A DNA stretch of 64,000 nt from Burkholderiales bacterium (GTDB lineage: Bacteria; Pseudomonadota; Gammaproteobacteria; Burkholderiales; Usitatibacteraceae). Below the pieces are notes generated by a model. The model searched no databases. It saw nothing but the letters and a program-made list of their open reading frames with translations, and was not told the origin of the DNA. Shown here piece after piece: positions 1-64,000 of the stretch (positions within the stretch are counted from its first letter, which is position 1; each line of letters begins with the position of its first letter). The position numbers were made by a program, and so were the translations under genes. The DNA lies in contig JAHCLE010000001.1 of the NCBI GenBank assembly GCA_026125445.1, forward strand, positions 1-64,000, in the 5' to 3' direction.

Positions 1-1
1 C

Positions 2-1159
2 GCGACCGTGACCGAGGTGCTCTCCGAGTCGAGCCAGCGCGTGAGCCCGCGCTGTCCCTGGTTCGGCACCTGCGGCGGTTGCGCCATGCAGCACGTGGAT
101 GCCGCGGCGCAGGTGGCCGCCAAGCAGCGCGTGCTGGAGGACAACCTCGCGAGGATCGGCAAGGTCGTCCCGGAGTCGGTCCTTCCGCCCATCCATGGCC
201 CGACCTGGGGCTATCGCCACCGCGCGCGCCTGTCGGTGCACTTCGTGGCCAAGAAGGGCGGGGTGCTGGTGGGCTTCCACGAGAGGAAGTCGAGCTACGT
301 GGCCGACGTGCGCTCGTGCGAGGTGCTGCCGCCGGCCATCTCGCGCCTCATCGTGCCGCTGCGCGAACTCTTCACGACAATGGCGCTGCGCGAGCGGCTG
401 CCGCAGGTGGAGCTCGCCGTGGGCGAGTCGGTCACCGTACTCGTGCTGCGGAACCTCGAGCCGCTGGGCGAGGAGGACCGCACGAAGCTGCGCGCCTTCG
501 CGGATCGCCACGGCATCCAGTGGTGGCTGCAGCCCAAGGGGCCGGACACGGCGCACCCCTTCCACCCGGAATCGGCGCCGGCGCTCGACTACCGCCTGCC
601 GGAATTCGGGCTCTCGATCGGCTTCGGGCCCACGGAGTTCACGCAGGTGAACGCGGCCGTGAACCGCGTGCTGGTCAAGCGCGCCGTGGACCTCCTCGAT
701 CCGCGCCCGGGTGAACGCGTCGGCGACCTTTTCTGCGGGTTGGGCAACTTCACGCTGGCGCTCGCCTCGCGCGGGGCCACGGTGGTGGGCATGGAAGGCC
801 TCGCCTCCCTCGTCGCCCGCGGCGAGGCCAACGCGCGCGCCAACGGGCTCGAGGGCCGCGCGAGCTTCATCGCCTACGACCTCTACACCGACGCGCCCGG
901 GGCGCTCGCGCGCCTGGGGCGCGTCGACAAGCTGCTGATCGATCCCCCGCGTGACGGCGCCGTGGAGATCTGCAAGGCGCTGCCGGAATCCGGCGCGCCC
1001 ACGCGCATCGTCTACGTCTCCTGCAGTCCCTCGACGCTGGCCCGCGACGCGGGCGTGCTGGTGAACGTGAAGGGCTACCGGCTGCTCGCCGCGGGCGTGG
1101 TCAACATGTTCCCGCACACGGGGCACGTTGAATCCATTGCGGTTTTCGCGCGCATATAG
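2..1159 (+). CDS. rlmD: 23S rRNA (uracil-1939-C5)-methyltransferase, 5' truncated by window
   Basis: SAM-dependent methylation of U1939 in 23S rRNA; cytoplasmic. The frame is open to the left edge, and the first visible residues look like the end of a TRAM domain, so the GTG at 8 is not the true start. The Fe-S cysteines are visible as C-x5-CGGC near residues 18-27, with a fourth Cys in VRSCEVLPP. The Rossmann SAM site is [15 protein letters not shown], followed by LIDPPRDGA. The catalytic Cys is in [12 protein letters not shown]. The C-terminus is complete. RlmD is preferred over RlmC/TrmA because of the iron-sulfur motif and the TRAM remnant, but the subfamily call is by recognition only. 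Confidence 0.9.
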
Positions 1160-1178
1160 GCAAGGACTTATTAGAAGA

Positions 1179-1223
1179 ATCTCGATCATTGATTGGACGC
1201 TCCGGAAGGCGGATTCCTAGAAT
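1179..1223 (+). promoter_or_regulatory. Predicted LysR operator plus -10 box (copy 1)
   Basis: The block ATCTCGATCATTGATTGGA (1179-1197) contains a T-N11-A LysR-type dyad. A conserved CGGAA stretch follows, then TTCC-TAGAAT, with the -10-like TAGAAT at 1218-1223. The same block at the same spacing (39 nt from motif start to -10) lies at 5184-5228 before the porin. It would drive the gene at 1282 and the SulP transporter after it. Confidence 0.6.
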
Positions 1224-1281
1224 TCGCCCACATGCGGGCCGTGTCCGCCGACGCGCGCCCCTTCCAACCAGGAGGCAGTCC

Positions 1282-1920
1282 ATGAACGACGTGTTTGCGA
1301 AGAACCGGGCGACGACGGCGGAGGAAGCGGCGAAGATCGTCCCGCGGGCGGAGTTCCGGGTCTTCGGCCAGGGCGTGATCGACACGGTGCGCGCGCACAT
1401 GTACAACGGCCGCACGGTCCTGCAGGCGGCCCGCCGCATGCCCGCCGAGACGTACTTCCTCTCGGTCAACACGAACGAGGCCAACGTGAAGGTCCGCGAC
1501 GGCCTGCTCGACATCAAGACCAAGGTGGGAGAGACGCCGGAAGGCTACGAGATCTTCCAGCCGCGGGGGAAGTTCCAGTTTCCCGTGAGCCGCGCCGACC
1601 TCGCCACGATCCTCGGGCACCTCAAGGCGGACATGAAGCTCGACAAGGACTCGTACGCCATCGGCGAGTTCATCGAGATGGCGCGCGCGCACCCGGCGCT
1701 GCGCGTGGTCACCGTCGAGAAGATGCGCTACGGCTTCACGATCGACGGAATCATCTGCGAGTACGCCCAGGTGTGGCTCAACGGCGCCCTCATCGAGACG
1801 GCCTGCGCCGAAAGCGAGAACTACGCGGGCATGAAGCAGGTGATCGAGGAGCTCGGCCTGTCGGAACTGCCGAACACGAACTACCTGCGCGCCGCCAAGC
1901 GCGTGGTGGGGCTGGCCTGA
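1282..1920 (+). CDS. CYTH-like (triphosphate-tunnel-fold) protein
   Basis: 212-residue cytoplasmic protein of unassigned function. The start is the ATG at 1282, which has a GGAGG ribosome site at 1271; an earlier in-frame start has none and would begin upstream of the predicted promoter. The strand pattern is CYTH-like. AEFRVFG stands where ExExK is expected. TYFLSVNTNEANVKVR resembles the YFDT...LRxR strand, LLDIKTKVG the T-x-K strand, and EKMRYGFTIDGIICEYAQV the K-x-R...D-x-v strand. Several acidic metal ligands differ from catalytic CYTH enzymes, so hydrolysis of a triphosphate is not assured. The SulP gene follows after 28 bases, so the two are probably co-transcribed. The family call is inference from the pattern. 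Confidence 0.5.
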   Translation: MNDVFAKNRATTAEEAAKIVPRAEFRVFGQGVIDTVRAHMYNGRTVLQAARRMPAETYFLSVNTNEANVKVRDGLLDIKTKVGETPEGYEIFQPRGKFQFPVSRADLATILGHLKADMKLDKDSYAIGEFIEMARAHPALRVVTVEKMRYGFTIDGIICEYAQVWLNGALIETACAESENYAGMKQVIEELGLSELPNTNYLRAAKRVVGLA

Positions 1921-1948
1921 GCCGGCGGCCGGCCGGCCGTGGGAGCGC

Positions 1949-4198
1949 GTGGTCGTGAACACGAGGGAGGCGGGCTGGCGGCTGCCTGAGACGGTCGCGC
2001 GCTGGCTCGTCGCGCCCCGGCGCGGCGACGTCTGGGGCGGCCTCGCGGCGATGCTCGTCGCGCTGCCGGCCGCCATCGGCTTCGGCGTGGCCGTATTCGC
2101 CGCGCTCGGACCGGGCTTCGCCGCCCACGGAGCCCTCGCGGGCATCGTCGGCACCGTCGTCATCGGGATACTCGCCTCGAGCCTCGGCGGCACCGACCGC
2201 CTCATCAGCGCGCCGTGCGCCCCGGCGGCCGCGGTGCTGTCCGCCTTCGCCCTGGAGATGGCCGGTCGCGGGGACGACCCGCACGTGATCGTCCTCATGC
2301 TCGTGATGGTGGGCGTGCTGGCCGGCCTCATCCAGGTCCTCTTGGGCATGGCCGGCGTCGGCGGGCTGATCAAGTACATCCCGTATCCCGTGGTGAGCGG
2401 CTACCTCACGGGGGTCGGGCTCATCATCATCGCGAGCCAGTTGCCGAAGCTGCTGGGCGTGCCCGACGGCACCGGGCTGTGGGCGAGCCTGGGCAGTCCC
2501 TCGCGGTGGGACCCTCGAGCGATCGCCATCGGCACGGTGACGGCCGGCGTCATGGTCGCCTCCGCCCAGGCGAACCTGCGGGTGCCCGGCACGCTGCTCG
2601 GCATCGCCGCGGGCGCGCTCGTGTACTTCGCCCTGGCGATCGTCGACCCCGGCCTGCGCGTCCTCGCGGACAACGACCTCGTTCTCGGTCCCCTCGGCGC
2701 CTCGGGGGCGGGCTTCCTCGAGTCGTTCGTCGAGCGCTGGGGCGCCATCGGCCGCATGGGAGGCGCGCACGTCGCGGGGCTCGCGGGCAGCGCGGTCACC
2801 CTGGCCGCGCTGCTGTCGATCGACACGCTCAAGACCTGCGTCGTGCTCGACAAGCTCACGCGCGCGCGGCACGACTCGGACCGCGAGCTGATCGCGCAGG
2901 GCATCGCCAACGTCGCCTCGTCGGCCTGCGGCGGAATCTCGGGCGCGGGCACGATGGGCGCCACGCTCGTGGGCCTGAACAGCGGCGCGCAGTCCCGGGC
3001 CACCGGGATGATGCAGGGCGTCTTCGCGCTCGCCGCCGCGGTGGTCCTGGGCGCCTTCGTGGCCTGGATCCCGGTGGCGACGCTGGCCGGCATCCTGGTG
3101 GCGATCGGGTTCCGCATGATCGACCGGGAGCCGCTGCGCTTCCTGGGCTCGCGCGCCACCACCCTCGACTTCCTCGTGGTCGCCGCGGTGGTGGTCGTCG
3201 CGGTCTCCGTGGGCCTCATCGCGGCCTCCGCGGTGGGCGTGGGCCTCGCCATGGTCCTCTTCGTGCGCGAGCAGAGCGGCGGCAGCGTCGTGCGCCACAA
3301 GCTCGAGCTGGGCGAGGCGCCCTCGACCTGGCACCGCCCGGAGGCGGAGCTGGAGGCGCTGTCGCGGAAGTCGTCCCAGGCGGTGATCTTCGAGCTCCAG
3401 GGCACGCTCTTCTTCGGCAATACCTACCAGCTCTACGTGGACCTGGAGCACGAGATCCGCACGCGGCGCTTCGTGATCCTCGACCTGAAGCGCGTGCGCT
3501 CGATCGACGTGACCGCCGCGCAGGTGTTCGCCCAGGTGCGCGACGCGATCGAGGAGCGGGGCGCCCGCCTGGTCATCTGCGGGGCGAGCGGCGGACGGCA
3601 GGACGCCGCGCGCATGCGCAGCCTCCTGGCGCAGATGGGCCTGCTCGCGCCGGACAGCAAGTCGGTTCGTGTCTACCCGGACCTGGACGGGGCCATCGCG
3701 TACGTGGAGGACCGCCTGCTGCGGGAGAGCGAGTTCACCCCGTCCGACGAGGCCCCGATGGAGCTGCGCGAGATCGAGCTCTTCGCCGGCTACCGCGAGG
3801 AGACGCTCGCCGACCTCGAGGCGGCGATGAAGGTCCGTCACTACGTGGCGGGCGAGACCATCTACGCGCGCGGCTCTCCGGGCGACGAGCTGTACTGGGT
3901 GCGCAAGGGCGCCGTGCGCCTCGTGGCCTCCCTGGGCGACAAGGGGCATCGTGCCGTGGCCGGATTCGGGCGCGGCGACTACTTCGGCGGGCTCGCGTTC
4001 CTCGACAACGAGCCGCGGCCGAACGAGGCCGTCGCGGTGGCGCCGACCGAGGTCTACGTCCTCACGCGAGGCGACTTCGAGCAGATCGCGCTCAAGCACC
4101 GCACGCTCGCGTTCAACCTCGCCTCGGCGATGGCGCGCACGCTCGCGCGCCGGCTGCGCAGGACGCAGCTGCAGCTGGCGACGCTCCAGGAATCCTGA
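1949..4198 (+). CDS. SulP anion transporter fused to STAS and cyclic-nucleotide-binding domains
   Basis: Inner-membrane transporter of the SulP/SLC26 family (sulfate, bicarbonate or similar anions). Residues about 25-430 form the hydrophobic transport core, with the SulP stretch SIDTLKTCVVLDKLTRAR and GGISGAGTMGATLVGLNSGA. A STAS domain follows at about 455-570 (VILDLKRVRSIDVTAAQ). A cNMP-type beta-roll lies at about 610-735, with FGGLAFLDNEPRPNEAVA in place of the phosphate-binding cassette. The usual FGE and R-x-A residues are altered there, so cAMP binding may be lost. It starts at a GTG 28 bases after the preceding gene; another GTG lies 6 bases on. The substrate is unknown. Confidence 0.88.
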   Translation: MVVNTREAGWRLPETVARWLVAPRRGDVWGGLAAMLVALPAAIGFGVAVFAALGPGFAAHGALAGIVGTVVIGILASSLGGTDRLISAPCAPAAAVLSAFALEMAGRGDDPHVIVLMLVMVGVLAGLIQVLLGMAGVGGLIKYIPYPVVSGYLTGVGLIIIASQLPKLLGVPDGTGLWASLGSPSRWDPRAIAIGTVTAGVMVASAQANLRVPGTLLGIAAGALVYFALAIVDPGLRVLADNDLVLGPLGASGAGFLESFVERWGAIGRMGGAHVAGLAGSAVTLAALLSIDTLKTCVVLDKLTRARHDSDRELIAQGIANVASSACGGISGAGTMGATLVGLNSGAQSRATGMMQGVFALAAAVVLGAFVAWIPVATLAGILVAIGFRMIDREPLRFLGSRATTLDFLVVAAVVVVAVSVGLIAASAVGVGLAMVLFVREQSGGSVVRHKLELGEAPSTWHRPEAELEALSRKSSQAVIFELQGTLFFGNTYQLYVDLEHEIRTRRFVILDLKRVRSIDVTAAQVFAQVRDAIEERGARLVICGASGGRQDAARMRSLLAQMGLLAPDSKSVRVYPDLDGAIAYVEDRLLRESEFTPSDEAPMELREIELFAGYREETLADLEAAMKVRHYVAGETIYARGSPGDELYWVRKGAVRLVASLGDKGHRAVAGFGRGDYFGGLAFLDNEPRPNEAVAVAPTEVYVLTRGDFEQIALKHRTLAFNLASAMARTLARRLRRTQLQLATLQES

Positions 4199-4209
4199 GG
4201 GGAGGCCGG

Positions 4210-5130
4210 TCAGCGAACGCCCGCGACGGCGCGGGCGGCGCCCTGCAGGTCCCGGTTCACGAAGCCGATGAAGGCCTCGGTCGCCTTGGAGAAGGGCTTG
4301 CCGTGGTGCCAGCACAGGAAGATCTGGCGCTCGAGCTTGAGTCCCCGCACCTTCACGGCGCGAAGCCTGCCGTCCTCGAGCTCGTGGGACACGGCGAGGC
4401 GCGAGACGAAGGAGATGCCGAGCCCCGCCTCCACGGCGCGCTTCACCGCCCCGATGTTGCCCAGCTCCATGACGGACTCGGGGGCGATGCCGGCGGCGGA
4501 GAGCTGCTCCATCAGGCTCTCGGCGCTGGCCGAGTCGCGGCGCGGGAGCGCGAAGGGCATCTGCCTGAGGCTCTCGGGCCGCACGCTCCTCATCTGCGCG
4601 AACACGTGGTTCGAGGGCACGATGAGCAGGAGCTCGTCGCGCAGGACGGGCTTCACGGCGATGCGCTCGTCGCGGATGGGCGAGCCCTCGCCCACGATGG
4701 CCACGTCGAGCGCGCCCTCGACGAGCATCTCGATGACGCGGCGGGCCGGCTCGACGCGCACGTCGATCTCGACGCCGGGATGCAGCCCGCGGAAGCGGGC
4801 GAGGAGCTCGGGCAGCAGGTAGCTGCCGACGACCTGGCTCGCGCCGATCGCCACCCGGCCCGCGCGCAGCTCGCGAAGGTCGATGAGCTCGGTCTGCAGC
4901 CGCGCCACGCGCCCGAGGATCTCCTCGGCCGCCGCGAGGGCCACCCGGCCCGACTCCGAGAGCGAGATCTTCTTGCCCACGCGGTCGAAGAGCTTGACCT
5001 TGAGGGCGTCCTCGAGCGCGACCACCTGCGCGCTGACGGCAGGCTGCGTGAGGTGCAGCTTCTCCGCGGCGCGCGAGAAGCTGTTGAGCGTGGCCACCGC
5101 GCAGAAGGTGCGCAGCTGGGCGAGCGTCAT
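4210..5130 (-). CDS. LysR-family transcriptional regulator
   Basis: 306-residue LTTR. The N-terminal winged helix spans residues 1-60 (TLAQLRTFCAVATLNSFSRAAEKLHLTQPAVSAQVVALE), and the rest is the co-inducer domain (GASQVVGSYLLPELLARFRG). The ATG at 5130 is chosen; a GTG one codon earlier is possible. It is transcribed divergently from the porin operon and converges on the SulP gene, with 11 bases between stops. The intergenic region holds a T-N11-A site that is repeated upstream of the other operon. The simplest reading is that this protein regulates both operons and itself. It resembles CbbR/CysB-like LTTRs in general form, but no specific ligand can be named. Confidence 0.88.
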   Translation of the reverse strand: MTLAQLRTFCAVATLNSFSRAAEKLHLTQPAVSAQVVALEDALKVKLFDRVGKKISLSESGRVALAAAEEILGRVARLQTELIDLRELRAGRVAIGASQVVGSYLLPELLARFRGLHPGVEIDVRVEPARRVIEMLVEGALDVAIVGEGSPIRDERIAVKPVLRDELLLIVPSNHVFAQMRSVRPESLRQMPFALPRRDSASAESLMEQLSAAGIAPESVMELGNIGAVKRAVEAGLGISFVSRLAVSHELEDGRLRAVKVRGLKLERQIFLCWHHGKPFSKATEAFIGFVNRDLQGAARAVAGVR

Positions 5131-5183
5131 CACGGAGAATCCGCGGCCGGGCGTTCATTCATAGGGAAAACATTATATGACCG

Positions 5184-5228
5184 ATCTCGAGGTTTGATTG
5201 GATTCGGAAAAGGGGGAATTCCTAGAAT
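5184..5228 (+). promoter_or_regulatory. Predicted LysR operator plus -10 box (copy 2)
   Basis: ATCTCGAGGTTTGATTGGA (5184-5202) followed by CGGAA, a G-rich stretch, TTCC and TAGAAT (5223-5228). It matches copy 1 at 1179-1223 with the same 39-nt spacing. It lies between the divergent LysR gene and the porin, the classical position of an LTTR activation and autoregulation site. Confidence 0.65.
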
Positions 5229-5276
5229 GAGTCCACGAAATTCCGACCCCAGAAAAGCCCCTTCAAGGAGATCACG

Positions 5277-6557
5277 ATGTCCACGCCCCTCGAATTCCGC
5301 GCCAAGCTGCTCGCGACGCTGGTCTGCGCCGCCCTCGGCGGGACCCTGCTGCCCGCGACCGCCTCGGCCGCCGAAGCCGACCTGATCCAGAAGATCGAAG
5401 CGCTGCAGAAGGAGATCGACGCCCTCAAGGCGCAGGTGCAGAAGGTTCAGGCCGAGCAGAAGAAGGCCCCGGCCGCGGCGCCGGCCGCCGGCGCGCCGGT
5501 CCAGCAGGCCGAAGTGGAAGGCTGGCGCAAGTACTTCTCCGCCGTGCCCACCGGGGAGGCCCCCGCCACCAGCGCCCGCACGGGCATCACGATCTACGGG
5601 CGCGCCGACCTCGGCTACGAAAGCAACGACGACGGCGTGGTGCGCCGCAAGGTCCTGAACAGCTACTCCTCGCGGATCGGCTTCAAGGGCACGCGGGTCC
5701 TGTCGGACGACCTGACCGGCATCATCCAGGTCGAGACCGGGATCGCTCCGGACGACAACGCCAACAGCGGCACGTGGGGCAGCCGCGAGACCTACGCGGG
5801 CCTGCGCAGCAAGTCGATGGGCACGATCAAGGCGGGCAAGCACGACTCCCCGTTCAAGGATCTCGAGGGCGAGAGCGCGCCGATGTGGGGCAACGGCGAG
5901 ATCATGGAGGTGATCATCCACGGCAAGGGAACGTCGCGCGCCGCGGGCTCCAGCTGGGCGAACTTCCACACCCGATACACCAACGTGGTGCAGTACGAGA
6001 CCCCGAAGTTCTCCGGCCTCCAGGGCAAGATCGCCTACAGCACCGACGAGGTGAACGGCGCCGCGGGCACGGTCAAGAAGCCCTCCTATGCCGCCTCGGC
6101 CGACTGGCAGGGCGGCGGCTGGTACGCCGGCCTCGCCTACCAGAACACGGAGAACTTCAACGGCATGGGCAACGACCTCACGGGCGTGAAGGCCGCCGGG
6201 AGCTGGGAGACCAAGAGCTACTCGCTGGGCGCCCAGTGGAGCCGCATCGACAACTCCACCGGCAAGAAGACCAACAACTGGCTGGCCTCCGGCGTCTACA
6301 AGTTCAGCCCGTGGGCGCTCAAGGCGAGCTATGGCGCCTCGAGCGAGACCGCGAGCGGCGCCAACGACGGGCTCGCCATGATGGCGCTCGAACTCGACTA
6401 CAACATCGACAAGCACACCGCGATCTACGGGTACTACACGAAGATCAAGAACGACCCGAACGCGCGCGGCCGCTTCGAGGCGGGCGAGAACACCTACACG
6501 CCGGTCGCGGGGCAGGATCCCTCGATCTTCGCGATCGCCATCCGCTACAACTTCTGA
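5277..6557 (+). CDS. Gram-negative trimeric porin (Neisseria/Burkholderia type)
   Basis: 426-residue outer-membrane channel. The start has AAGGAG at 5264. A signal peptide ends near ASAAEAD (about residue 32). A short coiled-coil/Ala-Pro linker at residues 33-80 is an unusual N-terminal extension for a general porin and could contact peptidoglycan or neighbouring subunits. The barrel begins at GITIYGRADLGYESN. Typical porin stretches SRIGFKGTRVLSDDLTGIIQVETG and a terminal aromatic residue (AIRYNF) for Bam-dependent insertion are present. It is first in the operon behind the LysR-type operator, so it probably admits the anionic substrates that the downstream enzymes and transporter handle. 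Confidence 0.9.
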   Translation: MSTPLEFRAKLLATLVCAALGGTLLPATASAAEADLIQKIEALQKEIDALKAQVQKVQAEQKKAPAAAPAAGAPVQQAEVEGWRKYFSAVPTGEAPATSARTGITIYGRADLGYESNDDGVVRRKVLNSYSSRIGFKGTRVLSDDLTGIIQVETGIAPDDNANSGTWGSRETYAGLRSKSMGTIKAGKHDSPFKDLEGESAPMWGNGEIMEVIIHGKGTSRAAGSSWANFHTRYTNVVQYETPKFSGLQGKIAYSTDEVNGAAGTVKKPSYAASADWQGGGWYAGLAYQNTENFNGMGNDLTGVKAAGSWETKSYSLGAQWSRIDNSTGKKTNNWLASGVYKFSPWALKASYGASSETASGANDGLAMMALELDYNIDKHTAIYGYYTKIKNDPNARGRFEAGENTYTPVAGQDPSIFAIAIRYNF

Positions 6558-6643
6558 GGCCCCCTGGCCGCCGGCCCGCTCCGGTCGAATACCGACCGGA
6601 GCGGGCGGGCCGGCGAGGGCCCCGCACGACTGGAGAAAGGCAC

Positions 6644-8485
6644 ATGGACATGAAACGGCTCGCCAGGATCGTCGCCAGCCTCGTGGCAGCGGCGTTCCTC
6701 GCCTCGCCCGCGCTCCCCGCGGCGGCGAAGGAGTCGCCCCGGGCGCTCTACGCCACCACCGCCGAGAGGTACCCGTCGCCGAAGCTGGCCGACGTGGAGG
6801 GGCGCGAGTACAAGATCCTCTTCGACCCGGCGAAGACCAGCGCCGAGATGCCCGCAGCGTTCGCGGACCTGTGGGGCAAGATCAAGGCTGCGGCCGCGAA
6901 GCAGGGCTTCAAGGTCACGGAAAAGGAGAAGAACCCCCTCGCGATCGAGTTCTCCACCAAGGAGTACTTCGACACGAAGGAGCAGGCCCTCTGGAACAAG
7001 GGCTACCTCATCCGCATCACCACGCGCTACAAGGACGGCAAGCCGGGCGAGACGGTGGCCGTCACCGTGAAGAGCGTGTTCGAGGACGCCGAGAAGACGC
7101 TCGCCGTCCCGCTCGCCGTCGTGGGCGTCGACAAGTCGAAGACCGAGGCCGAGGAGAACGTGGGCTTCGGGCCGGACGGGATGCTGCGCGGCTACGTGGA
7201 GAAGGGCTCCTCCTTCAGCGTCCCGCTCGCGGCGCTGGGCAAGTTCACGCTCGGCGACTTCGCGAAGTACCTGCCGGAACTCTCGAAGCTGGGGCTGCCG
7301 GCGGAAACGGCGCTCGTCTCCACGAAGGCGTACTCCTGGCGCGTGCGCCCCGGCGCCGTCGTGCTGCCGGGAACCGCTCCCTGCGGCATCTCCATGGAGG
7401 CCTGGGCCCGCACGCAGGACGGCAAGCCGTTCCTGTACGACTTCTCCTTCGGCTACAGCGACATCGACTTCTACGGCTCCCCGGACCTGCACGCCGCCGG
7501 CGAGCAGTTCATGGAGAAGGTGCTGAAGGGCGAGCTCGCCTCCCTCACGGCCGCCGACAGCGGCAAGTGGGGCGGCTCCAAGGTCCGGCAGATGATGGGC
7601 CGGGCGATCCCGGTCACCGCCGCCGCGCCTGCCGCGGCCGCGCCGAAGGCGGCTCCTGCCGCCCCCAAGGCCGATGCGAAGAAAGCGCCCGTGGCGTTCA
7701 TCACGTCGCCCACGCCCCCCGTCCACCCCATGGACGCGAAGTTCGGCGTCGCCTCGCCCCCCGCCTACATCAAGCACTACGAGGCGGACAAGGCCGGCAA
7801 GGTGCTCCTCAGCCCGTACCTGCAGGTGGCCTCGAAGGATTTTCCGGCGGTGCTCAGCGTCAAGGAAGCGCCCTACAACTGGGTCATCGACGCCGACGGC
7901 AACGTGGCGATCATGCCGGAGGCCGCCCACCCCTACGGGCGCACCTACCCGAACGGCTTCTTCCGGCCGGAGGACCAGTCGCAGCGCAAGCCCGGCACGC
8001 GCGAGAACTATGGCCACGTCTCCGCCCTCGGCGGCGCCCCCGGCCGCATCAGCGGCGAGATCCTCTACGACAAGGACACCAACACCTGGGTCCTCAACAA
8101 CAAGTCGGGCCGTTACACCAAGCACAACATCGACCGCACGCCCGAGCAGCTCGTGAACGCCGCGACGATGATCCGCGAGGTCGTGGATCCGGGCAAGACC
8201 GCCTGGGGCAGCGTGTTCTTCCTCCTCGAGTACTGCTCCGAGGAGATGCGCACGGCGCTGATGGGCACGGGCAAGGTGCAGTACGACGATCCGGCCAAGA
8301 AGTCGCGGCCCCACCTCGTGGTGATGGAAGGCGGGACGACCACCTTCAAGCCCGAGGAAATGCCGAAGGTCGCGGCGCCGGCGCCCGCCAAGGCCGCCGC
8401 GCCCGCCGCCGGCGAGGCCGCTCCCGCCGCCAAGCCCGCCAAGGCCAAGAAGGCCAAGGCCGCGCAGAACGACGACCCGTCCTGA
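6644..8485 (+). CDS. Exported two-domain protein: CYTH-like domain plus uncharacterised C-terminal domain
   Basis: 613 residues with a signal peptide (cleavage near ALPAAAKES), so periplasmic or secreted. The start is ATG 6644, two codons before a second possible Met. Residues about 45-310 look CYTH-like: EYFDTKEQALWNKGYLIRIT matches the YFDT...LRIR strand, followed by VAVTVKSVFED. An Ala/Pro/Lys linker (about 325-355) leads to a second domain with NWVIDADGNVAIMPEA, GHVSALGGAPGRISGEILYD and NNKSGRYT. From memory this resembles a GH-S...AGE...SGHY module seen in some secreted or polymorphic-toxin proteins. The tail is an Ala/Lys-rich low-complexity stretch. It sits between porin and pyrophosphatase. 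The biochemical function is unknown. Confidence 0.6.
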   Translation: MDMKRLARIVASLVAAAFLASPALPAAAKESPRALYATTAERYPSPKLADVEGREYKILFDPAKTSAEMPAAFADLWGKIKAAAAKQGFKVTEKEKNPLAIEFSTKEYFDTKEQALWNKGYLIRITTRYKDGKPGETVAVTVKSVFEDAEKTLAVPLAVVGVDKSKTEAEENVGFGPDGMLRGYVEKGSSFSVPLAALGKFTLGDFAKYLPELSKLGLPAETALVSTKAYSWRVRPGAVVLPGTAPCGISMEAWARTQDGKPFLYDFSFGYSDIDFYGSPDLHAAGEQFMEKVLKGELASLTAADSGKWGGSKVRQMMGRAIPVTAAAPAAAAPKAAPAAPKADAKKAPVAFITSPTPPVHPMDAKFGVASPPAYIKHYEADKAGKVLLSPYLQVASKDFPAVLSVKEAPYNWVIDADGNVAIMPEAAHPYGRTYPNGFFRPEDQSQRKPGTRENYGHVSALGGAPGRISGEILYDKDTNTWVLNNKSGRYTKHNIDRTPEQLVNAATMIREVVDPGKTAWGSVFFLLEYCSEEMRTALMGTGKVQYDDPAKKSRPHLVVMEGGTTTFKPEEMPKVAAPAPAKAAAPAAGEAAPAAKPAKAKKAKAAQNDDPS

Positions 8486-8511
8486 GCTCCGGAAGAATCG
8501 AGGAAACGCAC

Positions 8512-9282
8512 ATGAACGCCAAACGAGTCGCACTCCAGGCCTGCATCGCCCTCGCCCTGGGCTGGGCCCTGGCCCCGGCGCCCGCGGTCGCGCAGGACCT
8601 CACCACGCCGCACGTCTCCGTCATCCGCGGCGAGAAGAACTACTGGTCCGGCATCGACCCCATCAACCGCGACGGCACCTACAACGTCGTCGTCGAGATC
8701 CCCGCCGGCACGACGGCCAAGTACGAGACGAACAAGGACACCGGGATGCTCGAGCTCGAGCAGAAGAACGGTGCGCCGCGCTTCGTCCAGTACCTGGGCT
8801 ACCCGGCCAACTACGGCGCGATCCCGCGCTCGGTGATGCTCAAGAGCAAGGGCGGCGACGGCGACAGCGTCGACGTGATCCTGCTCGGGCCGGCGGTGCC
8901 GCGCGGCGCCGTCGTTCGCGGGCGCGTCATCGGCCTGCTGAGCCTCGTGGACACCGGCGAGACGGACGACAAGGCCGTCGTCGTCATGGAGAACACGCCC
9001 TTCGCCAAGGTGAAGAGCATCCCGGACCTGGAGGCGAAGTTCCCCGGCGTCACGACCATCCTGCAGACCTGGTTCACCTCCTACAAGGGCTACGGCAAGG
9101 ACGGCAAGCTGATGCTCTCCTCCAACGGGTTCAAGGACCGCGTGGCGGCGATCAAGCTGATCGGCGACGCGATCCTGGACTTCGAGATGTCGTCGGTGAC
9201 CGAGGCGGACAAGCGCCCGCTCGACCCGAAGGGCAACCCGTACCTCTACCGTCACCCCGCCGCCAAGAACATCGGCGAATAG
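8512..9282 (+). CDS. ppa: Exported family I inorganic pyrophosphatase
   Basis: 256 residues. PPi + H2O gives 2 Pi. Unlike housekeeping PPases it carries a signal peptide (cleavage near APAVAQDL), so it should act in the periplasm. Family I motifs are visible: EIPAGTTAKYE, YPANYGAIPRS and GDGDSVDVILLG. The signature D-x-D-P-x-D has Ser in place of Pro, but the three acidic metal ligands are kept. The lysine/tyrosine region near YKGYGKDGK is less standard. It lies 26 bases after the CYTH-like exported protein, which supports a joint role in handling phosphoanhydrides outside the cytoplasm. Confidence 0.85.
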   Translation: MNAKRVALQACIALALGWALAPAPAVAQDLTTPHVSVIRGEKNYWSGIDPINRDGTYNVVVEIPAGTTAKYETNKDTGMLELEQKNGAPRFVQYLGYPANYGAIPRSVMLKSKGGDGDSVDVILLGPAVPRGAVVRGRVIGLLSLVDTGETDDKAVVVMENTPFAKVKSIPDLEAKFPGVTTILQTWFTSYKGYGKDGKLMLSSNGFKDRVAAIKLIGDAILDFEMSSVTEADKRPLDPKGNPYLYRHPAAKNIGE

Positions 9283-9314
9283 GACCCCCGGCCCTCCCAA
9301 ACGGGGGGAGCGGC

Positions 9315-9359
9315 TTCCGTGCGCGCGCCCGCGGGTGGCTCCCGGGCGCGCGCACGGAA
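9315..9359. repeat. 17-bp perfect hairpin inside the operon
   Basis: Arms 9315-9331 and 9343-9359 are perfect reverse complements (TTCCGTGCGCGCGCCCG) around an 11-nt loop. There is no T-run after it, so it is not a classical terminator. It lies between the pyrophosphatase stop and the next CYTH gene and could protect the upstream mRNA or lower expression of the downstream genes. Confidence 0.7.
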
Positions 9360-9416
9360 AGTCCGCGCGCCGCGCTCTGGCGGGCAGGAAACCCGAGACG
9401 AAAGGAAAGAGAACCC

Positions 9417-9890
9417 ATGGGCAAGGAAATCGAGCGCAAGTACGTCGTGGACACGTCCGCCTGGAAGGCGAAGGACGCCGGCACGCACTTCAAGCAGGGC
9501 TACCTCAACAGCCAGAAGGAGCGCGTGGTGCGCGTGCGCATCGAGGGCGATCGCGCCAAGCTCACCATCAAGGGCCCGAGCGTGGGCGTGACCCGCTCGG
9601 AGTTCGAGTACGCGATCCCCGTCGACGACGCCGCGCTGCTCCTCGACAACCTCTGCGAGCAGCCCCTCATCGACAAGCACCGCCACAAGGAGGTGCACGG
9701 CGGAAAGACCTGGGAGATCGACGTCTTCCACGGCGACAACGAGGGCCTGGTCGTCGCGGAGATCGAGCTCGCGAGCGAGGACGAGAAGTTCGAGGCGCCG
9801 GCATGGGCGGTTCGCGAGGTATCCTCGGATCCGCGATACTTCAACTCCAACCTGCTGAAGAACCCCTACCGGAACTGGCCGAAGGGCTGA
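9417..9890 (+). CDS. Short CYTH-domain protein, probable inorganic triphosphatase
   Basis: 157-residue single-domain CYTH protein with no signal peptide, so cytoplasmic. It keeps the catalytic ExExK signature (EIERKYVV, residues 4-11), paired basic residues VVRVRIEGDRAKLTIKG, and later acidic ligands EIDVFHGDNEGLVVAEIELASE. Length and motifs match the NeuTTM type (Nitrosomonas europaea), a tripolyphosphate-specific hydrolase. The substrate here is therefore likely PPPi, though thiamine triphosphate or a cyclase activity cannot be ruled out. The next gene starts 10 bases downstream. Confidence 0.87.
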   Translation: MGKEIERKYVVDTSAWKAKDAGTHFKQGYLNSQKERVVRVRIEGDRAKLTIKGPSVGVTRSEFEYAIPVDDAALLLDNLCEQPLIDKHRHKEVHGGKTWEIDVFHGDNEGLVVAEIELASEDEKFEAPAWAVREVSSDPRYFNSNLLKNPYRNWPKG

Positions 9891-9900
9891 ACCGACCCGC

Positions 9901-11472
9901 ATGTCCGCCGACGGAGCCGCCCAAACCCACGCCCAGAGCCAGAAGCTCCTCGAGCTCCTGGGCATGGAGCGCATGTCGCTCTCGTCGAAGCCGCGCGAGG
10001 CCCAGGACTCGACCGAGAAGTGGATGCGCTACCTCGGGTTTCCCGGGGGCATCCTGCTCTTCCTGCTGATCCTGTACCTGCCGCCGGGCGCGGGGCTGAG
10101 CGCCTCCGCCCAGGCGGGCGCGGCCTGCTTCGCGCTGGCGCTGGTGTGGTGGGTGACGGAGCCGTTCCCGACCTACGTCACGTCGCTGGTCCTCATGTTC
10201 CTGCTGCTCGTCACGCGGGTGGCGAACGACAAGACGATCATGTACGTGCTGGGCATGGACGTGATCTGGCTCAACCTGCTCGCCTTCATCCTGAGCTCCA
10301 TGCTGGTGAAGGTGCGCCTCGCCAAGCGCATGGCGCTGTGGCTCATCCTGCGCTTCGGGAAGAACGCCTCGCACGCGCTCCTCGCCTTCCTCATCCTGCA
10401 CATGGCGCTCGCGCCGCTCATCCCCGCCACGGCGGCGCGCGCGGTGATGACGCTGCCCCTGATGGTGGTCGTCGCCGCGATCTACGGCGCCACCGAGGAC
10501 AGCAACAACAACTTCGGCCGCAACCTGCTGCTGCTCAACCTGTGCGGCATCTCGATCCTGTCCTCGATGACGATGACGGGATCGGCCGCCAACCTCATCG
10601 CCGTCGGCATGATCCAGACCATGGCCGACCAGCGCGTCTACTACGTGGACTGGGTGAAGGTGGGCACGCCCATCGCCGTGACCACCATGTTCGTCATGTG
10701 GTGGGTCGGCCAGAAGGTGATCTTCCGCATCCCGAAGGACGAGCGCGTGCCGCAGCTCGAGGGGGGGCTCGGGCTCGTGAAGGACCAGTACGAGGCCCTC
10801 GGGCCGCTCACGAAGCCGGAGAAGAAGGCCATCGCGATCTTCTCGCTGGTGCTGGCCCTCTGGATGACCGACATCTTCCACATGGAGTGGTTCGGCGTGG
10901 AGATCAGCGCGCCCTTCGCGGCGCTGCTGGGCGCGGTGATCGTGCTCTTCCCGCGCTACGGCGTCCTGCAATGGTCGGAGGCGGAAATCCCGTGGCACCT
11001 GCTCATCTTCAGCGCGGGCGCCTACGCCGGCGGACTCGCCCTGGACGACACGGGCGCGGCGGCCTGGGGCGTGAAGGTGCTGTTCGGCAGCTTCGACCTG
11101 AAGAGCGTGCCCTTCGGCGTGGCCTACACGATCGTGATCGCCGTGATGATGTACAGCCACCTGCTCACGACCTCGAAGACGGTGCGCACGCTGATCATGC
11201 TGCCCATCATCATCACGCTGGCGAAGTCCCTGGGCTGGAATCCGATCTCGTTCGCGCTGCCGGCGGCGCTGTGCATCGACTGGGTGGTGGGACTGCCCAT
11301 CAGCGGCAAGCCCAACGTGATCCTCTTCTCCACCAACCAGTACTCGGTAGGCGACAACTTCCGGTACGGCATCACTGCCTGCACCGTGGGCGTCGTCCTG
11401 CTCGTGCTCTCGGCGATGACCTGGTTCCACTGGATCGGCCTCACGCCGGCCTTCTGGGCGACGGCGCCATGA
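9901..11472 (+). CDS. DASS/SLC13-family sodium-coupled anion transporter
   Basis: 523-residue inner-membrane protein with a hydrophilic N-terminus of about 45 residues and about a dozen hydrophobic segments. Features of the divalent-anion:sodium symporter family include WWVTEPFPTYVTSL near the start, the conserved FILSSMLVK...NASHALLAF region, and SGKPNVILFSTNQYSVGDNF near the C-terminus. Known members carry sulfate, phosphate-like or dicarboxylate anions. Context (pyrophosphatase, triphosphatase, SulP) favours an inorganic oxyanion, but this is inference. Its TGA overlaps the ATG of the next gene. Confidence 0.87.
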   Translation: MSADGAAQTHAQSQKLLELLGMERMSLSSKPREAQDSTEKWMRYLGFPGGILLFLLILYLPPGAGLSASAQAGAACFALALVWWVTEPFPTYVTSLVLMFLLLVTRVANDKTIMYVLGMDVIWLNLLAFILSSMLVKVRLAKRMALWLILRFGKNASHALLAFLILHMALAPLIPATAARAVMTLPLMVVVAAIYGATEDSNNNFGRNLLLLNLCGISILSSMTMTGSAANLIAVGMIQTMADQRVYYVDWVKVGTPIAVTTMFVMWWVGQKVIFRIPKDERVPQLEGGLGLVKDQYEALGPLTKPEKKAIAIFSLVLALWMTDIFHMEWFGVEISAPFAALLGAVIVLFPRYGVLQWSEAEIPWHLLIFSAGAYAGGLALDDTGAAAWGVKVLFGSFDLKSVPFGVAYTIVIAVMMYSHLLTTSKTVRTLIMLPIIITLAKSLGWNPISFALPAALCIDWVVGLPISGKPNVILFSTNQYSVGDNFRYGITACTVGVVLLVLSAMTWFHWIGLTPAFWATAP

Positions 11473-12191
11473 GGTCCCTCGCCATCCTCGTCCTCGCGCT
11501 CGCCTGCGGCGCGGCACAGGCCCTGGAGATCCGCCGCTACGAGACGCGGATCGACGTCGACCGGGACGGCGCGGCGCTCGCCACGGCGTCGGTCGATCTC
11601 GCGGGGGCCGCGGCCGGGCGCTTCCGCCTGCCGGTGGGCTTCGCGAAGCTCGCCGATTTCCGTCCCGGGGAAGCGTCGCCGGGCGTGTCGTTGGCCGCGA
11701 AGGGCAACGCCGACGGCGCGTGGGTCGAGGTGGAGCTGCCGGACGGCGTGCCGTCCGAGACGACGCTGGGCTTCTCCTTCCGCGCCAACGGCGTGCTGTT
11801 CGTCCCGAAGCCCGAGGCGGGCCAGAAGGCGACCCTGCCGAAGGGCAGCCGCCTGCTGCGGCACCGCTTCGTGAACACGCAGGAGGCGCCCATCGCGCGC
11901 TACGCGGCCACGGTGCTCTTCCCGCCGGAAGTGATCGCGCACCGCGTCAACGAGCAGCTGCCCAGGCCGGGGCGCAAGGAGTTCGCCCCGCGCGTGGAGC
12001 TCGACCGCTTCGACGGGAGGCAGGGCGCGCGGCTGCAGCTCGCGAACCTGCGCCAGGGCGATCGCACCTCCATGGAGCTGGAGATCGTGGACGAGCGCCG
12101 CTCCGCCGTCTGGCTGCTGCTGCTCGTTCCCCTTGCGGCCGGCTACCTCTTCTTCTTCCGCGACCTCGTCCGGCCACCGCGGCCGTCGTGA
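11469..12191 (+). CDS. Exported membrane-anchored protein of unknown function
   Basis: 240 residues; family not recognised. The ATG overlaps the transporter stop (ATGA), showing translational coupling. It has a signal peptide (cleavage near AQALEIRRY), a beta-rich middle (residues 20-205) without obvious catalytic motifs, and one C-terminal hydrophobic helix (VWLLLLVPLAAGYLFFF) followed by a basic tail. The predicted topology puts the body in the periplasm and the tail in the cytoplasm. It is the last gene of the operon, before a terminator, and may be an accessory subunit of the DASS transporter. Confidence 0.7.
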   Translation: MRSLAILVLALACGAAQALEIRRYETRIDVDRDGAALATASVDLAGAAAGRFRLPVGFAKLADFRPGEASPGVSLAAKGNADGAWVEVELPDGVPSETTLGFSFRANGVLFVPKPEAGQKATLPKGSRLLRHRFVNTQEAPIARYAATVLFPPEVIAHRVNEQLPRPGRKEFAPRVELDRFDGRQGARLQLANLRQGDRTSMELEIVDERRSAVWLLLLVPLAAGYLFFFRDLVRPPRPS

Positions 12192-12206
12192 GGCCGCAGG
12201 ATGAAA

Positions 12207-12230
12207 AAGGGGCGGCCGAGGCCGCCCCTT
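12207..12230. terminator. Hairpin terminator between convergent genes
   Basis: Stem AAGGGGCGGC / GCCGCCCCTT with a CGAG loop. On the minus strand it is followed by a run of T (complement of the A-run at 12204-12208), so it ends the minus-strand gene at 12250 best and may also stop plus-strand transcripts. Confidence 0.8.
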
Positions 12231-12249
12231 GTCGCGAAGCGAGTGACGC

Positions 12250-12945
12250 TTATTCGCGATCGCCGCCGAAGATGCCCAGCAGGGCGAGCAGGTTCGCGAA
12301 GATGTTGTAGAGGTTCAGGTACACCGCGAGCGTGGCGGAGATGTAGTTGGTCTCGCCGCCGGTGACGATGCGGTTCAGGTCATAGAGCAGGAAGGCGGAG
12401 AAGATGCCCACCGCGATGACCGAGATCGCGACCATGAGCGCCGGCATCTGCAGGAAGATGTTCGCGAAGGCGGCCACCAGCAGCATGATCATGCCGATGA
12501 AGAGCGCCTTGCCCATCCCGGAGAGGTCGCGCTTGGTCGTGCTGGCGATGGAGGCCATCACGGCGAAGATGACCGCCGTGCCGCCGCCCGCCAGCCCGAT
12601 GAGGGCCGCGCCGTTCCTGAAGCCCAGCACCACGCCGATCATGCGCGAGAGCATGAGGCCCATGAAGAACGTGAAGGCGAGCAGGATCGCCACCCCCCAG
12701 GCGCTGTTCTTCGTCTTCTCGATGGCGAACATGAAGCCGAAGGCGATCGCGAGGAAGGCGATGAAGCCGATGGCGGGGCTCGCCTGGAAGAAGCTGAAGC
12801 TCGTCTGCACGCCGATCCAGGCGCCGAGCACCGTGGGCACGAGCGAGAGGGCGAGCAGGGCGTAGGTGTTGCGCAGTACCCGGTTCTGCGCCAACGCGAT
12901 CGTCTGCGAGGGCGAGGCGGGCGTCATCATCGGGACTTGGGACAT
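12250..12945 (-). CDS. Bax inhibitor-1/YccA family inner-membrane protein
   Basis: 231 residues with seven predicted hydrophobic segments from residue about 30. The family pattern is visible in RNTYALLALSLVPTVLGAW, FMGLMLSRMIGVVLG and the C-terminal acidic stretch LYDLNRIVTGGETNYISATLAVYLNLYNIFANLL. Family members (YbhL, YccA) are pH-sensitive calcium-leak channels or FtsH modulators. It is monocistronic. A possible promoter on the minus strand reads TTGAAA-16-TACTCT, and a CGGTC-N6-GACCG inverted repeat at 12975-12990 may be an operator. Confidence 0.9.
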   Translation of the reverse strand: MSQVPMMTPASPSQTIALAQNRVLRNTYALLALSLVPTVLGAWIGVQTSFSFFQASPAIGFIAFLAIAFGFMFAIEKTKNSAWGVAILLAFTFFMGLMLSRMIGVVLGFRNGAALIGLAGGGTAVIFAVMASIASTTKRDLSGMGKALFIGMIMLLVAAFANIFLQMPALMVAISVIAVGIFSAFLLYDLNRIVTGGETNYISATLAVYLNLYNIFANLLALLGIFGGDRE

Positions 12946-13116
12946 AGGTCTTTGCTCCAGTATCAGTCGATAGCCGGTCGAAATTGACCGAGCGTTAGAG
13001 TAGGGATTGTACGGGAAGTTTCAAGCCCGCCGGCATTGCGCGGTGCAATGGCGAGCGTGTTGCGACGATTCCCGTCGACCTCGAAAAGCCCCGTTGCTAC
13101 AATGGGTTACGAAACA

Positions 13117-13206
13117 GGAGGGTTGGCCGAGCGGTTTAAGGCACCGGTCTTGAAAACCGGCAACAGGGAAACCTGTTCGTGAGTTCGAATCTCACACCCT
13201 CCGCCA
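13117..13206 (+). tRNA. tRNA-Ser(UGA)
   Basis: 90-nt class II tRNA. The acceptor arms GGAGGGT and ACCCTCC pair, with discriminator G and encoded CCA. The anticodon loop CTTGAAA reads UGA, the variable arm is long, and the T-loop is GTTCGAATC. A TACAAT -10 box is at 13098-13103. Confidence 0.96.
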
Positions 13207-13226
13207 GGCTGCCCAGGGAGAACGCC

Positions 13227-14219
13227 ATGCGAAAGATCCTTCTCGTCCTCGCGCTCGCGAGCCCGCTCGTGCAAGCCGCCCCGCCCGCGCCCGCGGCGCC
13301 GCCGGACAGCAAGGCGTGGCTGGAGGCCGAAGGGCTCGAGGCCGCGGCCACCAAGGAGTTCCAGGAGTTCGAGGCCGTCGTCGCGCGCGTGAAGGGCGCG
13401 AAGGACGCGGCGAGCGCCCAGGAGCGCGTGGCCGTCTTCGCCAAGGGCCGCCTCGTGTGGCAGTCGAACGCGAAGGAGCTCTTGGAGCCGGCGGTGAAGT
13501 TCACGCTGCACTCGCTCGGTCGCGACCTCGACGGGAGCGGCCAGCCGCAGCTTCACTTCTCGGGCTTCTCGGGAGGGGCGCACTGCTGCACCACGCACTA
13601 CGTCTACAAGCTCAAGCCCCAGGTGAAGCGCCACGCGGTCTATCCCGCGCGCAACGTGGGCGGCACCGACTTCATGGACCTGCCCGGCCGCAAGACCCCG
13701 ATCATGATCTCGGCCGACGATTCCAGCGCCAACGTCTTCGCGCCGTACTCCAACTCGTACTTCCCGCTGGTCGTGCTGGAAGTGAGCCCCAAGGGCAAGT
13801 TCCAGTTCGCGGCCGACCTCATGCGCACGCGCCTTCCGGGCATGCCGCCGCCGGTCTGCGCCCAGCCGGCCGCCACCGCCAACCCGTGGCTAAAGGAGCG
13901 CTGCGGGGAGTTCGCCGGCGCGAAGAGGAAGACGCGCACGAGCGAGATCCAGGCGAAGTTGAAGGAGATCAAGAGCTCGCGCTCGGCCGACAAGATCAAG
14001 TGGGACGACTACTACGCCACGGGCGTGCTCTCGGCCGTGGCCGCGGAGATGAACCGGCACGCCTACACGGGCTACGGCGCGGCGGGAATGAACTGGCTGG
14101 AGACCGTCTGGCCGGGCAACGACACGGTGAAGGTCGCCTTCCTGGAGAAGCTCCGGGAGACGCGCGCGAAGAGCGCCTTCTCCGAGGAGCTGCGGCTGCT
14201 GGCCACCGATACCCGCTAG
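13227..14219 (+). CDS. Exported protein of unknown function
   Basis: 330 residues; family not recognised. The ATG at 13227 is chosen because an earlier in-frame ATG (13179) lies inside the tRNA; a CAGGGAG site precedes it. The signal peptide ends near PLVQAAPPA. The central part contains [32 protein letters not shown]-type sequence: a D-x-D-G-x-G calcium-like loop and a vicinal CC pair. Two further cysteines (PPPVCAQ, KERCGEF) could form a disulfide. It begins 20 bases after the tRNA, so read-through from the tRNA promoter is possible. Confidence 0.75.
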
Positions 14220-14221
14220 TC

Positions 14222-14249
14222 CGGTACCAGGTACGCGTACCTGGTACCG
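14222..14249. repeat. 28-nt perfect palindrome downstream of gene
   Basis: Each half reads CGGTACCAGGTACG and its exact complement, with no loop. It lies two bases after a stop codon. A second inverted repeat, TGGTGCA-G-TGCACCA, is at 14259-14273, just before a possible -10 (TAGAAT, 14281-14286) for lysC. It could be a terminator-like element, a REP-like unit or a dyad operator. Confidence 0.75.
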
Positions 14250-14322
14250 AGCGTCCGATGGTGCAGTGCACCAATTGGGGTAGAATGGCGGTTCGTTTCC
14301 CCCGCTAGACGCAGGATTTCCC

Positions 14323-15582
14323 GTGTCCCTCATCGTCCAGAAGTACGGCGGCACCTCCATGGGCAGCCCCGAGCGCATCCGCGAGGTCGCGCGCCGGGTC
14401 GAGCGGTTCGTGAAGGAAGGCCACCAGGTCGTCGTCGTGGTCTCGGCCATGTCCGGCGAGACGAACCGCCTCCTCGCCCTCGCGAAGGAGCTCAATCCCG
14501 ATCCCGATCCGCGCGAGCTCGACGTCATCGCCTCCACGGGCGAGCAGGTCTCGATCGGGCTGCTGGCGCTCGCGCTGCACAAGCTGGGCGTGAAGGCCAA
14601 GAGCTGCACCGGCTTCCAGGTGCGAATCCTCACGGACGACGCCTACTCGAAAGCGCGCATCCTCTCGATCGACGAGGAGAACATGCGCCGCGACCTCGCC
14701 ACCGGCCACGTGGTCGTGGTGGCGGGCTTCCAGGGCATCGACGCCAAGGGCAACATCACGACGCTCGGCCGCGGCGGCTCGGACACGACGGGGGTCGCGC
14801 TCGCCGCGGCGCTCACCGCGGACGAGTGCCAGATCTACACCGATGTGGACGGCGTCTACACGACCGACCCGCGCGTCTGCCCCGACGCCCGGCGCCTGGA
14901 CACCATCACCTTCGAGGAGATGCTCGAGCTCGCCTCGCTCGGCTCCAAGGTGCTGCAGATCCGCTCGGTGGAGTTCGCGGGCAAGTACAAGGTGAAGCTC
15001 CGGGTCCTGTCGTCGTTCACCGACGTGAACTCGACCGACATGGGCACGCTCATCACATTCGAGGAAGACCAGAACATGGAACAGGCCATCATCAGCGGCA
15101 TCGCCTTCAACCGGGACGAGGCCAAGATCACCGTGGTGGGCGTGCCGGACCGCCCGGGCGTCGCCTTCGCGATCCTGGGGCCCGTGGCCGACGCCAACAT
15201 CGAGGTGGACATGATCATCCAGAACGCCTCGATCGAGGGGATGACGGATTTCTCGTTCACCGTGCACCGCAACGACTTCAAGCGCACGATGCAGATCCTG
15301 GAGTCGAACGTGAAGCCGGCCATCGGCGCGCGCGCGATCGTGGGCGACGACAAGATCGCCAAGGTCTCGCTCGTGGGCATCGGCATGCGCACGCACGCCG
15401 GCATCGCCTCCAAGATGTTCCGCTCGCTCTCGGAAGAGCGCATCAACATCCAGATGATCTCGACCTCCGAGATCAAGACCTCCGTGGTCGTGGACGAGAA
15501 GTACATGGAGCTCGCCGTGCGCGTGCTGCACAAGGCCTTCGAGCTCGACAAGCCCGCCACCGAGGAGCGCATGAAGGCCTGA
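14323..15582 (+). CDS. lysC: Aspartate kinase
   Basis: First step of the aspartate family pathway: Asp + ATP gives aspartyl phosphate, feeding lysine, threonine and methionine. 419 residues with a GTG start. The kinase core starts with [10 protein letters not shown] and contains [16 protein letters not shown] and the [13 protein letters not shown] region. Two ACT domains follow (about 265-340 and 345-410), including [20 protein letters not shown] and [18 protein letters not shown], which bind feedback effectors such as lysine or threonine. It is a monofunctional enzyme of usual length and stands alone. The preceding inverted repeat may regulate it. Confidence 0.95.
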
Positions 15583-15593
15583 GGGCCCGCCCG

Positions 15594-15649
15594 GAATCGG
15601 CGCCCGGTCACTTTCCGCAACAATGCGGAAAGTAACCTGACGCCGATTC
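15594..15649. repeat. Nested inverted repeat after lysC
   Basis: Outer arms GAATCGGCG (15594-15602) and CGCCGATTC (15641-15649) enclose an inner 10-bp hairpin ACTTTCCGCA / TGCGGAAAGT (15610-15633) with loop ACAA. No T-run follows. It may end lysC transcription or be a REP-type element; the next promoter must lie in or after it. Confidence 0.7.
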
Positions 15650-15715
15650 GCTTAGAATGCGGCGCGAGCGGACACGATCCGACTCGCGCCGTTTCATTTC
15701 CGAAGGACCCCGCCC

Positions 15716-17791
15716 ATGAAGCGAATTCTCGCCGCCCTCGCCATGACCGCCGCCGCCACCGCCGCCCTCGCCCAGGACGAAGACCCCTACCTCTGGCTGG
15801 AGGACATCTCCGGCGAGCGGGCGATGGCCTGGGTGAACGACCAGAACGCGAAGAGCCGGCCGGCCGTGGAGAAGGAGCCGGGCTTCCACGTCCTCCTCAA
15901 CCGTTTCACGGAGATCGCCAACTCGCGCGATCGCATCCCCGCCATTTCCAAGCTGGGCACCTTCGTCTACAACTTCTGGCAGGACGCGGCCAACCCCCGC
16001 GGCCTGTGGCGGCGCACCACGCTCGCCGAGTACCGCAAGGCGCAGCCGGCCTGGGAGGAGGTCCTCGACCTCGACAAGCTCTCGGCGGCGGAGAACGAGA
16101 AGTGGGCGTGGAAGGGCGCCACGTGCCTCTACCCGAAGTACGAGCGCTGCCTCGTGTCGATCTCGCGCGGCGGCAGCGACGCGGTCGAGGTGCGCGAGTT
16201 CGACCTCGCGAAGAAGGCCTTCGTCGAGGGCGGCTTTCGCCTCCCGGAGTCCAAGGGCGGCGTGGCCTGGATCGACGAGGACACGATCTACGCCTCGCGC
16301 GACTTCGGCCCCGGCACGATGACGCTCTCGGGCTATCCGCGCGCCGTGAAGCGCCTGAAGCGCGGGCAGTCGCTCGCCGACGCCCCCGTCGTCTTCCAGG
16401 TCTCGGAGCAGGACGTCGGCGCCTGGCCTTCGGTCACGCACGAGAAGGACTCCCGCGTCGAGATGATGACGCGCGTGATCTCCACGCGCCGCAGCGAGGG
16501 CTTCGTCGTGCAGGGCGACAAGCTCGTGAAGCTGGACCTCCCGGACACGGTGGACGCCTCGGTCTCGGCCGGGGTGCTCTACGTGCGCCTGCGCGAGGAC
16601 TGGATGCTGGCCGGCCGCCAGTACAAGTCGGGCGAGCTCCTCGCCATGGACCTCGCGAGGTTCCTCGATAGCGGCACCGCCTTCGAGGTGCTCTTCACGC
16701 CCGGGCCGCGCGTCTCGCTCGACGCCTTCCTGCCGATGAAGTCGATCGTGCTCCTGGACCTGCTGGACAACGTCTCCAGCCGCCTCGTGGAGATGCGCCG
16801 CGGCGCCGACGGCAAGTGGACGAAGCGCGACGTCGATGCCCCGAAGCTCGCCAACCTCAACGCCGTGGCCTGGGACCGGCGCGAGTCGGACGACTACTTC
16901 CTCTTCGTCACCGGTTTCACCACGCCCACCACGCTGCACTTCGCGAAGGGCGGCACCGACGAGCGCGAGAAGCTGAAGAGCCTGCCCGACTTCTTCGACG
17001 CCTCGGGCCTGGAAGTCACGCAGCACGAGGCCACCTCGAAGGACGGCACGAAGATCCCGTACTACCAGGTGATGAGGAAGAGCGCGAAGCTCGACGGGAA
17101 GAACCCCACCATCCTCTATGGTTATGGGGGATTCGAGGTCTCGATGGTGCCGACCTATTCCGGGTTCATCGGCAACGGCTGGCTCGCCAAGGGGGGCGTC
17201 TGGGTCCTGGCCAACCTGCGGGGCGGCGGCGAGTTCGGGCCCGCGTGGAACCAGGTGGCGCGCCGCGAGGGGCGGCAGAAGGCCTACGACGACTACATCG
17301 CCGTGGCCGAGGACCTCATCGCGCGCAAGGTCACCTCGCCGAGGAAGCTCGGCATCCTGGGCGGAAGCCAGGGCGGGCTGCTGGTGAGCGCCACCATGCT
17401 GCAGCGCCCGGAACTCTTCGGTGCGGTGGTCGCGACCGTGCCCCTCATGGACATGAAGCGCTACCACAAGCTGCTGGCCGGCCACTCCTGGGTGGGCGAG
17501 TACGGGGATCCCGACAAGCCCGAGGACTGGGCCTTCATCTCGAAGTACTCGCCGTACCAGAACGTGCTGCGCGGCCGGCCGTACCCGAAGATGCTCATCA
17601 CCACCTCCACGCGCGACGACCGCGTGCACCCCGGCCACGCGCGCAAGATGGCCGCGCGCATGCAGCAGTTCGGCTACGGCACGACCTACTTCGAGTACAC
17701 GGAGGGCGGCCACGGCGCGGGCACCACGCCGGCGCAGACGGCCTACACCTGGGCCTTCATCTACACCTGGTTCGCGCAGGCGCTCATGTAG
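15716..17791 (+). CDS. Exported prolyl oligopeptidase-family serine peptidase (S9)
   Basis: 691 residues with a signal peptide (cleavage near AALAQDE), so periplasmic. The N-terminal family stretch is DPYLWLEDISGERAMAWV, followed by a seven-bladed propeller (about 60-400) and an alpha/beta hydrolase domain (about 410-691). The triad is visible: Ser in GGSQGG (residue about 555), Asp in TRDDRVHPGHARK and His in GGHGAG. It should cleave short peptides after proline or a related residue. It is monocistronic. Length is usual for the family (POP about 700). Confidence 0.93.
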   Translation: MKRILAALAMTAAATAALAQDEDPYLWLEDISGERAMAWVNDQNAKSRPAVEKEPGFHVLLNRFTEIANSRDRIPAISKLGTFVYNFWQDAANPRGLWRRTTLAEYRKAQPAWEEVLDLDKLSAAENEKWAWKGATCLYPKYERCLVSISRGGSDAVEVREFDLAKKAFVEGGFRLPESKGGVAWIDEDTIYASRDFGPGTMTLSGYPRAVKRLKRGQSLADAPVVFQVSEQDVGAWPSVTHEKDSRVEMMTRVISTRRSEGFVVQGDKLVKLDLPDTVDASVSAGVLYVRLREDWMLAGRQYKSGELLAMDLARFLDSGTAFEVLFTPGPRVSLDAFLPMKSIVLLDLLDNVSSRLVEMRRGADGKWTKRDVDAPKLANLNAVAWDRRESDDYFLFVTGFTTPTTLHFAKGGTDEREKLKSLPDFFDASGLEVTQHEATSKDGTKIPYYQVMRKSAKLDGKNPTILYGYGGFEVSMVPTYSGFIGNGWLAKGGVWVLANLRGGGEFGPAWNQVARREGRQKAYDDYIAVAEDLIARKVTSPRKLGILGGSQGGLLVSATMLQRPELFGAVVATVPLMDMKRYHKLLAGHSWVGEYGDPDKPEDWAFISKYSPYQNVLRGRPYPKMLITTSTRDDRVHPGHARKMAARMQQFGYGTTYFEYTEGGHGAGTTPAQTAYTWAFIYTWFAQALM

Positions 17792-17966
17792 CGCTCGCGC
17801 CGGCGCCGGCCGGGTCCGTTTCGGACGAAACACGTCCGAGGCGAAATCCGTGACCTGGTTCACAGGGGCCGGACCGGGCGGGGCGGCTATGCTACGCTCC
17901 ATCCGAAAACGGACAGGACGCAGCGCCTCCTTGGCACCCAACCCGACATCGGCGCCCGGCGGCGCA

Positions 17967-20189
17967 ATGGACCCCCTCGAGGTCCCGCTGCGCATCGTGC
18001 ACATCGCGCTGGGGACGGGGTTCTTCGCCGCGTTCGCGATCAACCTGGCCTTCGGCGTGGCGAGAACGGCCGCGGCCTGCGGCGCCGCCGCCGCCATGAT
18101 GGTCGTGGCCCGGCGGATCGCCCGGGCGGGCCGGGTCAACCTCGCGGCCGCCATCACCTTCTACACCCTGTGCGCGATCCTGATGGCGCTCGCCCTGGCG
18201 GGGTACGGCACGCGCGACTACGGCCTCATCGCGATATGCGCGGCCGTCTTCGCGGCGAGCGCGTTCCTGCGCCCGGTGGCCTACTGGAGCCTCGCGGGGA
18301 GCGTAACGATGGGAGTTGCGCTCCTGGCCATCTCGGAAATGCGCGGCTGGTACCACCCTCTCACGGTCCACCAGACCGGCATCCGGGAGCTCCTCAACCT
18401 CCTGGTCCTCGTCGGGGCCGCGGCCATCGGCGGCCGCGGGCTCATGTTCGCCATCCGATCGGCCATCCTGCGCGAGGAGGCGCTGTCGGGCGCCCTGCGC
18501 AGCTCGCAGGAGCGCATGGAGAAGTTCTTCCGGGCGAGCCAGAACCCGATGACGGTGAGCCGCCTCGAGGACGGCAGGTACTACGAGATGAACGACGCCT
18601 ACCTGGCCCTCTTCGGCTACGCGCGCGAGGAGATCACCGGCCGCACCGCCGTCGAGCTGGGCCTGTGGGAGGATCCCGCGGACCGCGTCCGCTTCGCCGA
18701 GCAGATCCGGCAGCGGGGCGTGGTGCGCAACTGCGACGCGCGCATGCGCAAGCGCTCCGGCGAGGTCATCGAGGTCCAGGTTTCCGCGGAGCTGGCCGAC
18801 ATCGGGGGCGAATCGTGCCTGCTCGCCTCGATCGTCGACATGAGCGGAAAGCGGGAGGCGGAACGGCGCGCCGAGCAGCTCGCCACAAGGGACGCCGTGA
18901 CGGGGCTGCCCAACCGGGTGGCGGCGCTCGACCGCGTGCAGCACGCCATCCAGCGGGCCGAGGCTTCCGGAAGGAGCATCGCCCTCGTTCATCTCGACAT
19001 CGACCGCTTCAAGTCGGTGAACGACGCCATCGGCTACGCGGCGGGTGACACGCTCCTTCGCGAGGCCGCCGCGCGCCTGCGCTCCGCGATGGCGCCGTGG
19101 GAAACGATCGCACGCATCGCCGGAGACGAGTTCCTCGTCATCGCCGAGTCGCTGGGGCATGCCGACGAGGCGCCGGCCGTGGCGGCGCGAGTGCTGAAGG
19201 CGCTGGCGGACGGGCCCTTCATTGCGGACGGCAGGCGACTGGCCGTCACCGCGACAGCGGGCGTGAGCGTCGGCCCCGAGTACGCGGTCGACGGCGAGAG
19301 CCTCCTGCGGCGCGCGGACACGGCGATGCACGCCGCGAAGATCGAGGCGCGCGGCGGCCATCGCGTCTACGACGAGGCGATGAGCGAGCGCATGCGCGAC
19401 CGGCTCTTCGTCGAGACCAGCCTGCGAGCGGGCATCGCGCGCGACGAGCTTCGCCTCGTCTACCAGCCCAAGTTCGCGCTCGACACCGGCCGGGTCACGG
19501 GCCTGGAGGCGCTGGTGCGCTGGCGCCACCCCGAGCTGGGGGACGTGGCGCCGTCGGTATTCATACCCATAGCCGAGGAATCGGAGCTCATCCACGAGCT
19601 GGGCGAATGGGTGCTCGTGGAGACCTGCGGGCAGCTCGCGCGCTGGCAGGCCCAGGGCCTCGAATGCGTCCCGGTGGCGGTGAACCTCTCGGCGCCGCAG
19701 TTCCGGGCGGACCTGCCGCGCCTCGTCGCCGACACCACGCGCGCCCACGACCTCGCTCCCGAGCTGATCGAGCTCGAAGTCACCGAGAGCCTCCTCATCA
19801 AGGATCCCGAGGCCGCGCGCAGGCTCCTGCAGCAGGTGGCCGCGCGCGGCAGCCGGATCATGCTCGACGATTTCGGCGTGGGCTACTCGTCGCTGGGCTA
19901 CGTGAAGCAGCTCGACCTCGACGGCATCAAGATCGACCGGTCCTTCATCCGCGACCTGGTCGGCAGCCGGCACGATGGCGCCATCGTGCGCGCGATCGTG
20001 GGCCTCGCCCACGGCCTGGGCCTGCGCGTGGTGGGCGAGGGCGTGGAGTTCGAGGCGCAGGCGAAGATCCTGAAGGAGCTGGGCTGCGACGAGGGGCAGG
20101 GGTTCTTCTTCAGCCGGCCGCTGCCCGGCGACGAGATCGGCGCCCGGTTCCTTTCCGCGGCCACCCGGACGGCCCGGGCCGCGAGCTGA
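17967..20189 (+). CDS. Membrane PAS-GGDEF-EAL cyclic-di-GMP protein
   Basis: 740 residues from the ATG at 17967; upstream in-frame starts at 17889 and 17850 are possible. Residues 1-165 form about six hydrophobic helices (sensor or MASE-like). A PAS domain follows (about 180-300; NPMTVSRLEDGRYYEMNDAYLALFGY), then GGDEF (about 310-465) and EAL (about 480-735). The cyclase signature is AGDEF, a tolerated variant. The phosphodiesterase side keeps EALVRW, LDDFGVGYSSLGY and IKIDRSFI, so c-di-GMP hydrolysis is likely, with the GGDEF acting as cyclase or GTP sensor. No partner gene is adjacent. Confidence 0.9.
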   Translation: MDPLEVPLRIVHIALGTGFFAAFAINLAFGVARTAAACGAAAAMMVVARRIARAGRVNLAAAITFYTLCAILMALALAGYGTRDYGLIAICAAVFAASAFLRPVAYWSLAGSVTMGVALLAISEMRGWYHPLTVHQTGIRELLNLLVLVGAAAIGGRGLMFAIRSAILREEALSGALRSSQERMEKFFRASQNPMTVSRLEDGRYYEMNDAYLALFGYAREEITGRTAVELGLWEDPADRVRFAEQIRQRGVVRNCDARMRKRSGEVIEVQVSAELADIGGESCLLASIVDMSGKREAERRAEQLATRDAVTGLPNRVAALDRVQHAIQRAEASGRSIALVHLDIDRFKSVNDAIGYAAGDTLLREAAARLRSAMAPWETIARIAGDEFLVIAESLGHADEAPAVAARVLKALADGPFIADGRRLAVTATAGVSVGPEYAVDGESLLRRADTAMHAAKIEARGGHRVYDEAMSERMRDRLFVETSLRAGIARDELRLVYQPKFALDTGRVTGLEALVRWRHPELGDVAPSVFIPIAEESELIHELGEWVLVETCGQLARWQAQGLECVPVAVNLSAPQFRADLPRLVADTTRAHDLAPELIELEVTESLLIKDPEAARRLLQQVAARGSRIMLDDFGVGYSSLGYVKQLDLDGIKIDRSFIRDLVGSRHDGAIVRAIVGLAHGLGLRVVGEGVEFEAQAKILKELGCDEGQGFFFSRPLPGDEIGARFLSAATRTARAAS

Positions 20190-20310
20190 ATCCCGGAGCG
20201 GGGCGCCGACCACCCCTCGCGATCGGCGCGGCCGTCCCTTGACCGGGGACAAGCGGCCGGGGCGGGGCGGGGGCTAGAGTGGACCCGTCGCCGCGCCATC
20301 GCCATGTGCC

Positions 20311-21393
20311 ATGGCTCTCCTCGAGATCCGCAACGTCACCCGCCGCTTCGGCAGCCTCGTGGCCGTCGACCGGGTGAGCCTCGCCATCGAGGCCGGGGAG
20401 TTCTTCACGCTCCTGGGGCCCTCGGGCTGCGGCAAGACCACGCTGCTGCGCATGATCGCGGGCTTCGACGAGCCCGACGAGGGCGAGCTCTTCCTCGACG
20501 GCAAGCCCCTCGCGGGCATCGCGCCCGAGAAGCGCCCCGTGCACACGGTCTTCCAGAGCTACGCGCTCTTTCCCCACATGACGGTGGCGGGCAACATCGC
20601 CTTCCCGCTCGAGATGGCCGGCCGGCCGCGCGAGGAGATCGAGCGCCGCGTGCGCGAGACGCTCTCGCTGGTGCACCTGGAAGAGAAGGGCGAGGCGTAC
20701 CCGCACGAGCTCTCCGGCGGCCAGAAGCAGCGCGTGGCGCTGGCCCGGGGGCTAGTCAACAAGCCGCGCCTGCTGCTGCTCGACGAGCCGCTGGGCGCTC
20801 TCGACGCCAAGCTGCGCGTGGAGATGCAGGTCGAGCTCATCAACCTGCAGCGCGACGTGGGCGTGACCTTCGTCTTCGTGACGCACGCGCAGCAGGAGGC
20901 GCTGGCCCTGTCGCACCGTATCGCGGTGATGAGCCAGGGGCGCGTGGAGCAGCTCGACACGCCCGACCGCCTCTACACCGCGCCCGCGAGCCGCTTCGTC
21001 GCGGACTTCATCGGCAAGATCAACCTGATCGAGGCGGAGGTGGCGGGCAACGCGCACGGGCACCTGATGCTGCGTTCAGCGATGGGCGACCTCGCCGCGG
21101 ACCTGCCGCCCGACGCGAGGCCGGGCGCGCGCGGCGCGCTGGCCCTGCGCCCGGAGCTGGTGCGCGTGGCGGAGCGGCTGGAAACGCTGGAGCTGCGCAA
21201 CCGGTTCGCGGGCCACGTGAAGGACCTGCTCTACGAGGGCGACGTGACGCTCTACACGGTGGAGGTCGAGGGCGGATTCGTCATCGAGGCGCTGCTCGCG
21301 AACGCCTCTCCCGGCCGGGCGCGGCTCTTCAAGGTGGGCGATGCCGTGGCCGTGGGCTGGCGGCACGATGCGGGGGTGTTCATCCGTGGATGA
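20311..21393 (+). CDS. potA: Polyamine-type ABC transporter ATPase
   Basis: 360 residues. ATP-binding subunit at the inner face of the membrane, energising putrescine/spermidine import. It has Walker A GPSGCGKTT, the Q-loop in TVFQSYALFPHMTV, signature LSGGQKQRVALAR, Walker B LLLLDEPLGALD and H-loop FVTHAQ. A C-terminal TOBE-type regulatory domain spans about 265-355. First of four overlapping genes; the permease gene begins 8 bases before its stop. Assignment to the polyamine class rests on the full operon order A-B-C-D. Confidence 0.92.
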   Translation: MALLEIRNVTRRFGSLVAVDRVSLAIEAGEFFTLLGPSGCGKTTLLRMIAGFDEPDEGELFLDGKPLAGIAPEKRPVHTVFQSYALFPHMTVAGNIAFPLEMAGRPREEIERRVRETLSLVHLEEKGEAYPHELSGGQKQRVALARGLVNKPRLLLLDEPLGALDAKLRVEMQVELINLQRDVGVTFVFVTHAQQEALALSHRIAVMSQGRVEQLDTPDRLYTAPASRFVADFIGKINLIEAEVAGNAHGHLMLRSAMGDLAADLPPDARPGARGALALRPELVRVAERLETLELRNRFAGHVKDLLYEGDVTLYTVEVEGGFVIEALLANASPGRARLFKVGDAVAVGWRHDAGVFIRG

Positions 21394-22249
21394 GCGGCGC
21401 GAGGAGCGGGAGGTCGGCGGCGCGGGAGGCTGGACGCGCTGGATCGTGACGGGCCCGCCTGTCGCGTTCCTGCTCGCCTTCTTCCTCGTCCCGGCGCTCA
21501 TCGTCGTGGCGGCGAGCTTCCGGGAGCCGGGAGAGTTCGGCGGGCTGGTGCCGCTGGCGGCCGGATTCGCGAACGCGCTCTCGCTCGAGGCCTACCGCTT
21601 CCTGCTGGGCGACCTCGTCTACGCCGAGATCTTCGCGATCTCGTTTCTCGTGGCGCTCGCCACCACGGTGATCTGCATCGCGGCCGCCTACCCGCTCGCC
21701 TGGCTCATCGCGAGGAGCCCGCGCAGGCGCCGCGACCTCCTCGTGCTGCTGGTTATCCTGCCCTTCGCGAGCAATTTCCTCGTGCGCATCTACGCGTGGA
21801 TCATGCTGCTGGGGCCCGCGAACCTGCTCTACACGCCCTTCGCGGTGATCGTGGGCATGGTCTACGTGCACCTGCCGTTCATGGTGCTGCCCCTCTACAC
21901 CAACCTCGAGAAGCACGACCCGGCGTTGCTGGAGGCGGCGCAGGACCTGGGCGCCAACGCCTGGACGCGCTTCTGGCGCGTGACATTCCCGCTCTCGCTT
22001 CCCGGCATCTATTCCGGCTCGGCGCTCGTCTTCATCCCGGTGCTCGGCATGTTCGCGGTGCCGGAGCTGCTGGGCGGCACGGGCGACATCCTGATCGGAA
22101 ACCTCATCAAGGAGCAGTTCCTCGACAACCGCGACTGGCCGCTGGGCTCCGCCCTTTCCATCGGCCTCACGATCGCCGTGCTCGCCTTCGCGGCGCTCGC
22201 GGCGGCAGGCGCGCGGCGCGGGCTCAAGGGCACGGAGGCGGTGTCGTGA
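21386..22249 (+). CDS. potB: Polyamine-type ABC transporter permease 1
   Basis: 287-residue integral membrane subunit with a GTG start overlapping potA. It has six hydrophobic segments and the permease EAA motif, EAAQDLGANAWTRFWRVTFPLSLPGI, which docks the ATPase. MVYVHLPFMVLPLYTNLEKHD precedes it, as in PotB/PotH. Its stop overlaps the next start (GTGA). With potC it forms the heterodimeric pore. Confidence 0.9.
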   Translation: MDERREEREVGGAGGWTRWIVTGPPVAFLLAFFLVPALIVVAASFREPGEFGGLVPLAAGFANALSLEAYRFLLGDLVYAEIFAISFLVALATTVICIAAAYPLAWLIARSPRRRRDLLVLLVILPFASNFLVRIYAWIMLLGPANLLYTPFAVIVGMVYVHLPFMVLPLYTNLEKHDPALLEAAQDLGANAWTRFWRVTFPLSLPGIYSGSALVFIPVLGMFAVPELLGGTGDILIGNLIKEQFLDNRDWPLGSALSIGLTIAVLAFAALAAAGARRGLKGTEAVS

Positions 22250-23028
22250 AGCCCCGCTCGCAGTGGCTCCTCTGGGCCGCGTCGCTGGCGGTCTACGGCT
22301 TCCTCTACGTGCCGCTGGCGGTCGTGGTGATCTTCTCCTTCAACGACTCGACGCTCAACGCCGAGTGGGTCGGGTTCACGCTCTCGTGGTACCGGAAGCT
22401 CATGACCGATGGCGAGATGCTGCGCGCGGCGGGCAACTCCGTGGCCATCGCGCTCCTGTCGTCTTCCGTGGCCACGGTACTGGGCGCCATGGCCGGCATC
22501 GCCATGCACCGCTACCGCTTCCCGTGGCTGCCGCTCCTGGTGCTCACCCCCGTGGCCATGCCCGAGATCCTGCTGGGCGTGTCGCTCCTGCTCTTCTTCC
22601 GCCAGGTGCTGGACCTCACGCTGGGCTTCTTCTCCATCCTCGTGGCCCACATCACCTTCTCCATCGGCTTCGTGGCGGTGATCGTGCGCGCGCGGCTCGC
22701 GGGGATGGACGAGGGCATCTTCGAGGCGGCGCGCGACCTGGGGGCGACGCCCTGGATGACCTTCCGGCGCGTGACGCTTCCGCTCATCCTGCCGGCGCTG
22801 GTGGCGGGATTCCTCATGAGCTTCACCCTCTCCATCGACGACTTCGTGATCACCTTCTTCGTGGCGGGGGTGGGGGTGACGACGCTTCCCCTTCAAATCT
22901 ATTCGATGATCAAGGTGGCGGTGACGCCGGAGGTGAACGCGGTCTCCACGCTCCTCATGGCGCTCACGCTCACGCTGGTGATCGTGGCCACGCGGGTCGC
23001 CCCCGACATCGTGCGGAGGGGCCGGTGA
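22246..23028 (+). CDS. potC: Polyamine-type ABC transporter permease 2
   Basis: 260-residue inner-membrane permease, GTG start within the potB stop. VVIFSFNDSTLNAEWVGFTLSWYRKL is typical of PotC/PotI. The EAA loop is EAARDLGATPWMTFRRVTLPLILPAL, followed by FTLSIDDFVITFFVAG. It is translationally coupled to the binding-protein gene by a further GTGA overlap. Confidence 0.9.
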   Translation: MKPRSQWLLWAASLAVYGFLYVPLAVVVIFSFNDSTLNAEWVGFTLSWYRKLMTDGEMLRAAGNSVAIALLSSSVATVLGAMAGIAMHRYRFPWLPLLVLTPVAMPEILLGVSLLLFFRQVLDLTLGFFSILVAHITFSIGFVAVIVRARLAGMDEGIFEAARDLGATPWMTFRRVTLPLILPALVAGFLMSFTLSIDDFVITFFVAGVGVTTLPLQIYSMIKVAVTPEVNAVSTLLMALTLTLVIVATRVAPDIVRRGR

Positions 23029-24083
23029 GGCGCCTTCTCGCGGCGGTCGTGGCGGCGGTCGCCCTGCCGGCGACGGCCGAGGACGTCCTCTACCTCTACA
23101 ACTGGAACAACTACATCAGCGAGGAGACCGTCGCTCGCTTCGAGCGGCACTGCGGCTGCCGGCTCAAGCAGGACTACTACTCGGACAACGAGGAGATGCT
23201 CGCGAAGCTCGAGGCGGGGGCGGTCGGCTACGACGTGCTGGTACCCACCGGGAACGCCGTCGAGACGCTCATCCGGCAGGGGGCGCTGCGACCGCTCGAC
23301 AAGTCCCTGCTGCCCAACCTCGCGAACCTGAAGCCGGAGTACCGCGACCTCTGGTACGACCCGGGCGGGAAGTACTCCGTGCCCTACGCCTACACCGTCA
23401 CGCTGATCGGCTACAACCGCGAGAGGATGCGCGAGCTTGGGCTGCCCACGGACACCTGGGCACTCGTCTTCGAGCCGCGCTACCTGGAGAGGATCAAGGG
23501 CAAGGTCACCGTGCTCAACAGCCATCGCGAGCTCCTGGGCGCGGCGATGCGCTACCTCGGCCATTCCGTGCAGGAGCGCAACCCGGCGCGCTGGGAGGAG
23601 GCCAAGGCCGTGATCCTGCGGGCGAAACCCTACTGGGCGGCGTTCTCCAACAGCACCTACATCAAGGACCTCGCCATCGGCAACATCTGGGTGGCGCACG
23701 GCTACTCCAACGACATGTTTCGCGCGCGCGAGGACGCGAAGGCGGCGCGGCGGCCCTTCACGATCGGATTCGAGACGCCGAAGGAGGGGGCGGTCATCGC
23801 CGTCGACGGCTTCGTGCTGCACAAGTCGGGCCGGCGCCCGGACCTCGCCCACAAGTTCATCGACTTCATGCTCGAGGGACGCAATGCGGCGGACGTCTCG
23901 AACCTCATCGGCGCGGGCAACCCCAACGCGGCGGCGATGGCCTTCATCGATCCCGCCATCGCCGGGGAGCGGGCCATCTTCCCGACGGCCGCAGACCTCG
24001 CGCGGCTGGAGACCGTCCGCGACTTCGACCCCGCCCTTCGCCGCACCCTTTCCCGCCTGTGGACCGAGATCAAGGTCCGTTGA
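23025..24083 (+). CDS. potD: Polyamine-type periplasmic substrate-binding protein
   Basis: 352 residues with a short signal peptide (cleavage near ATAEDV). The mature start VLYLYNWNNYISEETVARFE is diagnostic for PotD/PotF. DVLVPTGNAVETLIRQG and YSVPYAYTVTLIGYN line the ligand cleft. The paired cysteines CGC near residue 43 are unusual. It delivers substrate to the potABC complex. Putrescine versus spermidine cannot be decided here. It is the last gene; a 26-nt palindrome follows at once. Confidence 0.9.
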   Translation: MRRLLAAVVAAVALPATAEDVLYLYNWNNYISEETVARFERHCGCRLKQDYYSDNEEMLAKLEAGAVGYDVLVPTGNAVETLIRQGALRPLDKSLLPNLANLKPEYRDLWYDPGGKYSVPYAYTVTLIGYNRERMRELGLPTDTWALVFEPRYLERIKGKVTVLNSHRELLGAAMRYLGHSVQERNPARWEEAKAVILRAKPYWAAFSNSTYIKDLAIGNIWVAHGYSNDMFRAREDAKAARRPFTIGFETPKEGAVIAVDGFVLHKSGRRPDLAHKFIDFMLEGRNAADVSNLIGAGNPNAAAMAFIDPAIAGERAIFPTAADLARLETVRDFDPALRRTLSRLWTEIKVR

Positions 24084-24109
24084 CGGGACGGTTCCGCGGA
24101 ACCGTCCCG
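24084..24109. repeat. 26-nt perfect palindrome after potD
   Basis: Self-complementary without a loop; each half reads CGGGACGGTTCCG. It starts with the first base after the potD stop and lies 30 bases before tRNA-Ser. It probably acts as transcript end or stabiliser, although no T-run follows. Confidence 0.75.
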
Positions 24110-24139
24110 CGGGCCCGCCGTGGTAGAATCCGCGTTCCC

Positions 24140-24233
24140 GGAGAGATGACCGAGTGGCCGAAGGTGGCGCCCTGCTAAGGCGTTATGCGGGCTTAAACCT
24201 GCATCGAGGGTTCGAATCCCTCTCTCTCCGCCA
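24140..24233 (+). tRNA. tRNA-Ser(GCU), integration target
   Basis: 94-nt class II tRNA. Acceptor arms GGAGAGA / TCTCTCC, discriminator G, encoded CCA. Anticodon loop CTGCTAA gives GCU. There is a long variable arm and a TTCGAATCC T-loop. Its 3' end doubles as the left attachment repeat of the element that follows. Confidence 0.95.
24217..24233. repeat. Left attachment repeat (attL)
   Basis: TCCCTCTCTCTCCGCCA, the last 17 bases of tRNA-Ser(GCU), recurs exactly at 32345-32361. This fits tyrosine-integrase insertion into a tRNA 3' end that keeps the tRNA intact. Confidence 0.9.
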
Positions 24234-24300
24234 AGCCTACCTAACTCGTTGATATATCAGGGGATCCTAGCCCCGGAGGTCCATCAACGGGTCCAACGAC

Positions 24301-26028
24301 GTGAGCCAGAAGCCCGGAGGCTCACGCGTGAAACTCGCATCCCACCTGAAGTGCTCCCCGTTCGGGGTCTATTACTTCCGCCTTGTCGTGCCGAAGCGGC
24401 TTCGCCCGTCGTTGGGCGGCCAAACCGAGGTCAAGCGCTCGCTTCGCACCAAGGACCCCGCGCTTGCCCGAAGGCGCGCCTATATACTTTCGGCACGCCT
24501 AGACAACTGGCTACAACAAGCGAGCCGCGTCATGACCGATACCCCCAGCGAACGGCGCAAGATCCTCGAACGTTATCGCGATTCACTGCTGCGCGAGATC
24601 GACTCATACATGGGCTATCGATACTCGGACATGGTGTTTACAGAACGCGGCTATGAGATGAAGCGCTCGGCGCACACAACGGCGGAGCTTCAATCCCTCA
24701 TACACCAACTCGAATCTCTCGAGAAGACGTTAGCCACCCTCGATGGCCCCACAGTCCCTGCGACGGAACCGCCACCCCACCCGGCGCAGGGCACAAGGCT
24801 TTCCGTTGCCGTAGATGCTTACCTATCGCTTGAACGAGCCGGAAAGACGGTAGTGAAGACGAAGATGGCGGTCGAGAAGGCACTCGCACGCTTCCGGCAG
24901 TGGATTGCCGACCTGGCAAACGCCCCCGGCTCTACCGTCACGTCTGCAACGGGCGCACACATCGCAAGACTCGAAGCGGACCCGTTGCTCGCGACAATAG
25001 AGCCGCAGCACATCGTCGCGTATATGCACCACATGCTGCAGAACGAAAGCGCCGGACGAGGCGGAGCCGCAAGAAAGGCGAGTGCCGAGGGAGCGGACGG
25101 AAATCGCGGACTATCGAAGGCGACAACGTATAAAGAACTTGGCTTTCTCAACGGCTTCTTCGGAGCCATGCAGAGGCATGCCTATTTCCCGAAGACAATG
25201 CCGGTCCCCACAAGGGACGTATCTCCGTATAAGCGAGGAGAGAAGAAGCGCAGCGTTAGACAGACGCGCTACCTCCCCTTTGAAAGACAGGAACTGGCGA
25301 AGATATTCGACCCGTTCGCGCTTGGAGCCCTACGAAAGCCCCACGAGTTTTGGGTGCCATTGCTAGGTCTCTACACGGGTGCCAGGCTCGACGAGTTGTG
25401 CCAGTTGCGTCTTCAGGACATTCAACGCGATGGCGGACGCCTCGTAATCGCGATAACGCACACTGACGACACCAAGACCAAGACGACGGGCTCCGAGCGG
25501 CTCGTGCCGCTTCACGATGAGTTGTTGAGCCTCGGCTTCGATACCTACGTGGCGGACGTCCGACAGGCCGCAGGCGACGAGGCACGCCTATTCCCCTACC
25601 TGCTTCGCACGGTCAACGGATATGCCGACGTGCCTTCGGAAGCCTTTTCGCGGTATCTCGACAAGGTGGGCATCACAAGCGAGCGCAAGACGTTTCACTC
25701 GTTTAGAAGCACGATCAACGAAGCATTCGCCAGGGCTGGCGTTGCCGAGGAGGCTCGCAGTCAGTTATTGGGCCACGCGTATGACACGACCAACTTGACG
25801 CACTACGGCAAGGCGATGCAGACGGAAGAACTGTATAGCGCCACGCTCGCGAAAATCACTTTTCCTGCCGTAGTGGAGGCAACGCCAGCGCTCCGGTATC
25901 GCGCCGGGCAGTTTTCAGCCGTTCTCCATAGCGAACTTGAAAGACGCCGCGCCAGCGAGGAAAACCGCAAACTTCGCCAGCAGAAGGGGCTTCCCCCCCT
26001 TCGCTCCGCAAAGAAGACGAAGGCTTGA
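24301..26028 (+). CDS. int: Tyrosine-family site-specific integrase
   Basis: 575 residues, GTG start. Catalyses integration and excision between attP and the tRNA 3' end. The N-terminus (GVYYFRLVVPKRLRPSLGG, then SLRTKDPALARRRA) is the arm-binding module common in proteobacterial island integrases. The core-binding helices lie at about 170-310. The catalytic domain (about 335-520) shows Arg in TGARLDELCQLRL, HSFRS (His and Arg II), GHAYDTTNLTHYGK with the probable nucleophilic Tyr. A basic tail (residues 530-575) follows. It lies 67 bases after the tRNA and points into the element. Confidence 0.93.
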   Translation: MSQKPGGSRVKLASHLKCSPFGVYYFRLVVPKRLRPSLGGQTEVKRSLRTKDPALARRRAYILSARLDNWLQQASRVMTDTPSERRKILERYRDSLLREIDSYMGYRYSDMVFTERGYEMKRSAHTTAELQSLIHQLESLEKTLATLDGPTVPATEPPPHPAQGTRLSVAVDAYLSLERAGKTVVKTKMAVEKALARFRQWIADLANAPGSTVTSATGAHIARLEADPLLATIEPQHIVAYMHHMLQNESAGRGGAARKASAEGADGNRGLSKATTYKELGFLNGFFGAMQRHAYFPKTMPVPTRDVSPYKRGEKKRSVRQTRYLPFERQELAKIFDPFALGALRKPHEFWVPLLGLYTGARLDELCQLRLQDIQRDGGRLVIAITHTDDTKTKTTGSERLVPLHDELLSLGFDTYVADVRQAAGDEARLFPYLLRTVNGYADVPSEAFSRYLDKVGITSERKTFHSFRSTINEAFARAGVAEEARSQLLGHAYDTTNLTHYGKAMQTEELYSATLAKITFPAVVEATPALRYRAGQFSAVLHSELERRRASEENRKLRQQKGLPPLRSAKKTKA

Positions 26029-26204
26029 TCTATCAAACGATTGATCTCTCCGTAGGACATTCTTTGTAAGGTCAAGCCACGCCTCATTGACGAGGTGTCA
26101 CCACTCCATATCCGCGTCCTCCGTGATTTGGCCTCGCTGCAATGCGTCAACTTCTTCGGAAACCCTTGAGTTATTGGGATATCAACACTAGCGACATACG
26201 GTAA

Positions 26205-27530
26205 ATGAGCACATCAGTACAACTTCAAATGTTTGACGACATCGCCGCACCAGGCGAATTTGCGGCAAAGGACGAATTGCGCTCGGCGCGTTCGGGAACA
26301 TTCACCGATAACATGAAGTTGCCAATACATCGGTGGTTTCGCTATTCGGCGGGATTTTCCGCTGAATGGGCGGAAGATCTAATTCGCTCGCACGCTCAAG
26401 GTCGACATATTCAAGTCTTGGACCCATTTGCTGGGTCCGGAACAACACTCTTGGCGGCCGAGGCCGCAGGCGTGTCGTCAGTGGGATACGAGAGCCACCC
26501 GTTCGTCTCACGAATTGCGCGGGCAAAGCTTCACTGGAACGCGGTGACTCCAGAGGGCCTAACTGATGCGATCGTGGACCTGGTTAATCGCGCAAGAGCG
26601 GACAAGGGTCGCAGCGCTCCGAACGCATCCCCTTTGCTTAATAAATGCTTCACGAACGATTCACTCGCAAGCCTCATAAGGCTACGGGACTGCTTCTTGA
26701 CTTCGCCACCCCGCGATGCGCCATTGAGAGAGCTCGTTTGGCTGTCTTTGACCGCGATACTCCGGTCGTGCAGTCATGTTGGCACCGCGCAATGGCAGTA
26801 CGTCTTGCCGAATAAGAAAAAGGCCTCTACCGTCGAACCATTTCAGGCACTGATGATGAAGGCAGCCGACATTTCGCAAGACATCACGTTTGCAAAGAAT
26901 TCCGGGTTCTCGACAAGCGCCGAGGTTTTGGACCAGGACGCGAGACTACCCTCTTCGTTGCCGCCTAACTCAATCGACCTAATCGTTACATCCCCTCCCT
27001 ATCCAAACAACTACGATTACGCGGATGCGACACGGCTAGAGATGACATTCTGGGGCGAAATAGAGTCGTGGGGGGACCTTCAGGGTGCGGTGCGCCGTCA
27101 CATCATTCGGTCATGCTCACAGCACAGCGCAGCCGAAAGGCTAGATCTTGATGACCTTCTGGCGCGCCCGGAAGTCGCCCCAATACGGAATGGACTTGCA
27201 GCCGTTTGTCGTGAACTCGAAGTTGTAAGGCTCACAAAGGGCGGTCGCAAGACCTACCACACAATGATCGCGGCATACTTTCTCGATCTCGCCAACGTGT
27301 TTAACTGTTTGCGTGCTGTATGTAAGAAGGGGTCCCGTCTGTGCTTTGTCATTGGAGATTCTGCCCCTTATGGAGTACATGCCCCGGCCGACCAATGGCT
27401 TGGTCAACTTGCGCAGGCAGCAGGCTTTAAGTCCTTCTCGTTCGAGAAGTTGAGGGATCGAAATATTAAGTGGAAGAATCGGAAGCACAGGGTTCCGTTG
27501 CAGGAAGGTCGACTTTGGATCGAGGGCTAA
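26205..27530 (+). CDS. DNA methyltransferase (N4-cytosine/N6-adenine type)
   Basis: 441 residues. Transfers a methyl group from SAM to an exocyclic base amine. Motif I is LDPFAGSGTTLLAAEAAG (about residue 75) and the catalytic motif IV is TSPPYPNNYDY (about 262). The order I then IV, and TSPPY, lean to N4-cytosine, but N6-adenine is possible. No target-recognition domain is recognised, although the middle region (120-240) and the end are candidates. It is the first gene of a compact three-gene operon; the nuclease-like gene starts 6 bases after its stop. Its low G+C relative to the chromosome marks it as cargo. Confidence 0.88.
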   Translation: MSTSVQLQMFDDIAAPGEFAAKDELRSARSGTFTDNMKLPIHRWFRYSAGFSAEWAEDLIRSHAQGRHIQVLDPFAGSGTTLLAAEAAGVSSVGYESHPFVSRIARAKLHWNAVTPEGLTDAIVDLVNRARADKGRSAPNASPLLNKCFTNDSLASLIRLRDCFLTSPPRDAPLRELVWLSLTAILRSCSHVGTAQWQYVLPNKKKASTVEPFQALMMKAADISQDITFAKNSGFSTSAEVLDQDARLPSSLPPNSIDLIVTSPPYPNNYDYADATRLEMTFWGEIESWGDLQGAVRRHIIRSCSQHSAAERLDLDDLLARPEVAPIRNGLAAVCRELEVVRLTKGGRKTYHTMIAAYFLDLANVFNCLRAVCKKGSRLCFVIGDSAPYGVHAPADQWLGQLAQAAGFKSFSFEKLRDRNIKWKNRKHRVPLQEGRLWIEG

Positions 27531-27536
27531 TGACAA

Positions 27537-28412
27537 ATGGCCACCTCACCCTCTCACAAGTTTGGTCAGATCATCGGCGATCTGCTTGAAGAGATCATGA
27601 CGCCTCAATTTGAGGAGTTCTGCGTTAAGCGTGGGCTTTATCTCGACAAGAAGGGGGAGCGGGGAGCTGCGCGAGATGGCAAGAAGGTTACTTGGGAGGA
27701 CAAATTCGGCAATCTCCACGATCTCGACTTTGTCATAGAAAAGGACGGCACAGAGAGCGTGCGTGGACGCCCCCTTGCCTTTATCGAGGCGGCGTGGCGG
27801 CGGTATACCAAGCACTCAAGAAACAAGGCACAAGAAATTCAGGGAGCAATTCTTCCGATCGCGGAGAAATACGACTGGGACAAACCATTTCTTGGTGCTG
27901 TACTTGCCGGAGTATTTACAGATGGCTCTCTTTCCCAAATGAAGTCCTCGGGCTTCGAGGTGATGCTATTTCCCTACGAGACCATCACAAGCGCATTCGA
28001 TGCCGTAGGCATTGATGCCAAATTCGACGAGGACACGCCCGACGCGACATTTGCAGAGTCAATCCGCATGATTGAGGCTCTGCCCAAGGCGTCTCGAGCA
28101 CGTCTAAAACATCACCTAGTTGCGGCCAACAGACCAGTTCTGGAGAGCTTTTTTAAGCAGTTAGAAGCGACATTAGATCGACGCATTCAATCGATAGTTC
28201 TTATTCCACTCCACGGCATTCAAAGCGAGTTCAAGACAATTGCCGATGCAATTGCGTTCATAAGTGGATATGACCAGCGGTTAGGCGGAGACGGCGGTTT
28301 TCGAAAGTACGAAGTAATTGTCCGCTATAGCAACGGCGACAAGATAGATGCGTCATTTGGTGAGAAAGCCGAAGCAGTTCACTTTCTACGATATGTCGAG
28401 GGAGCTAACTGA
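27537..28412 (+). CDS. PD-(D/E)xK-like restriction endonuclease candidate
   Basis: 291 residues. The probable nuclease core is at about 45-110: HDLDFVIEKDG supplies an Asp and RPLAFIEAAWRRYTKHSRNK a Glu with following basic residues, which resembles the E-x-x/K variant of the PD-(D/E)xK fold. KAQEIQGAILPIAEKY is the helix after the core. The remainder (GGFRKYEVIVRYSNGDKIDASF) may recognise DNA. It sits directly after the methyltransferase and overlaps the next start by one base (TGATG), the layout of a type II restriction-modification pair. The fold is inferred from motifs, not from full alignment. Confidence 0.65.
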   Translation: MATSPSHKFGQIIGDLLEEIMTPQFEEFCVKRGLYLDKKGERGAARDGKKVTWEDKFGNLHDLDFVIEKDGTESVRGRPLAFIEAAWRRYTKHSRNKAQEIQGAILPIAEKYDWDKPFLGAVLAGVFTDGSLSQMKSSGFEVMLFPYETITSAFDAVGIDAKFDEDTPDATFAESIRMIEALPKASRARLKHHLVAANRPVLESFFKQLEATLDRRIQSIVLIPLHGIQSEFKTIADAIAFISGYDQRLGGDGGFRKYEVIVRYSNGDKIDASFGEKAEAVHFLRYVEGAN

Positions 28413-28933
28413 TGCCGACCTACTTCTTCGGGGTTGCTTCGAGCAGTGAACTCTCGAAGCCTGATACGGTAGAAAGCTACTGGTGCGTGCCGCAGGATGC
28501 CGAGAGGGGAGACGTAATTCTTCTCTATTGTCCGAGATCTGCAAGCAGAGTGCGCCAGGGGGTATTTGCAGAAAGTATCATCACGTCCGCCCCGATTGCT
28601 GGCGCCCCGATGAATGCGCTGTGTTCTGGGTATGGCATCACGACACTTCGCCATGTTCGAATTAAGATCACCGCGCGATTCACGCCAACTGTCACGGCCC
28701 AGGATATGAAATGTGATCCCGTCCTGAAGAACGCCGGAGTTGTTCTCAAGAACTTCCAGGGCACCACCTTTCGAATTGGTGAGTCACTTTATCAGCGCAT
28801 CCTGCAAATTGCACTCCGGAAAGCAGGCGGCGGAACGGGTAAGCAGGCATTGCGGAAACGGCCTTCATTGACTCGCTCAAAGAGGTCCATCAAAGAGCCA
28901 GTGAAGGCGTCCATGTCAGGCCGAAAGCATTAA
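28412..28933 (+). CDS. EVE/PUA-like domain protein, putative modified-base reader
   Basis: 173 residues. Residues 1-145 have the EVE pattern: an early TYFFGVASSSEL strand, ESYWCVPQDAERGDVILLYCPR (GD turn typical of EVE), a mid-domain strand RVRQGVFAESII, and a terminal FRIGESLYQRILQIA helix. A basic tail (KRPSLTRSKRSIKEP) follows. EVE domains are known to bind modified DNA or RNA bases and are often coupled to defence nucleases. Its one-base overlap with the nuclease gene implies it works with the methyltransferase and nuclease, for example to restrict or enforce the modification mark. Confidence 0.6.
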   Translation: MPTYFFGVASSSELSKPDTVESYWCVPQDAERGDVILLYCPRSASRVRQGVFAESIITSAPIAGAPMNALCSGYGITTLRHVRIKITARFTPTVTAQDMKCDPVLKNAGVVLKNFQGTTFRIGESLYQRILQIALRKAGGGTGKQALRKRPSLTRSKRSIKEPVKASMSGRKH

Positions 28934-29326
28934 TAGCAAGTTGCGAAAACTTCATGCCGCCGTCTGGGGAGAATGATCTAACGGATTCGTGCTGCGTTCT
29001 TGACTATATGACCTCTCCCCGGCACCCAGGGCCGGGGAATACAAGAAGACCAACCCCATCAAACATCTCGCCGTAGCAAGCGCGGTGCGAGCGGCATGAA
29101 ATGTGCGTCCGACTTGACAATCAATTTGGATTTGATAGAAGCCAGTCATGTTCGGCGATGGGAAGTCACTAGTGTTTTGGCAAGACCATTCCGAGCGACT
29201 GCGTAAACACAGCAGGCAGGCGCTCATCACGCGAGCGTGCGGTGTGCGGTCCAAGCGCGGTAAGGCCAGTCTCTAACCCGACAACAAGGAGGCAGTATCG
29301 AGTAAACCAACTGATAAGGAGAACCT
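28934..29326. other. Gene-free segment inside the element
   Basis: About 390 bases between the EVE-like gene and the next small gene. It holds an 8-bp hairpin (TCCCCGGC, 29016-29023, with GCCGGGGA, 29031-29038) not followed by T residues. No convincing coding frame was seen. It probably contains the promoter for the 29327 gene, whose AAGGAG site lies near 29316. Confidence 0.5.
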
Positions 29327-29608
29327 ATGAACTCGAAAAACAACCTGGGGCTAACACCCAAGAGCAACGCGTCGCAAAGCGGCGAGCAATACAAGGTAAT
29401 AAGCATCAAACTTCGCGTCTCTCCCGAGTTTCACACTCGCTGGAGCCGTGCGATGAAGCAGGTATCACGGCATTACTCCGGCGGAGCATCGGCGGTAGTT
29501 CTTGACGCCCTTGAGGAGCGGCTTCCGGAGATTGAAGTGCTCGCTGCGGCCAGTTCGCAAGGCGCCGCGTCCACGAAGGGCGCTAGCCCCCGGAAAGGAG
29601 GTGCCTAA
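29327..29608 (+). CDS. Small ribbon-helix-helix-like protein
   Basis: 93 residues. The middle KVISIKLRVSPEFHTRWSRA reads as a beta strand followed by a helix, and GGASAVVLDALEERLPEI as a second helix, the general RHH layout. The ends are polar and low in complexity. In mobilizable elements such proteins often help the relaxase at oriT or repress it. It overlaps the next gene by one base (TAATG). Function is inferred from size and place. Confidence 0.5.
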   Translation: MNSKNNLGLTPKSNASQSGEQYKVISIKLRVSPEFHTRWSRAMKQVSRHYSGGASAVVLDALEERLPEIEVLAAASSQGAASTKGASPRKGGA

Positions 29609-30126
29609 TGGGTGATATCAAAGGAGCGAAGAGCGCATGTGCGTGGCTGCTACGCACAAATGCCTCGAACAACCAATTTGCGTCGCACCTCGACACGCTG
29701 CTTCAGGAAGTGACCGGCCTAACGACGGACGAACTTCAAGCAGACTATGAGCAAGGCGCCGAACAGAGCCTCGTAAACCTTCTGTTCGATCTCTGCGAGA
29801 AGTTGCGAGACCCCAAGAGAGACAAGGCGTTTGTGGATGATGACGAACGACTTCGGGCCCTACACGGGAGCCTTTGTGTTGACCGCATTGCTCATTACCG
29901 ACTAAAACTCAAACTTCAGCCTCTCGGCCCGTCGGAGGTGAAAGATCAACGGCAGCAACAGCGGGAGAGAACTACGGGAGCGCAGGCCGGCGGGGGGCTT
30001 CCGAAGAGTTCGCAAGTGCTACCGCATGGCGCGGTATCAGGTCAGGCCGCAACCGGACCCACTCGAACCATGAAGGACAGACTGAAGAAGTTGAGGACCG
30101 ACAAGGATGGGCTTCGGAACAAGTAG
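29608..30126 (+). CDS. Small element-encoded protein, unknown function
   Basis: 172 residues; family not recognised. A strong GGAAAGGAGGT site precedes the ATG, which overlaps the stop of the previous gene. The N-terminal 100 residues are mostly helical and acidic (LTTDELQADYEQGAEQSLVNLL); the last 70 are basic, Gln/Gly-rich and probably disordered. It converges on the relaxase gene and is followed by a terminator. A mobilization accessory or plasmid-type copy control role is possible but unsupported. Confidence 0.6.
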   Translation: MGDIKGAKSACAWLLRTNASNNQFASHLDTLLQEVTGLTTDELQADYEQGAEQSLVNLLFDLCEKLRDPKRDKAFVDDDERLRALHGSLCVDRIAHYRLKLKLQPLGPSEVKDQRQQQRERTTGAQAGGGLPKSSQVLPHGAVSGQAATGPTRTMKDRLKKLRTDKDGLRNK

Positions 30127-30155
30127 TTGACCTCGTGCAGATACGCAAGGACGCA

Positions 30156-30174
30156 GGGGGCTTCGGCCCCCTTT
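30156..30174 (+). terminator. Rho-independent terminator with UUCG loop
   Basis: GGGGGC-TTCG-GCCCCC followed by TTTGT. It ends the 29327-30126 pair just before the convergent relaxase stop. Confidence 0.8.
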
Positions 30175-30178
30175 GTCA

Positions 30179-31972
30179 TTACAGGTCCGGAGAAGGAGAA
30201 GGGCGCCGGTAGCGGGGCATTGCGTGTGCGTTCGCCGCGTTCCGCTGTGCTGCGAGTTCGTCCTTCCAGGTGGGTTCCCAAGGGGCTTCAATGGCTACTT
30301 CGGGCAGAGGGGCAATGAGGCTGTCCCGAAGTGCGATTGCCATGTCTGGCTCCGTAATCGCAAGCGTGGTGCGTCGATGGCGTCGGCTGGCCGCTCGCAC
30401 AATGGAAACCACACCCCGAAGCGCCACACCGCCAACGGCATAGACCCATCCGCAGAGCGGCCGGAGCGCACGAAGACAGAGGGCTTCGATTGCATTTGAG
30501 GCAACCAGCGCTGGCAATGTTCTTGGAGCAGACGGCGCGGGCGGCAAGACGAATGCCGCCTCCGCGCCGCGACGATAGATGACAGGCTTGTCGTCAAGCG
30601 TGTGAACTTCGGCGCCGATGACCCGGCCATTGTCGTCGCGGCACGCAAAAACGGCGCTGCCGTAGCGATCTGCGTAGAGGTCGCCGCACGTCACCACTTC
30701 GTCAATGACCGCCGGCGGAATGCCGTGGACGCTGGCAAGCGTCTCCTTCATGGCGGCGAGGTTTAAGCCGGAGGGCGCCGGCACCGGCAGCGCAGTAGGT
30801 TTGGCCGCAAAGGTCGCGGCCTCGTCTCTTGCCGTCCGAACGGCTTCCCCCACGGCCTCCGATGCTCCGAACTCCTTCGAGAGCCACCTAACGGCAGCCT
30901 CGTAGTCCACATCCTCGCAGTGCTTTACCAGGTCGATGGCGTTTCGTCCCTTGGCCCCGGTCAGTTCCTCGCGGAAGGTTCCGCTGTGCGTCTTGTAGCG
31001 ACGCCCCGGCAGTTGCCAGGTATCCCCATCGGGGCCTTGAACGGCGCCGAGCCGCTTTAGCACCGCGGGAAGCGCAATTGCGCGGACTTCGGCGGCGGTG
31101 TCTCGTAGTTTCGCCAGAGCCTGGGACCGCGCTTCATCGTTCTTCACGAGCAAGTCGTGCGCCGCTGCTTTGGCGGCGAGGACCTTGACGTATTCCGCTT
31201 GCTCCTGCGCGGCGGCCGAGGCGCCTGCCCGAAAGGCGCCGATGGCGTAGCGGCGCATTGCGTCATCGTCGAGACGGTCAATTTTGCCGGGCATGACCGG
31301 AGCGCGGGGTTTGAGTGCGGCAGGTTTCGTAGGCTCCACCGTCGCGTGGGTCGCCTCGTAGTGCTGCCGAACTTCGACGTGGGAAGCCTTCGACCCGCGA
31401 AGCCCGCGACCGATGCCAAGAGGCTTACACGCCTCGGCGTAGGCGTCTTGGAGGCGAACCAGGTTCTGGCGATTGAAAAGCGACTTCGCGTTGAGATTGC
31501 CCGAGGGGTCAAAAGGCATCACGAAGACGTGGCAGTGCGGCGTGCTTTCCTCCTCGTGGAGAACGACGGAGACGAGGTTTGCGCCGAAGTAGTCGCGGGC
31601 GAAAGCGGTAGCGGCTTCCTGCCAGGCTTTGGCTCGGGGTTTGTCCCACTCGCCGGGTTTTTCGTCGTGGGGTCGGAAGTATTCGGGCGAGGCGGTCAGC
31701 AGCAACTCGACGCACACGACGGGGTCGCGTGCCATGCGAGCGCCGCGCACCTTTCGCGGCGCGGCGAGTTTTCGGGCTTTCCAGGCATCGAAGCGCGCCG
31801 AGACGGTATCGAGAAACGCCTTCGCCGTTGACGAGCCGTGTAGCGGTGTAATCGAGCCGCCAGGGTCGGCATTCGGTACCGGCGCAGTGCGGAAGTTGTG
31901 CCCGGCTGCCTTCTTGAGGTCGCGTTGGTGAAGTTTGGAAACGCGACAAATCGCGAGGGGGTGCTTTTTCAT
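30179..31972 (-). CDS. MobV-type relaxase fused to primase/Toprim-like module
   Basis: 597 residues. Nicks oriT and pilots the transferred strand. Pre/Mob motifs lie at the N-terminus: ICRVSKLHQRDLKKAAGHNFR and PNADPGGS (residues 8-36), then the metal-binding LHEEESTPHCHVFVMPFD (about 137-154) and a following helix NLVRLQDAYAEACKPLG. Residues about 315-375 resemble the N-terminal part of mobile-element primases (DTWQLPGRRYKTHSGTF, then AIDLVKHCEDVDYEAAVRWL) but without zinc cysteines. The 430-560 region (GDLYADRYGSAVFACRDDNG) looks Toprim-like/DUF3991. A strong AGGAGG site precedes the ATG. The oriT-like hairpin lies just upstream. Confidence 0.82.
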   Translation of the reverse strand: MKKHPLAICRVSKLHQRDLKKAAGHNFRTAPVPNADPGGSITPLHGSSTAKAFLDTVSARFDAWKARKLAAPRKVRGARMARDPVVCVELLLTASPEYFRPHDEKPGEWDKPRAKAWQEAATAFARDYFGANLVSVVLHEEESTPHCHVFVMPFDPSGNLNAKSLFNRQNLVRLQDAYAEACKPLGIGRGLRGSKASHVEVRQHYEATHATVEPTKPAALKPRAPVMPGKIDRLDDDAMRRYAIGAFRAGASAAAQEQAEYVKVLAAKAAAHDLLVKNDEARSQALAKLRDTAAEVRAIALPAVLKRLGAVQGPDGDTWQLPGRRYKTHSGTFREELTGAKGRNAIDLVKHCEDVDYEAAVRWLSKEFGASEAVGEAVRTARDEAATFAAKPTALPVPAPSGLNLAAMKETLASVHGIPPAVIDEVVTCGDLYADRYGSAVFACRDDNGRVIGAEVHTLDDKPVIYRRGAEAAFVLPPAPSAPRTLPALVASNAIEALCLRALRPLCGWVYAVGGVALRGVVSIVRAASRRHRRTTLAITEPDMAIALRDSLIAPLPEVAIEAPWEPTWKDELAAQRNAANAHAMPRYRRPSPSPDL

Positions 31973-32060
31973 GGGGGCCTCCTTTTCTTGTTGTTATCGG
32001 CCATGAAGGGCAAGGTATCGCCTGCCCTTGAACTACCAATAGCAGAAAAAAATTCTCTGT

Positions 32061-32126
32061 CAATTGGTGTCACTCACTATACCAATTGCCCTCACTGGGT
32101 CCCCCAGTGCGGCAATTGGTATGTGA
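32061..32126. other. Putative origin of transfer (oriT) with nested hairpin
   Basis: Stem arms ATACCAATTGCC (32079-32090) and GGCAATTGGTAT (32111-32122) enclose an inner stem CACTGGG / CCCAGTG (32093-32109). TCAC/GTGA extends the base with one bulged T. A third CAATTGGT is at 32061. Read on the minus strand, 32071-32083 is GGTATAGTGAGTG, which resembles the pMV158 (MobV) nick region GTATAGTGTG. It lies about 90 bases upstream of the relaxase start. Confidence 0.7.
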
Positions 32127-32344
32127 GGCGGGGGCCGGCCCCCGCACCCCGAGCGGCCCGCGATTGCTCGATGGCAGCGCGGGCCTTGGCAGGCGCAAGC
32201 GCTTACGCGTGGCGACGCTCCGCATCTTCGCGTAGGCTTGACGCCGCAGGTCCAAACCACAGGCCCACGTTTTCGGATTACCTGCCCGATTTGGACCCGT
32301 TTATGGCCTTACGCATCAATGAGTTAGACGCCGAAGGGGGAGAG
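32127..32344. other. Gene-free right end of the element
   Basis: No convincing coding frame. It begins with a GC-rich block (GGGGGCCGGCCCCCG near 32129) and runs to attR. Integrase arm sites or excision signals could lie here, but no repeated short motif was identified. Confidence 0.45.
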
Positions 32345-32361
32345 TCCCTCTCTCTCCGCCA
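32345..32361. repeat. Right attachment repeat (attR)
   Basis: Exact copy of the 17-base tRNA-Ser(GCU) 3' end at 24217-24233. Similarity stops on both sides, so 17 bp is the crossover core plus target identity. Confidence 0.9.
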
Positions 32362-32490
32362 CCGATACCTTGGCGCTCGGCAGGGATGCCCGGCGGCCCG
32401 CTCGTGCAGGGCCAGCCCTCGTGACCCGAAGGCGAGAGGGAACTACCCGGGGAGAATGCGGTCCCCCCCTTTATCGTCCTCGCAAGTCCG

Positions 32491-34887
32491 ATGCGAATGA
32501 CCCGCTCGTTGATTCTTCGCCTCCTCCTGCTGCTCCTGTCGGCCCTTGCGTCGACGGCGTTCGCGGCGGACCGAGTCTATTCCTTCGAGTCGTTCGAACC
32601 CCGGGCAAAGGCCACGGAGACGCTGCGCCTCGCGCCGGGTGCCGGAATGGCCGTCCGCATCGATCTCGGCGAGGTCGACGCCGGTCGCATCGCTGCGGCC
32701 AAGGAAGCGAACGCGAATCAGTTCCTCAAGAGCTTGCAGATCGGCGTGGACCGCCCCGTTGCCGGGACCGCCCAGGCGCGCGCAACGGCGCTGCGCTGGC
32801 AACGCGTCGAAGGCGGCGCGGCCGCCCACTGGGAAGTCGTCTCCAAGGACGCCCGCGCCCTGCGCGTGGGACTCGCCGGTTCCGGCCTTCCCGCCGGAGT
32901 GCAGGTGCGCTTCGCGGCGGCAGCCGAGCCGGGCGTCGTCTACGGGCCCTTCGACGCCGCGGAGATCGAGGCGAATGGCGGACGCTTCTGGAGCCCCGTG
33001 CTGGAAGGCGAGCGCGCCCTCGTCGAGGTCTTCGTCCCGGATGGCGCGGGCAGGGACCTGCCGCTCGCGGTATTCCGCGTCGACCACCTGTTCGCGAGCC
33101 CCAAGGATGCCGACATGGAAGCGCTGGCGAAGGCTTCCGGCGCATGCCAGGTGGACGTCATCTGCCGCAGTGCCACCGACACCGCTCTTGCCAGCACCAG
33201 CCGGGCGGTGGCGCGCATGACGTACTCGGATGCCTCCGGCACCTATTCCTGCACGGGCACGCTCCTCAATACGAGCATCGGCCCGGTGGCGCCGTACTTC
33301 TACTCGGCGGCACACTGCATCTCGACGCAGGCCCAGGCGAACACGCTCACGACGCACTGGTTCTACGACCGTGCGGGTTGCGGCACCGGCGGCACGAGCT
33401 CCGCCTACGTGCAACTCGCCGGCGGTGCGACCCTGCTCCACGCCGACGCTTCCACGGACGTGCTGCTCCTCAAGTTGCTGCGCGCGCCGCCGGCGGGAGC
33501 CGTGTACAACGGGTGGGACAGGGCAACGCCCGTCACCGGAACGGCCGCCACGGCGGTGCACCACCCGATGGGCGACCTCAAGAAGGTGAGCCTCGGCAGC
33601 CTGGGAGGTTTCAGCGGCTACTTCGCGGGGGGCGATACACACCTCGTCGTCCGCTGGAATTCCGTCGCGACCGGCACCACGGAAGGTGGCAGCAGCGGCT
33701 CCGGCGTCTTCACCTTCGCGGACTCGCAGTACCTGCTGCGCGGAGGCCTGCACGGCGGCCCGTCCAGCTGCACGGCCTCGTCCGTGGACCTCTTCGACTA
33801 CTATTCGCGCTTCGATCGCGCCTACGCGGTCCTGTCGCAGTACCTGGATCCGCTCCTGACCTGCAACTACGCTCTCGCGCCGACCGGCGCATCGGTTGGT
33901 TCCGGATCGGGCTCGGGTTCGTTCGCGGTGACGGCGACCTCGGCCTGCCCGTGGGTGGCGGTCAGCAACGCAGGCTGGATCACCAGCAGCAGCAGCGGGA
34001 ACGGCAGTGGGACGGTGACGTACTCGGTGGCCGCGAACCCCGGCGCGGCGAGGTCGGGCACGATTTCCGTCGGCGGGCGCACCTTCACCGTTTCGCAGGC
34101 GGGGGCCTCCACGACCAACTACACGGGCCTGTGGTGGAAAGGAGAGGAAGAGTCGGGCTGGGGCATCAACTTCGCCCACCAGGGCGACGTCGTCTTCGGG
34201 ACGCTGTACACGTACGACAACGCCGGCGCGCCCCTGTGGCTCTCCGCCACGATGTGGCTGCAGTCGGGCTCGACGTACTCGGGAGTGCTCTATCGCACCC
34301 GCGGGCCGGCCCTCGACGCGGACCCCTGGCCACCCGTCACTTACCCGCAGGACTACACGGAAGTGGGCACGATGACGGTCACGTTCTCGGGCGCGGACGC
34401 CGGGACTCTCAGCTACAACGTGGGTTCCAGCCGCGTCTCCAAGCCGATCAAGCGCATGATCTATGGCAGCCGGTCGTCGTGCACGTCCACGACGGGGAGC
34501 AGGATTTCCGCGACCAACTACCAGGACCTCTGGTGGAACAAGGACCAGCCCGGGTGGGGCGTCAACCTCACGCACCAGGACAGCACGATCTTCGCGACGC
34601 TCTACACCTACGACGACAGCGGCCGCGACCTGTGGCTCTCGTCCACCGGGTTCTTCCAGGGCGGGCGGACCTATTCGGGCGACCTGTACCGCACGACGGG
34701 GCCCGCGTTCGACGCCAATCCCTTCACGCCCATCACCTTCCCGCAGAACTACACGAAGGTCGGCACGATGACCTTCACCTTTGCGGATGGCGTCAGCGGG
34801 ACCCTGAGCTACACCTACAATGGCCGACCGGTGACCCGGTCCATCACCCGCATCGAATTCGCGAGCCCGTTGCCGGTCTGCCAGTAG
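32491..34887 (+). CDS. Exported trypsin-like serine protease with C-terminal repeats
   Basis: 798 residues with a signal peptide (cleavage near TAFAADR). The propeptide-like region is at about 25-215 and the chymotrypsin-fold domain at about 220-455. His is in FYSAAHC, Asp in ASTDVLLLKLL, Ser in GTTEGGSSGSGVF; this matches the lysyl-endopeptidase-like branch. A BACON-like beta sandwich (about 465-540, CPWVAVSNAGWITSSSS) follows. Two copies of a roughly 120-residue module complete the protein (LWWKGEEESGWGINFAHQGD and LWWNKDQPGWGVNLTHQDS), each ending near SRVSK or RPVTR. The repeats may bind a surface or glycan. It is the first chromosomal gene beyond the element. Confidence 0.88.
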   Translation: MRMTRSLILRLLLLLLSALASTAFAADRVYSFESFEPRAKATETLRLAPGAGMAVRIDLGEVDAGRIAAAKEANANQFLKSLQIGVDRPVAGTAQARATALRWQRVEGGAAAHWEVVSKDARALRVGLAGSGLPAGVQVRFAAAAEPGVVYGPFDAAEIEANGGRFWSPVLEGERALVEVFVPDGAGRDLPLAVFRVDHLFASPKDADMEALAKASGACQVDVICRSATDTALASTSRAVARMTYSDASGTYSCTGTLLNTSIGPVAPYFYSAAHCISTQAQANTLTTHWFYDRAGCGTGGTSSAYVQLAGGATLLHADASTDVLLLKLLRAPPAGAVYNGWDRATPVTGTAATAVHHPMGDLKKVSLGSLGGFSGYFAGGDTHLVVRWNSVATGTTEGGSSGSGVFTFADSQYLLRGGLHGGPSSCTASSVDLFDYYSRFDRAYAVLSQYLDPLLTCNYALAPTGASVGSGSGSGSFAVTATSACPWVAVSNAGWITSSSSGNGSGTVTYSVAANPGAARSGTISVGGRTFTVSQAGASTTNYTGLWWKGEEESGWGINFAHQGDVVFGTLYTYDNAGAPLWLSATMWLQSGSTYSGVLYRTRGPALDADPWPPVTYPQDYTEVGTMTVTFSGADAGTLSYNVGSSRVSKPIKRMIYGSRSSCTSTTGSRISATNYQDLWWNKDQPGWGVNLTHQDSTIFATLYTYDDSGRDLWLSSTGFFQGGRTYSGDLYRTTGPAFDANPFTPITFPQNYTKVGTMTFTFADGVSGTLSYTYNGRPVTRSITRIEFASPLPVCQ

Positions 34888-34981
34888 TCGCCGGCCGCCG
34901 GGCCCGCCGCCGGCGGGAAATCGGGCAAGATGCGCGTTGGCTCCGGCCCGCGCCACTCCCTTCTGCCCCCGCATCCCGCCC

Positions 34982-36091
34982 GTGCTTACCTTCACCCCCT
35001 CCCTCCACGGCCTCCGTGGGATCGCGGCGCTGGCGGTGCTGGCATTCCACTGGTCCGAGTATTTCCCGGCCCTGCCGACCGCGCTGCGCCGGGTGCCGTT
35101 CGCCGGAACCACCTGGGACCTCGCCATGCAGTTGGGCTTCGGCTGGCTCGGCGTCTACCTGTTCTTCGTGCTCTCGGGCTACCTGCTCGCCTCCCAGCTC
35201 GCGACGCAGTCCCTTTCCGGCCCGTCGGTGCTGCAGTTCTGGCGCCGGCGGTTCCTGCGCATCTTCCCCGGCGTCTGGTTCCAGGTTGCGATACTCGTCG
35301 TCCTGTCCTGGCTCGGCATCGCCCTGATCGCGCCATTCACGGGCACGCAGGTGCTCATGAACCTGATGCTCTGGATCAACATGCCCCCGTGGATGCAGCC
35401 GCCCCTCAACGGCGTGTACTGGACGCTGCCCATCGAGTTCTCCTTCTACCTCGCCCTGCCATTCATCGTCGCGATCCAGCGCCGCGTCGGATGGCGGACG
35501 ACGTTCGTCATCGCCCTGCTCATCGCCCTCGCGTGGCGGGCAGGCGTCATGGCGGCCTATCGCGGCGACCACATGGTGAGTCGCCTACCGATCCTCGACG
35601 CGCTGCCGGGCTCGCTAGCGAGTTTCATGGCCGGAGTGGCCATCTCGAACGTGGAATGGTCACCGACGCCCGCCCGGCGCCGGGCCTTCATCGCGTTGAT
35701 CGCCGCGGCGCTCCTCGCCATGGAGTACTGGCTTCTCGCCAACCGCGACACCTACTGGACGGGGCACTGGATGCTGGCCATCTGGAATCCGGTGGTCTCG
35801 GTCATCATCGGGCTGGGCGTTCTCGCGCTGCTGCGTCCGCCGCCGGAGCTCGCCTTCCTGGGCCGGCGGGAGCTCGTCTGGCTGGGCGAGGTGAGCTACG
35901 GGATCTACCTTTGGCACCTCCCCGCGATCTACCTCGTCAGGATGGTCGGCGGCGAGTCCCTCAATTCGCCGGCCGGAAGCGGGATCGCGCTCGTCGCGAC
36001 GGTCGCCATCACGCTCGTCATGGCGGCGTTGAGCTTTCACCTCGTGGAGCGACCCATGATGCGGCTCGGCAAGCGGGCGAGGGAAGCCTAG
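34982..36091 (+). CDS. Acyltransferase family 3 membrane protein
   Basis: 369 residues from a GTG at 34982; a TTG at 34937 is an alternative. About ten hydrophobic segments. The N-terminus FTPSLHGLRGIAALAVLAFHW carries the family LRG and catalytic-type His. Further motifs are VYLFFVLSGYLL, RRFLRIFPGVW, YWTLPIEFSFYLALPF and SYGIYLWHLP. Such enzymes transfer acetyl or other acyl groups to envelope sugars (O-antigen, peptidoglycan). The target is unknown; no polysaccharide cluster is adjacent. Confidence 0.9.
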   Translation: MLTFTPSLHGLRGIAALAVLAFHWSEYFPALPTALRRVPFAGTTWDLAMQLGFGWLGVYLFFVLSGYLLASQLATQSLSGPSVLQFWRRRFLRIFPGVWFQVAILVVLSWLGIALIAPFTGTQVLMNLMLWINMPPWMQPPLNGVYWTLPIEFSFYLALPFIVAIQRRVGWRTTFVIALLIALAWRAGVMAAYRGDHMVSRLPILDALPGSLASFMAGVAISNVEWSPTPARRRAFIALIAAALLAMEYWLLANRDTYWTGHWMLAIWNPVVSVIIGLGVLALLRPPPELAFLGRRELVWLGEVSYGIYLWHLPAIYLVRMVGGESLNSPAGSGIALVATVAITLVMAALSFHLVERPMMRLGKRAREA

Positions 36092-36118
36092 CGGCGGCTC
36101 CGGGACGAGAACCGGCCG

Positions 36119-36316
36119 TCACTTTTCCGGCATGCGGAGCTGCCACAGGTCCTCGTGCCTCATGTGCAGCAGGGGCTGCATGGCCAACAGCCCCGTTTGC
36201 CAGGTGCTGGATTCGAGGATACGCATCTCGGCGAACTTCTCCTTCGTGCCCTCGTCGACGGGCACCTCGAAACCGCTCCCGCGCATCATGGGGATGCCCC
36301 TGCGGTGCAGGGCCAT
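36119..36316 (-). pseudogene. Detached duplicate of the 3' end of a PrsW-like gene
   Basis: A 65-codon frame whose protein, from SGFEVPVDEGTKEKFAEMR to LLHMRHEDLWQLRMPEK, closely matches the last 65 residues of the intact protein at 38622-39635 (SGFEVPVDEATREKFAEMR ... LHMSHKDLWQLYMLGK). The nucleotides match too. Homology stops about 20 bases before the katG stop. It has no ribosome site of its own and is read as a remnant. The most likely origin is a duplication in which katG now separates the copies. Confidence 0.7.
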
Positions 36317-36337
36317 CCCCGCGGACGGGGGAGCCGG

Positions 36338-38560
<2,223 letters not shown>

Positions 38561-38621
38561 TTTATTGTTCTGATGAACGCGATAGGAAATTCCACTCGCG
38601 CCGGCCGGGGCCGGCGGTCCC

Positions 38622-39635
38622 CTACTTGCCGAGCATGTAGAGCTGCCACAGGTCCTTGTGGCTCATGTGCAGCATGGGCTGCAGGGCGAGGAGCCCCGTG
38701 CGCCCGATGCTTCCCTCGAGGTAGCGCATTTCCGCGAACTTCTCCCTCGTCGCCTCGTCCACGGGCACCTCGAAGCCGCTCTCGCGCATCAGGAGGATGC
38801 CCTTGGCGCGCAGCGCCAGCTCCGTGTAGAGGCGCAGGTAGCAGAGCAGGTCCGCCACCACCGGCCCGTGGAACCTGTCCTTGAGGGTGTGCAGGTATTG
38901 CCCGACGGGAGAGTCCGAGAGACGCCCGGAATTGATGAGCTCCAGCATCTCCGTGTCGGCGTCGAATCCGTGCCCCAGCCATGCGCCCAGCGCCTTCTCG
39001 CTGCGACTGAAGGCGAAGTGCAGCATCGGGGGCAGCACCAGCAGGATCCCCACCGTCGAGGCGATCGGCGACAGGAAGAAGTGGTTGAACGCCGAGTGCA
39101 GCGCGACCGCGATCGCGAAGCCGGGCAGGTACTGGCCCACGCCCGCGCGCCCCGCCTGCTCGATGCGCGCGAGCCCCAGCACGGCGAAGAGCGCCGTGGC
39201 CCCGCCGTGCATGATCGCGGTGCCGAATCCGCGCACGATCCAAACGCCCAGGCCCGCCCCGGGCGTCTGGTGCAGGTAGAAGAGGTTCTCCACCAGCGCG
39301 AACCCGGCGCCGACCGCGAAGCCGAAGATCGCCGCGTCGACGAGGAAGCCGACGCGGTGGGCGCGCACGAGCGCCACGATGACGAGTCCCTTGAGCAGCT
39401 CCTCGCTCACCGGCGCGACGTAGCGCGTGAAGGAGCGGAACTCCAGCCCGGAAGCGCCCATGAGCCAGCCGTTCGCGAGGTAGCCTGCGCCCGCCACCGC
39501 CGCGCCGGCGCACACCACCGCGATCACCGACCGAAGCTTCACCAGCTTGTAGCTGTCCAGGTAGAGCAGTGCCGCGAGGAAGCTCAGGACGGGAAGGAGC
39601 CCCACCAGGCCCAGCATTGCCGCGCCAGCCGTCAT
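38622..39635 (-). CDS. PrsW-family intramembrane metalloprotease
   Basis: 337 residues with about eight hydrophobic helices. The PrsW signature is seen as VSEELLKGLVIVAL (EExxK), ENLFYLH and a later IMHGGATALFAV histidine, plus VALHSAFNHFF. PrsW enzymes cut anti-sigma factors or other membrane proteins, which is of interest given the sigma/anti-sigma pair about 4 kb away. The C-terminal 70 residues (SGFEVPVDEATREKFAEM) are a soluble tail outside the protease core, and a second copy of it lies beyond katG. Confidence 0.85.
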   Translation of the reverse strand: MTAGAAMLGLVGLLPVLSFLAALLYLDSYKLVKLRSVIAVVCAGAAVAGAGYLANGWLMGASGLEFRSFTRYVAPVSEELLKGLVIVALVRAHRVGFLVDAAIFGFAVGAGFALVENLFYLHQTPGAGLGVWIVRGFGTAIMHGGATALFAVLGLARIEQAGRAGVGQYLPGFAIAVALHSAFNHFFLSPIASTVGILLVLPPMLHFAFSRSEKALGAWLGHGFDADTEMLELINSGRLSDSPVGQYLHTLKDRFHGPVVADLLCYLRLYTELALRAKGILLMRESGFEVPVDEATREKFAEMRYLEGSIGRTGLLALQPMLHMSHKDLWQLYMLGK

Positions 39636-39648
39636 GTCCGATGGCGCC

Positions 39649-42597
39649 TCACAGGATCTTGAGCGACAGCATCCACTCGTCGCCGGCGCGGCTCCCGCCG
39701 CGGTAGCCGACCGCGTAGCCGGCCGAGAGCGTCATGTCGTACCAGTGCAGCACCGTGAAGCGCAGGTCGAGCTGGAAGCCGACGCTGCCGTAGTCCTTGC
39801 GGTACTGCGAGGACTGGGGATCCGTCCAAAGGGCGGAGGCGAAAACCGAGGGCCGCAGCCACGTCGCGTGGAATGCGGGCGTGCCTCCCTTCTCGAAGAT
39901 CCAGGGCGGCACGTTCCACTCGACCATCTGGCGCGCGAAGCTGCGCCCGGAGACCTCGTTCAGCCCGAAGCCCGGCAGCGCGTAGTACTCCCGGTAGCGC
40001 TTGATCTCGCCGCTGTCGACGTAGTTGTTGCCGAAGCCGCCGAAGTAGAAGTTCGCGAACGGGTCCTCGCGCTCGCCGTTGGCCGTTCCCGCCACGGTGC
40101 GGAACCACAGGGACGAGTGCTTCATGGGCAGCGGGATGCCGAAGTCGAAGCCGCCGCGGAACTGCGGAACGTTGTCGTGGTTGGCGCGGTTGAGCGTGGC
40201 CACGGCCTCCCAGGCGAGCCCCTTGTCGTCGTCCACCGCGCCCAGCGAGCGCAGGGCGTGGCTGTAACGCGCCGCCACCTCGGCCGTGACCAGCTGGTCG
40301 ACGGGCGCCTCGACGTTCTGGTAGTTGGGCAGGGCGTCGATCTTGTCGTACCAGGCGATCTCCGAGGTGAGCTTCAGCGTGCGCGGCGGGTCGTAGACCT
40401 GCCAGTGGGTGTAGCCCAGCTTCGCGGCGTAGCCCTTGCGGCTCTTCTTGGTGGGGCCGAAGAGGTCGTAGAAGTCGGATCGGTTCCAGGAAAGGCTCCC
40501 CTTCCAGCCCAGGTACTGGCCCGTGAGCTCCACGTGCCCGCGTTCCTCGCTCGGCAGGCCGCTGTCCGGCGAGCCGGCGACGGTGAGGCCGAAGTTCGCG
40601 TAGCCGAGCGGGTCGGAGAAGTTGAAGTGGTAGCCGATGCCCACCGAGTCCTTGTAGCCCTGGAGCACCGGGAAGGCGTTGTCGAGGGCGACGTTGCGCA
40701 GCGGGACGTACGGGCCCCGGCCGGTGACGACCTTGTCGTAATCGACGGCGCTCGCGGGCGGCACCTGCCAGGTCTTCACGACCGGGTGCTTCTCCGCGAC
40801 TTCCGTCCCGAGGAAGCGGATCGCGCTCGCGTCCTTCACGACGCGCGGCTCGATGGTGCCCGGGACGAATCCCTCCGCAGTGTAGGCGAGGACGAGCAGG
40901 CGGCCGTCGGCGAGCGGCCGGGGGCGGAAGAAGCCCGTCTCGGCGTTGGAGACGGCCTGCATGTCGTCCGTGGCGATCTCGTAGCGGAAGATGTTGGAGG
41001 CGCCCGTGTAGTAGCTGCTGCCGTACAGGTAGCGCCCGTCGGGGGAGAAGACGAAGCTCTCGGGGACGCTCTGCCCGAAGCGGAACTCGGACATCGGCTT
41101 GAAGTCGCCCGAGAGCAGCCTGCCGATCTCCCAGACCCGCAGGAACTGGTCGCCATTCACCTCGCCCATCGACGCCGAGAGCAGCCGCCCGTCGGGCGAG
41201 ATGTCGAGGTCGTAGGGAACGTGCTCGTAGGGCAGCGCCCACACCTCGTACCAGGTGTCGTACGGCGGCGGCAGGCGCACGATCGAGGCGATGCCGTTGG
41301 ACTGCCGCACGCCCCAGATCGACTTGTCCACGGGATTGAAGGCGAGCTCGCCCACGCGCGCGTCCTCGAAGAGCGTGCGCTCCTCGCCCGTCTTCACGTC
41401 CAGCGCCATGAGGTCGCGGTAGGCGGTGTTGTCGTTCACGTAGAAGAGCGTCGAGCTGCCCGGGTCCCAGGCGAGCGAGGTGACCGTGAAGAGCATGGCC
41501 CGCTTGAGGTCCACGAGCCGCCGCACGGTGCCGTCCCGCGTGTCCAGTGCACCGATGTGGTCGACGACGCCGGGGTAGCGGTAGGCGGCGAAGAGCGTGC
41601 CCGTCGCCTCGTCGTACTGCATGCGCGAGACGGAGCCCACGGCGCGGTCCACCAGCGGCTTGAACGGCGTGATGGGGAACTTGCGGACCTCGGCGAGGTT
41701 GCGCTTCTGGAACTCGTGCTCGAAGGCGATCCAGTCCTGCCAGGCCTTCTCGAGGGGGATGCCGAAGACGCGCAGGAAGTTGTCGGAGTAGTAGCGCTCG
41801 CTGCCCTCGTCGCGCCGGATCCACTCGACCACCTTCTCCGGCGAGTACGCGTACGCGAGCCAGGTGAAGAACCGGGTGCCGTAGAGGTAGGCGTTGACGC
41901 CCACCTGGAAGTTCACGCGCACCGCGTGCGAGGCGAGGCCCAGCGGATCGTAGAAGCGCGCGCCGTCGCGCACCATCGCGCGGAAGACCATCTCGTCGTA
42001 GCCGCCCTGGGCGCGGCCCAGGCCGCCGGCCATCCACGTCTCCATGAACACCGCGCCGCCCTCGTTGTACCAGCGCGGGGAATTGAAGCGCGGGATCGTG
42101 AGGAAGCTGTAGAAGAGCGACTCCGGGTGCTGCCATTGGGGCGCGACCTTTCCCAGGAGGAGCCTGCGCCACATGCGGTCCTCCTCGTTCGAGACGTCGC
42201 CGGCGGCCACGTGGACCATCTCGTGGTTCATGAGGAAGAAGAAGCGCTCGGTGGCCGGGAAGGTCTCGAACGCGTGCGATTCCGGCGCGATGTCGAAGAC
42301 GAGGCGGTTGTGGGGCGCGGAGTTCTGTGCCGCGTTGCCGAAGTCGGCGAGGTCGTTCAGGACGACGGTCGTGGGCTCCGAAGGCGTCCAGCCGAAGGTG
42401 CGCCGCTGCCAGGCCAGGGAATTCGTGTACGTGCGCACCGCGTGCGGGACGAGGTAGCGCAGCGGGTCGTAGTAGATGAGCTTGAGGTCCTTCGTTTCGA
42501 CATAGGACATGTCGACGGGACTCGCCTCGGGGCTTTCCTCGGCGAGGGCCGGCGCCGGGATGAGGGCGAGCAACAGGCAAGCGGCGCGAAGACGCAT
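39649..42597 (-). CDS. Exported gluzincin / beta-propeller / outer-membrane-barrel protein
   Basis: 982 residues from the ATG at 42597; an earlier in-frame start adds 19 residues but lacks a signal sequence at its tip. The signal peptide ends near PALAEESP. A zinc peptidase-like domain (about 30-300) has LMNHEMVHVA (HExxH) and WYNEGGAVFME (downstream Glu). A TolB/WD-like propeller follows (about 320-620; YDLDISPDGRLLSASMG, FVFSPDGRYLYGSSYY). The last third is beta-barrel-like, with alternating aromatic strands and the end EWMLSLKIL. This suggests a surface-anchored protease or sensor. Activity is inferred from motifs. Domain boundaries are approximate. Confidence 0.75.
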   Translation of the reverse strand: MRLRAACLLLALIPAPALAEESPEASPVDMSYVETKDLKLIYYDPLRYLVPHAVRTYTNSLAWQRRTFGWTPSEPTTVVLNDLADFGNAAQNSAPHNRLVFDIAPESHAFETFPATERFFFLMNHEMVHVAAGDVSNEEDRMWRRLLLGKVAPQWQHPESLFYSFLTIPRFNSPRWYNEGGAVFMETWMAGGLGRAQGGYDEMVFRAMVRDGARFYDPLGLASHAVRVNFQVGVNAYLYGTRFFTWLAYAYSPEKVVEWIRRDEGSERYYSDNFLRVFGIPLEKAWQDWIAFEHEFQKRNLAEVRKFPITPFKPLVDRAVGSVSRMQYDEATGTLFAAYRYPGVVDHIGALDTRDGTVRRLVDLKRAMLFTVTSLAWDPGSSTLFYVNDNTAYRDLMALDVKTGEERTLFEDARVGELAFNPVDKSIWGVRQSNGIASIVRLPPPYDTWYEVWALPYEHVPYDLDISPDGRLLSASMGEVNGDQFLRVWEIGRLLSGDFKPMSEFRFGQSVPESFVFSPDGRYLYGSSYYTGASNIFRYEIATDDMQAVSNAETGFFRPRPLADGRLLVLAYTAEGFVPGTIEPRVVKDASAIRFLGTEVAEKHPVVKTWQVPPASAVDYDKVVTGRGPYVPLRNVALDNAFPVLQGYKDSVGIGYHFNFSDPLGYANFGLTVAGSPDSGLPSEERGHVELTGQYLGWKGSLSWNRSDFYDLFGPTKKSRKGYAAKLGYTHWQVYDPPRTLKLTSEIAWYDKIDALPNYQNVEAPVDQLVTAEVAARYSHALRSLGAVDDDKGLAWEAVATLNRANHDNVPQFRGGFDFGIPLPMKHSSLWFRTVAGTANGEREDPFANFYFGGFGNNYVDSGEIKRYREYYALPGFGLNEVSGRSFARQMVEWNVPPWIFEKGGTPAFHATWLRPSVFASALWTDPQSSQYRKDYGSVGFQLDLRFTVLHWYDMTLSAGYAVGYRGGSRAGDEWMLSLKIL

Positions 42598-42660
42598 CCT
42601 CGAAGTCCCCTCGGTTGGCGGAGTCCGGCGAAGGATACCGGGTCGCCCGCACAAAGCAAA

Positions 42661-42682
42661 CCGCCGGCCCTGAGGCCGGCGG
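42661..42682 (-). terminator. Terminator of the pentapeptide-tail gene
   Basis: Stem CCGCCGGCC / GGCCGGCGG with a 4-nt loop. On the minus strand it is followed by TTTGCTTTG. Confidence 0.75.
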
Positions 42683-42712
42683 TCGCGGGTGCGGCGTCGC
42701 GAGGAGCGCGAC

Positions 42713-43819
42713 TTACTTCTTCATGGCCTCGTTGGCGGTGCCCTGGTTCGAGAAGGCCTGGTTCTTGAGCGCCTGGTTGGCCGTGCCCTGGTTGGCGGTG
42801 CCTTGGTTCGCCGTGCCCTGGTTGGCGGTGCCTTGGTTCGCCGTGCCCTGGTTGGCGGTGCCCTGGTTCGACTTGGCCTGGTTCGCGGTGCCTTGGTTGG
42901 CAGTGCCCTGGTTCGCCGTGCCCTGGTTCTTCATGGCCTGGTTCGCGGTGCCTTGGTTGGCGGTGCCCTGGTTCGCCGTGCCTTGGTTCTTCATGGCCTG
43001 GTTGGCGGTGCCTTGGTTCGCCGTGCCCTGGTTCGCCGTCCCTTGGTTGGCGGAGGCCTGGTTCCTGGTGGCTTGGTTGGCGATGCCTTGATTGGCCGTC
43101 CCTTGGTTGGCCGTCCCTTGGTTGGCGGTGCCTTGGTTGGCGGTGCCTTGGTTGGCCGTGCCCTGGTTCGCCGACGCCTGATTGGCGTTGGCCGCGTTGA
43201 CCGTGCTGGATTCCCCGGCCTGCGTCGGCTGGCCGCCCTGCGGGCTGGACGGCGAGCTCACCTGCACGTCCTTCGACGTGGGCTGCTCGGCCCGGTAGCG
43301 CTGCGCCGGGGCGATCGTGCCGGAGGTGAGATCTCCGCTCTTCGGGTAGTCGATGCCGACCTGCGAGACGACGACGATGGCCGCCGCCGCTGCGATGCCG
43401 CCGCCGATCCAGAGCTTGCGATTGCTTTTCGTGCTGCCTTGTTGTTCGCTCATTTCCCATTCCCCCATGTGTGGACCCGGCTGGAAACCCCGGTGGGCCC
43501 TGGCTGAAAGCCCCGGAGCATGACCCCGGGATCCAATTGCACTCCCCCTACTTACACGCGAAAGCGAAAAAAGTTGGCGCCACCCCCCCGATCGGGCGGG
43601 TCGCAGGGCCACCCTTTCCATCAGCGCCGGACCGAATCCATCGGGCGGCTGCACCCGGGGCACGCGCCCCAGGTCGCGGAAAAGGCGGGTGTATTCCTCG
43701 AATCGCGCCCGGGCCGGGGCGTTGGCGCCCAGGAAGCGCTCGAGCTCGGCGGCCTCCTCGGGGGAGGCCGACCCGTCGAGGACGTCCTGCATCAGCTGGT
43801 CGATGTCTCTGTCTTTCAT
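42713..43819 (-). CDS. Anti-sigma-like domain, transmembrane helix and ANQGT pentapeptide tail in one frame
   Basis: 368 codons without a stop. Residues 1-84 (IDQLMQDVLDGSASPEEAAE, FGPALMERVALRP) resemble the cytoplasmic domain of ECF anti-sigma factors without zinc cysteines. A basic linker, a TM helix (LWIGGGIAAAAAIVVVSQVG, about 138-158) and a polar region follow. About 31 five-residue units, mostly TANQG with TANQA, MKNQG and SANQG variants, make up the tail. Positive-inside topology puts the repeats in the periplasm. The sigma gene ends 2 bases upstream. An ECF-type promoter inside the frame (43552-43577) would give a short form starting at ATG 43453 (246 residues: TM plus repeats). Whether both forms exist is open. 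Confidence 0.6.
   Translation of the reverse strand: MKDRDIDQLMQDVLDGSASPEEAAELERFLGANAPARARFEEYTRLFRDLGRVPRVQPPDGFGPALMERVALRPARSGGWRQLFSLSRVSRGSAIGSRGHAPGLSARAHRGFQPGPHMGEWEMSEQQGSTKSNRKLWIGGGIAAAAAIVVVSQVGIDYPKSGDLTSGTIAPAQRYRAEQPTSKDVQVSSPSSPQGGQPTQAGESSTVNAANANQASANQGTANQGTANQGTANQGTANQGTANQGIANQATRNQASANQGTANQGTANQGTANQAMKNQGTANQGTANQGTANQAMKNQGTANQGTANQGTANQAKSNQGTANQGTANQGTANQGTANQGTANQGTANQALKNQAFSNQGTANEAMKK
42727..43190. repeat. 15-bp tandem repeat array coding for ANQGT units
   Basis: About 31 in-frame 15-bp units, e.g. TTGGCGGTGCCTTGG on the plus strand, alternating with TTCGCCGTGCCCTGG. Higher-order 60-bp blocks (four units) recur, as MKNQG-TANQG-TANQG-TANQA. Near-identical units imply recent expansion and length variability. 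Confidence 0.9.
43552..43577 (-). promoter_or_regulatory. ECF-type promoter inside the anti-sigma frame
   Basis: On the minus strand: CCAACTTTT, 10 nt, CGTGTAA. The promoter before the sigma gene (44373-44398) has both elements with the same spacing. The transcript would start near 43546 and allow translation from ATG 43453. Confidence 0.7.
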
Positions 43820-43821
43820 GG

Positions 43822-44370
43822 TCAGTATCCCTGCAGGTCCTGCAGCAGTCCCCTCAACCGGCTGCGCGCATCGTAGAGGCGCGACTTCACCGTCTTCTCG
43901 TCCAGCTCCAGGATCGCCCCGATCTCGCGGTAGCTGCACTCCGAGAAGTGCCGCAGGGCGATCATCACCCGGTCCTCCGCACGCATCCGCATCAACGCCT
44001 TCTGCACCCTGCGCGAGACCTGGGCCTCGCTCACCTGCCACTCCGGGTTGGCGCCATCGCCGCCCGGGATTTCCGCGTCCTCGTCCAGCGGCTCCTCGCG
44101 GCCGTTCCGGCGCAGGAGGTTCAGCGACTCGTTGACCGCGATCCGGTACAGCCAGCTGAAGAACTTGAACCGCGGGTCGTACTCGTGAATCCGTTCCGCC
44201 ACCTTCAGGAACACCGACTGCGCCGTGTCGGCCGCGTCGTCGGCATTGCCCAGCACCCGGTAGGCGGCGTTGTAGACCGGCTGCTGGTAGCGCGCCACGA
44301 GACTCGCGAAGGCGGCCCGGTCGCCGTTCCGGCAATCCGCCACCAGGGCCTGGTCGTGGTCGCTTTCCAC
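43822..44370 (-). CDS. ECF-type RNA polymerase sigma factor
   Basis: 182 residues, sigma-E-like (RpoE/ECF02-type). Region 2: NGDRAAFASLVARYQQPVYNAAYRVLGNADDAADTAQSVFL, with FFSWLYRIAVN for -10 recognition. Region 4: RMRAEDRVMIALRHFSECSYREIGAILELDEKTVKSRLY, the -35 helix-turn-helix. The GTG start lies only 3 bases beyond its own ECF-type -10 box, so the mRNA may be leaderless, or the real start may be the GTG at 44343. The anti-sigma-like gene follows 2 bases after its stop. It probably directs itself and the pentapeptide-tail gene. Confidence 0.93.
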   Translation of the reverse strand: MESDHDQALVADCRNGDRAAFASLVARYQQPVYNAAYRVLGNADDAADTAQSVFLKVAERIHEYDPRFKFFSWLYRIAVNESLNLLRRNGREEPLDEDAEIPGGDGANPEWQVSEAQVSRRVQKALMRMRAEDRVMIALRHFSECSYREIGAILELDEKTVKSRLYDARSRLRGLLQDLQGY

Positions 44371-44372
44371 AA

Positions 44373-44398
44373 TTACACGCGAGGTCGGGAAAAGTTGG
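44373..44398 (-). promoter_or_regulatory. ECF-type promoter of the sigma gene (autoregulatory)
   Basis: Minus strand CCAACTTTT (44390-44398), 10-nt gap, CGTGTAA (44373-44379). Same elements and spacing as 43552-43577, which marks the pair as the cognate sigma motif. Confidence 0.7.
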
Positions 44399-44406
44399 CC
44401 GCGGGC

Positions 44407-44700
44407 CTACCGCGCCGGCTCGATCTCGAGGATCTGGTCGAAGCCGGAATACTGGAAGATGTCCTGCAGGTGGCGGCTCACCCCGGTGAGGCGCAGCTTC
44501 CCGCCGGAGGCGAGCAGGCGCTTCTGGGTCTTGAGCAGCACGCCGAGGCCGGCGCTGGAGATGTACTCGAGCCCGGAGCAGTCGAGGGCCACCGTCCCCT
44601 GGACCTTGTCGAGGAAGGCCTGGGCCGCCGGGGACTGGGCGGCGTCCAGCCGGCCCTTGATCACGACCACCCCTTGCGCGCCCGGTTCGATCGCCAGCAT
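44407..44700 (-). CDS. STAS-domain anti-anti-sigma factor
   Basis: 97-residue SpoIIAA/RsbV-type protein. The phosphoacceptor region is LDCSGLEYISSAGLGVLL; the Ser after YIS is the probable phosphorylation site. Its start overlaps the stop of the large phosphatase-kinase gene by one base (TGATG), so they are coupled. In partner switching it would be phosphorylated by the fused HATPase domain and dephosphorylated by the PP2C domain. Its target is unknown; the neighbouring sigma factor is ECF-class, for which STAS control is not usual. Confidence 0.9.
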   Translation of the reverse strand: MLAIEPGAQGVVVIKGRLDAAQSPAAQAFLDKVQGTVALDCSGLEYISSAGLGVLLKTQKRLLASGGKLRLTGVSRHLQDIFQYSGFDQILEIEPAR

Positions 44701-46421
44701 CACGCCTCCCCATCCGATGCGTTGTCCGGCGCCGGCTTCCCCGCCAGCGTTTTCCTGAACCGGATGCGGCTTTCCCGCCGCTCCGGCACGTATTCGTAGT
44801 CCCAGGAGTCCACCAGCCGGCGGCTGAGGTGGATCCCCAGCCCCCCGGGGCGGCGCTCCTCGATGGGGGCGTCGATCCGGGCATCCGGCGCGAGCGTCGG
44901 ATCGAAGGGCTCGACCCCGGAATCGACCAGGGTCGCCTCGACGCCTCCCTCGACCGCCTGGAGCTCGATCCGCACCCCGGTTCCCGGATCCGCCGCAGCC
45001 CCGTATTTCACCATGTTCGTGAACAGTTCTTCCACCACGAAATCGACGGTATCGAGAATCTTCCTGTCCACCCCGTGGCCGGCGACGAAACCGGCGGTGA
45101 AGGCGAAGATCTCCGGCAAGGCCTCGATGGTGCGCGGAAAGCGCCGTGCCGCGCCGGCGCCGGGCATGCGCCGGACCAGCACGATCGTGATGTCGTCCTC
45201 CTGCGGGGCGCCGCCGGCGAAGGCCCCGACGGCCTCCAGGAGCGCTTCGCCGAGGGCGGCGGCGGAGCCGGCGTGGTGCGCGGCGACCACCTCGCGCACG
45301 CGCTCCTCGCCGAACTGCTCCCCCGCGGCGTTGGCGTACTCGTAGATGCCGTCCGACAGGAGTACCAGCACGTCGCCGGGCTGGATGTCCAGCGTCACCG
45401 CGGGGCGCAGGGTCGTCAGGGGCATCGCGGCCAGCGGGAAGCTGGTGGGCTTGTGGCGCGCGCAGCTTCCGGCTGCGGCCTGGAAATGAAGGATCGGACC
45501 CTGCCCGCCGCTGAGAAAGCGCAGGCGGTGGTTCTGCGCGTCGAGCAGGCCGATGAAGGCGGTGATGAAGCGGTCCTCGGGCAGCGTGTCCGCCAGCTGG
45601 TTGTTCACCTGGGTGAACGCGGTCTCGAGGCTCGCGCCCAGGCGGAAGGCCACGCGCAGCATCGCCTGCATCTGCGTCACCGAGAGGGCCGGGGCGATGC
45701 CGTGCCCGGTCGCGTCCCCGAGGACGACCAGCAGGCCCTGGTCGATCGCGGCGAGGTCGAAGGTGTCGCCGCCGGTGAGCCCCGCGGGGCGGCACATGCC
45801 GAACGCGTCGTAGCCCGCCACCTCGGGCATGCGCGAGGGCAGGGTGCTCATCTGCACCACGCGCGCCATCTCGAGCTCCTGGCGCATCTTCTCGCCCTCG
45901 ATCAGCGCCTCGGTCATGCGCACGCGCTGCAGGGCGACGGCGCACTGGGCCGCGAGCGCGATGGCGAGCGTCTCGTCGTCGCCGTCGAAGGAGCCGTCGG
46001 CCTTGTTGAGGACCTGCATCACGCCCACGAGAACGTCCTTGTGGTCCACGAGCGGGAGCGTGAGCATGCAGCGCGTGCGGTAGCCCGAGCGCCGGTCCAC
46101 CTCGGGATTGAAGCGCGGGTCCGCGTAGCAGTCGGGCACGTTGATGAGGCGCCGGTCGCGCGCGCACGCGCCCACGATCCCGGTGCCCGCCGGAACGCGC
46201 AGCGGCTCGATGCCCGTGGCCACCTCCAGGATCAGCTCGTCGGTGGCGGCGTCGTAGAGCCACACCGAGCCGCCGTCGGCCTGCAGCACCTGCTTGGCCG
46301 CGCTCACGACTTCGGAGAGCATCGTGCGCAGGTCGAACGGGGCCGCCAGCTTGCTGGTGACCCCGAGGATCGCTTCCATGTCCCTCGCGGAGAGGCCGCG
46401 CTGGTGGGCCGGTGCGCTCAT
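44700..46421 (-). CDS. Fused GAF-PP2C phosphatase-HATPase partner-switching regulator
   Basis: 573 residues, soluble. GAF domain at about 15-170 (GGSVWLYDAATDELILEVATG; VLVGVMQVLNKADG). SpoIIE/RsbU-type PP2C at about 195-405, with metal sites GGDTFDL, GDATGHGIAPAL, LSDGIYEY and QEDDITIVLV. RsbW/SpoIIAB-type kinase domain at about 420-550, with VVEELFTNMVKYG (N box) and RRPGGLGIHLSRRLVD (G2 box). Both opposing activities on a STAS partner sit in one chain, gated by the GAF sensor. Operon with the STAS gene. Confidence 0.92.
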   Translation of the reverse strand: MSAPAHQRGLSARDMEAILGVTSKLAAPFDLRTMLSEVVSAAKQVLQADGGSVWLYDAATDELILEVATGIEPLRVPAGTGIVGACARDRRLINVPDCYADPRFNPEVDRRSGYRTRCMLTLPLVDHKDVLVGVMQVLNKADGSFDGDDETLAIALAAQCAVALQRVRMTEALIEGEKMRQELEMARVVQMSTLPSRMPEVAGYDAFGMCRPAGLTGGDTFDLAAIDQGLLVVLGDATGHGIAPALSVTQMQAMLRVAFRLGASLETAFTQVNNQLADTLPEDRFITAFIGLLDAQNHRLRFLSGGQGPILHFQAAAGSCARHKPTSFPLAAMPLTTLRPAVTLDIQPGDVLVLLSDGIYEYANAAGEQFGEERVREVVAAHHAGSAAALGEALLEAVGAFAGGAPQEDDITIVLVRRMPGAGAARRFPRTIEALPEIFAFTAGFVAGHGVDRKILDTVDFVVEELFTNMVKYGAAADPGTGVRIELQAVEGGVEATLVDSGVEPFDPTLAPDARIDAPIEERRPGGLGIHLSRRLVDSWDYEYVPERRESRIRFRKTLAGKPAPDNASDGEA

Positions 46422-46483
46422 GCGGCAGAATGTAACAGAAGCCTCCCGGCGCGCGCCGGGTTTCCCGGAAAGGGGACGAAGCC

Positions 46484-47131
46484 GTGGACGAGAGGAAGGC
46501 CGGACCGGAAGCGGACGGGAACGACGCCGCCGACATCGAGCACCTGAGCAAGGCGGTGGTGCGCCTGTCGAACGAGCTCGCGAGCGTGCGCCGCGAGCTG
46601 GAGGAGGCGAAGGCGCAGCTGCAAAGCCGCGAGGAGCAGGTGCGCGTCATGACCCTCGTGGACCGGATCACCGGCCTGGGCAACCCCAGGGCGTTCGAGC
46701 AGGCGCTGGAGGTCGAGGTGCACCGCGCGGGGCGCTACGGCGGGCCCCTGTGCCTCGCGCTCGCGTCGATCGACGGACTGGAGGGCATCGCGAGCCACCT
46801 CGGGCAGGAGCAGGCCGACGAGGTGCTGCGCTGCTTCGCGCGCGTCGTGGGCAACGAGACGCGCAAGTCGGACCTCGCGTGCCGCGTCGGCGACAACCGC
46901 TTCATGCTGCTGTTCACCCACACGCCCCCCGACCGTGCCGCGGGTATCACCGAGCGCATCCGCCGGTCCTTCGCGGCCGCCGCTCCCGGGATGGCCGCCA
47001 CTTCCGCCACGGCAAGCTTCGGGCACGCCGAATGGCGGGAAGGCGACGACGCGGGCGCGGTCATGGCGCGGGCGGAGAAGGCGTTCGATGCCGCGCGCGC
47101 CTCTGGAGGCGACCGGGTCGAGTCGGCCTGA
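46484..47131 (+). CDS. Degenerate GGDEF-domain protein
   Basis: 215 residues, GTG start. An N-terminal coiled coil (about 15-50, SNELASVRRELEEAKAQLQS) precedes a GGDEF-fold domain (about 55-210), recognisable by LVDRITGLGNPRAFEQALE and the order of strands. The signature is RVGDNRF rather than R-GGDEF, so cyclase activity is unlikely. It may bind GTP/c-di-GMP or a protein. It is divergent from the GAF-PP2C-kinase gene with 62 bases between starts and could share its regulation. Confidence 0.8.
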   Translation: MDERKAGPEADGNDAADIEHLSKAVVRLSNELASVRRELEEAKAQLQSREEQVRVMTLVDRITGLGNPRAFEQALEVEVHRAGRYGGPLCLALASIDGLEGIASHLGQEQADEVLRCFARVVGNETRKSDLACRVGDNRFMLLFTHTPPDRAAGITERIRRSFAAAAPGMAATSATASFGHAEWREGDDAGAVMARAEKAFDAARASGGDRVESA

Positions 47132-47143
47132 GCCTCCGGGCCG

Positions 47144-48112
47144 TCAGTCGGCCTTGATCCCGGCCGCCTTCACGACCTCGCCATACTTGGCGAGGTCGTT
47201 CTTCATCTGCTCGCCGAACTGCTCGGGCGTGCCGGGCGTGGCGACGATGCCCAGGGTCCCCAGCCGCTCGATCACCTCGGGCGAGGCGAGGAGCGCGTTG
47301 AGTTCCTTGTTGAGCCGGTCGATCACCGGGCGCGGCGTCTTCGCGGGCGCGAGGATGCCGACCCACGAGCTCGACTCGAAGTCGGGCACGCCGGACTCGA
47401 TGAAGGTCGGCGTGTCGGGCAGAGACGGCGCGCGCGTGCGCGAGGACACCGCGATGGCGTGGAGCTTGCCCGCCTTCACGTGGTTGAAGGCGCCGGCCAC
47501 CGCCGTGTAGACGAGCGGGATGTTGCCGCCGAGCGCGTCGCTCATGGCCTGCCCGCCGCCCTTGTAGGGCACGTGCACGAGCTTGGCGCCCGTCTTCAGG
47601 TTGAGGAGCTCGCCCGCGATGTGCGGCGTGCCGCCGATGCCGGAGGTGCCATAGGAAACGCCCTTCGGATCCTTCTTCGAGATCGCGATCGTCTCCTGCA
47701 GGGTCTTGCCCGGGAACGACGGGTGCGAGACGAGGATGAGCGTCGCGTCCCCGATCTTGCCCACGGGCGCGAAGTCCTTGAGCGTGTCGAAGGGGATCTT
47801 CGCGAACACGTGCGGGTTGATCACCATCGTGCCGTCGAAGGCGAGGACGAGCGTGTAGCCGTCGGGCGTGGCGGTGGCCACCTGCTGCGTGCCGATGTTT
47901 CCCGAGGCACCGGGCTTGTTCTCCACGACCACCTGCTGGCCCAGCCGCTTGGAGAGCCCCTCGGCGATGAGGCGCCCGCTCGTGTCGGTGACGCCGCCGG
48001 GCGCGAAGGGCACGATGAGGCGGATGGGGCGGTCGGGCCAGGTGCCCTGGGCCGAGGCGGCGAGCGGGATGGCGAGGGCGGCGAAGGCGGCGAGCAGGCG
48101 GCGGCGGTTCAT
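47144..48112 (-). CDS. Bug/TctC-family periplasmic solute receptor
   Basis: 322 residues with a signal peptide (MNRRRLLAAFAALAIP, cleavage near SAQGTWP). Tripartite tricarboxylate transporter receptor fold: WPDRPIRLIVPFAPGGVTDTSGR, VVVENKPGASGNIG, HVPYKGGGQAMSDALGG. It binds small carboxylates or amides. No TctA/TctB genes are adjacent. An AGAGGAG site precedes the ATG. It lies 31 bases after the isocitrate-lyase-family gene, so the ligand may be a substrate of that enzyme. Orphan receptors of this kind are very common in Betaproteobacteria. Confidence 0.93.
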   Translation of the reverse strand: MNRRRLLAAFAALAIPLAASAQGTWPDRPIRLIVPFAPGGVTDTSGRLIAEGLSKRLGQQVVVENKPGASGNIGTQQVATATPDGYTLVLAFDGTMVINPHVFAKIPFDTLKDFAPVGKIGDATLILVSHPSFPGKTLQETIAISKKDPKGVSYGTSGIGGTPHIAGELLNLKTGAKLVHVPYKGGGQAMSDALGGNIPLVYTAVAGAFNHVKAGKLHAIAVSSRTRAPSLPDTPTFIESGVPDFESSSWVGILAPAKTPRPVIDRLNKELNALLASPEVIERLGTLGIVATPGTPEQFGEQMKNDLAKYGEVVKAAGIKAD

Positions 48113-48143
48113 CGTTTCTCTCCTCTGTGGTTCGCGGACTTTT

Positions 48144-48998
48144 TCAGTCCGCGTGATTCTTGTCGAAATCCCAGACGTCCTGGAAGCCCATGAGGCGCGA
48201 CAGGTCGCCGAAGTCCTGCAGCGGCTGCGCGCAGCCGGCGGTGGAGCCCGTGGCCTTGAGGTGACCGTAGACGCCCGCCATCGCGCGCACGCTGGCGAGC
48301 ATCGCCGCGATGGGAAAGATGGCGAGGCGGTAGCCGATCGACTCGAGGTCCGCCTTCGCGAGCACGGGCGTGCGGCCCGACTCGACCATGTTGGCCACGA
48401 GCGGCAGGTCGAAGGCGCGGCCGATGGCGCGCATCTCCTCCTCGCTTTCGGGAGACTCGATGAAGAGCACGTCGGCGCCGGCTTTCGCGTAGGCCTCGCC
48501 GCGGCGCAGCGCCTCGTCGAGGCCGAGGCTCGTCCTCGCGTCGGTGCGCGCGATGACGAGGAAATCGCGCGAGGAGCGAGATTCCACGGCCACGCGGATC
48601 TTCTTCGCCATCTCGTCGGTCGCAATGACACGGCGTCCCGGCGTGTGCCCGCACTTCTTGGGGAACTCCTGGTCCTCGAGCTGGATGGCGCTCGCCCCCG
48701 CCTCCTCGTAGCCGCGCACGGTGTGGCGCACGTTGAGCAGGCCCCCGTAGCCCGTGTCGCCGTCGGCGATGAGCGGCGCGGCGGCCTGCGAGGCGAAGGC
48801 CTTCACGCGCCCGACCATGTCGGTGTAGGTGGCCAGGCCCGCGTCGGGCAGCCCCAGGTGCGAGGCCACGGTGCCGTAGCCCGTCATGTAGAGCGCCTCG
48901 AAGCCGAAGGTGTTGGCGAGCCGCAGCGACACCATGTCGAAGATGCCGGGTGCGACGAGGAGCTCGCGCGACTGCAGGCGCTGGCGAAGCGGGGTCAT
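48144..48998 (-). CDS. Isocitrate lyase/PEP mutase-family enzyme
   Basis: 284 residues from the ATG at 48998 (a start 27 bases earlier overlaps the upstream gene). TIM-barrel C-C bond lyase. The magnesium-site motif is ADGDTGYGG and the family loop QLEDQEFPKKCGH carries the catalytic Cys-Gly-His. Candidates are methylisocitrate lyase-like, oxaloacetate decarboxylase-like or 2,3-dimethylmalate lyase activity; residues alone do not decide. It is probably co-transcribed with the Bug receptor downstream and the gamma-glutamyltransferase upstream, which ends 4 bases before. Confidence 0.88.
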   Translation of the reverse strand: MTPLRQRLQSRELLVAPGIFDMVSLRLANTFGFEALYMTGYGTVASHLGLPDAGLATYTDMVGRVKAFASQAAAPLIADGDTGYGGLLNVRHTVRGYEEAGASAIQLEDQEFPKKCGHTPGRRVIATDEMAKKIRVAVESRSSRDFLVIARTDARTSLGLDEALRRGEAYAKAGADVLFIESPESEEEMRAIGRAFDLPLVANMVESGRTPVLAKADLESIGYRLAIFPIAAMLASVRAMAGVYGHLKATGSTAGCAQPLQDFGDLSRLMGFQDVWDFDKNHAD

Positions 48999-49002
48999 GG
49001 GT

Positions 49003-50715
49003 TCATTGTCCCATGGCCGCGCCATCGCGCCGCGGATCGGCCGCGCCGATCCAGCCGCCCGGCGCGCGCTTGAGGAAGCCCAGGCCGCTCACGAGGGGAA
49101 CTTCCTCGACGGCGTGGCCCTTCGCGGCCAGCGCGGGCGCGAGCCTTGTCGCGGCCGTTCCCTTCTCGAGCTGCACCTTGCCGGGCACCGCGGTGCTCAT
49201 GTGCCCGCGCGCGAGCGCCTCGGCCGGCGTGCGGTCGTTGGCCAGCATCTCGACGAGGCTCGAGGCGATGTAGTCGACGATCGGCCCGCCGCCCGCGGAG
49301 CCGCCGACGACGACCGGCCGCCCCTCGCGATCGAAGACGATGGTGGGTGCCATCGAGGTCACCGGGCGCTTGCCCGCTTCCATCTGGTTGGCGATCCGCT
49401 CGCCGGGCTTCGGCGCGGCGGAGAAGTTGGTCAGGGCGTTGTTGAGCATGAAGCCGTCGACCAGGATGCGCGAGCCGAAGTTCAGGTTCGTGGTGGTCGT
49501 GATGGAAATCGCGTTGCCGGCCCGGTCGGCGATGGCGATCTGGCTCGTGGCGGAGACGGGGTCGCTCTCGTCGGGCGCGAGGGACGCGGTGCGCGTGGCG
49601 GGGATGCCGGGCTTCACGTCGGCCGCGGCGCGGGAGAGGTCGATCGCCTCGGCCCTGGATCTCGCGTAGGCGGGGGAAGCGAGCTCGGCCACGGGCACGC
49701 TCACGAACCCGGGGTCGCCCACGTACTGGCGCCGGTCGGCCTGGGCGAGCTTGCCGGCCTCGGCGTAGAGGTGCGCGAACTGCGCGTCGTCGAAATCGAA
49801 ACGCCCGCCGGCCCGGGCCTCCAGCATCTGCAGCACCTGCAGCACGTAGAGGCCGCCGAAGGAGGGCGGGGCCATCGTGCACACGCGCCAGGCGAGGAAG
49901 GGGGCGCACACCGGGTCGCGCTCGAGGGCGCGATAGTCGCGAAGGTCCTGCTCGGTCATGAGCGTGGGGCGGAAGCCGCGTTGGGCCGCGTCCACGATGG
50001 CCTTCGCGCCGCCGCCCTCGAGGAACCCGGCCGGACCGCCCAGCGCGAGCCGGCGCATCGTTTTCGCGTAGGCGGGGTTGCGGATCGTCGTGCCGACGGG
50101 AAGGGGCTTCCCGTCCTCGGTGAAGTAGAGCGCGCGCAGTTCAGGGTGGTTCTTCGCCGCATCGGGAAGCGCGAGGATGCCGTGCATGTACGGCGGCATG
50201 GGGAAGCCCTGCTCCGCGATCGCGATGGCCGGCTCGAAGAGCTCGCGCCAGGCGAGCTTGCCGTGGCGCTCGTGCACCATCGCCAGGACCGCGACGGTGC
50301 CGGGTACACCCACCGTGCGCCCGCCGCGCTGCGAGGGCTCGCTCGGCAGGAGCTTGCCGTCGGTGTCGGTGCGCAGGCTGGCCGTCACGTGCGCGGGGGC
50401 CGCGGCGAGGCCGTCGAAGGAGGCGAGTTTCCCGGTGGCCGCGTCCCAATGCATCACGAAGGTGCCGCCGCCGATGCCCGAGGACTGCGGCTCCACGAGG
50501 CCCAGCACCATCTGCGCGGCGATGGCCGCGTCGATGGGCGAGCCGCCCTTGTCGAGCATGGCGAGCGCGGCGCGCGTGGCGAGCGGGTGCGCGGTGACGG
50601 CGACCTGGGCGCGGGCCGATTCCGGCGAAGCGACGGCGGCGGGTTGGCGGGTTTCGGGGGCGAGGGCGCAGGCGGACAGGAGGAGGGCGAGCGAGAGCGG
50701 GGCGAGGCGGAGCAT
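49003..50715 (-). CDS. ggt: Gamma-glutamyltransferase-family lipoprotein
   Basis: 570 residues. A lipobox LLSACALA (Cys at about 16) indicates a lipid-anchored periplasmic protein rather than the usual soluble form. N-terminal-nucleophile hydrolase that self-cleaves before the Thr of SATSQIAIADRAG, aligned with Thr391 of E. coli GGT. Other family motifs are SSGIGGGTFVMHW, PGTVAVLAMVHERHG, MAPPSFGG and SMAPTIVFDREGRPVVVGGSAGG. It hydrolyses or transfers gamma-glutamyl groups, e.g. of glutathione. Confidence 0.92.
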   Translation of the reverse strand: MLRLAPLSLALLLSACALAPETRQPAAVASPESARAQVAVTAHPLATRAALAMLDKGGSPIDAAIAAQMVLGLVEPQSSGIGGGTFVMHWDAATGKLASFDGLAAAPAHVTASLRTDTDGKLLPSEPSQRGGRTVGVPGTVAVLAMVHERHGKLAWRELFEPAIAIAEQGFPMPPYMHGILALPDAAKNHPELRALYFTEDGKPLPVGTTIRNPAYAKTMRRLALGGPAGFLEGGGAKAIVDAAQRGFRPTLMTEQDLRDYRALERDPVCAPFLAWRVCTMAPPSFGGLYVLQVLQMLEARAGGRFDFDDAQFAHLYAEAGKLAQADRRQYVGDPGFVSVPVAELASPAYARSRAEAIDLSRAAADVKPGIPATRTASLAPDESDPVSATSQIAIADRAGNAISITTTTNLNFGSRILVDGFMLNNALTNFSAAPKPGERIANQMEAGKRPVTSMAPTIVFDREGRPVVVGGSAGGGPIVDYIASSLVEMLANDRTPAEALARGHMSTAVPGKVQLEKGTAATRLAPALAAKGHAVEEVPLVSGLGFLKRAPGGWIGAADPRRDGAAMGQ

Positions 50716-50789
50716 TTTCGACGGGCGGGAGCGGTGGGGGACCGTGAAGCATCGCCCGATTCCTTGCCGCCGGCAAGGCGGCTTGCGTA

Positions 50790-51416
50790 TCAGCCCTTGA
50801 GAACGAAGGCGACGGGCACCAGGACGGAGGCCGCCACGGCCTGCGCACCCTGCTTCGCGGGAACGAAGCGCCACCGCGCCACGGCCTCGCGCGCCGACCG
50901 GTCGAGTCGGTCGAAGCCGCTGCTGCGCGCGATCTCCACCCGTTCCGCGGTTCCATCGGCGCGCACCCACACGCGCAGCAGCACCCGGCCCTCCTCGTTC
51001 AGGCGCCGCGAAAGCGGGGGATAAGCCGGCGCGGGATTGAGCAGGTAGTCGGCATCGAAGACGGGGGCGGCCACGGGCAGGGCGGCCGGCGGCGGTGCGG
51101 GCGACGCTGCGGCGACGGGCGCGGCCGGCGCGCGCGTGGCGGCGGGCGAGGTCGAGGCGTCCGGGGCGGGAGCCAGCGAGATGGCCGGGATCGGCATGGT
51201 GTCGCGCGCGGGCTCGATGAGCCTGGGCCGCAACGGCGGCACGCGAGGCGCCGGCTCGGGGCTTGCGGGAGCAGACACGATCGAGACGGTGAGCGGCGCC
51301 GACTCGGCGATCGCGGAGACGATGGGCTTCGCATGGAGCACCGCGAGGACGAGGAGCGCGTGAATGGCGACGGCGGCGGCGCCGGATGCGCCGCGGGATC
51401 CCCGGTAGAGCCTCAT
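50790..51416 (-). CDS. TonB-family energy transducer
   Basis: 208 residues. N-terminal TM anchor ([18 protein letters not shown]), a long Pro/Ala-rich periplasmic spacer (about 45-115) and a C-terminal TonB domain with [43 protein letters not shown] and [11 protein letters not shown]. It transmits proton-motive force to TonB-dependent receptors. ExbB/ExbD are not adjacent. Its ATG overlaps the stop of the dioxygenase gene (ATGA). Confidence 0.93.
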
Positions 51417-52093
51417 GCGACCGCCCAGCGGCGCAGGAGGTTGTGGTAGATGCCGGTCATGGCCACCACGGGAGCCTCGTCGCCGTGGGCCTGGCGCAGC
51501 GCGGCGATCGCCGCATCCATGTCGAACAGGAGCGTTCGCTGCGCGTCCTCGCGCACCAGGCTCTCGAGCCAGAAGAAGCAGGCCACCCTCGCGCCGCGCG
51601 TCACCGGCTGCACGCGATGCAGGCTCGAGGAGGGGTAGAGCACGAGGTGGCCGGCGGGCAGCTTCACCGCGTGCGAGCCGTAGGTGTCGTCGATGACCAG
51701 CTCGCCGCCGTCGTAGCCTTCCGGGTCGGAAAGGAACAGCGTGGCCGAGAGGTCCGTGCGCAGGCGCTGCCCGCTCGCCGCGTGCGTGCGGAAGGCGTTG
51801 TCGACGTGGTTGCCGAAGCCCATGCCCTCCTCGTAGCGGTTGAAGAGCGGCGGGAAGATCCGGCGCGGAAGCGCGGCGGAGAAGAAGAGCGCGCTGCGGT
51901 CCAGGGCCGCGAGGATGATGGCGCGCGCGGCGCGCGCGACCACGCTTTCCTCGGGCAGCTGCAGGTTCGATTTCACCTGCGCCGACTGGGTGCCCGCGGT
52001 GAGGCGTCCGTCGGCCCAGTCGGCGTCGTCGAGCATGGCGCGGATCTGCGCCAGCTCGCCGGGCGCGAGCACTTCGGGAATGGCGAGCAGCAT
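51413..52093 (-). CDS. piuC: PiuC-type Fe(II)/2-oxoglutarate-dependent hydroxylase
   Basis: 226 residues (family about 226). Jelly-roll dioxygenase. Iron ligands are the H-x-D in GNHVDNAF and the distal His in [13 protein letters not shown], whose Arg holds 2-oxoglutarate. [18 protein letters not shown] is typical for PiuC/PKHD-type proteins. It sits between the siderophore receptor and tonB, as is common, and is thought to act in iron uptake, perhaps on siderophores. GGAGG precedes the ATG. Confidence 0.93.
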
Positions 52094-52119
52094 GGCTTTT
52101 CCTCCAGGAATGGAACGGG

Positions 52120-54267
52120 TCAGAACCGGTATTCGAAGGTGAGCTGGAAGTTGCGCTTCGCGCCGGGGACGACGTGGCCCTGGTACACGCCCTCGTAGAT
52201 ATCCTCGTCGGTGAGGTTCATGCCGTTGAGCCTCACCTCCCAGCCCGGAGCGGTGTAGGAGACCATCGCATCCCAGCGGCGGTAGGCGGGCGCTTGGACG
52301 GTGTTCGTGTTGTTGCCGTAGCGCTTCCCGACTGCTTCGAGGCCGCCGCCCACCCGCCAGCGGCTGCCGATGCGGTAGACGGTCCACAGGCTCGCGGTGT
52401 AGGCGGGCGTGTTGAGGGGCACCTTGCCGAGCGTCGCGGACTGCTGGCCCGTGGCCTCGTCGATGACGCCGCGCTGGCGGGCGGCCCCCGCGAACACTTC
52501 CCAGTTCCGCGTGATGCGCCCCGCCGCCTCGACTTCCACGCCGTCGGTGTGGCGGCGGCCCGAGAGGAGGTTCTGCTCGATGCTCACCTCCAGGTCCGTG
52601 TTGCGCTCGTTCGTCTTCTCGGAGCGGTAGATCGCCGCGCGCACGGAGAGGTCGCCGTCGGCGAGCTCCCACTTGGTGCCCAGCTCGATGTTGCGGTTCT
52701 TCTCCGGGGGCGTGTTGGCGCCGCGCTCGTCCAGCGAGTAGAGCTCGCCCGACGGGTTGAACGACGTGCCGTAGGCGGCGTACCAGGTCTGGCTGTCGTC
52801 GGGTTGGTGGAGCACCCCGGCGCGCCAGCTCCACACCTTGTCCAGCCGCGACAGCGGTCCCGCGGGAGGCGCCCGGTCGTAGTCGGCGTCGAAACGGTCG
52901 AAGCGGGCGCCCAGGACCGCCTTCCACGAGGGCGCGATGTCGGCCACGTCCTGCGCGTAGATGCCCACAGTCCTCGCCGTGTAGGAAACGGGGTTCGTGC
53001 GGATCACGTTGTCGAAGTAGCCCGCGGGCAGGCCGACCCACGGGTCGGGATGGAAGAGCAGGGTCGGGGGATTGGGAACGGTGCCCGTTGTGTTCCAGCG
53101 CCCGGCCTTCTCGCGCACGACCTCGACGCCGGCGAGCAGCAGGTGCTTCATGCCGAACGCGCGCTGCTCGGTGATGAGGTCGTTCTGGCTGGTGAGCGTG
53201 CGCTCCTCGCCGCCGCGTGCCTGGCGTTGCCGGTTGACCGCGGTGGCATCGGTGAGCACGGCGGTGCCGGGAGCGAGACGCGGCGCCACCGCCCAGAGGT
53301 TTCGCTCGTAGTCGCCGGATCGCAGCACGGTCTTGAAGGTGGTCTTCGCGTCGAAACGGTGCGTCCACGAGGCGGTGGCGACGCCGGCCTCGTCCTTCTG
53401 GTAGTCCGCCCGGGCCATCCCGTAGAAGTTCTCCACGGGCACCGGGGCGGGCTTGCCCTGGAAGTAGGGCACGCCGTAATCGGGGACGTCGTCGTACTCG
53501 AGGTGGTAGTAGGAGAGCGCGAATTCGTCCGGCATGCCGATGCCCCAGCGCGCCGACGGGGCCACGCCCCACCGGCTGGTCTGCACGCCCTCGCGAAAGC
53601 TCTCGGCGTCGGTGGCCATGGCGTTGAGCCGGATCGCCGCGTTGTCCCCGATTCGCTGGTTCGCGTCGAGGGTGGCGCGCTTGTACCGGTGGCTGCCGCC
53701 GGTGACCGCGAGCGATCCCCCGTCGACGAGCACCGGCTCCTTGCTCACCTGGTTGATGATCCCGCCGGTGGAGCCGCGGCCATAGAGCATGGACGAGGAG
53801 CCGCGAAGGACCTCGATGCGCTCGACGTTGAACGTATCGCGGTTGTACTGCGCGATGTCGCGGATGCCGTCGAGGTAGAGGTCGCCCACGACGGAATAGC
53901 CCCGCAGCGTGATGTTGTCGCCGATGCGCCCGCCCTCGCCCGCATTGAAGGTGAGGCCCGGCACGTTGCGAAGCGCCTCGCGGAAGGTGTCGGCGTTGCG
54001 GTCGTGGATGAGCGACTCGGGGACGATGGTCACCGACTGCGGGATGTCGCGCGTGAGCTGGGGAACCTTGCCCACGGAGGTGATCCCCGGCTGGTAGGTC
54101 GGGAGGCGGTCGCGCTCGTTGGTGACCGTCACGGGCTTGAGCTCTGCCTCCTTCTTCCGCTCCTCCTTCGGGGGTTCGGACCCCGCCGACTGGGCGGAAG
54201 CGTGGGCGGATACAGCGGCGGTTACGGCGGCCGCCAGCAGGCGGCGGGATGGGGCGGATCGAGCCAA
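52120..54267 (-). CDS. TonB-dependent siderophore receptor
   Basis: 715 residues from a TTG at 54267 with a GGGAGAG site; this start places a proper signal peptide ([20 protein letters not shown]) at the N-terminus, unlike the ATG further upstream. Plug domain at about 60-170 with [33 protein letters not shown] and [21 protein letters not shown], then a 22-strand barrel ending in FQLTFEYRF. It resembles FiuA/catecholate-type receptors. A Fur-like box lies upstream, shared with the divergent hemP. It heads the operon with piuC and tonB. Confidence 0.94.
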
Positions 54268-54349
54268 GGGTCTCTCCCAGTTGGATTTTTTCGGGAGGCT
54301 GGCTCGCGGAGGGGGCCGCTGGCTGGCGAGGTTCGCGCGCGCTTCTTGC

Positions 54350-54374
54350 AAATGCGAACCGTTCTCAATAAAAT
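54350..54374. promoter_or_regulatory. Predicted Fur box, divergent iron promoter
   Basis: AATGCGAACCGTTCTCAATA and flanking A/T form an imperfect 7-1-7-like dyad (TGAGAAC / GTTCGCA on the minus strand). It lies midway between the siderophore receptor and hemP starts, both iron genes. Confidence 0.65.
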
Positions 54375-54404
54375 GATACCCATCCCTCCGCCGGATGGCA
54401 AACG

Positions 54405-54593
54405 TTGAGCGACCACAAGCCTTCATCCCCCTTGCAGCCCGCGGTGCCGGGCGGTTCCCTGGCAATGGCGGGGCCGCGCCGGATCGCGAGCCAGGAACTA
54501 TTCGGGGAGTCTGCCGTCGTGCTCATCGAGCACCAAGGGGAGACCTATTCGTTGCGGCGGACGCGGCTGGGGAAGCTCATCCTCACGAAGTGA
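54405..54593 (+). CDS. hemP: Hemin uptake protein HemP
   Basis: 62 residues, TTG start (an internal ATG at 54465 would give a 42-residue form). The conserved C-terminal core IASQELFGESAVVLIEHQGE, then YSLRRTRLGKLILTK, is diagnostic for HemP/HmuP, a small protein needed for haem-uptake gene expression in Betaproteobacteria. It is divergent from the receptor across the Fur-like box. Confidence 0.9.
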   Translation: MSDHKPSSPLQPAVPGGSLAMAGPRRIASQELFGESAVVLIEHQGETYSLRRTRLGKLILTK

Positions 54594-54633
54594 CCGGAGT
54601 CCAAGGCGGCCTCGTCGGCCGCGTGGCGGCGCG

Positions 54634-55557
54634 CTAGAGGAGCCGGGCGACGTCGTCGCCCATCCGGCGGCGCAGCGCCGCATCCGGCAGCCGCCCCGCG
54701 AGAGCGCCCACGTCCTCGCGCATGTGCGCGGGGTTGGTGGTGGCGGGAATGGCGCAGGTGACGGCGGGGTGCGAGATCACGAACTTGAGGAAGACCTGCG
54801 CCCAGTTGGCGCAGTCGATCTCGCGCGCCCAGCCGGGCAGGGCCTTTCCCTTCACCGCGCCGAACAGGTCGCCGCCGTCGAAGGGACGGTTCACGATGAC
54901 CGCCGCGCCGCGCTCGGCCGCCAGGGGCAGGAGACGCTTCTCGGCATCGCGGTCGGCGAAGCTGTAGGAGAACTGCACGAAGTCGAAGCGCTCGCGCCGC
55001 ATGGCCGCCGCGAGGTCGTCGTGGCGCCGGCCGTGCGAGGTGGTGATGCCGACGTAGCGGACGCGGCCCGCCGCCTTCCACTCCTTGAGCGTGGCGAGGT
55101 GCGTCTCCCAGTCGAGCATGTTGTGCACCTGCATCAGGTCGAAGCGTTTCACGCCCCAGAGCCGGAAGGACTCCTCCATCTGTCGGACGCCGAGGAAGCG
55201 CGTGGGCGTCCACACCTTGGTGGCGTTGAACACCTTCGCCGGCCCCGCCTTCGGGACGAGTTCTCCCAGCGCCGCTTCCGCGTAGCCGTACATGGGCGAG
55301 GAGTCGAGCAGGGCGCCGCCGCCGGAGAAGAACTCGCGCAGGACCGCGAGGCGTGCGTCGCGCTCCATGCCGGCGGCAACGTCGAAGGTGAGCCAGGTGC
55401 CCATGCCGACCGCGGGGATGCGCTCGCCGGTGGCAGGGATCGCGCGCTCGTGCAGGGAAGCCGGCGCTGCGACTCCCCTGGGCAGGGCGGCCGAGCACGC
55501 CAGGGCGGCGATCCCCTGCAGGGCGCGGCGGCGGTCGGTATCGGTCTGGCGACTCAC
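54634..55557 (-). CDS. Tat-exported aldo/keto reductase
   Basis: 307 residues from a GTG at 55557. The N-terminus SRQTDTDRRRALQGIAALA is a twin-arginine signal, so the enzyme is exported folded. The AKR barrel is recognisable from PAVGMGTWLTFD, LLDSSPMYGYAEAALGE (catalytic Asp/Tyr), NATKVW (Lys) and MQVHNMLDW (His). SYSFADRDAEKRLLPLAAERG and PAVTCAIPATTNPAHMREDV form the nucleotide pocket. Reduces or oxidises carbonyls with NAD(P)H; an electron source in the periplasm is not obvious. Confidence 0.88.
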   Translation of the reverse strand: MSRQTDTDRRRALQGIAALACSAALPRGVAAPASLHERAIPATGERIPAVGMGTWLTFDVAAGMERDARLAVLREFFSGGGALLDSSPMYGYAEAALGELVPKAGPAKVFNATKVWTPTRFLGVRQMEESFRLWGVKRFDLMQVHNMLDWETHLATLKEWKAAGRVRYVGITTSHGRRHDDLAAAMRRERFDFVQFSYSFADRDAEKRLLPLAAERGAAVIVNRPFDGGDLFGAVKGKALPGWAREIDCANWAQVFLKFVISHPAVTCAIPATTNPAHMREDVGALAGRLPDAALRRRMGDDVARLL

Positions 55558-55641
55558 GGAATCGGGCCCTTCGAATCTCCTCAGTTTGCGCCTTCCGGGG
55601 TAGGATTGACGCACTCGAAAACGGTTCCCGGAGGAGAAGAA

Positions 55642-56121
55642 ATGATCGATCGTCCCGTGGGCGACGTGCTGAAGGGCAAGTCGAGCCCCAACCTGCTTTC
55701 CGTGGCCTCCACGGCCACCGTCTCCGAGGCCGTGGCCCTCATGGACGAGAAGGGGCTGGGCTCCGTCCTCGTGCGCGACGCCGCCGGCAAGATGGCCGGC
55801 ATCTTCACCGAGCGCGACCTCATGCGCCGCGTCGTGCGCCAGGGGCGCGACCCGAAGACCACCCCGATGTCCGCGGTGATGTCGCCCGACGTGCGGCACG
55901 TGCCGGCGTCGGAGTCCATCGTGGAAGTGCTTCGCATCATGGTCGAGCACGGCTATCGCCACATGCTCGTGTCCGACAACGGCAAGCCCGCGGGCGTGGT
56001 GTCGATCCGCGACCTGATGGGGTGGCTCATCCTCCCCGACGAGCCCATCGCCCACGAGGGTCGCCGCGGCGAGATCCGCACGCGCGCCCTCGACACCGTG
56101 GAGACGCTGAAGCAGGGCTAG
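55642..56121 (+). CDS. Tandem CBS-domain protein
   Basis: 159 residues made of one CBS pair (about 15-65 and 80-135): SEAVALMDEKGLGSVLVRD, GIFTERDLMRRVV, IVEVLRIMVEHGYRHMLVSD, GVVSIRDLMGWL. Stand-alone Bateman modules bind adenine nucleotides and sense energy state. GGAGGAG precedes the ATG. Its stop overlaps that of the convergent cyclase gene; both use the same CTAG. Confidence 0.92.
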   Translation: MIDRPVGDVLKGKSSPNLLSVASTATVSEAVALMDEKGLGSVLVRDAAGKMAGIFTERDLMRRVVRQGRDPKTTPMSAVMSPDVRHVPASESIVEVLRIMVEHGYRHMLVSDNGKPAGVVSIRDLMGWLILPDEPIAHEGRRGEIRTRALDTVETLKQG

Positions 56122-57269
56122 GCCGCGACCGGCCCGGCGCACACCACGCGATCGCGGCCTTCGCGCTTCGCGCGATAGAGCGCCGCGTCCGCGCGATCGA
56201 TCAGGCGCTCCAGGTCCTCGACGCCTTCCGCGACGCCGAAGCTCGCGGTGATCGGGATGTCGGCGTCCCACAGCGGCACGGGAAACGCGGCGATCGCCGC
56301 GCGCAGCTTCTCGGCCACCCCGGCGGCCTCCTTGAGGGCGGTGTCGGGCAGCAGGATCACGAACTCCTCCCCGCCCCACCGGCAGCACAGGTCGGAACGG
56401 CGCAGGCCCGAGCGGATCAGCCTGCCCGCGTGCTGGATGGCGGTGTCGCCCGCGACGTGGCCGCGCGTGTCGTTGATCTGCTTGAAGTGGTCGAGGTCGA
56501 CGACGACGGCGCAGACCGGGAGGCTGCTGCGGCGGCAGAAGTGCATCGGCGCGGCAGCCTGCTCGAGGAACGCGCGCCGGGAGCTGAGCCCCGTCAGCAG
56601 GTCCGTGCTGGCCATGCGCTCGGCATCCTCCTTCGCCTGGCGCAGCTCGTAGGTCATCTCCAGGTTCTGCTCCATCGCCTGCGAGAGCACCTTGGTCGCG
56701 CGAAGCGCCGACAGGCAGAACAGGAGGACGGCGAACCCGAGGTAGAGCCCGGGGCGACCCTCGAACAGGATCACCCACGCCGTGGCCGGCAGGAGGACCA
56801 CGGCGATCGTGGCGATGGCGAGCCAGCGGATGGCCGAATAGACGGAGAGCGCGCCGCCCGCCATTCCGACCAGGATCACCAGCGTGATCGCCTGGTGCAG
56901 GAAGGAGTCCTTGGGCATGATCCAGACGCTTCCCAGGCCCCACGTGAGGGTGGAGGCCATGAGCGTCACGAAGTAGGGCCGCTCCCAGTCCAGGAGTTGC
57001 AGGCCGGCCGGTGCCTTCAGGCGATAGGCGAGGAAGAGGACGAGGCGGGCGAGCGATGTCCCGACCAGGATGACCATCCAGGCGATGACGGCGGGCTGGT
57101 TCGCCGCGGGCCACATGAGGAGCGCCAGCAGCACGGCGACGACCATGCTCAGGAAGACGGCGGGAAAGGACTGCCAGAACAGGAGCTGGAGGCGGTCGGC
57201 CCGGACCTGTTCCCGGGCTCCCGGCTCGCGGGGAGCATCCTGCCGAGCGCCTCGAATGATCGTTGCCAA
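56118..57269 (-). CDS. Membrane diguanylate cyclase
   Basis: 383 residues, TTG start. Six hydrophobic helices (about 30-200) form a sensor, then a short coiled linker (ELRQAKEDAERMAS) and a GGDEF domain (about 220-380). Active signature RWGGEEFVILLPD; the inhibitory I-site RxxD (RRSD) lies five residues before it, so product feedback is likely. MASTDLLTGLSSRRAFLEQA and DLDHFKQINDTRGHVAGD are canonical. Makes c-di-GMP from GTP. Confidence 0.94.
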   Translation of the reverse strand: MATIIRGARQDAPREPGAREQVRADRLQLLFWQSFPAVFLSMVVAVLLALLMWPAANQPAVIAWMVILVGTSLARLVLFLAYRLKAPAGLQLLDWERPYFVTLMASTLTWGLGSVWIMPKDSFLHQAITLVILVGMAGGALSVYSAIRWLAIATIAVVLLPATAWVILFEGRPGLYLGFAVLLFCLSALRATKVLSQAMEQNLEMTYELRQAKEDAERMASTDLLTGLSSRRAFLEQAAAPMHFCRRSSLPVCAVVVDLDHFKQINDTRGHVAGDTAIQHAGRLIRSGLRRSDLCCRWGGEEFVILLPDTALKEAAGVAEKLRAAIAAFPVPLWDADIPITASFGVAEGVEDLERLIDRADAALYRAKREGRDRVVCAGPVAA

Positions 57270-57409
57270 GCCTGTCCCGTTTCCCGCGCCGCTGGGCCTC
57301 GCGCCCGGTCGGCGCTCTTCTCCGATGAAGGAAAGCTAGCAGGAAAAAGGGAGCGGTTGGCCCTTCGGTTGCAGGTGTAAGGGCCTGCTTCTTCGGCAAG
57401 ACGGGAATT

Positions 57410-57437
57410 TTGCCGGGGCGGCGACCTTTGCTATAAT
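57410..57437 (+). promoter_or_regulatory. Promoter of tRNA-Arg
   Basis: TTGCCG, 16-nt spacer, TATAAT (57432-57437), 10 bases before the tRNA 5' end. Confidence 0.8.
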
Positions 57438-57447
57438 TGCCGACTTC

Positions 57448-57524
57448 GCGCCCGTAGCTCAGTTGGATAGAGTACCTGGCTACGAACCAGGGGGTCGTGG
57501 GTTCGAATCCTGCCGGGCGCGCCA
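57448..57524 (+). tRNA. tRNA-Arg(ACG)
   Basis: 77 nt. Acceptor arms GCGCCCG / CGGGCGC, discriminator G, encoded CCA. Anticodon loop CTACGAA reads ACG (wobble A is normally inosine). T-loop GTTCGAATC. Confidence 0.96.
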
Positions 57525-57534
57525 GTTGCATCGA

Positions 57535-57562
57535 GGGGCCAGTCGAGAGACTGGCCCCTTTT
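57535..57562 (+). terminator. Terminator of tRNA-Arg
   Basis: 10-bp perfect stem GGGGCCAGTC / GACTGGCCCC with GAGA loop, followed by TTTT. Confidence 0.9.
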
Positions 57563-57678
57563 CATTGGGCCAGGGATGGAAACCCGCCCGCGGAAACCCG
57601 TAGACTTGGCGTCCGATGGGAGCGCGCCATCGGGAATCCATCGCCGCGCGCGGACGGTAAACGGAAAGGAAGGGGCTC

Positions 57679-58644
57679 ATGAACCGTTGGAAAGCGACGC
57701 TTGCCGCCATTGCATCCTGCATCCTCGTCGGCTCGGCATGGGCGCAAGCCTATCCCTCGAGGACCATCAGGCTGATCGTGCCTTTCGCCGCGGGCGGAAG
57801 CACCGACATCATCGCGCGGCTCACCGCGGAGCAGATGCGCAAGGAGCTGGGACAGACCGTCGTGGTGGAAAACGTCGGGGGCGCGGCGGGCGCGCTGGGC
57901 ACCGCGCAGGGCGCCGCGGCGGCGCCGGACGGCTACACGCTCACCGTGGCCACCGTGAGCTCGATGATCGTGCACGCCGCGACGCGCTCGCGGCCGCAGT
58001 ACACGCTGGAGAGCTTCGCGCCGATCACCAACATCGCGTCGATGCCCAACATCCTCACGGTCAACGCCTCGTTTCCCGCGAAGAACCTCACCGAGTTCAT
58101 CAAGATCCTCAAGGAGAACCCGGGCAAGTACACGTTCGCGAGCTCCGGGATCGGCAGCATCAACCACATGCTCGGCGAGTCGTTCCAGTCCGAGGCCGGC
58201 GTGAAGATGGTCCACGTCCCGTACAAGGGCTCGGGGCCGGCCATGCAGGACGTCATGGGCGGGCAGGTGAACAGCCTCTTCGACCAGTTCCCGTCCTCGA
58301 AGCCCTACATCGACGGGGGCAAGCTCAAGGCCATCGGCGTGATCTCGCCTCACCGCATTCCCGGCTACGACGTGATGACGATGGAGGAGGCGGGCATGAA
58401 GGGGTTTACCGACGAGGCGTGGTACGGCCTCCTCGCGCCCGCCAAGGTGCCTCCCGAGGTCCTGGCGAAGCTCTCGGAGACGATGAAGAAGGTCATGGCC
58501 GCGCCCGAGTTCCGCGCGCAGATCGAGAAGGTGGGGGCGCGCCCGGTCGGCAATTCGCCGGCGGAGTTCACGGCGCAGGTCCGCAACGAGATCGCGCGCA
58601 TGAAGCGCCTCGTCCAGGAGCGGCAGATCAAGCTCGACGAGTGA
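57679..58644 (+). CDS. Bug/TctC-family periplasmic solute receptor
   Basis: 321 residues with a signal peptide (cleavage near SAWAQAYPS). YPSRTIRLIVPFAAGGSTDIIAR, VVVENVGGAAGALGTAQGA and HVPYKGSGPAMQDVMGG follow the family pattern. Binds a small carboxylate-like ligand; no TctAB partner is nearby. AAAGGAAGGGG precedes the ATG. An inverted repeat CGATGG-N7-CCATCG upstream could be an operator. It is the second such receptor in this window, not closely similar to the first in its variable loops. Confidence 0.93.
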   Translation: MNRWKATLAAIASCILVGSAWAQAYPSRTIRLIVPFAAGGSTDIIARLTAEQMRKELGQTVVVENVGGAAGALGTAQGAAAAPDGYTLTVATVSSMIVHAATRSRPQYTLESFAPITNIASMPNILTVNASFPAKNLTEFIKILKENPGKYTFASSGIGSINHMLGESFQSEAGVKMVHVPYKGSGPAMQDVMGGQVNSLFDQFPSSKPYIDGGKLKAIGVISPHRIPGYDVMTMEEAGMKGFTDEAWYGLLAPAKVPPEVLAKLSETMKKVMAAPEFRAQIEKVGARPVGNSPAEFTAQVRNEIARMKRLVQERQIKLDE

Positions 58645-58650
58645 GCGGGA

Positions 58651-59109
58651 TCACTCCCGGAACTGCACCGCCAGCATCTCTCCCCGCGCGCAGGCCTGGC
58701 CTGCCGCGCCGAGGGAGAGCGCGACCCGGACCTTGCGGCCCTCGATGCCCAGGAGCCGGCCGCGGACCTCGAGCTGCACGCCGATCGGCGTCGGCCGCAG
58801 GTAGTCCACCTTCAGCGACGCGGTGACGAAGCGCATGAACTCGCCGCCGTCGCCCATCTCGCGGCCGGCCGCCCGGTAGGCGAAGGCCGCCGCCGAGGCG
58901 GTGCCGTGGCAATCGAGGAGGGAGGCGACCATTCCCCCATAGACATGGCCGGGAACGCCGCCGCTGAACTCGGGAGGGACGGTGAACCGCGCGACGGTCT
59001 CCTCGCCGTCCCAGTAGCTCTTCAGGTGGTGGCCGCGCGGGTTGTCCTTGCCGCATCCCCAGCAGTGGCTGAACCGCTCGGGATAGCAGTCCTGGAACGC
59101 GGTGGGCAC
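58651..59109 (-). CDS. PaaI-like hotdog-fold thioesterase
   Basis: 152 residues, GTG start. The hotdog pattern is clear: CWGCGKDNPRGHHLKSYWDG at the N-terminus, GHVYGGMVASLLDCHGTASA (helix with the catalytic Asp position), FVTASLKVDYLRPTPIGV. The paired Cys near residue 17 (CWGCG) is typical of one PaaI subgroup. Hydrolyses acyl-CoA thioesters; substrate unknown. Convergent with the Bug gene (6 bases between stops). Confidence 0.87.
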   Translation of the reverse strand: MPTAFQDCYPERFSHCWGCGKDNPRGHHLKSYWDGEETVARFTVPPEFSGGVPGHVYGGMVASLLDCHGTASAAAFAYRAAGREMGDGGEFMRFVTASLKVDYLRPTPIGVQLEVRGRLLGIEGRKVRVALSLGAAGQACARGEMLAVQFRE

Positions 59110-59128
59110 GCCGGCTCCGCGGGCGGGC

Positions 59129-59440
59129 TCAGTCGACGAGGATCTGCCGGGTCGTGTTGTCGACGACCACGGGGCACGCCATGTAAACGACCTGCGGCGG
59201 CGTGCCGTACTTCCCGGTGACGAAGGCGCGCCACTCGTCGGTGTACAGGGCGTCGGCCGCCGCGCGGGACTGCCAGAGGTAGACCCCGCCGGCGGTCATG
59301 CCATCCTCCGAGAGGACGTAGTACTTGCGGACGAGCCCGGGCTGCGACTGGTAGCGCGGCGCGGTGCTCTGGAAGATGGCCTTGGCCTCCTCCACCGTCA
59401 GCGGCTTCGGCAGGCGGAACGTGGCGATGGCGGTGATCAT
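59129..59440 (-). CDS. YdhR-like dimeric alpha/beta-barrel monooxygenase-family protein
   Basis: 103 residues. ITAIATFRLPKPLTVEEAKA, YQSQPGLVRKYYVLSEDG and GGVYLWQSRAAADALYTDEW follow the YdhR/ABM pattern. Such proteins are small putative monooxygenases or ligand-binding dimers without cofactor. Lies between the thioesterase and the ferritin-like gene in the same direction, probably one operon. Confidence 0.85.
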   Translation of the reverse strand: MITAIATFRLPKPLTVEEAKAIFQSTAPRYQSQPGLVRKYYVLSEDGMTAGGVYLWQSRAAADALYTDEWRAFVTGKYGTPPQVVYMACPVVVDNTTRQILVD

Positions 59441-59462
59441 GGGGCGGCGTTCCCGCGGGCCA

Positions 59463-60014
59463 TCACTCGTAGCGGTCCTTCGCCAGCTTGCGCACGTAGG
59501 AGCCCGGCAGGTCGTCCTCGTCCTCGGGGGCCACCCGGGCCGAAGGCGGCAGCTTCGCGATGAGTTCCTCGACCATCCGCACGTGCTCGGCCTCCTCCTC
59601 GCGAAGCTCCTCGAAGAGCTTCCTGACGCTCGGCTCGGTCACGTAGCGAAGCGCCCCGTCGTAGAAATCGAAGGCCTTGCGCTCGGACGACAGCGCCACC
59701 TGGTAGGCCTCCAGCGCGGACATGTCGCGGGTGGAGGCGCCGTACTCCGGCGCCTCGACGTCGAAGATGTCGTCGAGCTTCACCTTCGGCTTCTGGTCGC
59801 CGAAGAGCGCGAGGCGCCGCTCGGCGATTTCCTCGCCGTGCTTGCTCTCGTTGACCACCATCGACTGGAATACCGAGGCGGCGTCGCCGTCGGCCCCGCT
59901 TCCGAGCCGCTCGGCGAACTGCGCGTAGCGCTTGCAGGCCTCGACCTCGATCAGGGTGGCGAGATCGAGGGCGTCCATCAGGGTCAGCGTGGAGAAATCG
60001 AGTCTGGTCGGCAT
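59463..60014 (-). CDS. Rubrerythrin/ferritin-like diiron protein
   Basis: 183 residues, a four-helix bundle. Iron ligands are suggested by TLIEVEACKRYAQFAERL, NESKHGEEIAERR, ALSSERKAFDFYDGAL and REEEAEHVRMVEELIAK, giving the E...ExxH pairs of the family. No rubredoxin CxxC module is present. Likely scavenges peroxide or stores iron. Upstream gene of the small minus-strand operon. Confidence 0.88.
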   Translation of the reverse strand: MPTRLDFSTLTLMDALDLATLIEVEACKRYAQFAERLGSGADGDAASVFQSMVVNESKHGEEIAERRLALFGDQKPKVKLDDIFDVEAPEYGASTRDMSALEAYQVALSSERKAFDFYDGALRYVTEPSVRKLFEELREEEAEHVRMVEELIAKLPPSARVAPEDEDDLPGSYVRKLAKDRYE

Positions 60015-60110
60015 GGGCCCCTCCCGTGTTGGCGCAAGAGGGCATTGTCACTTGGGCGCGAGCCACCCTGTTGATTTGGAACAACATCCCCCTTTCCCTT
60101 TGCGGCGCCG

Positions 60111-61328
60111 ATGGGCAAGATTCCCGCCACCCTCGCCGCCCCCGCCCGGATGGACACCACCTCCTTCTACGCCAACCTGCCGCTTCGCACCGAGTTCAGC
60201 GACGTGGGGCTCGCGGAAAGCTACACCCCGCTGCCCGACAGCTGGCACGTGGCGATGTGCGACGTGCGCAATTCCACGGCCGCGGTCGAGGCCGGGCGCT
60301 ACAAGAGCGTCAACACGCTGGGCGCGGCGGTCATCACCGGCATGCTGAACGCCGCGGGCGACACGGACATTCCCTTCGTGTTCGAGGGCGACGGCGCGAT
60401 GCTGTGCGTGCCGCCGCAGCTGCTGGACGCCGCGCGGGCCGTGCTCCTGCGCACGCGGGAACTGGCGCAGAAGTCGTTCGGGCTGGACCTTCGCATCGCC
60501 ACCCTGCCGGTGGCCCGCATCCGCGAGGCGGGCTCCGACATCCTGGTGGGCCGCTTCCGCGTCTCCGAGCACTACGTGCAGGCCATGTTCGCCGGCGGCG
60601 GCATGGCCTTCGCCGACCGGTACATGAAGGACCCGGCCACCGCGGCGCTTTGCCGCGTGGAGGACGGAAGCGTCGCGAGCGAGGGCAACTTCGACGGCCT
60701 GGAGTGCCGCTGGCAGGACATCCCGAGCCGCCACGGCGAGACCGTCAGCGTGATGGTCAAGGTGCTGGTGGAGGACCGCGAGGAGGCTGGCCGCCTCTAC
60801 CGCGAGCTGGTGGCCCGGGTGCGCGAGATCTACGGCGCCGACGATGCCTGCCATCCCGTCTGGCCGCCCAACCTGTCATTCACCTTCAGCGGGCGCCGGC
60901 TGGGCAACGAAGTCGGCGTGCGCGCGGCGGATCGCGGCGCGTGGGGAAGATGGCTCTACCTCACGAGGACGCGCGCCATCGTGCTGCTGGGATGGTTCCT
61001 GATGCGGTTCGGCATCCGCACCGCCCGGACGGACTGGGGACGCTACAAGACGGTCCTCGCGCGCAACTCCGACGTGAGGAAGTTCAACGACTGCTACCGC
61101 CAGGTGCTGGCCGGCAATGCCCGTCAGCGGCAGGAGCTCACCGCGTGGCTGGAGGAGCGCTTCGCGCGCCGGGAGCTCGTGTACGGGGTGCACGCCGCCG
61201 ACCGCGCGCAGATGACCTGCCTCGTCTTCGACTACTCCGGGCGGCACCTGCACTTCATCGACGGCGCCGAGGGTGGCCTGTCGATGGCGGCCAAGGCGCT
61301 CAAGGAGCGCGTGGCGAAGCTGGGCTGA
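60111..61328 (+). CDS. DUF3095-family protein (class III cyclase-like)
   Basis: 405 residues. The N-terminal half (TTSFYANLPLRTEFSDV, then WHVAMCDVRNSTAAVEAGRYKSVN and FVFEGDGAMLCVP) resembles the nucleotide cyclase catalytic fold: an Asp in CDVRNST and GDGA in the second strand. The second half (RTARTDWGRYKTVLARNSDVRKF, QMTCLVFDYSGRHLHFIDGAEGG) is specific to DUF3095. Activity is unproven. An in-frame ATG at 60150 is an alternative start. Confidence 0.85.
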   Translation: MGKIPATLAAPARMDTTSFYANLPLRTEFSDVGLAESYTPLPDSWHVAMCDVRNSTAAVEAGRYKSVNTLGAAVITGMLNAAGDTDIPFVFEGDGAMLCVPPQLLDAARAVLLRTRELAQKSFGLDLRIATLPVARIREAGSDILVGRFRVSEHYVQAMFAGGGMAFADRYMKDPATAALCRVEDGSVASEGNFDGLECRWQDIPSRHGETVSVMVKVLVEDREEAGRLYRELVARVREIYGADDACHPVWPPNLSFTFSGRRLGNEVGVRAADRGAWGRWLYLTRTRAIVLLGWFLMRFGIRTARTDWGRYKTVLARNSDVRKFNDCYRQVLAGNARQRQELTAWLEERFARRELVYGVHAADRAQMTCLVFDYSGRHLHFIDGAEGGLSMAAKALKERVAKLG

Positions 61329-61456
61329 GCGTGCATCGCGTTGGTGCACGCGAGGCGGATCGCGATTGCGCGCGGCGTTGACCGCAGTCAACACGAAACG
61401 CGGCCGTTGGGCCGAGCATGAAAAGCCAGGACGGATCTCGCACGAAGGGGGCTGTC

Positions 61457-61927
61457 ATGTCGATCGCCAATCGGTTGCAGAGCTACATCGTTGACAAGCA
61501 GGTCGCCTGGAATCCCGTCATCCACCAGCCGAGCAGCTGCTGCATGGATGCGGCGCACCTGGCCCACGTTCCGCCCGATCGCCTGGCCAAGGCGGTCGTC
61601 CTCAAGGGCAACGACGGCTACCTGATGGCCGTCATCCCGGCCAGCCACCACCTCGACATCGAGGATCTCGGCGAGGCCATCGGCGACGACCTCGTGCTGG
61701 TGAGCGAAGGCAAGCTCGGGGAGCTCTTCGCCGACTGCAAGCCGGGCGCCATTCCCCCGGTCGGCGCCGCCTACGGCATCAAGACCTACTGGGACGAGGA
61801 GCTGGGCACGCGCGCCGAGGTGTACTTCGAGGCGGGCGACCACCAGACCCTCGTGCACATGAGCGGCGCCGATTTCGGCAAGCTCATGCGCAAGTCGGCC
61901 ACGCGGCTGCCCGAAAGCTGCCACTGA
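61457..61927 (+). CDS. YbaK/EbsC-family aminoacyl-tRNA deacylase-like protein
   Basis: 156 residues from the ATG at 61457, which has AAGGGGG before it (an upstream ATG at 61418 is weaker). The fold is seen in LAKAVVLKGNDGYLMAVIPASHHLDIEDL, with the conserved Lys, and CKPGAIPPVGAAYGIKTYWDE, the substrate pocket GxxxPxG. Members hydrolyse mischarged tRNAs such as Cys- or Ala-tRNAPro. Confidence 0.9.
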   Translation: MSIANRLQSYIVDKQVAWNPVIHQPSSCCMDAAHLAHVPPDRLAKAVVLKGNDGYLMAVIPASHHLDIEDLGEAIGDDLVLVSEGKLGELFADCKPGAIPPVGAAYGIKTYWDEELGTRAEVYFEAGDHQTLVHMSGADFGKLMRKSATRLPESCH

Positions 61928-62051
61928 ATCCGGGCCCGCCGGCCTAGGTCCAAAGCCCCATAACGGGCGGGGGTTTGACCAAACGCAGCCCGGTGGCCGG
62001 GGTGGCGACGCTATCCTAGGGCCTGCATACCCCCCGCTAAAGGAGACTCGC

Positions 62052-62984
62052 ATGAAATCCGGATTCAATCGCTGGATCGCGCGGCTCGCGCTCGGCCTGC
62101 TGGTGCTGGCCGGTGCAGCCTGGGCCGCCGAGCCGCTGGTGGACGTCAAGTGGGCCATCGCCAACGTCGGCAAGCCCGGAATCGTCTTCGTCGACTTCCA
62201 GTCCGCCAAGGACTATTCCGACGGGCACATTCCCGGCGCGGTCAACACCAACTATGGCAAGGACGGCTGGCGCGTCGAGCGCAAGGAGGACAAGGTGCCC
62301 GACATGCTGCCGGCGGACCTGGGGCCGCTCGCCCAGATGATCGGCACCAAGCTCGGCATCGACAACGACACGCACGTGGTGCTCGTCCCGCAGGGCAACA
62401 CCGCCCTGGACGTCGGCCAGGCCACCCGCGTGTACTGGACCTTCAAGGTGCTGGGCCACGACAACGTTTCCATCCTCAACGGCGGCATCGCCTCCTACTC
62501 CGAGGACGAGAAGGCGCCGATGGAGAAGGGCATCGTCAAGGCGGTTCCCAAGACCTTCAAGGCGAACGTGCGCAAGGAAATGCTCGTCACGATGGACGAC
62601 GTGAAGAAGGCGCGCGGGGCCGGCAACATCCTGCTCGTGGACAACCGCCCCGAGGACCAGTACGTGGGCATCGCCAAGCACCCCAAGGCGCCCGTCAGCG
62701 GCACGATCGCCGGCGCGAAGAACCTGCCCAACCAGTGGACCACGGTGAACGGCGGCGGCGTCTTCCGCAGCAAGGCCCAGCTCGAGAAGCTCTATGCCTA
62801 CGCGGGCGTGCCCACCACCGGCGAGCAGATCAATTTCTGCAACACCGGCCACTGGGCCTCCGTCGGCTGGTTCGTCTCCAGCGAGCTCGTCGGCAACAAG
62901 CAGGCCAAGCTGTACGACGGCTCGATGGTCGAGTACACCATGCTCAAGGGCGAGGGCGTCGAGGCCAAGGTCAAGCTCAACTGA
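62052..62984 (+). CDS. Exported tandem rhodanese (thiosulfate/3-mercaptopyruvate sulfurtransferase)
   Basis: 310 residues with a signal peptide (cleavage near AAWAAEPL), so periplasmic. Two rhodanese domains (about 25-155 and 175-305). The first has KDYSDGHIPGAVNTNYG and lacks a catalytic Cys. The second has LLVDNRPEDQYVG and the active loop FCNTGHWAS, where Cys carries the persulfide. It is followed by a strong terminator and then the sulfide:quinone-reductase-like gene, which fits periplasmic sulfur oxidation or detoxification. Confidence 0.92.
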   Translation: MKSGFNRWIARLALGLLVLAGAAWAAEPLVDVKWAIANVGKPGIVFVDFQSAKDYSDGHIPGAVNTNYGKDGWRVERKEDKVPDMLPADLGPLAQMIGTKLGIDNDTHVVLVPQGNTALDVGQATRVYWTFKVLGHDNVSILNGGIASYSEDEKAPMEKGIVKAVPKTFKANVRKEMLVTMDDVKKARGAGNILLVDNRPEDQYVGIAKHPKAPVSGTIAGAKNLPNQWTTVNGGGVFRSKAQLEKLYAYAGVPTTGEQINFCNTGHWASVGWFVSSELVGNKQAKLYDGSMVEYTMLKGEGVEAKVKLN

Positions 62985-63010
62985 CCGCCCGGCGCGCCAC
63001 ATACCCCCTG

Positions 63011-63036
63011 GGGGCTCTACGGAGCCCCTTTTCTTT
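63011..63036 (+). terminator. Rho-independent terminator
   Basis: GGGGCTC-TACG-GAGCCCC followed by TTTTCTTT, after the rhodanese gene. Confidence 0.92.
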
Positions 63037-63125
63037 GCTACGGTTGATTCTCGTCACCGGGTTGCGCGCGGCAACTCCTAGATTGGGAGACGGGCTCCCG
63101 GAGCACCCCTCGAGGAGGTTCGACC

Positions 63126-64000
63126 ATGGCACACATCGTCATCATCGGCGCAGGCTTGGGCGGCATGCCCATGGCCTATGAGATGCAGGAGCAGCTTCGC
63201 AAGGGCGACAAGGTCACCGTCGTGGGCAACGGGCCGAACTACCACTTCGTGCCCTCCAACCCCTGGGTCGCGGTGCGCTGGAGGAAGCGCAGCGAGATCG
63301 AGTTCCCGGTGGCCGAGTACCTGGGAAGGAAGGGCATCGCCTTCAACCCGGCGGGCGCGAAGCGCGTGCACCCCGACAGGAACCAGGTCGAGCTGGGCGA
63401 CGGCACGATGCTCGATTACGATTTCCTGGTCATCGCCACCGGGCCGAAGCTCGCCTTCGAGGAGGTGGAGGGACTCGGCCCCGAGGGCCACACGCAGTCC
63501 ATCTGCCACGTCGACCACGCCGAGCGGGCCGCCGCCGCGTGGGACGGCTTCGTGAAGGAACCCGGCCCCATCGTCGTGGGCGCCGTGCAGGGGGCTTCCT
63601 GCTTCGGGCCCGCCTACGAGTTCTGCTTCATCATGGAAACGGACCTGCGCCGGCGCAAGATCCGCGACCGCGTCCCCATGACCTTCGTCACGGCCGAGCC
63701 CTACATCGGCCACCTGGGCCTGGGAGGCGTGGGCGACTCCAAGACGATGCTGGAGTCGGCGCTGCGGGACAAGCACGTGAAGTGGATCTGCAACGCCAAG
63801 GTGACGAAGGTCGAGGCGGGCACGATGCACGTCACCGAGCACGACGAGGAGGGCAAGCCGAAGAAGGAGCACAAGCTGCCCTTCCGGTACTCCATGATGC
63901 TGCCGGCCTTCAAGGGCATCGACGCCGTCGCCGGGATCGAGGGGCTCACGAACCCGCGCGGCTTCATCCTCATCGACGCGAACCAGAGGAACCCGAAGTA
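63126..64000 (+). CDS. Sulfide:quinone oxidoreductase-like flavoprotein, 3' truncated by window
   Basis: The first 291 codons are visible. FAD-binding HIVIIGAGLGGMPMAYEM (GxGxxG) at residues 3-20, a conserved VVGNGPNYHFVPSNPWVAVR region, DFLVIATGPKL, and VGAVQGASCFGPAYEFCFIM with the Cys used by SQR enzymes. AGGAGG precedes the ATG. It oxidises sulfide and passes electrons to quinone at the membrane face. The C-terminal quinone-binding helices lie outside the window, so an FCC-type or NAD-linked relative is possible. Confidence 0.85.
   Translation, partial: MAHIVIIGAGLGGMPMAYEMQEQLRKGDKVTVVGNGPNYHFVPSNPWVAVRWRKRSEIEFPVAEYLGRKGIAFNPAGAKRVHPDRNQVELGDGTMLDYDFLVIATGPKLAFEEVEGLGPEGHTQSICHVDHAERAAAAWDGFVKEPGPIVVGAVQGASCFGPAYEFCFIMETDLRRRKIRDRVPMTFVTAEPYIGHLGLGGVGDSKTMLESALRDKHVKWICNAKVTKVEAGTMHVTEHDEEGKPKKEHKLPFRYSMMLPAFKGIDAVAGIEGLTNPRGFILIDANQRNPK

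Follow-up and report, generated by a model that had tools for sequence, protein, structure and literature searches.

NeuTTM and E. coli YgiF, both of the CYTH/TTM family, are inorganic tripolyphosphatases (PMC8615392). OprP and OprO are porins of the Pho regulon of Pseudomonas aeruginosa, and OprO, a member of the phosphate-selective O/P porin family, is pyrophosphate-specific (PMC9769906). Low-affinity phosphate uptake is encoded by DUF47-PiT operons. The DASS family includes cotransporters (VcINDY), where the Ser-Asn-Thr motif has a role in sodium cotransport, and exchangers (LaINDY), where basic residues take the place of sodium (PMC7553777). The usual cargo of DASS proteins is di- and tricarboxylates. 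Haloferax volcanii grows on exogenous polyphosphate, an archaeal activity whose gene is unidentified, and the route by which bacteria reach or import exogenous polyphosphate is stated as unknown (PMC13318637). The locus described here touches on the same problem, but no such island is described in the Haloferax work, and in the literature searched we found no paper in which CYTH proteins are joined with a porin, a pyrophosphatase and transporters.

The window is the whole stretch of DNA that was analysed, 64,000 nucleotides from a Burkholderiales bacterium of the Usitatibacteraceae (contig JAHCLE010000001.1). Near its start lies the gene block of Table 1, in which genes are named by their first coordinate. 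The first-pass annotation, made from the sequence alone, had listed three CYTH-like proteins, an exported pyrophosphatase, a porin, SulP and DASS transporters and a LysR gene. The gene positions held, and so did the presence of the last five components (by Pfam, with a signal peptide for the pyrophosphatase). The three CYTH-like proteins also held, 9417 by Pfam and 1282 (P1) and the N-terminal half of 6644 only through structure models. Pfam gave nothing for the 1282, 6644 or 11469 products.

Table 1. Features of the gene block, with positions in the window
Feature	Position	Strand	Basis
Inserted island, ~11 kb	1160..12252		between rlmD-like 23S rRNA methyltransferase gene and yccA
P1, cytoplasmic CYTH/TTM-fold protein (predicted)	1282-1920	+	AlphaFold model and structure match
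SulP-family anion transporter with STAS and cyclic-nucleotide-binding domains	1949-4198	+	PF00916, PF01740, PF00027
LysR-type regulator, divergent from porin operon	4210-5133	-	Pfam LysR
Outer-membrane porin, opens second operon	5277-6557	+	Porin_4
Strong hairpin between porin and 6644 genes	6558-6625	+	-60 kcal/mol on 6555-6630
Exported two-domain fusion protein	6644-8485	+	signal peptide, AlphaFold model; no Pfam match
Exported family I inorganic pyrophosphatase	8512-9282	+	PF00719
Perfect 17-bp inverted repeat between pyrophosphatase and CYTH genes	9315-9359	+	-51 kcal/mol on 9300-9370
Cytoplasmic CYTH protein, NeuTTM-like	9417-9890	+	PF01928
DASS/SLC13-family transporter	9901-11472	+	PF00939
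Exported protein with C-terminal membrane helix	11469-12191	+	no family match

The block 1282-12191 is an insertion into the chromosome. Its flanks were compared with the rlmD-yccA junctions of relatives. These two genes are adjacent, with gaps of about 65-270 bp, in G001, G002, G004, G005, G006 and other genomes of the family, whereas about 11 kb separates them in the window genome even though they are direct neighbours in genomes of the same genus. A conserved terminator-like hairpin ahead of yccA is retained at about 12204-12230 (computed fold). No mobile-element genes or matching end repeats were recognised at the borders by eye and by a repeat scan, and a promoter and terminator scan gave signals at chance level only. 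The SulP gene begins 28 bp after P1, and the 11469 gene overlaps the DASS gene by 4 bp; in the Holophagaceae loci, a homologue of 11469 with 38-45% identity follows DASS. Relatives of P1 and 6644 were absent from the searched genomes of the same genus and family, and outside its own genome 6644 had no relative among 369 genomes of the class. As part of the condensed-phosphate reading developed below, the island is probably a horizontally acquired system.

Membership of the CYTH/TTM family is clear for 9417, by family match (PF01928, E 1.3e-16, 61.3 bits against a cut-off of 23.2) and by its charged tunnel residues. It matches PDB 3typ/2fbl (NE1496) with E 1e-12, retains the ExExK motif as EIERK, and in an alignment of 19 rows E4, E6, R36, R39, R41, K52, E62, E64, K87, R89, D102, E115 and E117 are invariant. 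NeuTTM and YgiF are its relatives in sequence, with the charged residues kept, and tripolyphosphate hydrolysis by 9417 is inferred from them. The product of 8512 is an inorganic pyrophosphatase by PF00719 (E 5.7e-31, 107.8 bits against 23.5), is matched by PDB pyrophosphatases at E 1e-19, and carries a signal peptide and a DGDSVDV motif. A second exported pyrophosphatase, of the manganese type, is present in two relative loci, and the one in the Rhodocyclaceae locus L012 scores over the NCBIfam cut-off.

The other two tunnel proteins are unrecognised by Pfam and NCBI family models. P1 has no Pfam family at E<=1, no convincing NCBIfam match, and no significant link to CYTH structures by sequence: its profile did not pick them up, and the comparison of P1 and CYTH profiles was weak. 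Its AlphaFold model (pLDDT 92) is nevertheless predicted to be a CYTH/TTM tunnel fold, with CYTH/TTM enzymes as best PDB matches (1yem, Z 12.6, rmsd 3.5 over 150; ThTPase 5a64, Z 12.2 over 176). The same fold is predicted for residues ~49-323 of 6644, where pLDDT is mostly >90 and the matches are again TTM enzymes (6yp4, Z 12.3, rmsd 3.9 over 192; AtTTM3, Z 11.7; YgiF, Z 11.4), without any significant link to CYTH structures by sequence. The structure check proposed for these two proteins by the first-pass annotation was thus run, and both model as tunnel folds. They share the fold with NeuTTM and YgiF but differ from them in lacking a Pfam match and the first Glu of ExExK. In place of the motif P1 has R22-x-E24-x-R26 (alignment A3 and the offset of structural matches) and 6644 has G53-x-E55-x-K57. 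Because this Glu is missing, P1 and the 6644 N-domain may bind condensed phosphate rather than cut it; there are no activity data for either. Other charged residues of P1 are invariant, including K79, E24 and E177, and E55 and K57 of 6644 are invariant in 15 rows.

The first-pass annotation had described 6644 by its CYTH-like N-terminal half. As a correction, the protein is a fusion whose two exported parts are encoded by separate genes in most relatives. It consists of a signal peptide, the CYTH/TTM domain, an Ala/Pro/Lys linker, a conserved C-domain (residues ~363-565) and a Lys-rich tail that terminates in NDDPS. The C-domain model is of low confidence, and the domain was barely probed by the fold search, whose list was filled by N-domain matches. 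An identity with XopV/AopV effectors was considered for the C-domain and rejected, the similarity being weak and far below the model cut-off; no function was assigned.

Versions of the neighbourhood are found in Acidobacteriota, Rhodocyclaceae and Desulfovibrio and on a Citrobacter plasmid, the cassette of the latter having no near match in E. coli genomes. Independently found Acidobacteriota P1 genes have CYTH and phosphate-selective O/P porin genes alongside in 14 of 17 genomes, DASS in 13 of 17 and DUF47-PiT in 7 of 17, and one gammaproteobacterial locus carries the whole porin/P1/CYTH/DASS/DUF47-PiT set. Three loci (L056, L059, L060) have the operon order porin-P1-CYTH-DASS-DUF47-PiT; L057 has the same gene set, but with CYTH, DASS and P1 rearranged. 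Genes of the 6644 type, also found independently, adjoin an exported pyrophosphatase in 15 of 16 loci, the sixteenth being cut by a contig end. Fusions of P1 to a Ppx-GppA (exopolyphosphatase) domain (E 1e-46 to 1e-53) occur in three genomes or plasmids, one of which is a Cupriavidus plasmid. Neither this fusion nor an exported tunnel protein was found in the literature searched. Some of the loci were picked by the search itself and the counts are uncorrected for relatedness. A chance grouping of unrelated genes could be argued from the exact gene order of the window, which was found at no other locus. This is all but excluded, since several phyla carry the same genes, in many cases in another order and with other transporters. 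The grouping goes beyond chance in view of this conservation, the few CYTH genes in the genome (only two at Pfam level in 3.67 Mb) and the insertion between two genes that are neighbours in relatives. Conservation of the neighbourhood, which the first-pass annotation proposed to check across Betaproteobacteria, held across phyla; carriage is not general in Betaproteobacteria, and most loci found are from Acidobacteriota. The phosphoanhydride theme of its proposed porin-to-cytoplasm pathway is supported, since relatives add an O/P porin, PiT/DUF47, an exported Mn pyrophosphatase and P1-exopolyphosphatase fusions, while substrate, transport direction and enzyme activity remain inferred.

The membrane components vary. 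DASS, SulP, TauE-like and PiT transporters are interchanged across versions, with CYTH, P1 and pyrophosphatase constant. SulP, which the first-pass annotation had counted as part of the system, held only in part: a 66% identical SulP adjoins P1 in L012, whose edge also holds the N-terminal part of a 72% identical LysR, and this is the only locus besides the window with full-length SulP. Judged by the loci found, neither SulP nor the LysR gene belongs to the core of the cassette. A simple scan revealed no clear T-N11-A dyad as a LysR binding site, and Holophagaceae loci are flanked by a histidine kinase/response regulator pair. The window porin matches Porin_4 (E 3e-39) and not PF07396, whereas a PorO/P-type porin matching PF07396 replaces it in most relatives, as in the OprP/OprO system. 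Unlike that system, the island adds CYTH proteins and exported pyrophosphatases, and no Pst or PhoBR genes were recognised in it. DUF47-PiT, which in relatives is joined to porin, P1, CYTH and DASS, is absent from the window. The window DASS is a PF00939 member (E 6e-61) like VcINDY and LaINDY. All aligned cassette DASS proteins differ from these: hairpin 1 reads TGSxANL, and hairpin 2 has Ser-Lys-Thr for Ser-Asn-Thr, so that they lack the two Ser-Asn-Thr motifs of sodium cotransporters. Among 27 further DASS-like sequences from relatives, none has Ser-Lys-Thr.

In view of the above, we consider it likely that the island serves phosphate acquisition from condensed phosphates (PPi, PPPi and probably short polyphosphate), with substrate, transport direction, activities and regulation inferred. 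Condensed-phosphate anions would enter through the porin, and in the periplasm 6644 and the exported pyrophosphatase would split phosphoanhydride bonds. DASS would then carry Pi, possibly also intact PPi or PPPi, over the inner membrane, a task that may involve SulP here and PiT in those versions that carry it. Cytoplasmic tripolyphosphate would be hydrolysed by the classical CYTH protein, and P1, which elsewhere is partnered with an exopolyphosphatase domain, would handle or bind condensed phosphate in the same compartment. LysR could act as the switch of the porin operon. The hydrolysis theme is strong by association, but there is no biochemical test and enzyme activity is inferred. Against acquisition stand the missing first Glu in P1 and the 6644 N-domain, the weak sequence link of P1 to CYTH, the window porin, which is Porin_4 and outside the phosphate-selective family, the rarity of SulP in the set, and the usual di- and tricarboxylate cargo of DASS proteins.

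Import of a different oxyanion or of a carboxylate, such as sulfate, arsenate or citrate, with tunnel proteins and pyrophosphatases merely clearing metabolic PPi and PPPi, would agree with the classical SulP and DASS cargo (sulfate, di- and tricarboxylates) and with a SulP fixed in two loci. We regard it as unlikely. No catabolic or sulfur-assimilation enzyme was recognised in the versions examined, the transporters are exchanged while CYTH, P1 and pyrophosphatase persist, two unrelated pyrophosphatases are exported, which cytoplasmic metabolism would not need, and the DASS lacks the Ser-Asn-Thr motif. Sensing of phosphate status or polyphosphate homeostasis, with P1 and the exported tunnel protein as non-catalytic PPi/polyphosphate sensors controlling PiT/DASS uptake, remains possible. 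It would account for the missing first Glu in both proteins, the P1-Ppx-GppA fusion, the Lys-rich tail of 6644 and DUF47, a PhoU-like partner of PiT. The exported pyrophosphatases and the intact CYTH protein favour bulk hydrolysis instead, and the invariant charged residues of P1 also speak against pure sensing.

Within the acquisition reading, a bolder version holds that DASS with Ser-Lys-Thr imports intact PPi or PPPi in exchange for Pi, to be hydrolysed by the cytoplasmic CYTH protein and P1. We consider it improbable; if true, it would be the first defined import route for condensed phosphate and could conserve anhydride-bond energy. A rival reading, in which PPi or PPPi imported in this way and hydrolysed inside serves as an energy source, is very unlikely. 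It draws support from the hairpin of the cassette DASS, which holds a basic residue like DASS exchangers do (PMC7553777), and from a membrane pyrophosphatase, present in 15 of the 16 cassette genomes that were tested. The latter was rejected as evidence, since 196 of 199 Acidobacteriota have one and there is no enrichment in cassette genomes; one Desulfovibrio carrier has none, and exported pyrophosphatases would waste the energy.

The island, the compact operon form seen in relatives and the two unannotated tunnel-fold families provide named genes for the question of polyphosphate import. If the acquisition reading is correct, orphan genes of Acidobacteriota, Desulfovibrio and Betaproteobacteria would also gain a function, and the island would be an example of a phosphorus-acquisition trait that spreads in this form.

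The rlmD-like gene and yccA that flank the nine-gene island are directly adjacent (gap about 65-270 bp) in five genomes of the same genus and in genomes from elsewhere in the family and order. The island is an insertion into this Burkholderiales-type genome of 3.67 Mb (469 contigs), whose order is inferred from its relatives. P1, the protein encoded at 1282, and the exported two-domain protein 6644 were absent from 60 relatives searched, save for one very weak, unconvincing match to 6644. The G+C content of the island (69%) is close to that of the host (67%), and no integrase or end repeats were seen at the island. Gene spacing is operon-like, with gaps of 28 bp (P1-SulP), 26 bp (6644-PPase) and 10 bp (CYTH-DASS) and a 4-bp overlap between the DASS gene and that at 11469. 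Within the porin operon, strong intergenic hairpins follow the porin (6558-6622) and pyrophosphatase (PPase) genes (9315-9359). Both are very stable and could possibly tune expression of downstream genes.

Genes of the island and its two neighbours
Feature	Coordinates	Strand	Remark
rlmD-like methyltransferase	8-1159		left neighbour
P1	1282-1920		
SulP	1949-4198		
LysR	4210-5133	minus	
porin (Porin_4)	5277-6557		
6644 protein	6644-8485		exported, two-part fusion
PPase	8512-9282		exported, family I
CYTH (9417)	9417-9890		
DASS	9901-11472		
exported protein	11469-12191		
yccA	12250-12945	minus	right neighbour

The first-pass annotation had noted three CYTH-like proteins together with an exported PPase, a porin and transporters, and this observation is confirmed. 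Protein 9417 is an ordinary CYTH protein (nearest PDB entry NE1496/NeuTTM) whose charged tunnel residues are invariant across 19 cassette members. For P1, a Pfam search gave no match and NCBIfam only a weak, irrelevant one; sequence profiles alone fail to connect either P1 or the exported 6644 domain with CYTH. Both are nevertheless predicted to be tunnel folds. The AlphaFold model of P1 (pLDDT 92) matches thiamine triphosphatase, AtTTM3, YgiF and Sulfolobus TTM (Foldseek E 1e-6; Z about 9-12.6), and the 6644 N-domain likewise matches tunnel enzymes (E 3e-7; Z up to 12.3). Against the classical E-x-E-x-K motif, P1 has R-x-E-x-R and the 6644 N-domain G-x-E-x-K. In both, the first Glu is missing, the second is retained and the third position remains basic; these positions were taken from structural-alignment offsets and ranges, not from superposed coordinates. 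Further invariant charged residues are E24, R26, K79 and E177 in P1 and E55, K57, K106, R124, K143, K187 and E252 in 6644. The main rival to the acquisition reading given below is that these two degenerate tunnel proteins act as sensors.

The neighbourhood is conserved in several phyla; the counts below are numbers of loci without correction for relatedness. Searching the genomes of 84,980 species for 6644 gave 16 loci. Three are in Desulfovibrio-type genomes and one is in a Rhodocyclaceae genome; the others belong to Acidobacteriota, among them Holophagaceae/Geothrix. Neighbouring genes at these loci encode PPase (34-76% identity), CYTH (60-82%), DASS (34-77%) and P1 (72-79%). A separate search found P1 in 17 of 297 Acidobacteriota, clustered with CYTH and a phosphate-selective O/P porin in 14, DASS in 13, and DUF47 and PiT in seven; of the other three, two are the weakest P1 matches and one is a P1-Ppx fusion with a weak CYTH match beside it. 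Six further carriers were found in a set of 398 Pseudomonadota genomes. One gammaproteobacterium has DASS, P1, CYTH, O/P porin, DUF47 and PiT, P1 is accompanied by CYTH in three (in L103 followed by an ApaH-like phosphoesterase), one has a P1-Ppx fusion adjoining CYTH, and one is a weak match without partner genes. A LysR-CYTH-P1-SLC13 cassette occurs on Citrobacter freundii plasmid NZ_CP026058 (L022:11475-15760). SulP and LysR, which the first-pass annotation had included in the system, are only local variants, as is the Porin_4 porin, and are shared in part with the Rhodocyclaceae locus L012 alone.

Some minor features of these loci were also seen. One or two DUF4010 membrane proteins adjoin P1 in Holophagaceae cassettes (L011:18141-19487, L014:19503-20789, L015, L063, L064). 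The mobilizable Citrobacter plasmid also encodes a 491-aa protein without family match. The gammaproteobacterial operon version includes an exported protein (L101:13640-14464) without Pfam match that looks CYTH-like by eye, for which there is no model.

The two parts of 6644 are separate tandem exported genes in most relatives. Its C-part (7721-8482) is strongly conserved, with 60-odd invariant positions, and ends in a Lys-rich tail whose NDDPS is nearly invariant across phyla; the XopV/AopV type III effector model is the only one that it resembles, and weakly. An additional exported segment, CYTH-like by eye and likewise not modelled, is present in the C-gene of L017.

Independent signs of the substrate come from P1-Ppx-GppA fusions (L052:7955-9469, L105:5816-7354, L023:8019-9512; one on a Cupriavidus plasmid), adjoined in L052 and L105 by a second CYTH protein, and from the partner genes for phosphate-selective porin PF07396, PHO4/PiT and DUF47. 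An exported family II (DHH, manganese) PPase above the NCBIfam cut-off directly follows the exported family I enzyme in L012 (12831-13853), and a Desulfovibrio locus has an exported manganese family II PPase near its family I PPase (L016:4830-5861). The export of two unrelated PPases from a single cluster suggests that PPi is present outside the cytoplasm. Where cotransporters carry Ser-Asn-Thr in a hairpin, the aligned DASS proteins of the cassettes, some only about 35% identical, have Ser-Lys-Thr; this motif was found in none of 27 other DASS-like sequences of relatives, including this genome's other DASS proteins. Since basic residues take the place of sodium ions in DASS exchangers (PMC7553777), we infer that a lysine here would fit either an exchange mechanism or a substrate of greater negative charge.

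Acquisition of condensed phosphate is the best supported and likely reading, although without experiment; support for the phosphoanhydride system first proposed comes from the folds, the gene neighbourhood and the fusions only. The porin would admit condensed phosphate. In the periplasm the exported PPase would hydrolyse it, perhaps together with the exported tunnel protein. Interchangeable anion transporters would take up the products, and CYTH and P1 would hydrolyse in the cytoplasm whatever arrives intact. That much is cut outside is inferred from the export of the PPases, and that some enters intact from the cytoplasmic location of CYTH and P1. Related CYTH enzymes act as inorganic tripolyphosphatases (PMC8615392). 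Import of PPi or PPPi is the least certain step. The literature searched contains no account of a cluster of this kind, and the route by which exogenous polyP is reached and imported is described as unknown (PMC13318637).

Of 16 cassette genomes tested, 15 have a membrane PPase; it was rejected as evidence for an energy role, being near universal in Acidobacteriota. In Geothrix its gene lies about 8 kb from the cassette (L009:1-2184, G428:C31:361096-363222); in G430, the other genome of the Holophagaceae that was checked, the two are not linked.

What the first reader, a model, noticed from the sequence alone, without database searches (positions are those of the whole stretch)
26205..28933. 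Methyltransferase / PD-(D/E)xK-like nuclease / EVE-like reader operon: possible new modification-linked defence system
Three genes are coupled (6-base gap, then TGATG overlap) and carried as element cargo. Methyltransferase motifs are clear. The nuclease motif (DLDFVIEKDG ... FIEAAWRRYTKHSRNK) and the EVE-like protein are inferred. An EVE reader beside a type II-like pair suggests the reader senses the methylated or otherwise modified base, guiding cleavage or blocking it. I do not recognise this trio as a named system.
Basis: partly seen in the sequence, partly recalled or inferred. Interest (0 to 1): 0.75.

Follow-up and report, generated by a model that had tools for sequence, protein, structure and literature searches.

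The report
Type II restriction-modification pair with EVE-like gene
A mobile DNA element carries an ordinary two-gene restriction-modification defence (a DNA methyltransferase and a matching DNA-cutting enzyme distantly related to NcoI-type enzymes), with an extra coupled gene that resembles a modified-base reader and was not found beside its relatives.

Summary
The three coupled ORFs are real and sit at the stated coordinates. The first two are an ordinary type II restriction-modification pair. The methyltransferase matches a PADLOC MTase_II model end to end (3.7e-123), and the second protein matches a PADLOC REase_II model end to end (1.6e-67). The REase family is distantly related to R.PamI, whose system has NcoI specificity in print. 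An AlphaFold model (pLDDT 86.5) has a PD-(D/E)XK fold, closest to BstEII and BsoBI. The MTase directly precedes the REase in 13 of 13 relatives in public genomes and is fused to it in 3. The third gene is a divergent EVE (PUA-like) domain. The Pfam hit is below cut-off, but an EVE profile built without it finds it at 7e-5. It is absent from all 18 other REase-bearing loci examined, and no close homologue was found in the genomes searched. The trio is therefore not a recurrent system. It is cargo of an 8.1-kb integrative, mobilizable element in tRNA-Ser(GCT), bounded by a 17-bp repeat and missing from that tRNA in two relatives of the genus. Verdict: a new member of a known kind, plus one possible accessory reader known from this locus only, whose role is inferred, not shown.

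The parts
26205..27530 (+). Type II amino-methyltransferase (N4-cytosine or N6-adenine), 441 aa
   Evidence: PADLOC MTase_II PDLC03306 3.7e-123 over residues 26-441; Pfam N6_N4_Mtase 2e-14; motifs DPFAGSGTT and TSPPY
27537..28412 (+). Type II restriction endonuclease of the PD-(D/E)XK superfamily, distant kin of R.PamI, 291 aa
   Evidence: PADLOC REase_II PDLC03525 1.6e-67, residues 1-285; AlphaFold pLDDT 86.5; BstEII Z 10.2, BsoBI Z 9.5; MTase directly upstream in 13 of 13 genome relatives
28412..28933 (+). Divergent EVE (PUA-like) domain protein with basic C-terminal tail, 173 aa; overlaps the REase stop by one base
   Evidence: Pfam EVE E 0.13, below cut-off; EVE profiles built without it find it at 7e-5 and 1.1e-8; bridge through L023
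24140..24233 (+). tRNA-Ser (GCT), integration target
   Evidence: ARAGORN
24217..24233 (+). left 17-bp att repeat, 3' end of tRNA-Ser
   Evidence: exact repeat, next copy at 32345
32345..32361 (+). right 17-bp att repeat
24301..26028 (+). tyrosine integrase of the element
   Evidence: Pfam Phage_integrase 6e-13, DUF6538 1.8e-16
30179..31972 (-). MobV relaxase of the element
   Evidence: NCBIfam MobV 9e-31, above cut-off; Pfam Mob_Pre 4.9e-21

Best explanation
This is a conventional type II restriction-modification system carried by a tRNA-Ser-integrated mobilizable element. The methyltransferase marks a short site; TSPPY suggests N4-cytosine, as recalled, and this is not shown. The PD-(D/E)XK endonuclease cuts unmarked copies of that site, which protects the element and its host from phage and competing DNA and makes loss of the element costly. 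The coupled EVE-domain protein is a later local addition. The most likely reading is that it is an optional addition and not a required part: either an accessory that binds modified bases or unrelated cargo. Shown here: family membership of the two enzymes, nuclease fold, gene order, EVE homology and element boundaries. Inferred: site specificity, activity, and every role of the EVE protein.
For: Full-length PADLOC type II models for both enzymes. MTase immediately upstream of the REase in 13 of 13 genome loci, fused in one ORF in 3 of them (L007, L008, L011); same order in an Erwinia plasmid and in genome G005. Sequence link to R.PamI (7e-21; cross-hits between the two REase models), whose system has NcoI specificity (passages of PMC3925955). 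Restriction-enzyme fold. No EVE-like product in 18 other REase-bearing loci. Element evidence: att repeat, integrase, MobV, element missing at the tRNA in two relatives.
Against: No activity is shown. The position two residues after E84 is not lysine in any row of A1, so the active site is not a textbook (D/E)XK; a displaced lysine (K92 or K97) is assumed. The one-base overlap between the REase and the EVE-like gene suggests co-translation, which fits a functional unit better than a chance neighbour.
Confidence: 0.85

Rival explanations
1. The trio is one functional system: the EVE protein recognises modified bases in phage DNA (for example hydroxymethylcytosine) and recruits the type II nuclease to them, while the MTase protects self DNA.
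For: One-base overlap with the REase gene; EVE homology; EVE proteins are reported as standalone neighbours of type I R-M systems with a similar proposal (passages of PMC7641849); EVE domain in the nuclease VcaM4I (passages of PMC12707154).
Against: 0 of 18 other loci with this REase family have an EVE-like product nearby. No close homologue of the EVE protein in 398 phylum, 28 family and 399 order genomes other than the window's own.
Confidence: 0.2
2. The EVE-like gene is unrelated element cargo (or the remains of another defence gene) that happened to land after the REase and has no part in restriction.
For: Locus-specific occurrence; long basic C-terminal tail with no significant family match.
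Against: Tight TGATG coupling; the reading frame has been kept open.
Confidence: 0.4
3. The EVE-like protein regulates the pair, for instance by sensing the methylated site or RNA and timing expression of the REase.
For: Position at the 3' end of the operon; EVE belongs to the PUA group, which includes RNA-metabolic proteins (passages of PMC12707154).
Against: No direct evidence; relatives do without it.
Confidence: 0.15

Closest known systems
PamI (plasmid pAMI7, Paracoccus aminophilus), type II R-M with NcoI specificity
   Same: REase homologous over residues 4-180, 30.9% identity, 7e-21; MTase gene directly upstream
   Different: PamI pairs the REase with a gene annotated as DNA cytosine methyltransferase; here it is an N6/N4 amino-MTase. 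No EVE gene there.
PADLOC type II models PDLC03306 (MTase) and PDLC03525 (REase)
   Same: both matched nearly full length
   Different: no third gene
Erwinia aphidicola plasmid p3_N2_6 MTase plus 'hypothetical protein'
   Same: same pair and order, REase 41.6% identity
   Different: no EVE-like ORF
Standalone EVE beside type I R-M; DCD-methyltransferase with PD-(D/E)XK (Bell et al. 2020, PMC7641849, passages)
   Same: PUA-like modified-base reader next to restriction genes
   Different: type I partner, or DCD domain fused to the MTase; here a separate EVE gene beside a type II pair
VcaM4I EVE-HNH endonuclease (passages of PMC12707154; start of abstract of PMC7897488 in a search listing)
   Same: EVE-type reader
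   Different: single fused modification-dependent HNH nuclease with no MTase partner mentioned in the text seen

Membership tests
Type II restriction-modification | DNA methyltransferase of a type II family | tested here: met
   PDLC03306 3.7e-123; N6_N4_Mtase
Type II restriction-modification | cognate endonuclease adjacent, recurring as a pair | tested here: met
   PDLC03525 1.6e-67; MTase upstream in 13 of 13 loci
Type II restriction-modification | same-site methylation and cleavage | not testable with these tools
   needs biochemistry or a methylome
PD-(D/E)XK nuclease | fold of the superfamily | tested here: met
   BstEII Z 10.2, rmsd 2.9, 137 aligned; BsoBI Z 9.5, rmsd 3.2, 145 aligned
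PD-(D/E)XK nuclease | D...(D/E)XK residues | tested here: inconclusive
   D62, D64, E68, E84, H93 and K97 invariant in A1 (10 rows), but no lysine two after E84
NcoI/PamI specificity (CCATGG) | recognition of CCATGG | tested here: inconclusive
   0 CCATGG in the 8128-bp element against 2.5 expected; rank 8 of 64 palindromes, not singled out
EVE domain | match to EVE profile | tested here: met
   Pfam direct hit below cut-off (0.13); EVE profile without it finds it at 7e-5, divergent profile 1.1e-8; bridge L023 over Pfam cut-off
EVE domain | PUA-like barrel with base pocket | tested here: inconclusive
   single-sequence model has pLDDT 38, not usable
Conserved MTase-REase-EVE system | trio recurs in other genomes | tested here: not met
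   0 of 18 other REase-bearing loci

The most novel reading that the evidence does not exclude
A type II R-M pair has taken on a translationally coupled EVE reader as an accessory subunit, so that the same nuclease restricts both unmethylated DNA and phage DNA with modified bases, with the self mark set by the MTase and not read by the EVE domain.
Probability: 0.15. Interest if true: 0.55.

Novelty: new member of a known kind. Interest (0 to 1): 0.25.

Why it matters
As it stands it is an ordinary restriction-modification cargo of a mobilizable element, with a modest point of interest: one REase superfamily is paired with two unrelated MTase classes (amino-MTase here, C5-cytosine MTase in L021 and a gene annotated as a cytosine methyltransferase in PamI). 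If the EVE protein really extends the pair to modified DNA, it would be a two-part answer to phages that hide their DNA by base modification.

Tried and rejected
Recurrent trio: rejected. Coverage is limited: L006, L007 and L012 are truncated, L020 and L021 carry short flanks, and L018 and L022 are the same Erwinia system. Site prediction by palindrome depletion: no clear answer. Structure of the EVE-like protein from a single sequence: useless, pLDDT 38. Sequence search of the REase in solved structures: one chance hit only, E 1.8; of the EVE-like protein: chance hits only, best E 0.39. Viral contigs: no relative of the EVE-like protein or of the REase. Phage records: only weak hits (E 0.2 or worse) of the EVE-like protein, to Propionibacterium phage B5 relatives, taken as chance. 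Plasmids: no match of the EVE-like protein. Weak order-level hits L024 and L025 (E 0.007 and 0.009) were looked at and not used; L051 (6e-4, one stop) was not followed. The own-genome hits L015 and L016 (E 0.07 and 0.2) and L027-L030 (E 0.27 or worse) were taken as chance. A direct hhalign of the EVE-like protein against three housekeeping EVE proteins gave nothing (E 0.34), and with L023 added only 0.085; these count against a close link to that EVE branch. Only 3 of the 12 fetched EVE loci L031-L042 passed the script's motif filter and entered those profiles. Plasmid hits of the Nostoc EVE protein were listed but their neighbourhoods were not examined.

Full report
Observation. The three ORFs exist as described: MTase 26205-27530, a 6-base gap, REase 27537-28412, and a third ORF 28412-28933 whose ATG overlaps the REase stop by one base. 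The third ORF is open over 173 codons; 10 of 20000 mononucleotide shuffles are.

Methyltransferase. Pfam N6_N4_Mtase 2e-14; PADLOC MTase_II PDLC03306 3.7e-123 over residues 26-441. Motif I-like DPFAGSGTT at residue 73 and TSPPY at residue 262. The nearest solved proteins are a putative modification methylase and cytosine-N4 methyltransferases, over about 60 residues. That TSPPY points to N4-cytosine is recalled, not tested.

Nuclease. No Pfam or NCBIfam match, but PADLOC REase_II PDLC03525 matches at 1.6e-67, residues 1-285, and PDLC03541 at 7.5e-25. The R.PamI gene product of pAMI7 scores 734 bits on PDLC03541 and also hits PDLC03525 at 4.3e-25, so the two are related families. PamI is described as a type II module with NcoI specificity (passages of PMC3925955; the primary paper was not read). 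Ten sequences (the window's and nine relatives) align with invariant D62, D64, E68, E84, W87, R88, R89, H93 and K97. AlphaFold on ten sequences (A2) gives pLDDT 86.5, pTM 0.83. Foldseek has no match under 1e-3; the best are AF1548 (1.4e-3) and BstEII (4.1e-3). VIA-align puts BstEII (Z 10.2) and BsoBI (Z 9.5) first, with NucC, BbvCI, SgrAI, PspGI and NgoMIV below. The fold is PD-(D/E)XK; the exact catalytic set is not settled.

Recurrence. One scan of the collection of 84,980 species genomes with six peptide patterns gave 13 loci with the REase, 46-70% identical. In 13 of 13 the MTase lies directly upstream, and in 3 (L007, L008, L011) the two are one ORF. L003, L006 and L012 show broken REase frames. 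Of 398 phylum genomes, 3 have the REase, the window's own included; G005 has the same MTase-REase order and G052 has a C5-cytosine methylase upstream. Of 28 family genomes only the window's own has it. Erwinia plasmids carry the pair.

Third protein. Direct Pfam EVE match E 0.13, below cut-off. In 399 order genomes the best other match is L023 (8.1e-5), part of a 575-aa protein that itself hits EVE above cut-off at 2.9e-6; single-sequence hhalign of the two gives 8.4e-6. L026, a Nostoc EVE protein (5.6e-18), is also weakly similar (8.7e-3). Profiles built from EVE proteins without the window's protein find it at 7e-5 and 1.1e-8 and find nothing under E 1 in the 18 other REase-bearing loci. Against this, housekeeping EVE proteins alone do not pick it up and the single-sequence model is unusable. 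No close homologue was seen in 398, 28 and 399 genomes besides its own, in 72,556 plasmid records or in viral contigs. A profile search of 369 class genomes gave one other weak hit (L051).

Element. The 17-bp 3' end of tRNA-Ser(GCT) recurs exactly at 32345, giving an 8128-bp element with integrase and MobV relaxase. Its G+C is lower than the flanks. In G404 the tRNA is followed after about 54 bases by sequence matching window 36337 onwards; in G402 the match to window 22500-24233 ends at the tRNA, and sequence matching window 36335-36841 follows after about 1 kb of other DNA. The element is therefore missing at that tRNA in both, and the stretch 32362-36336 is also missing in G404. In G399 (L046) the tRNA is followed by yet other DNA.

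Reading. A type II R-M pair of a known kind. The published precedents seen for EVE beside restriction genes are type I systems and fusions (passages of PMC7641849). Two paper searches (6 and 10 papers listed) showed no title describing a standalone EVE gene beside a type II pair, but the papers were not read in full, so this is a weak statement. The accessory-reader idea stays open at low probability because it rests on one locus.

Noticed in passing
window 32362-36336: A serine-protease-like ORF (32491-34887) and an acyltransferase-like ORF (34937-36091), named by eye, lie between the right att repeat and sequence that closely follows the tRNA in G404; a second insertion or a variable region.
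   Followed up: partly
L007, L008, L011: MTase and REase of this family are fused into one ORF of 727-731 aa in three cyanobacteria.
   Followed up: partly
L021:380-2412, L017:4863-6909: Relatives of the REase sit behind a C5-cytosine methylase (L021) or a gene annotated as DNA cytosine methyltransferase (L017), not an amino-MTase: one REase superfamily with two MTase classes.
   Followed up: partly
L023:601-2325: 575-aa protein with a central EVE domain and a C-terminal part that looks like an HsdR-type nuclease domain (by eye, no Pfam hit).
   Followed up: no
window 29327-30126: Two small coupled ORFs in the element without significant family matches.
   Followed up: no
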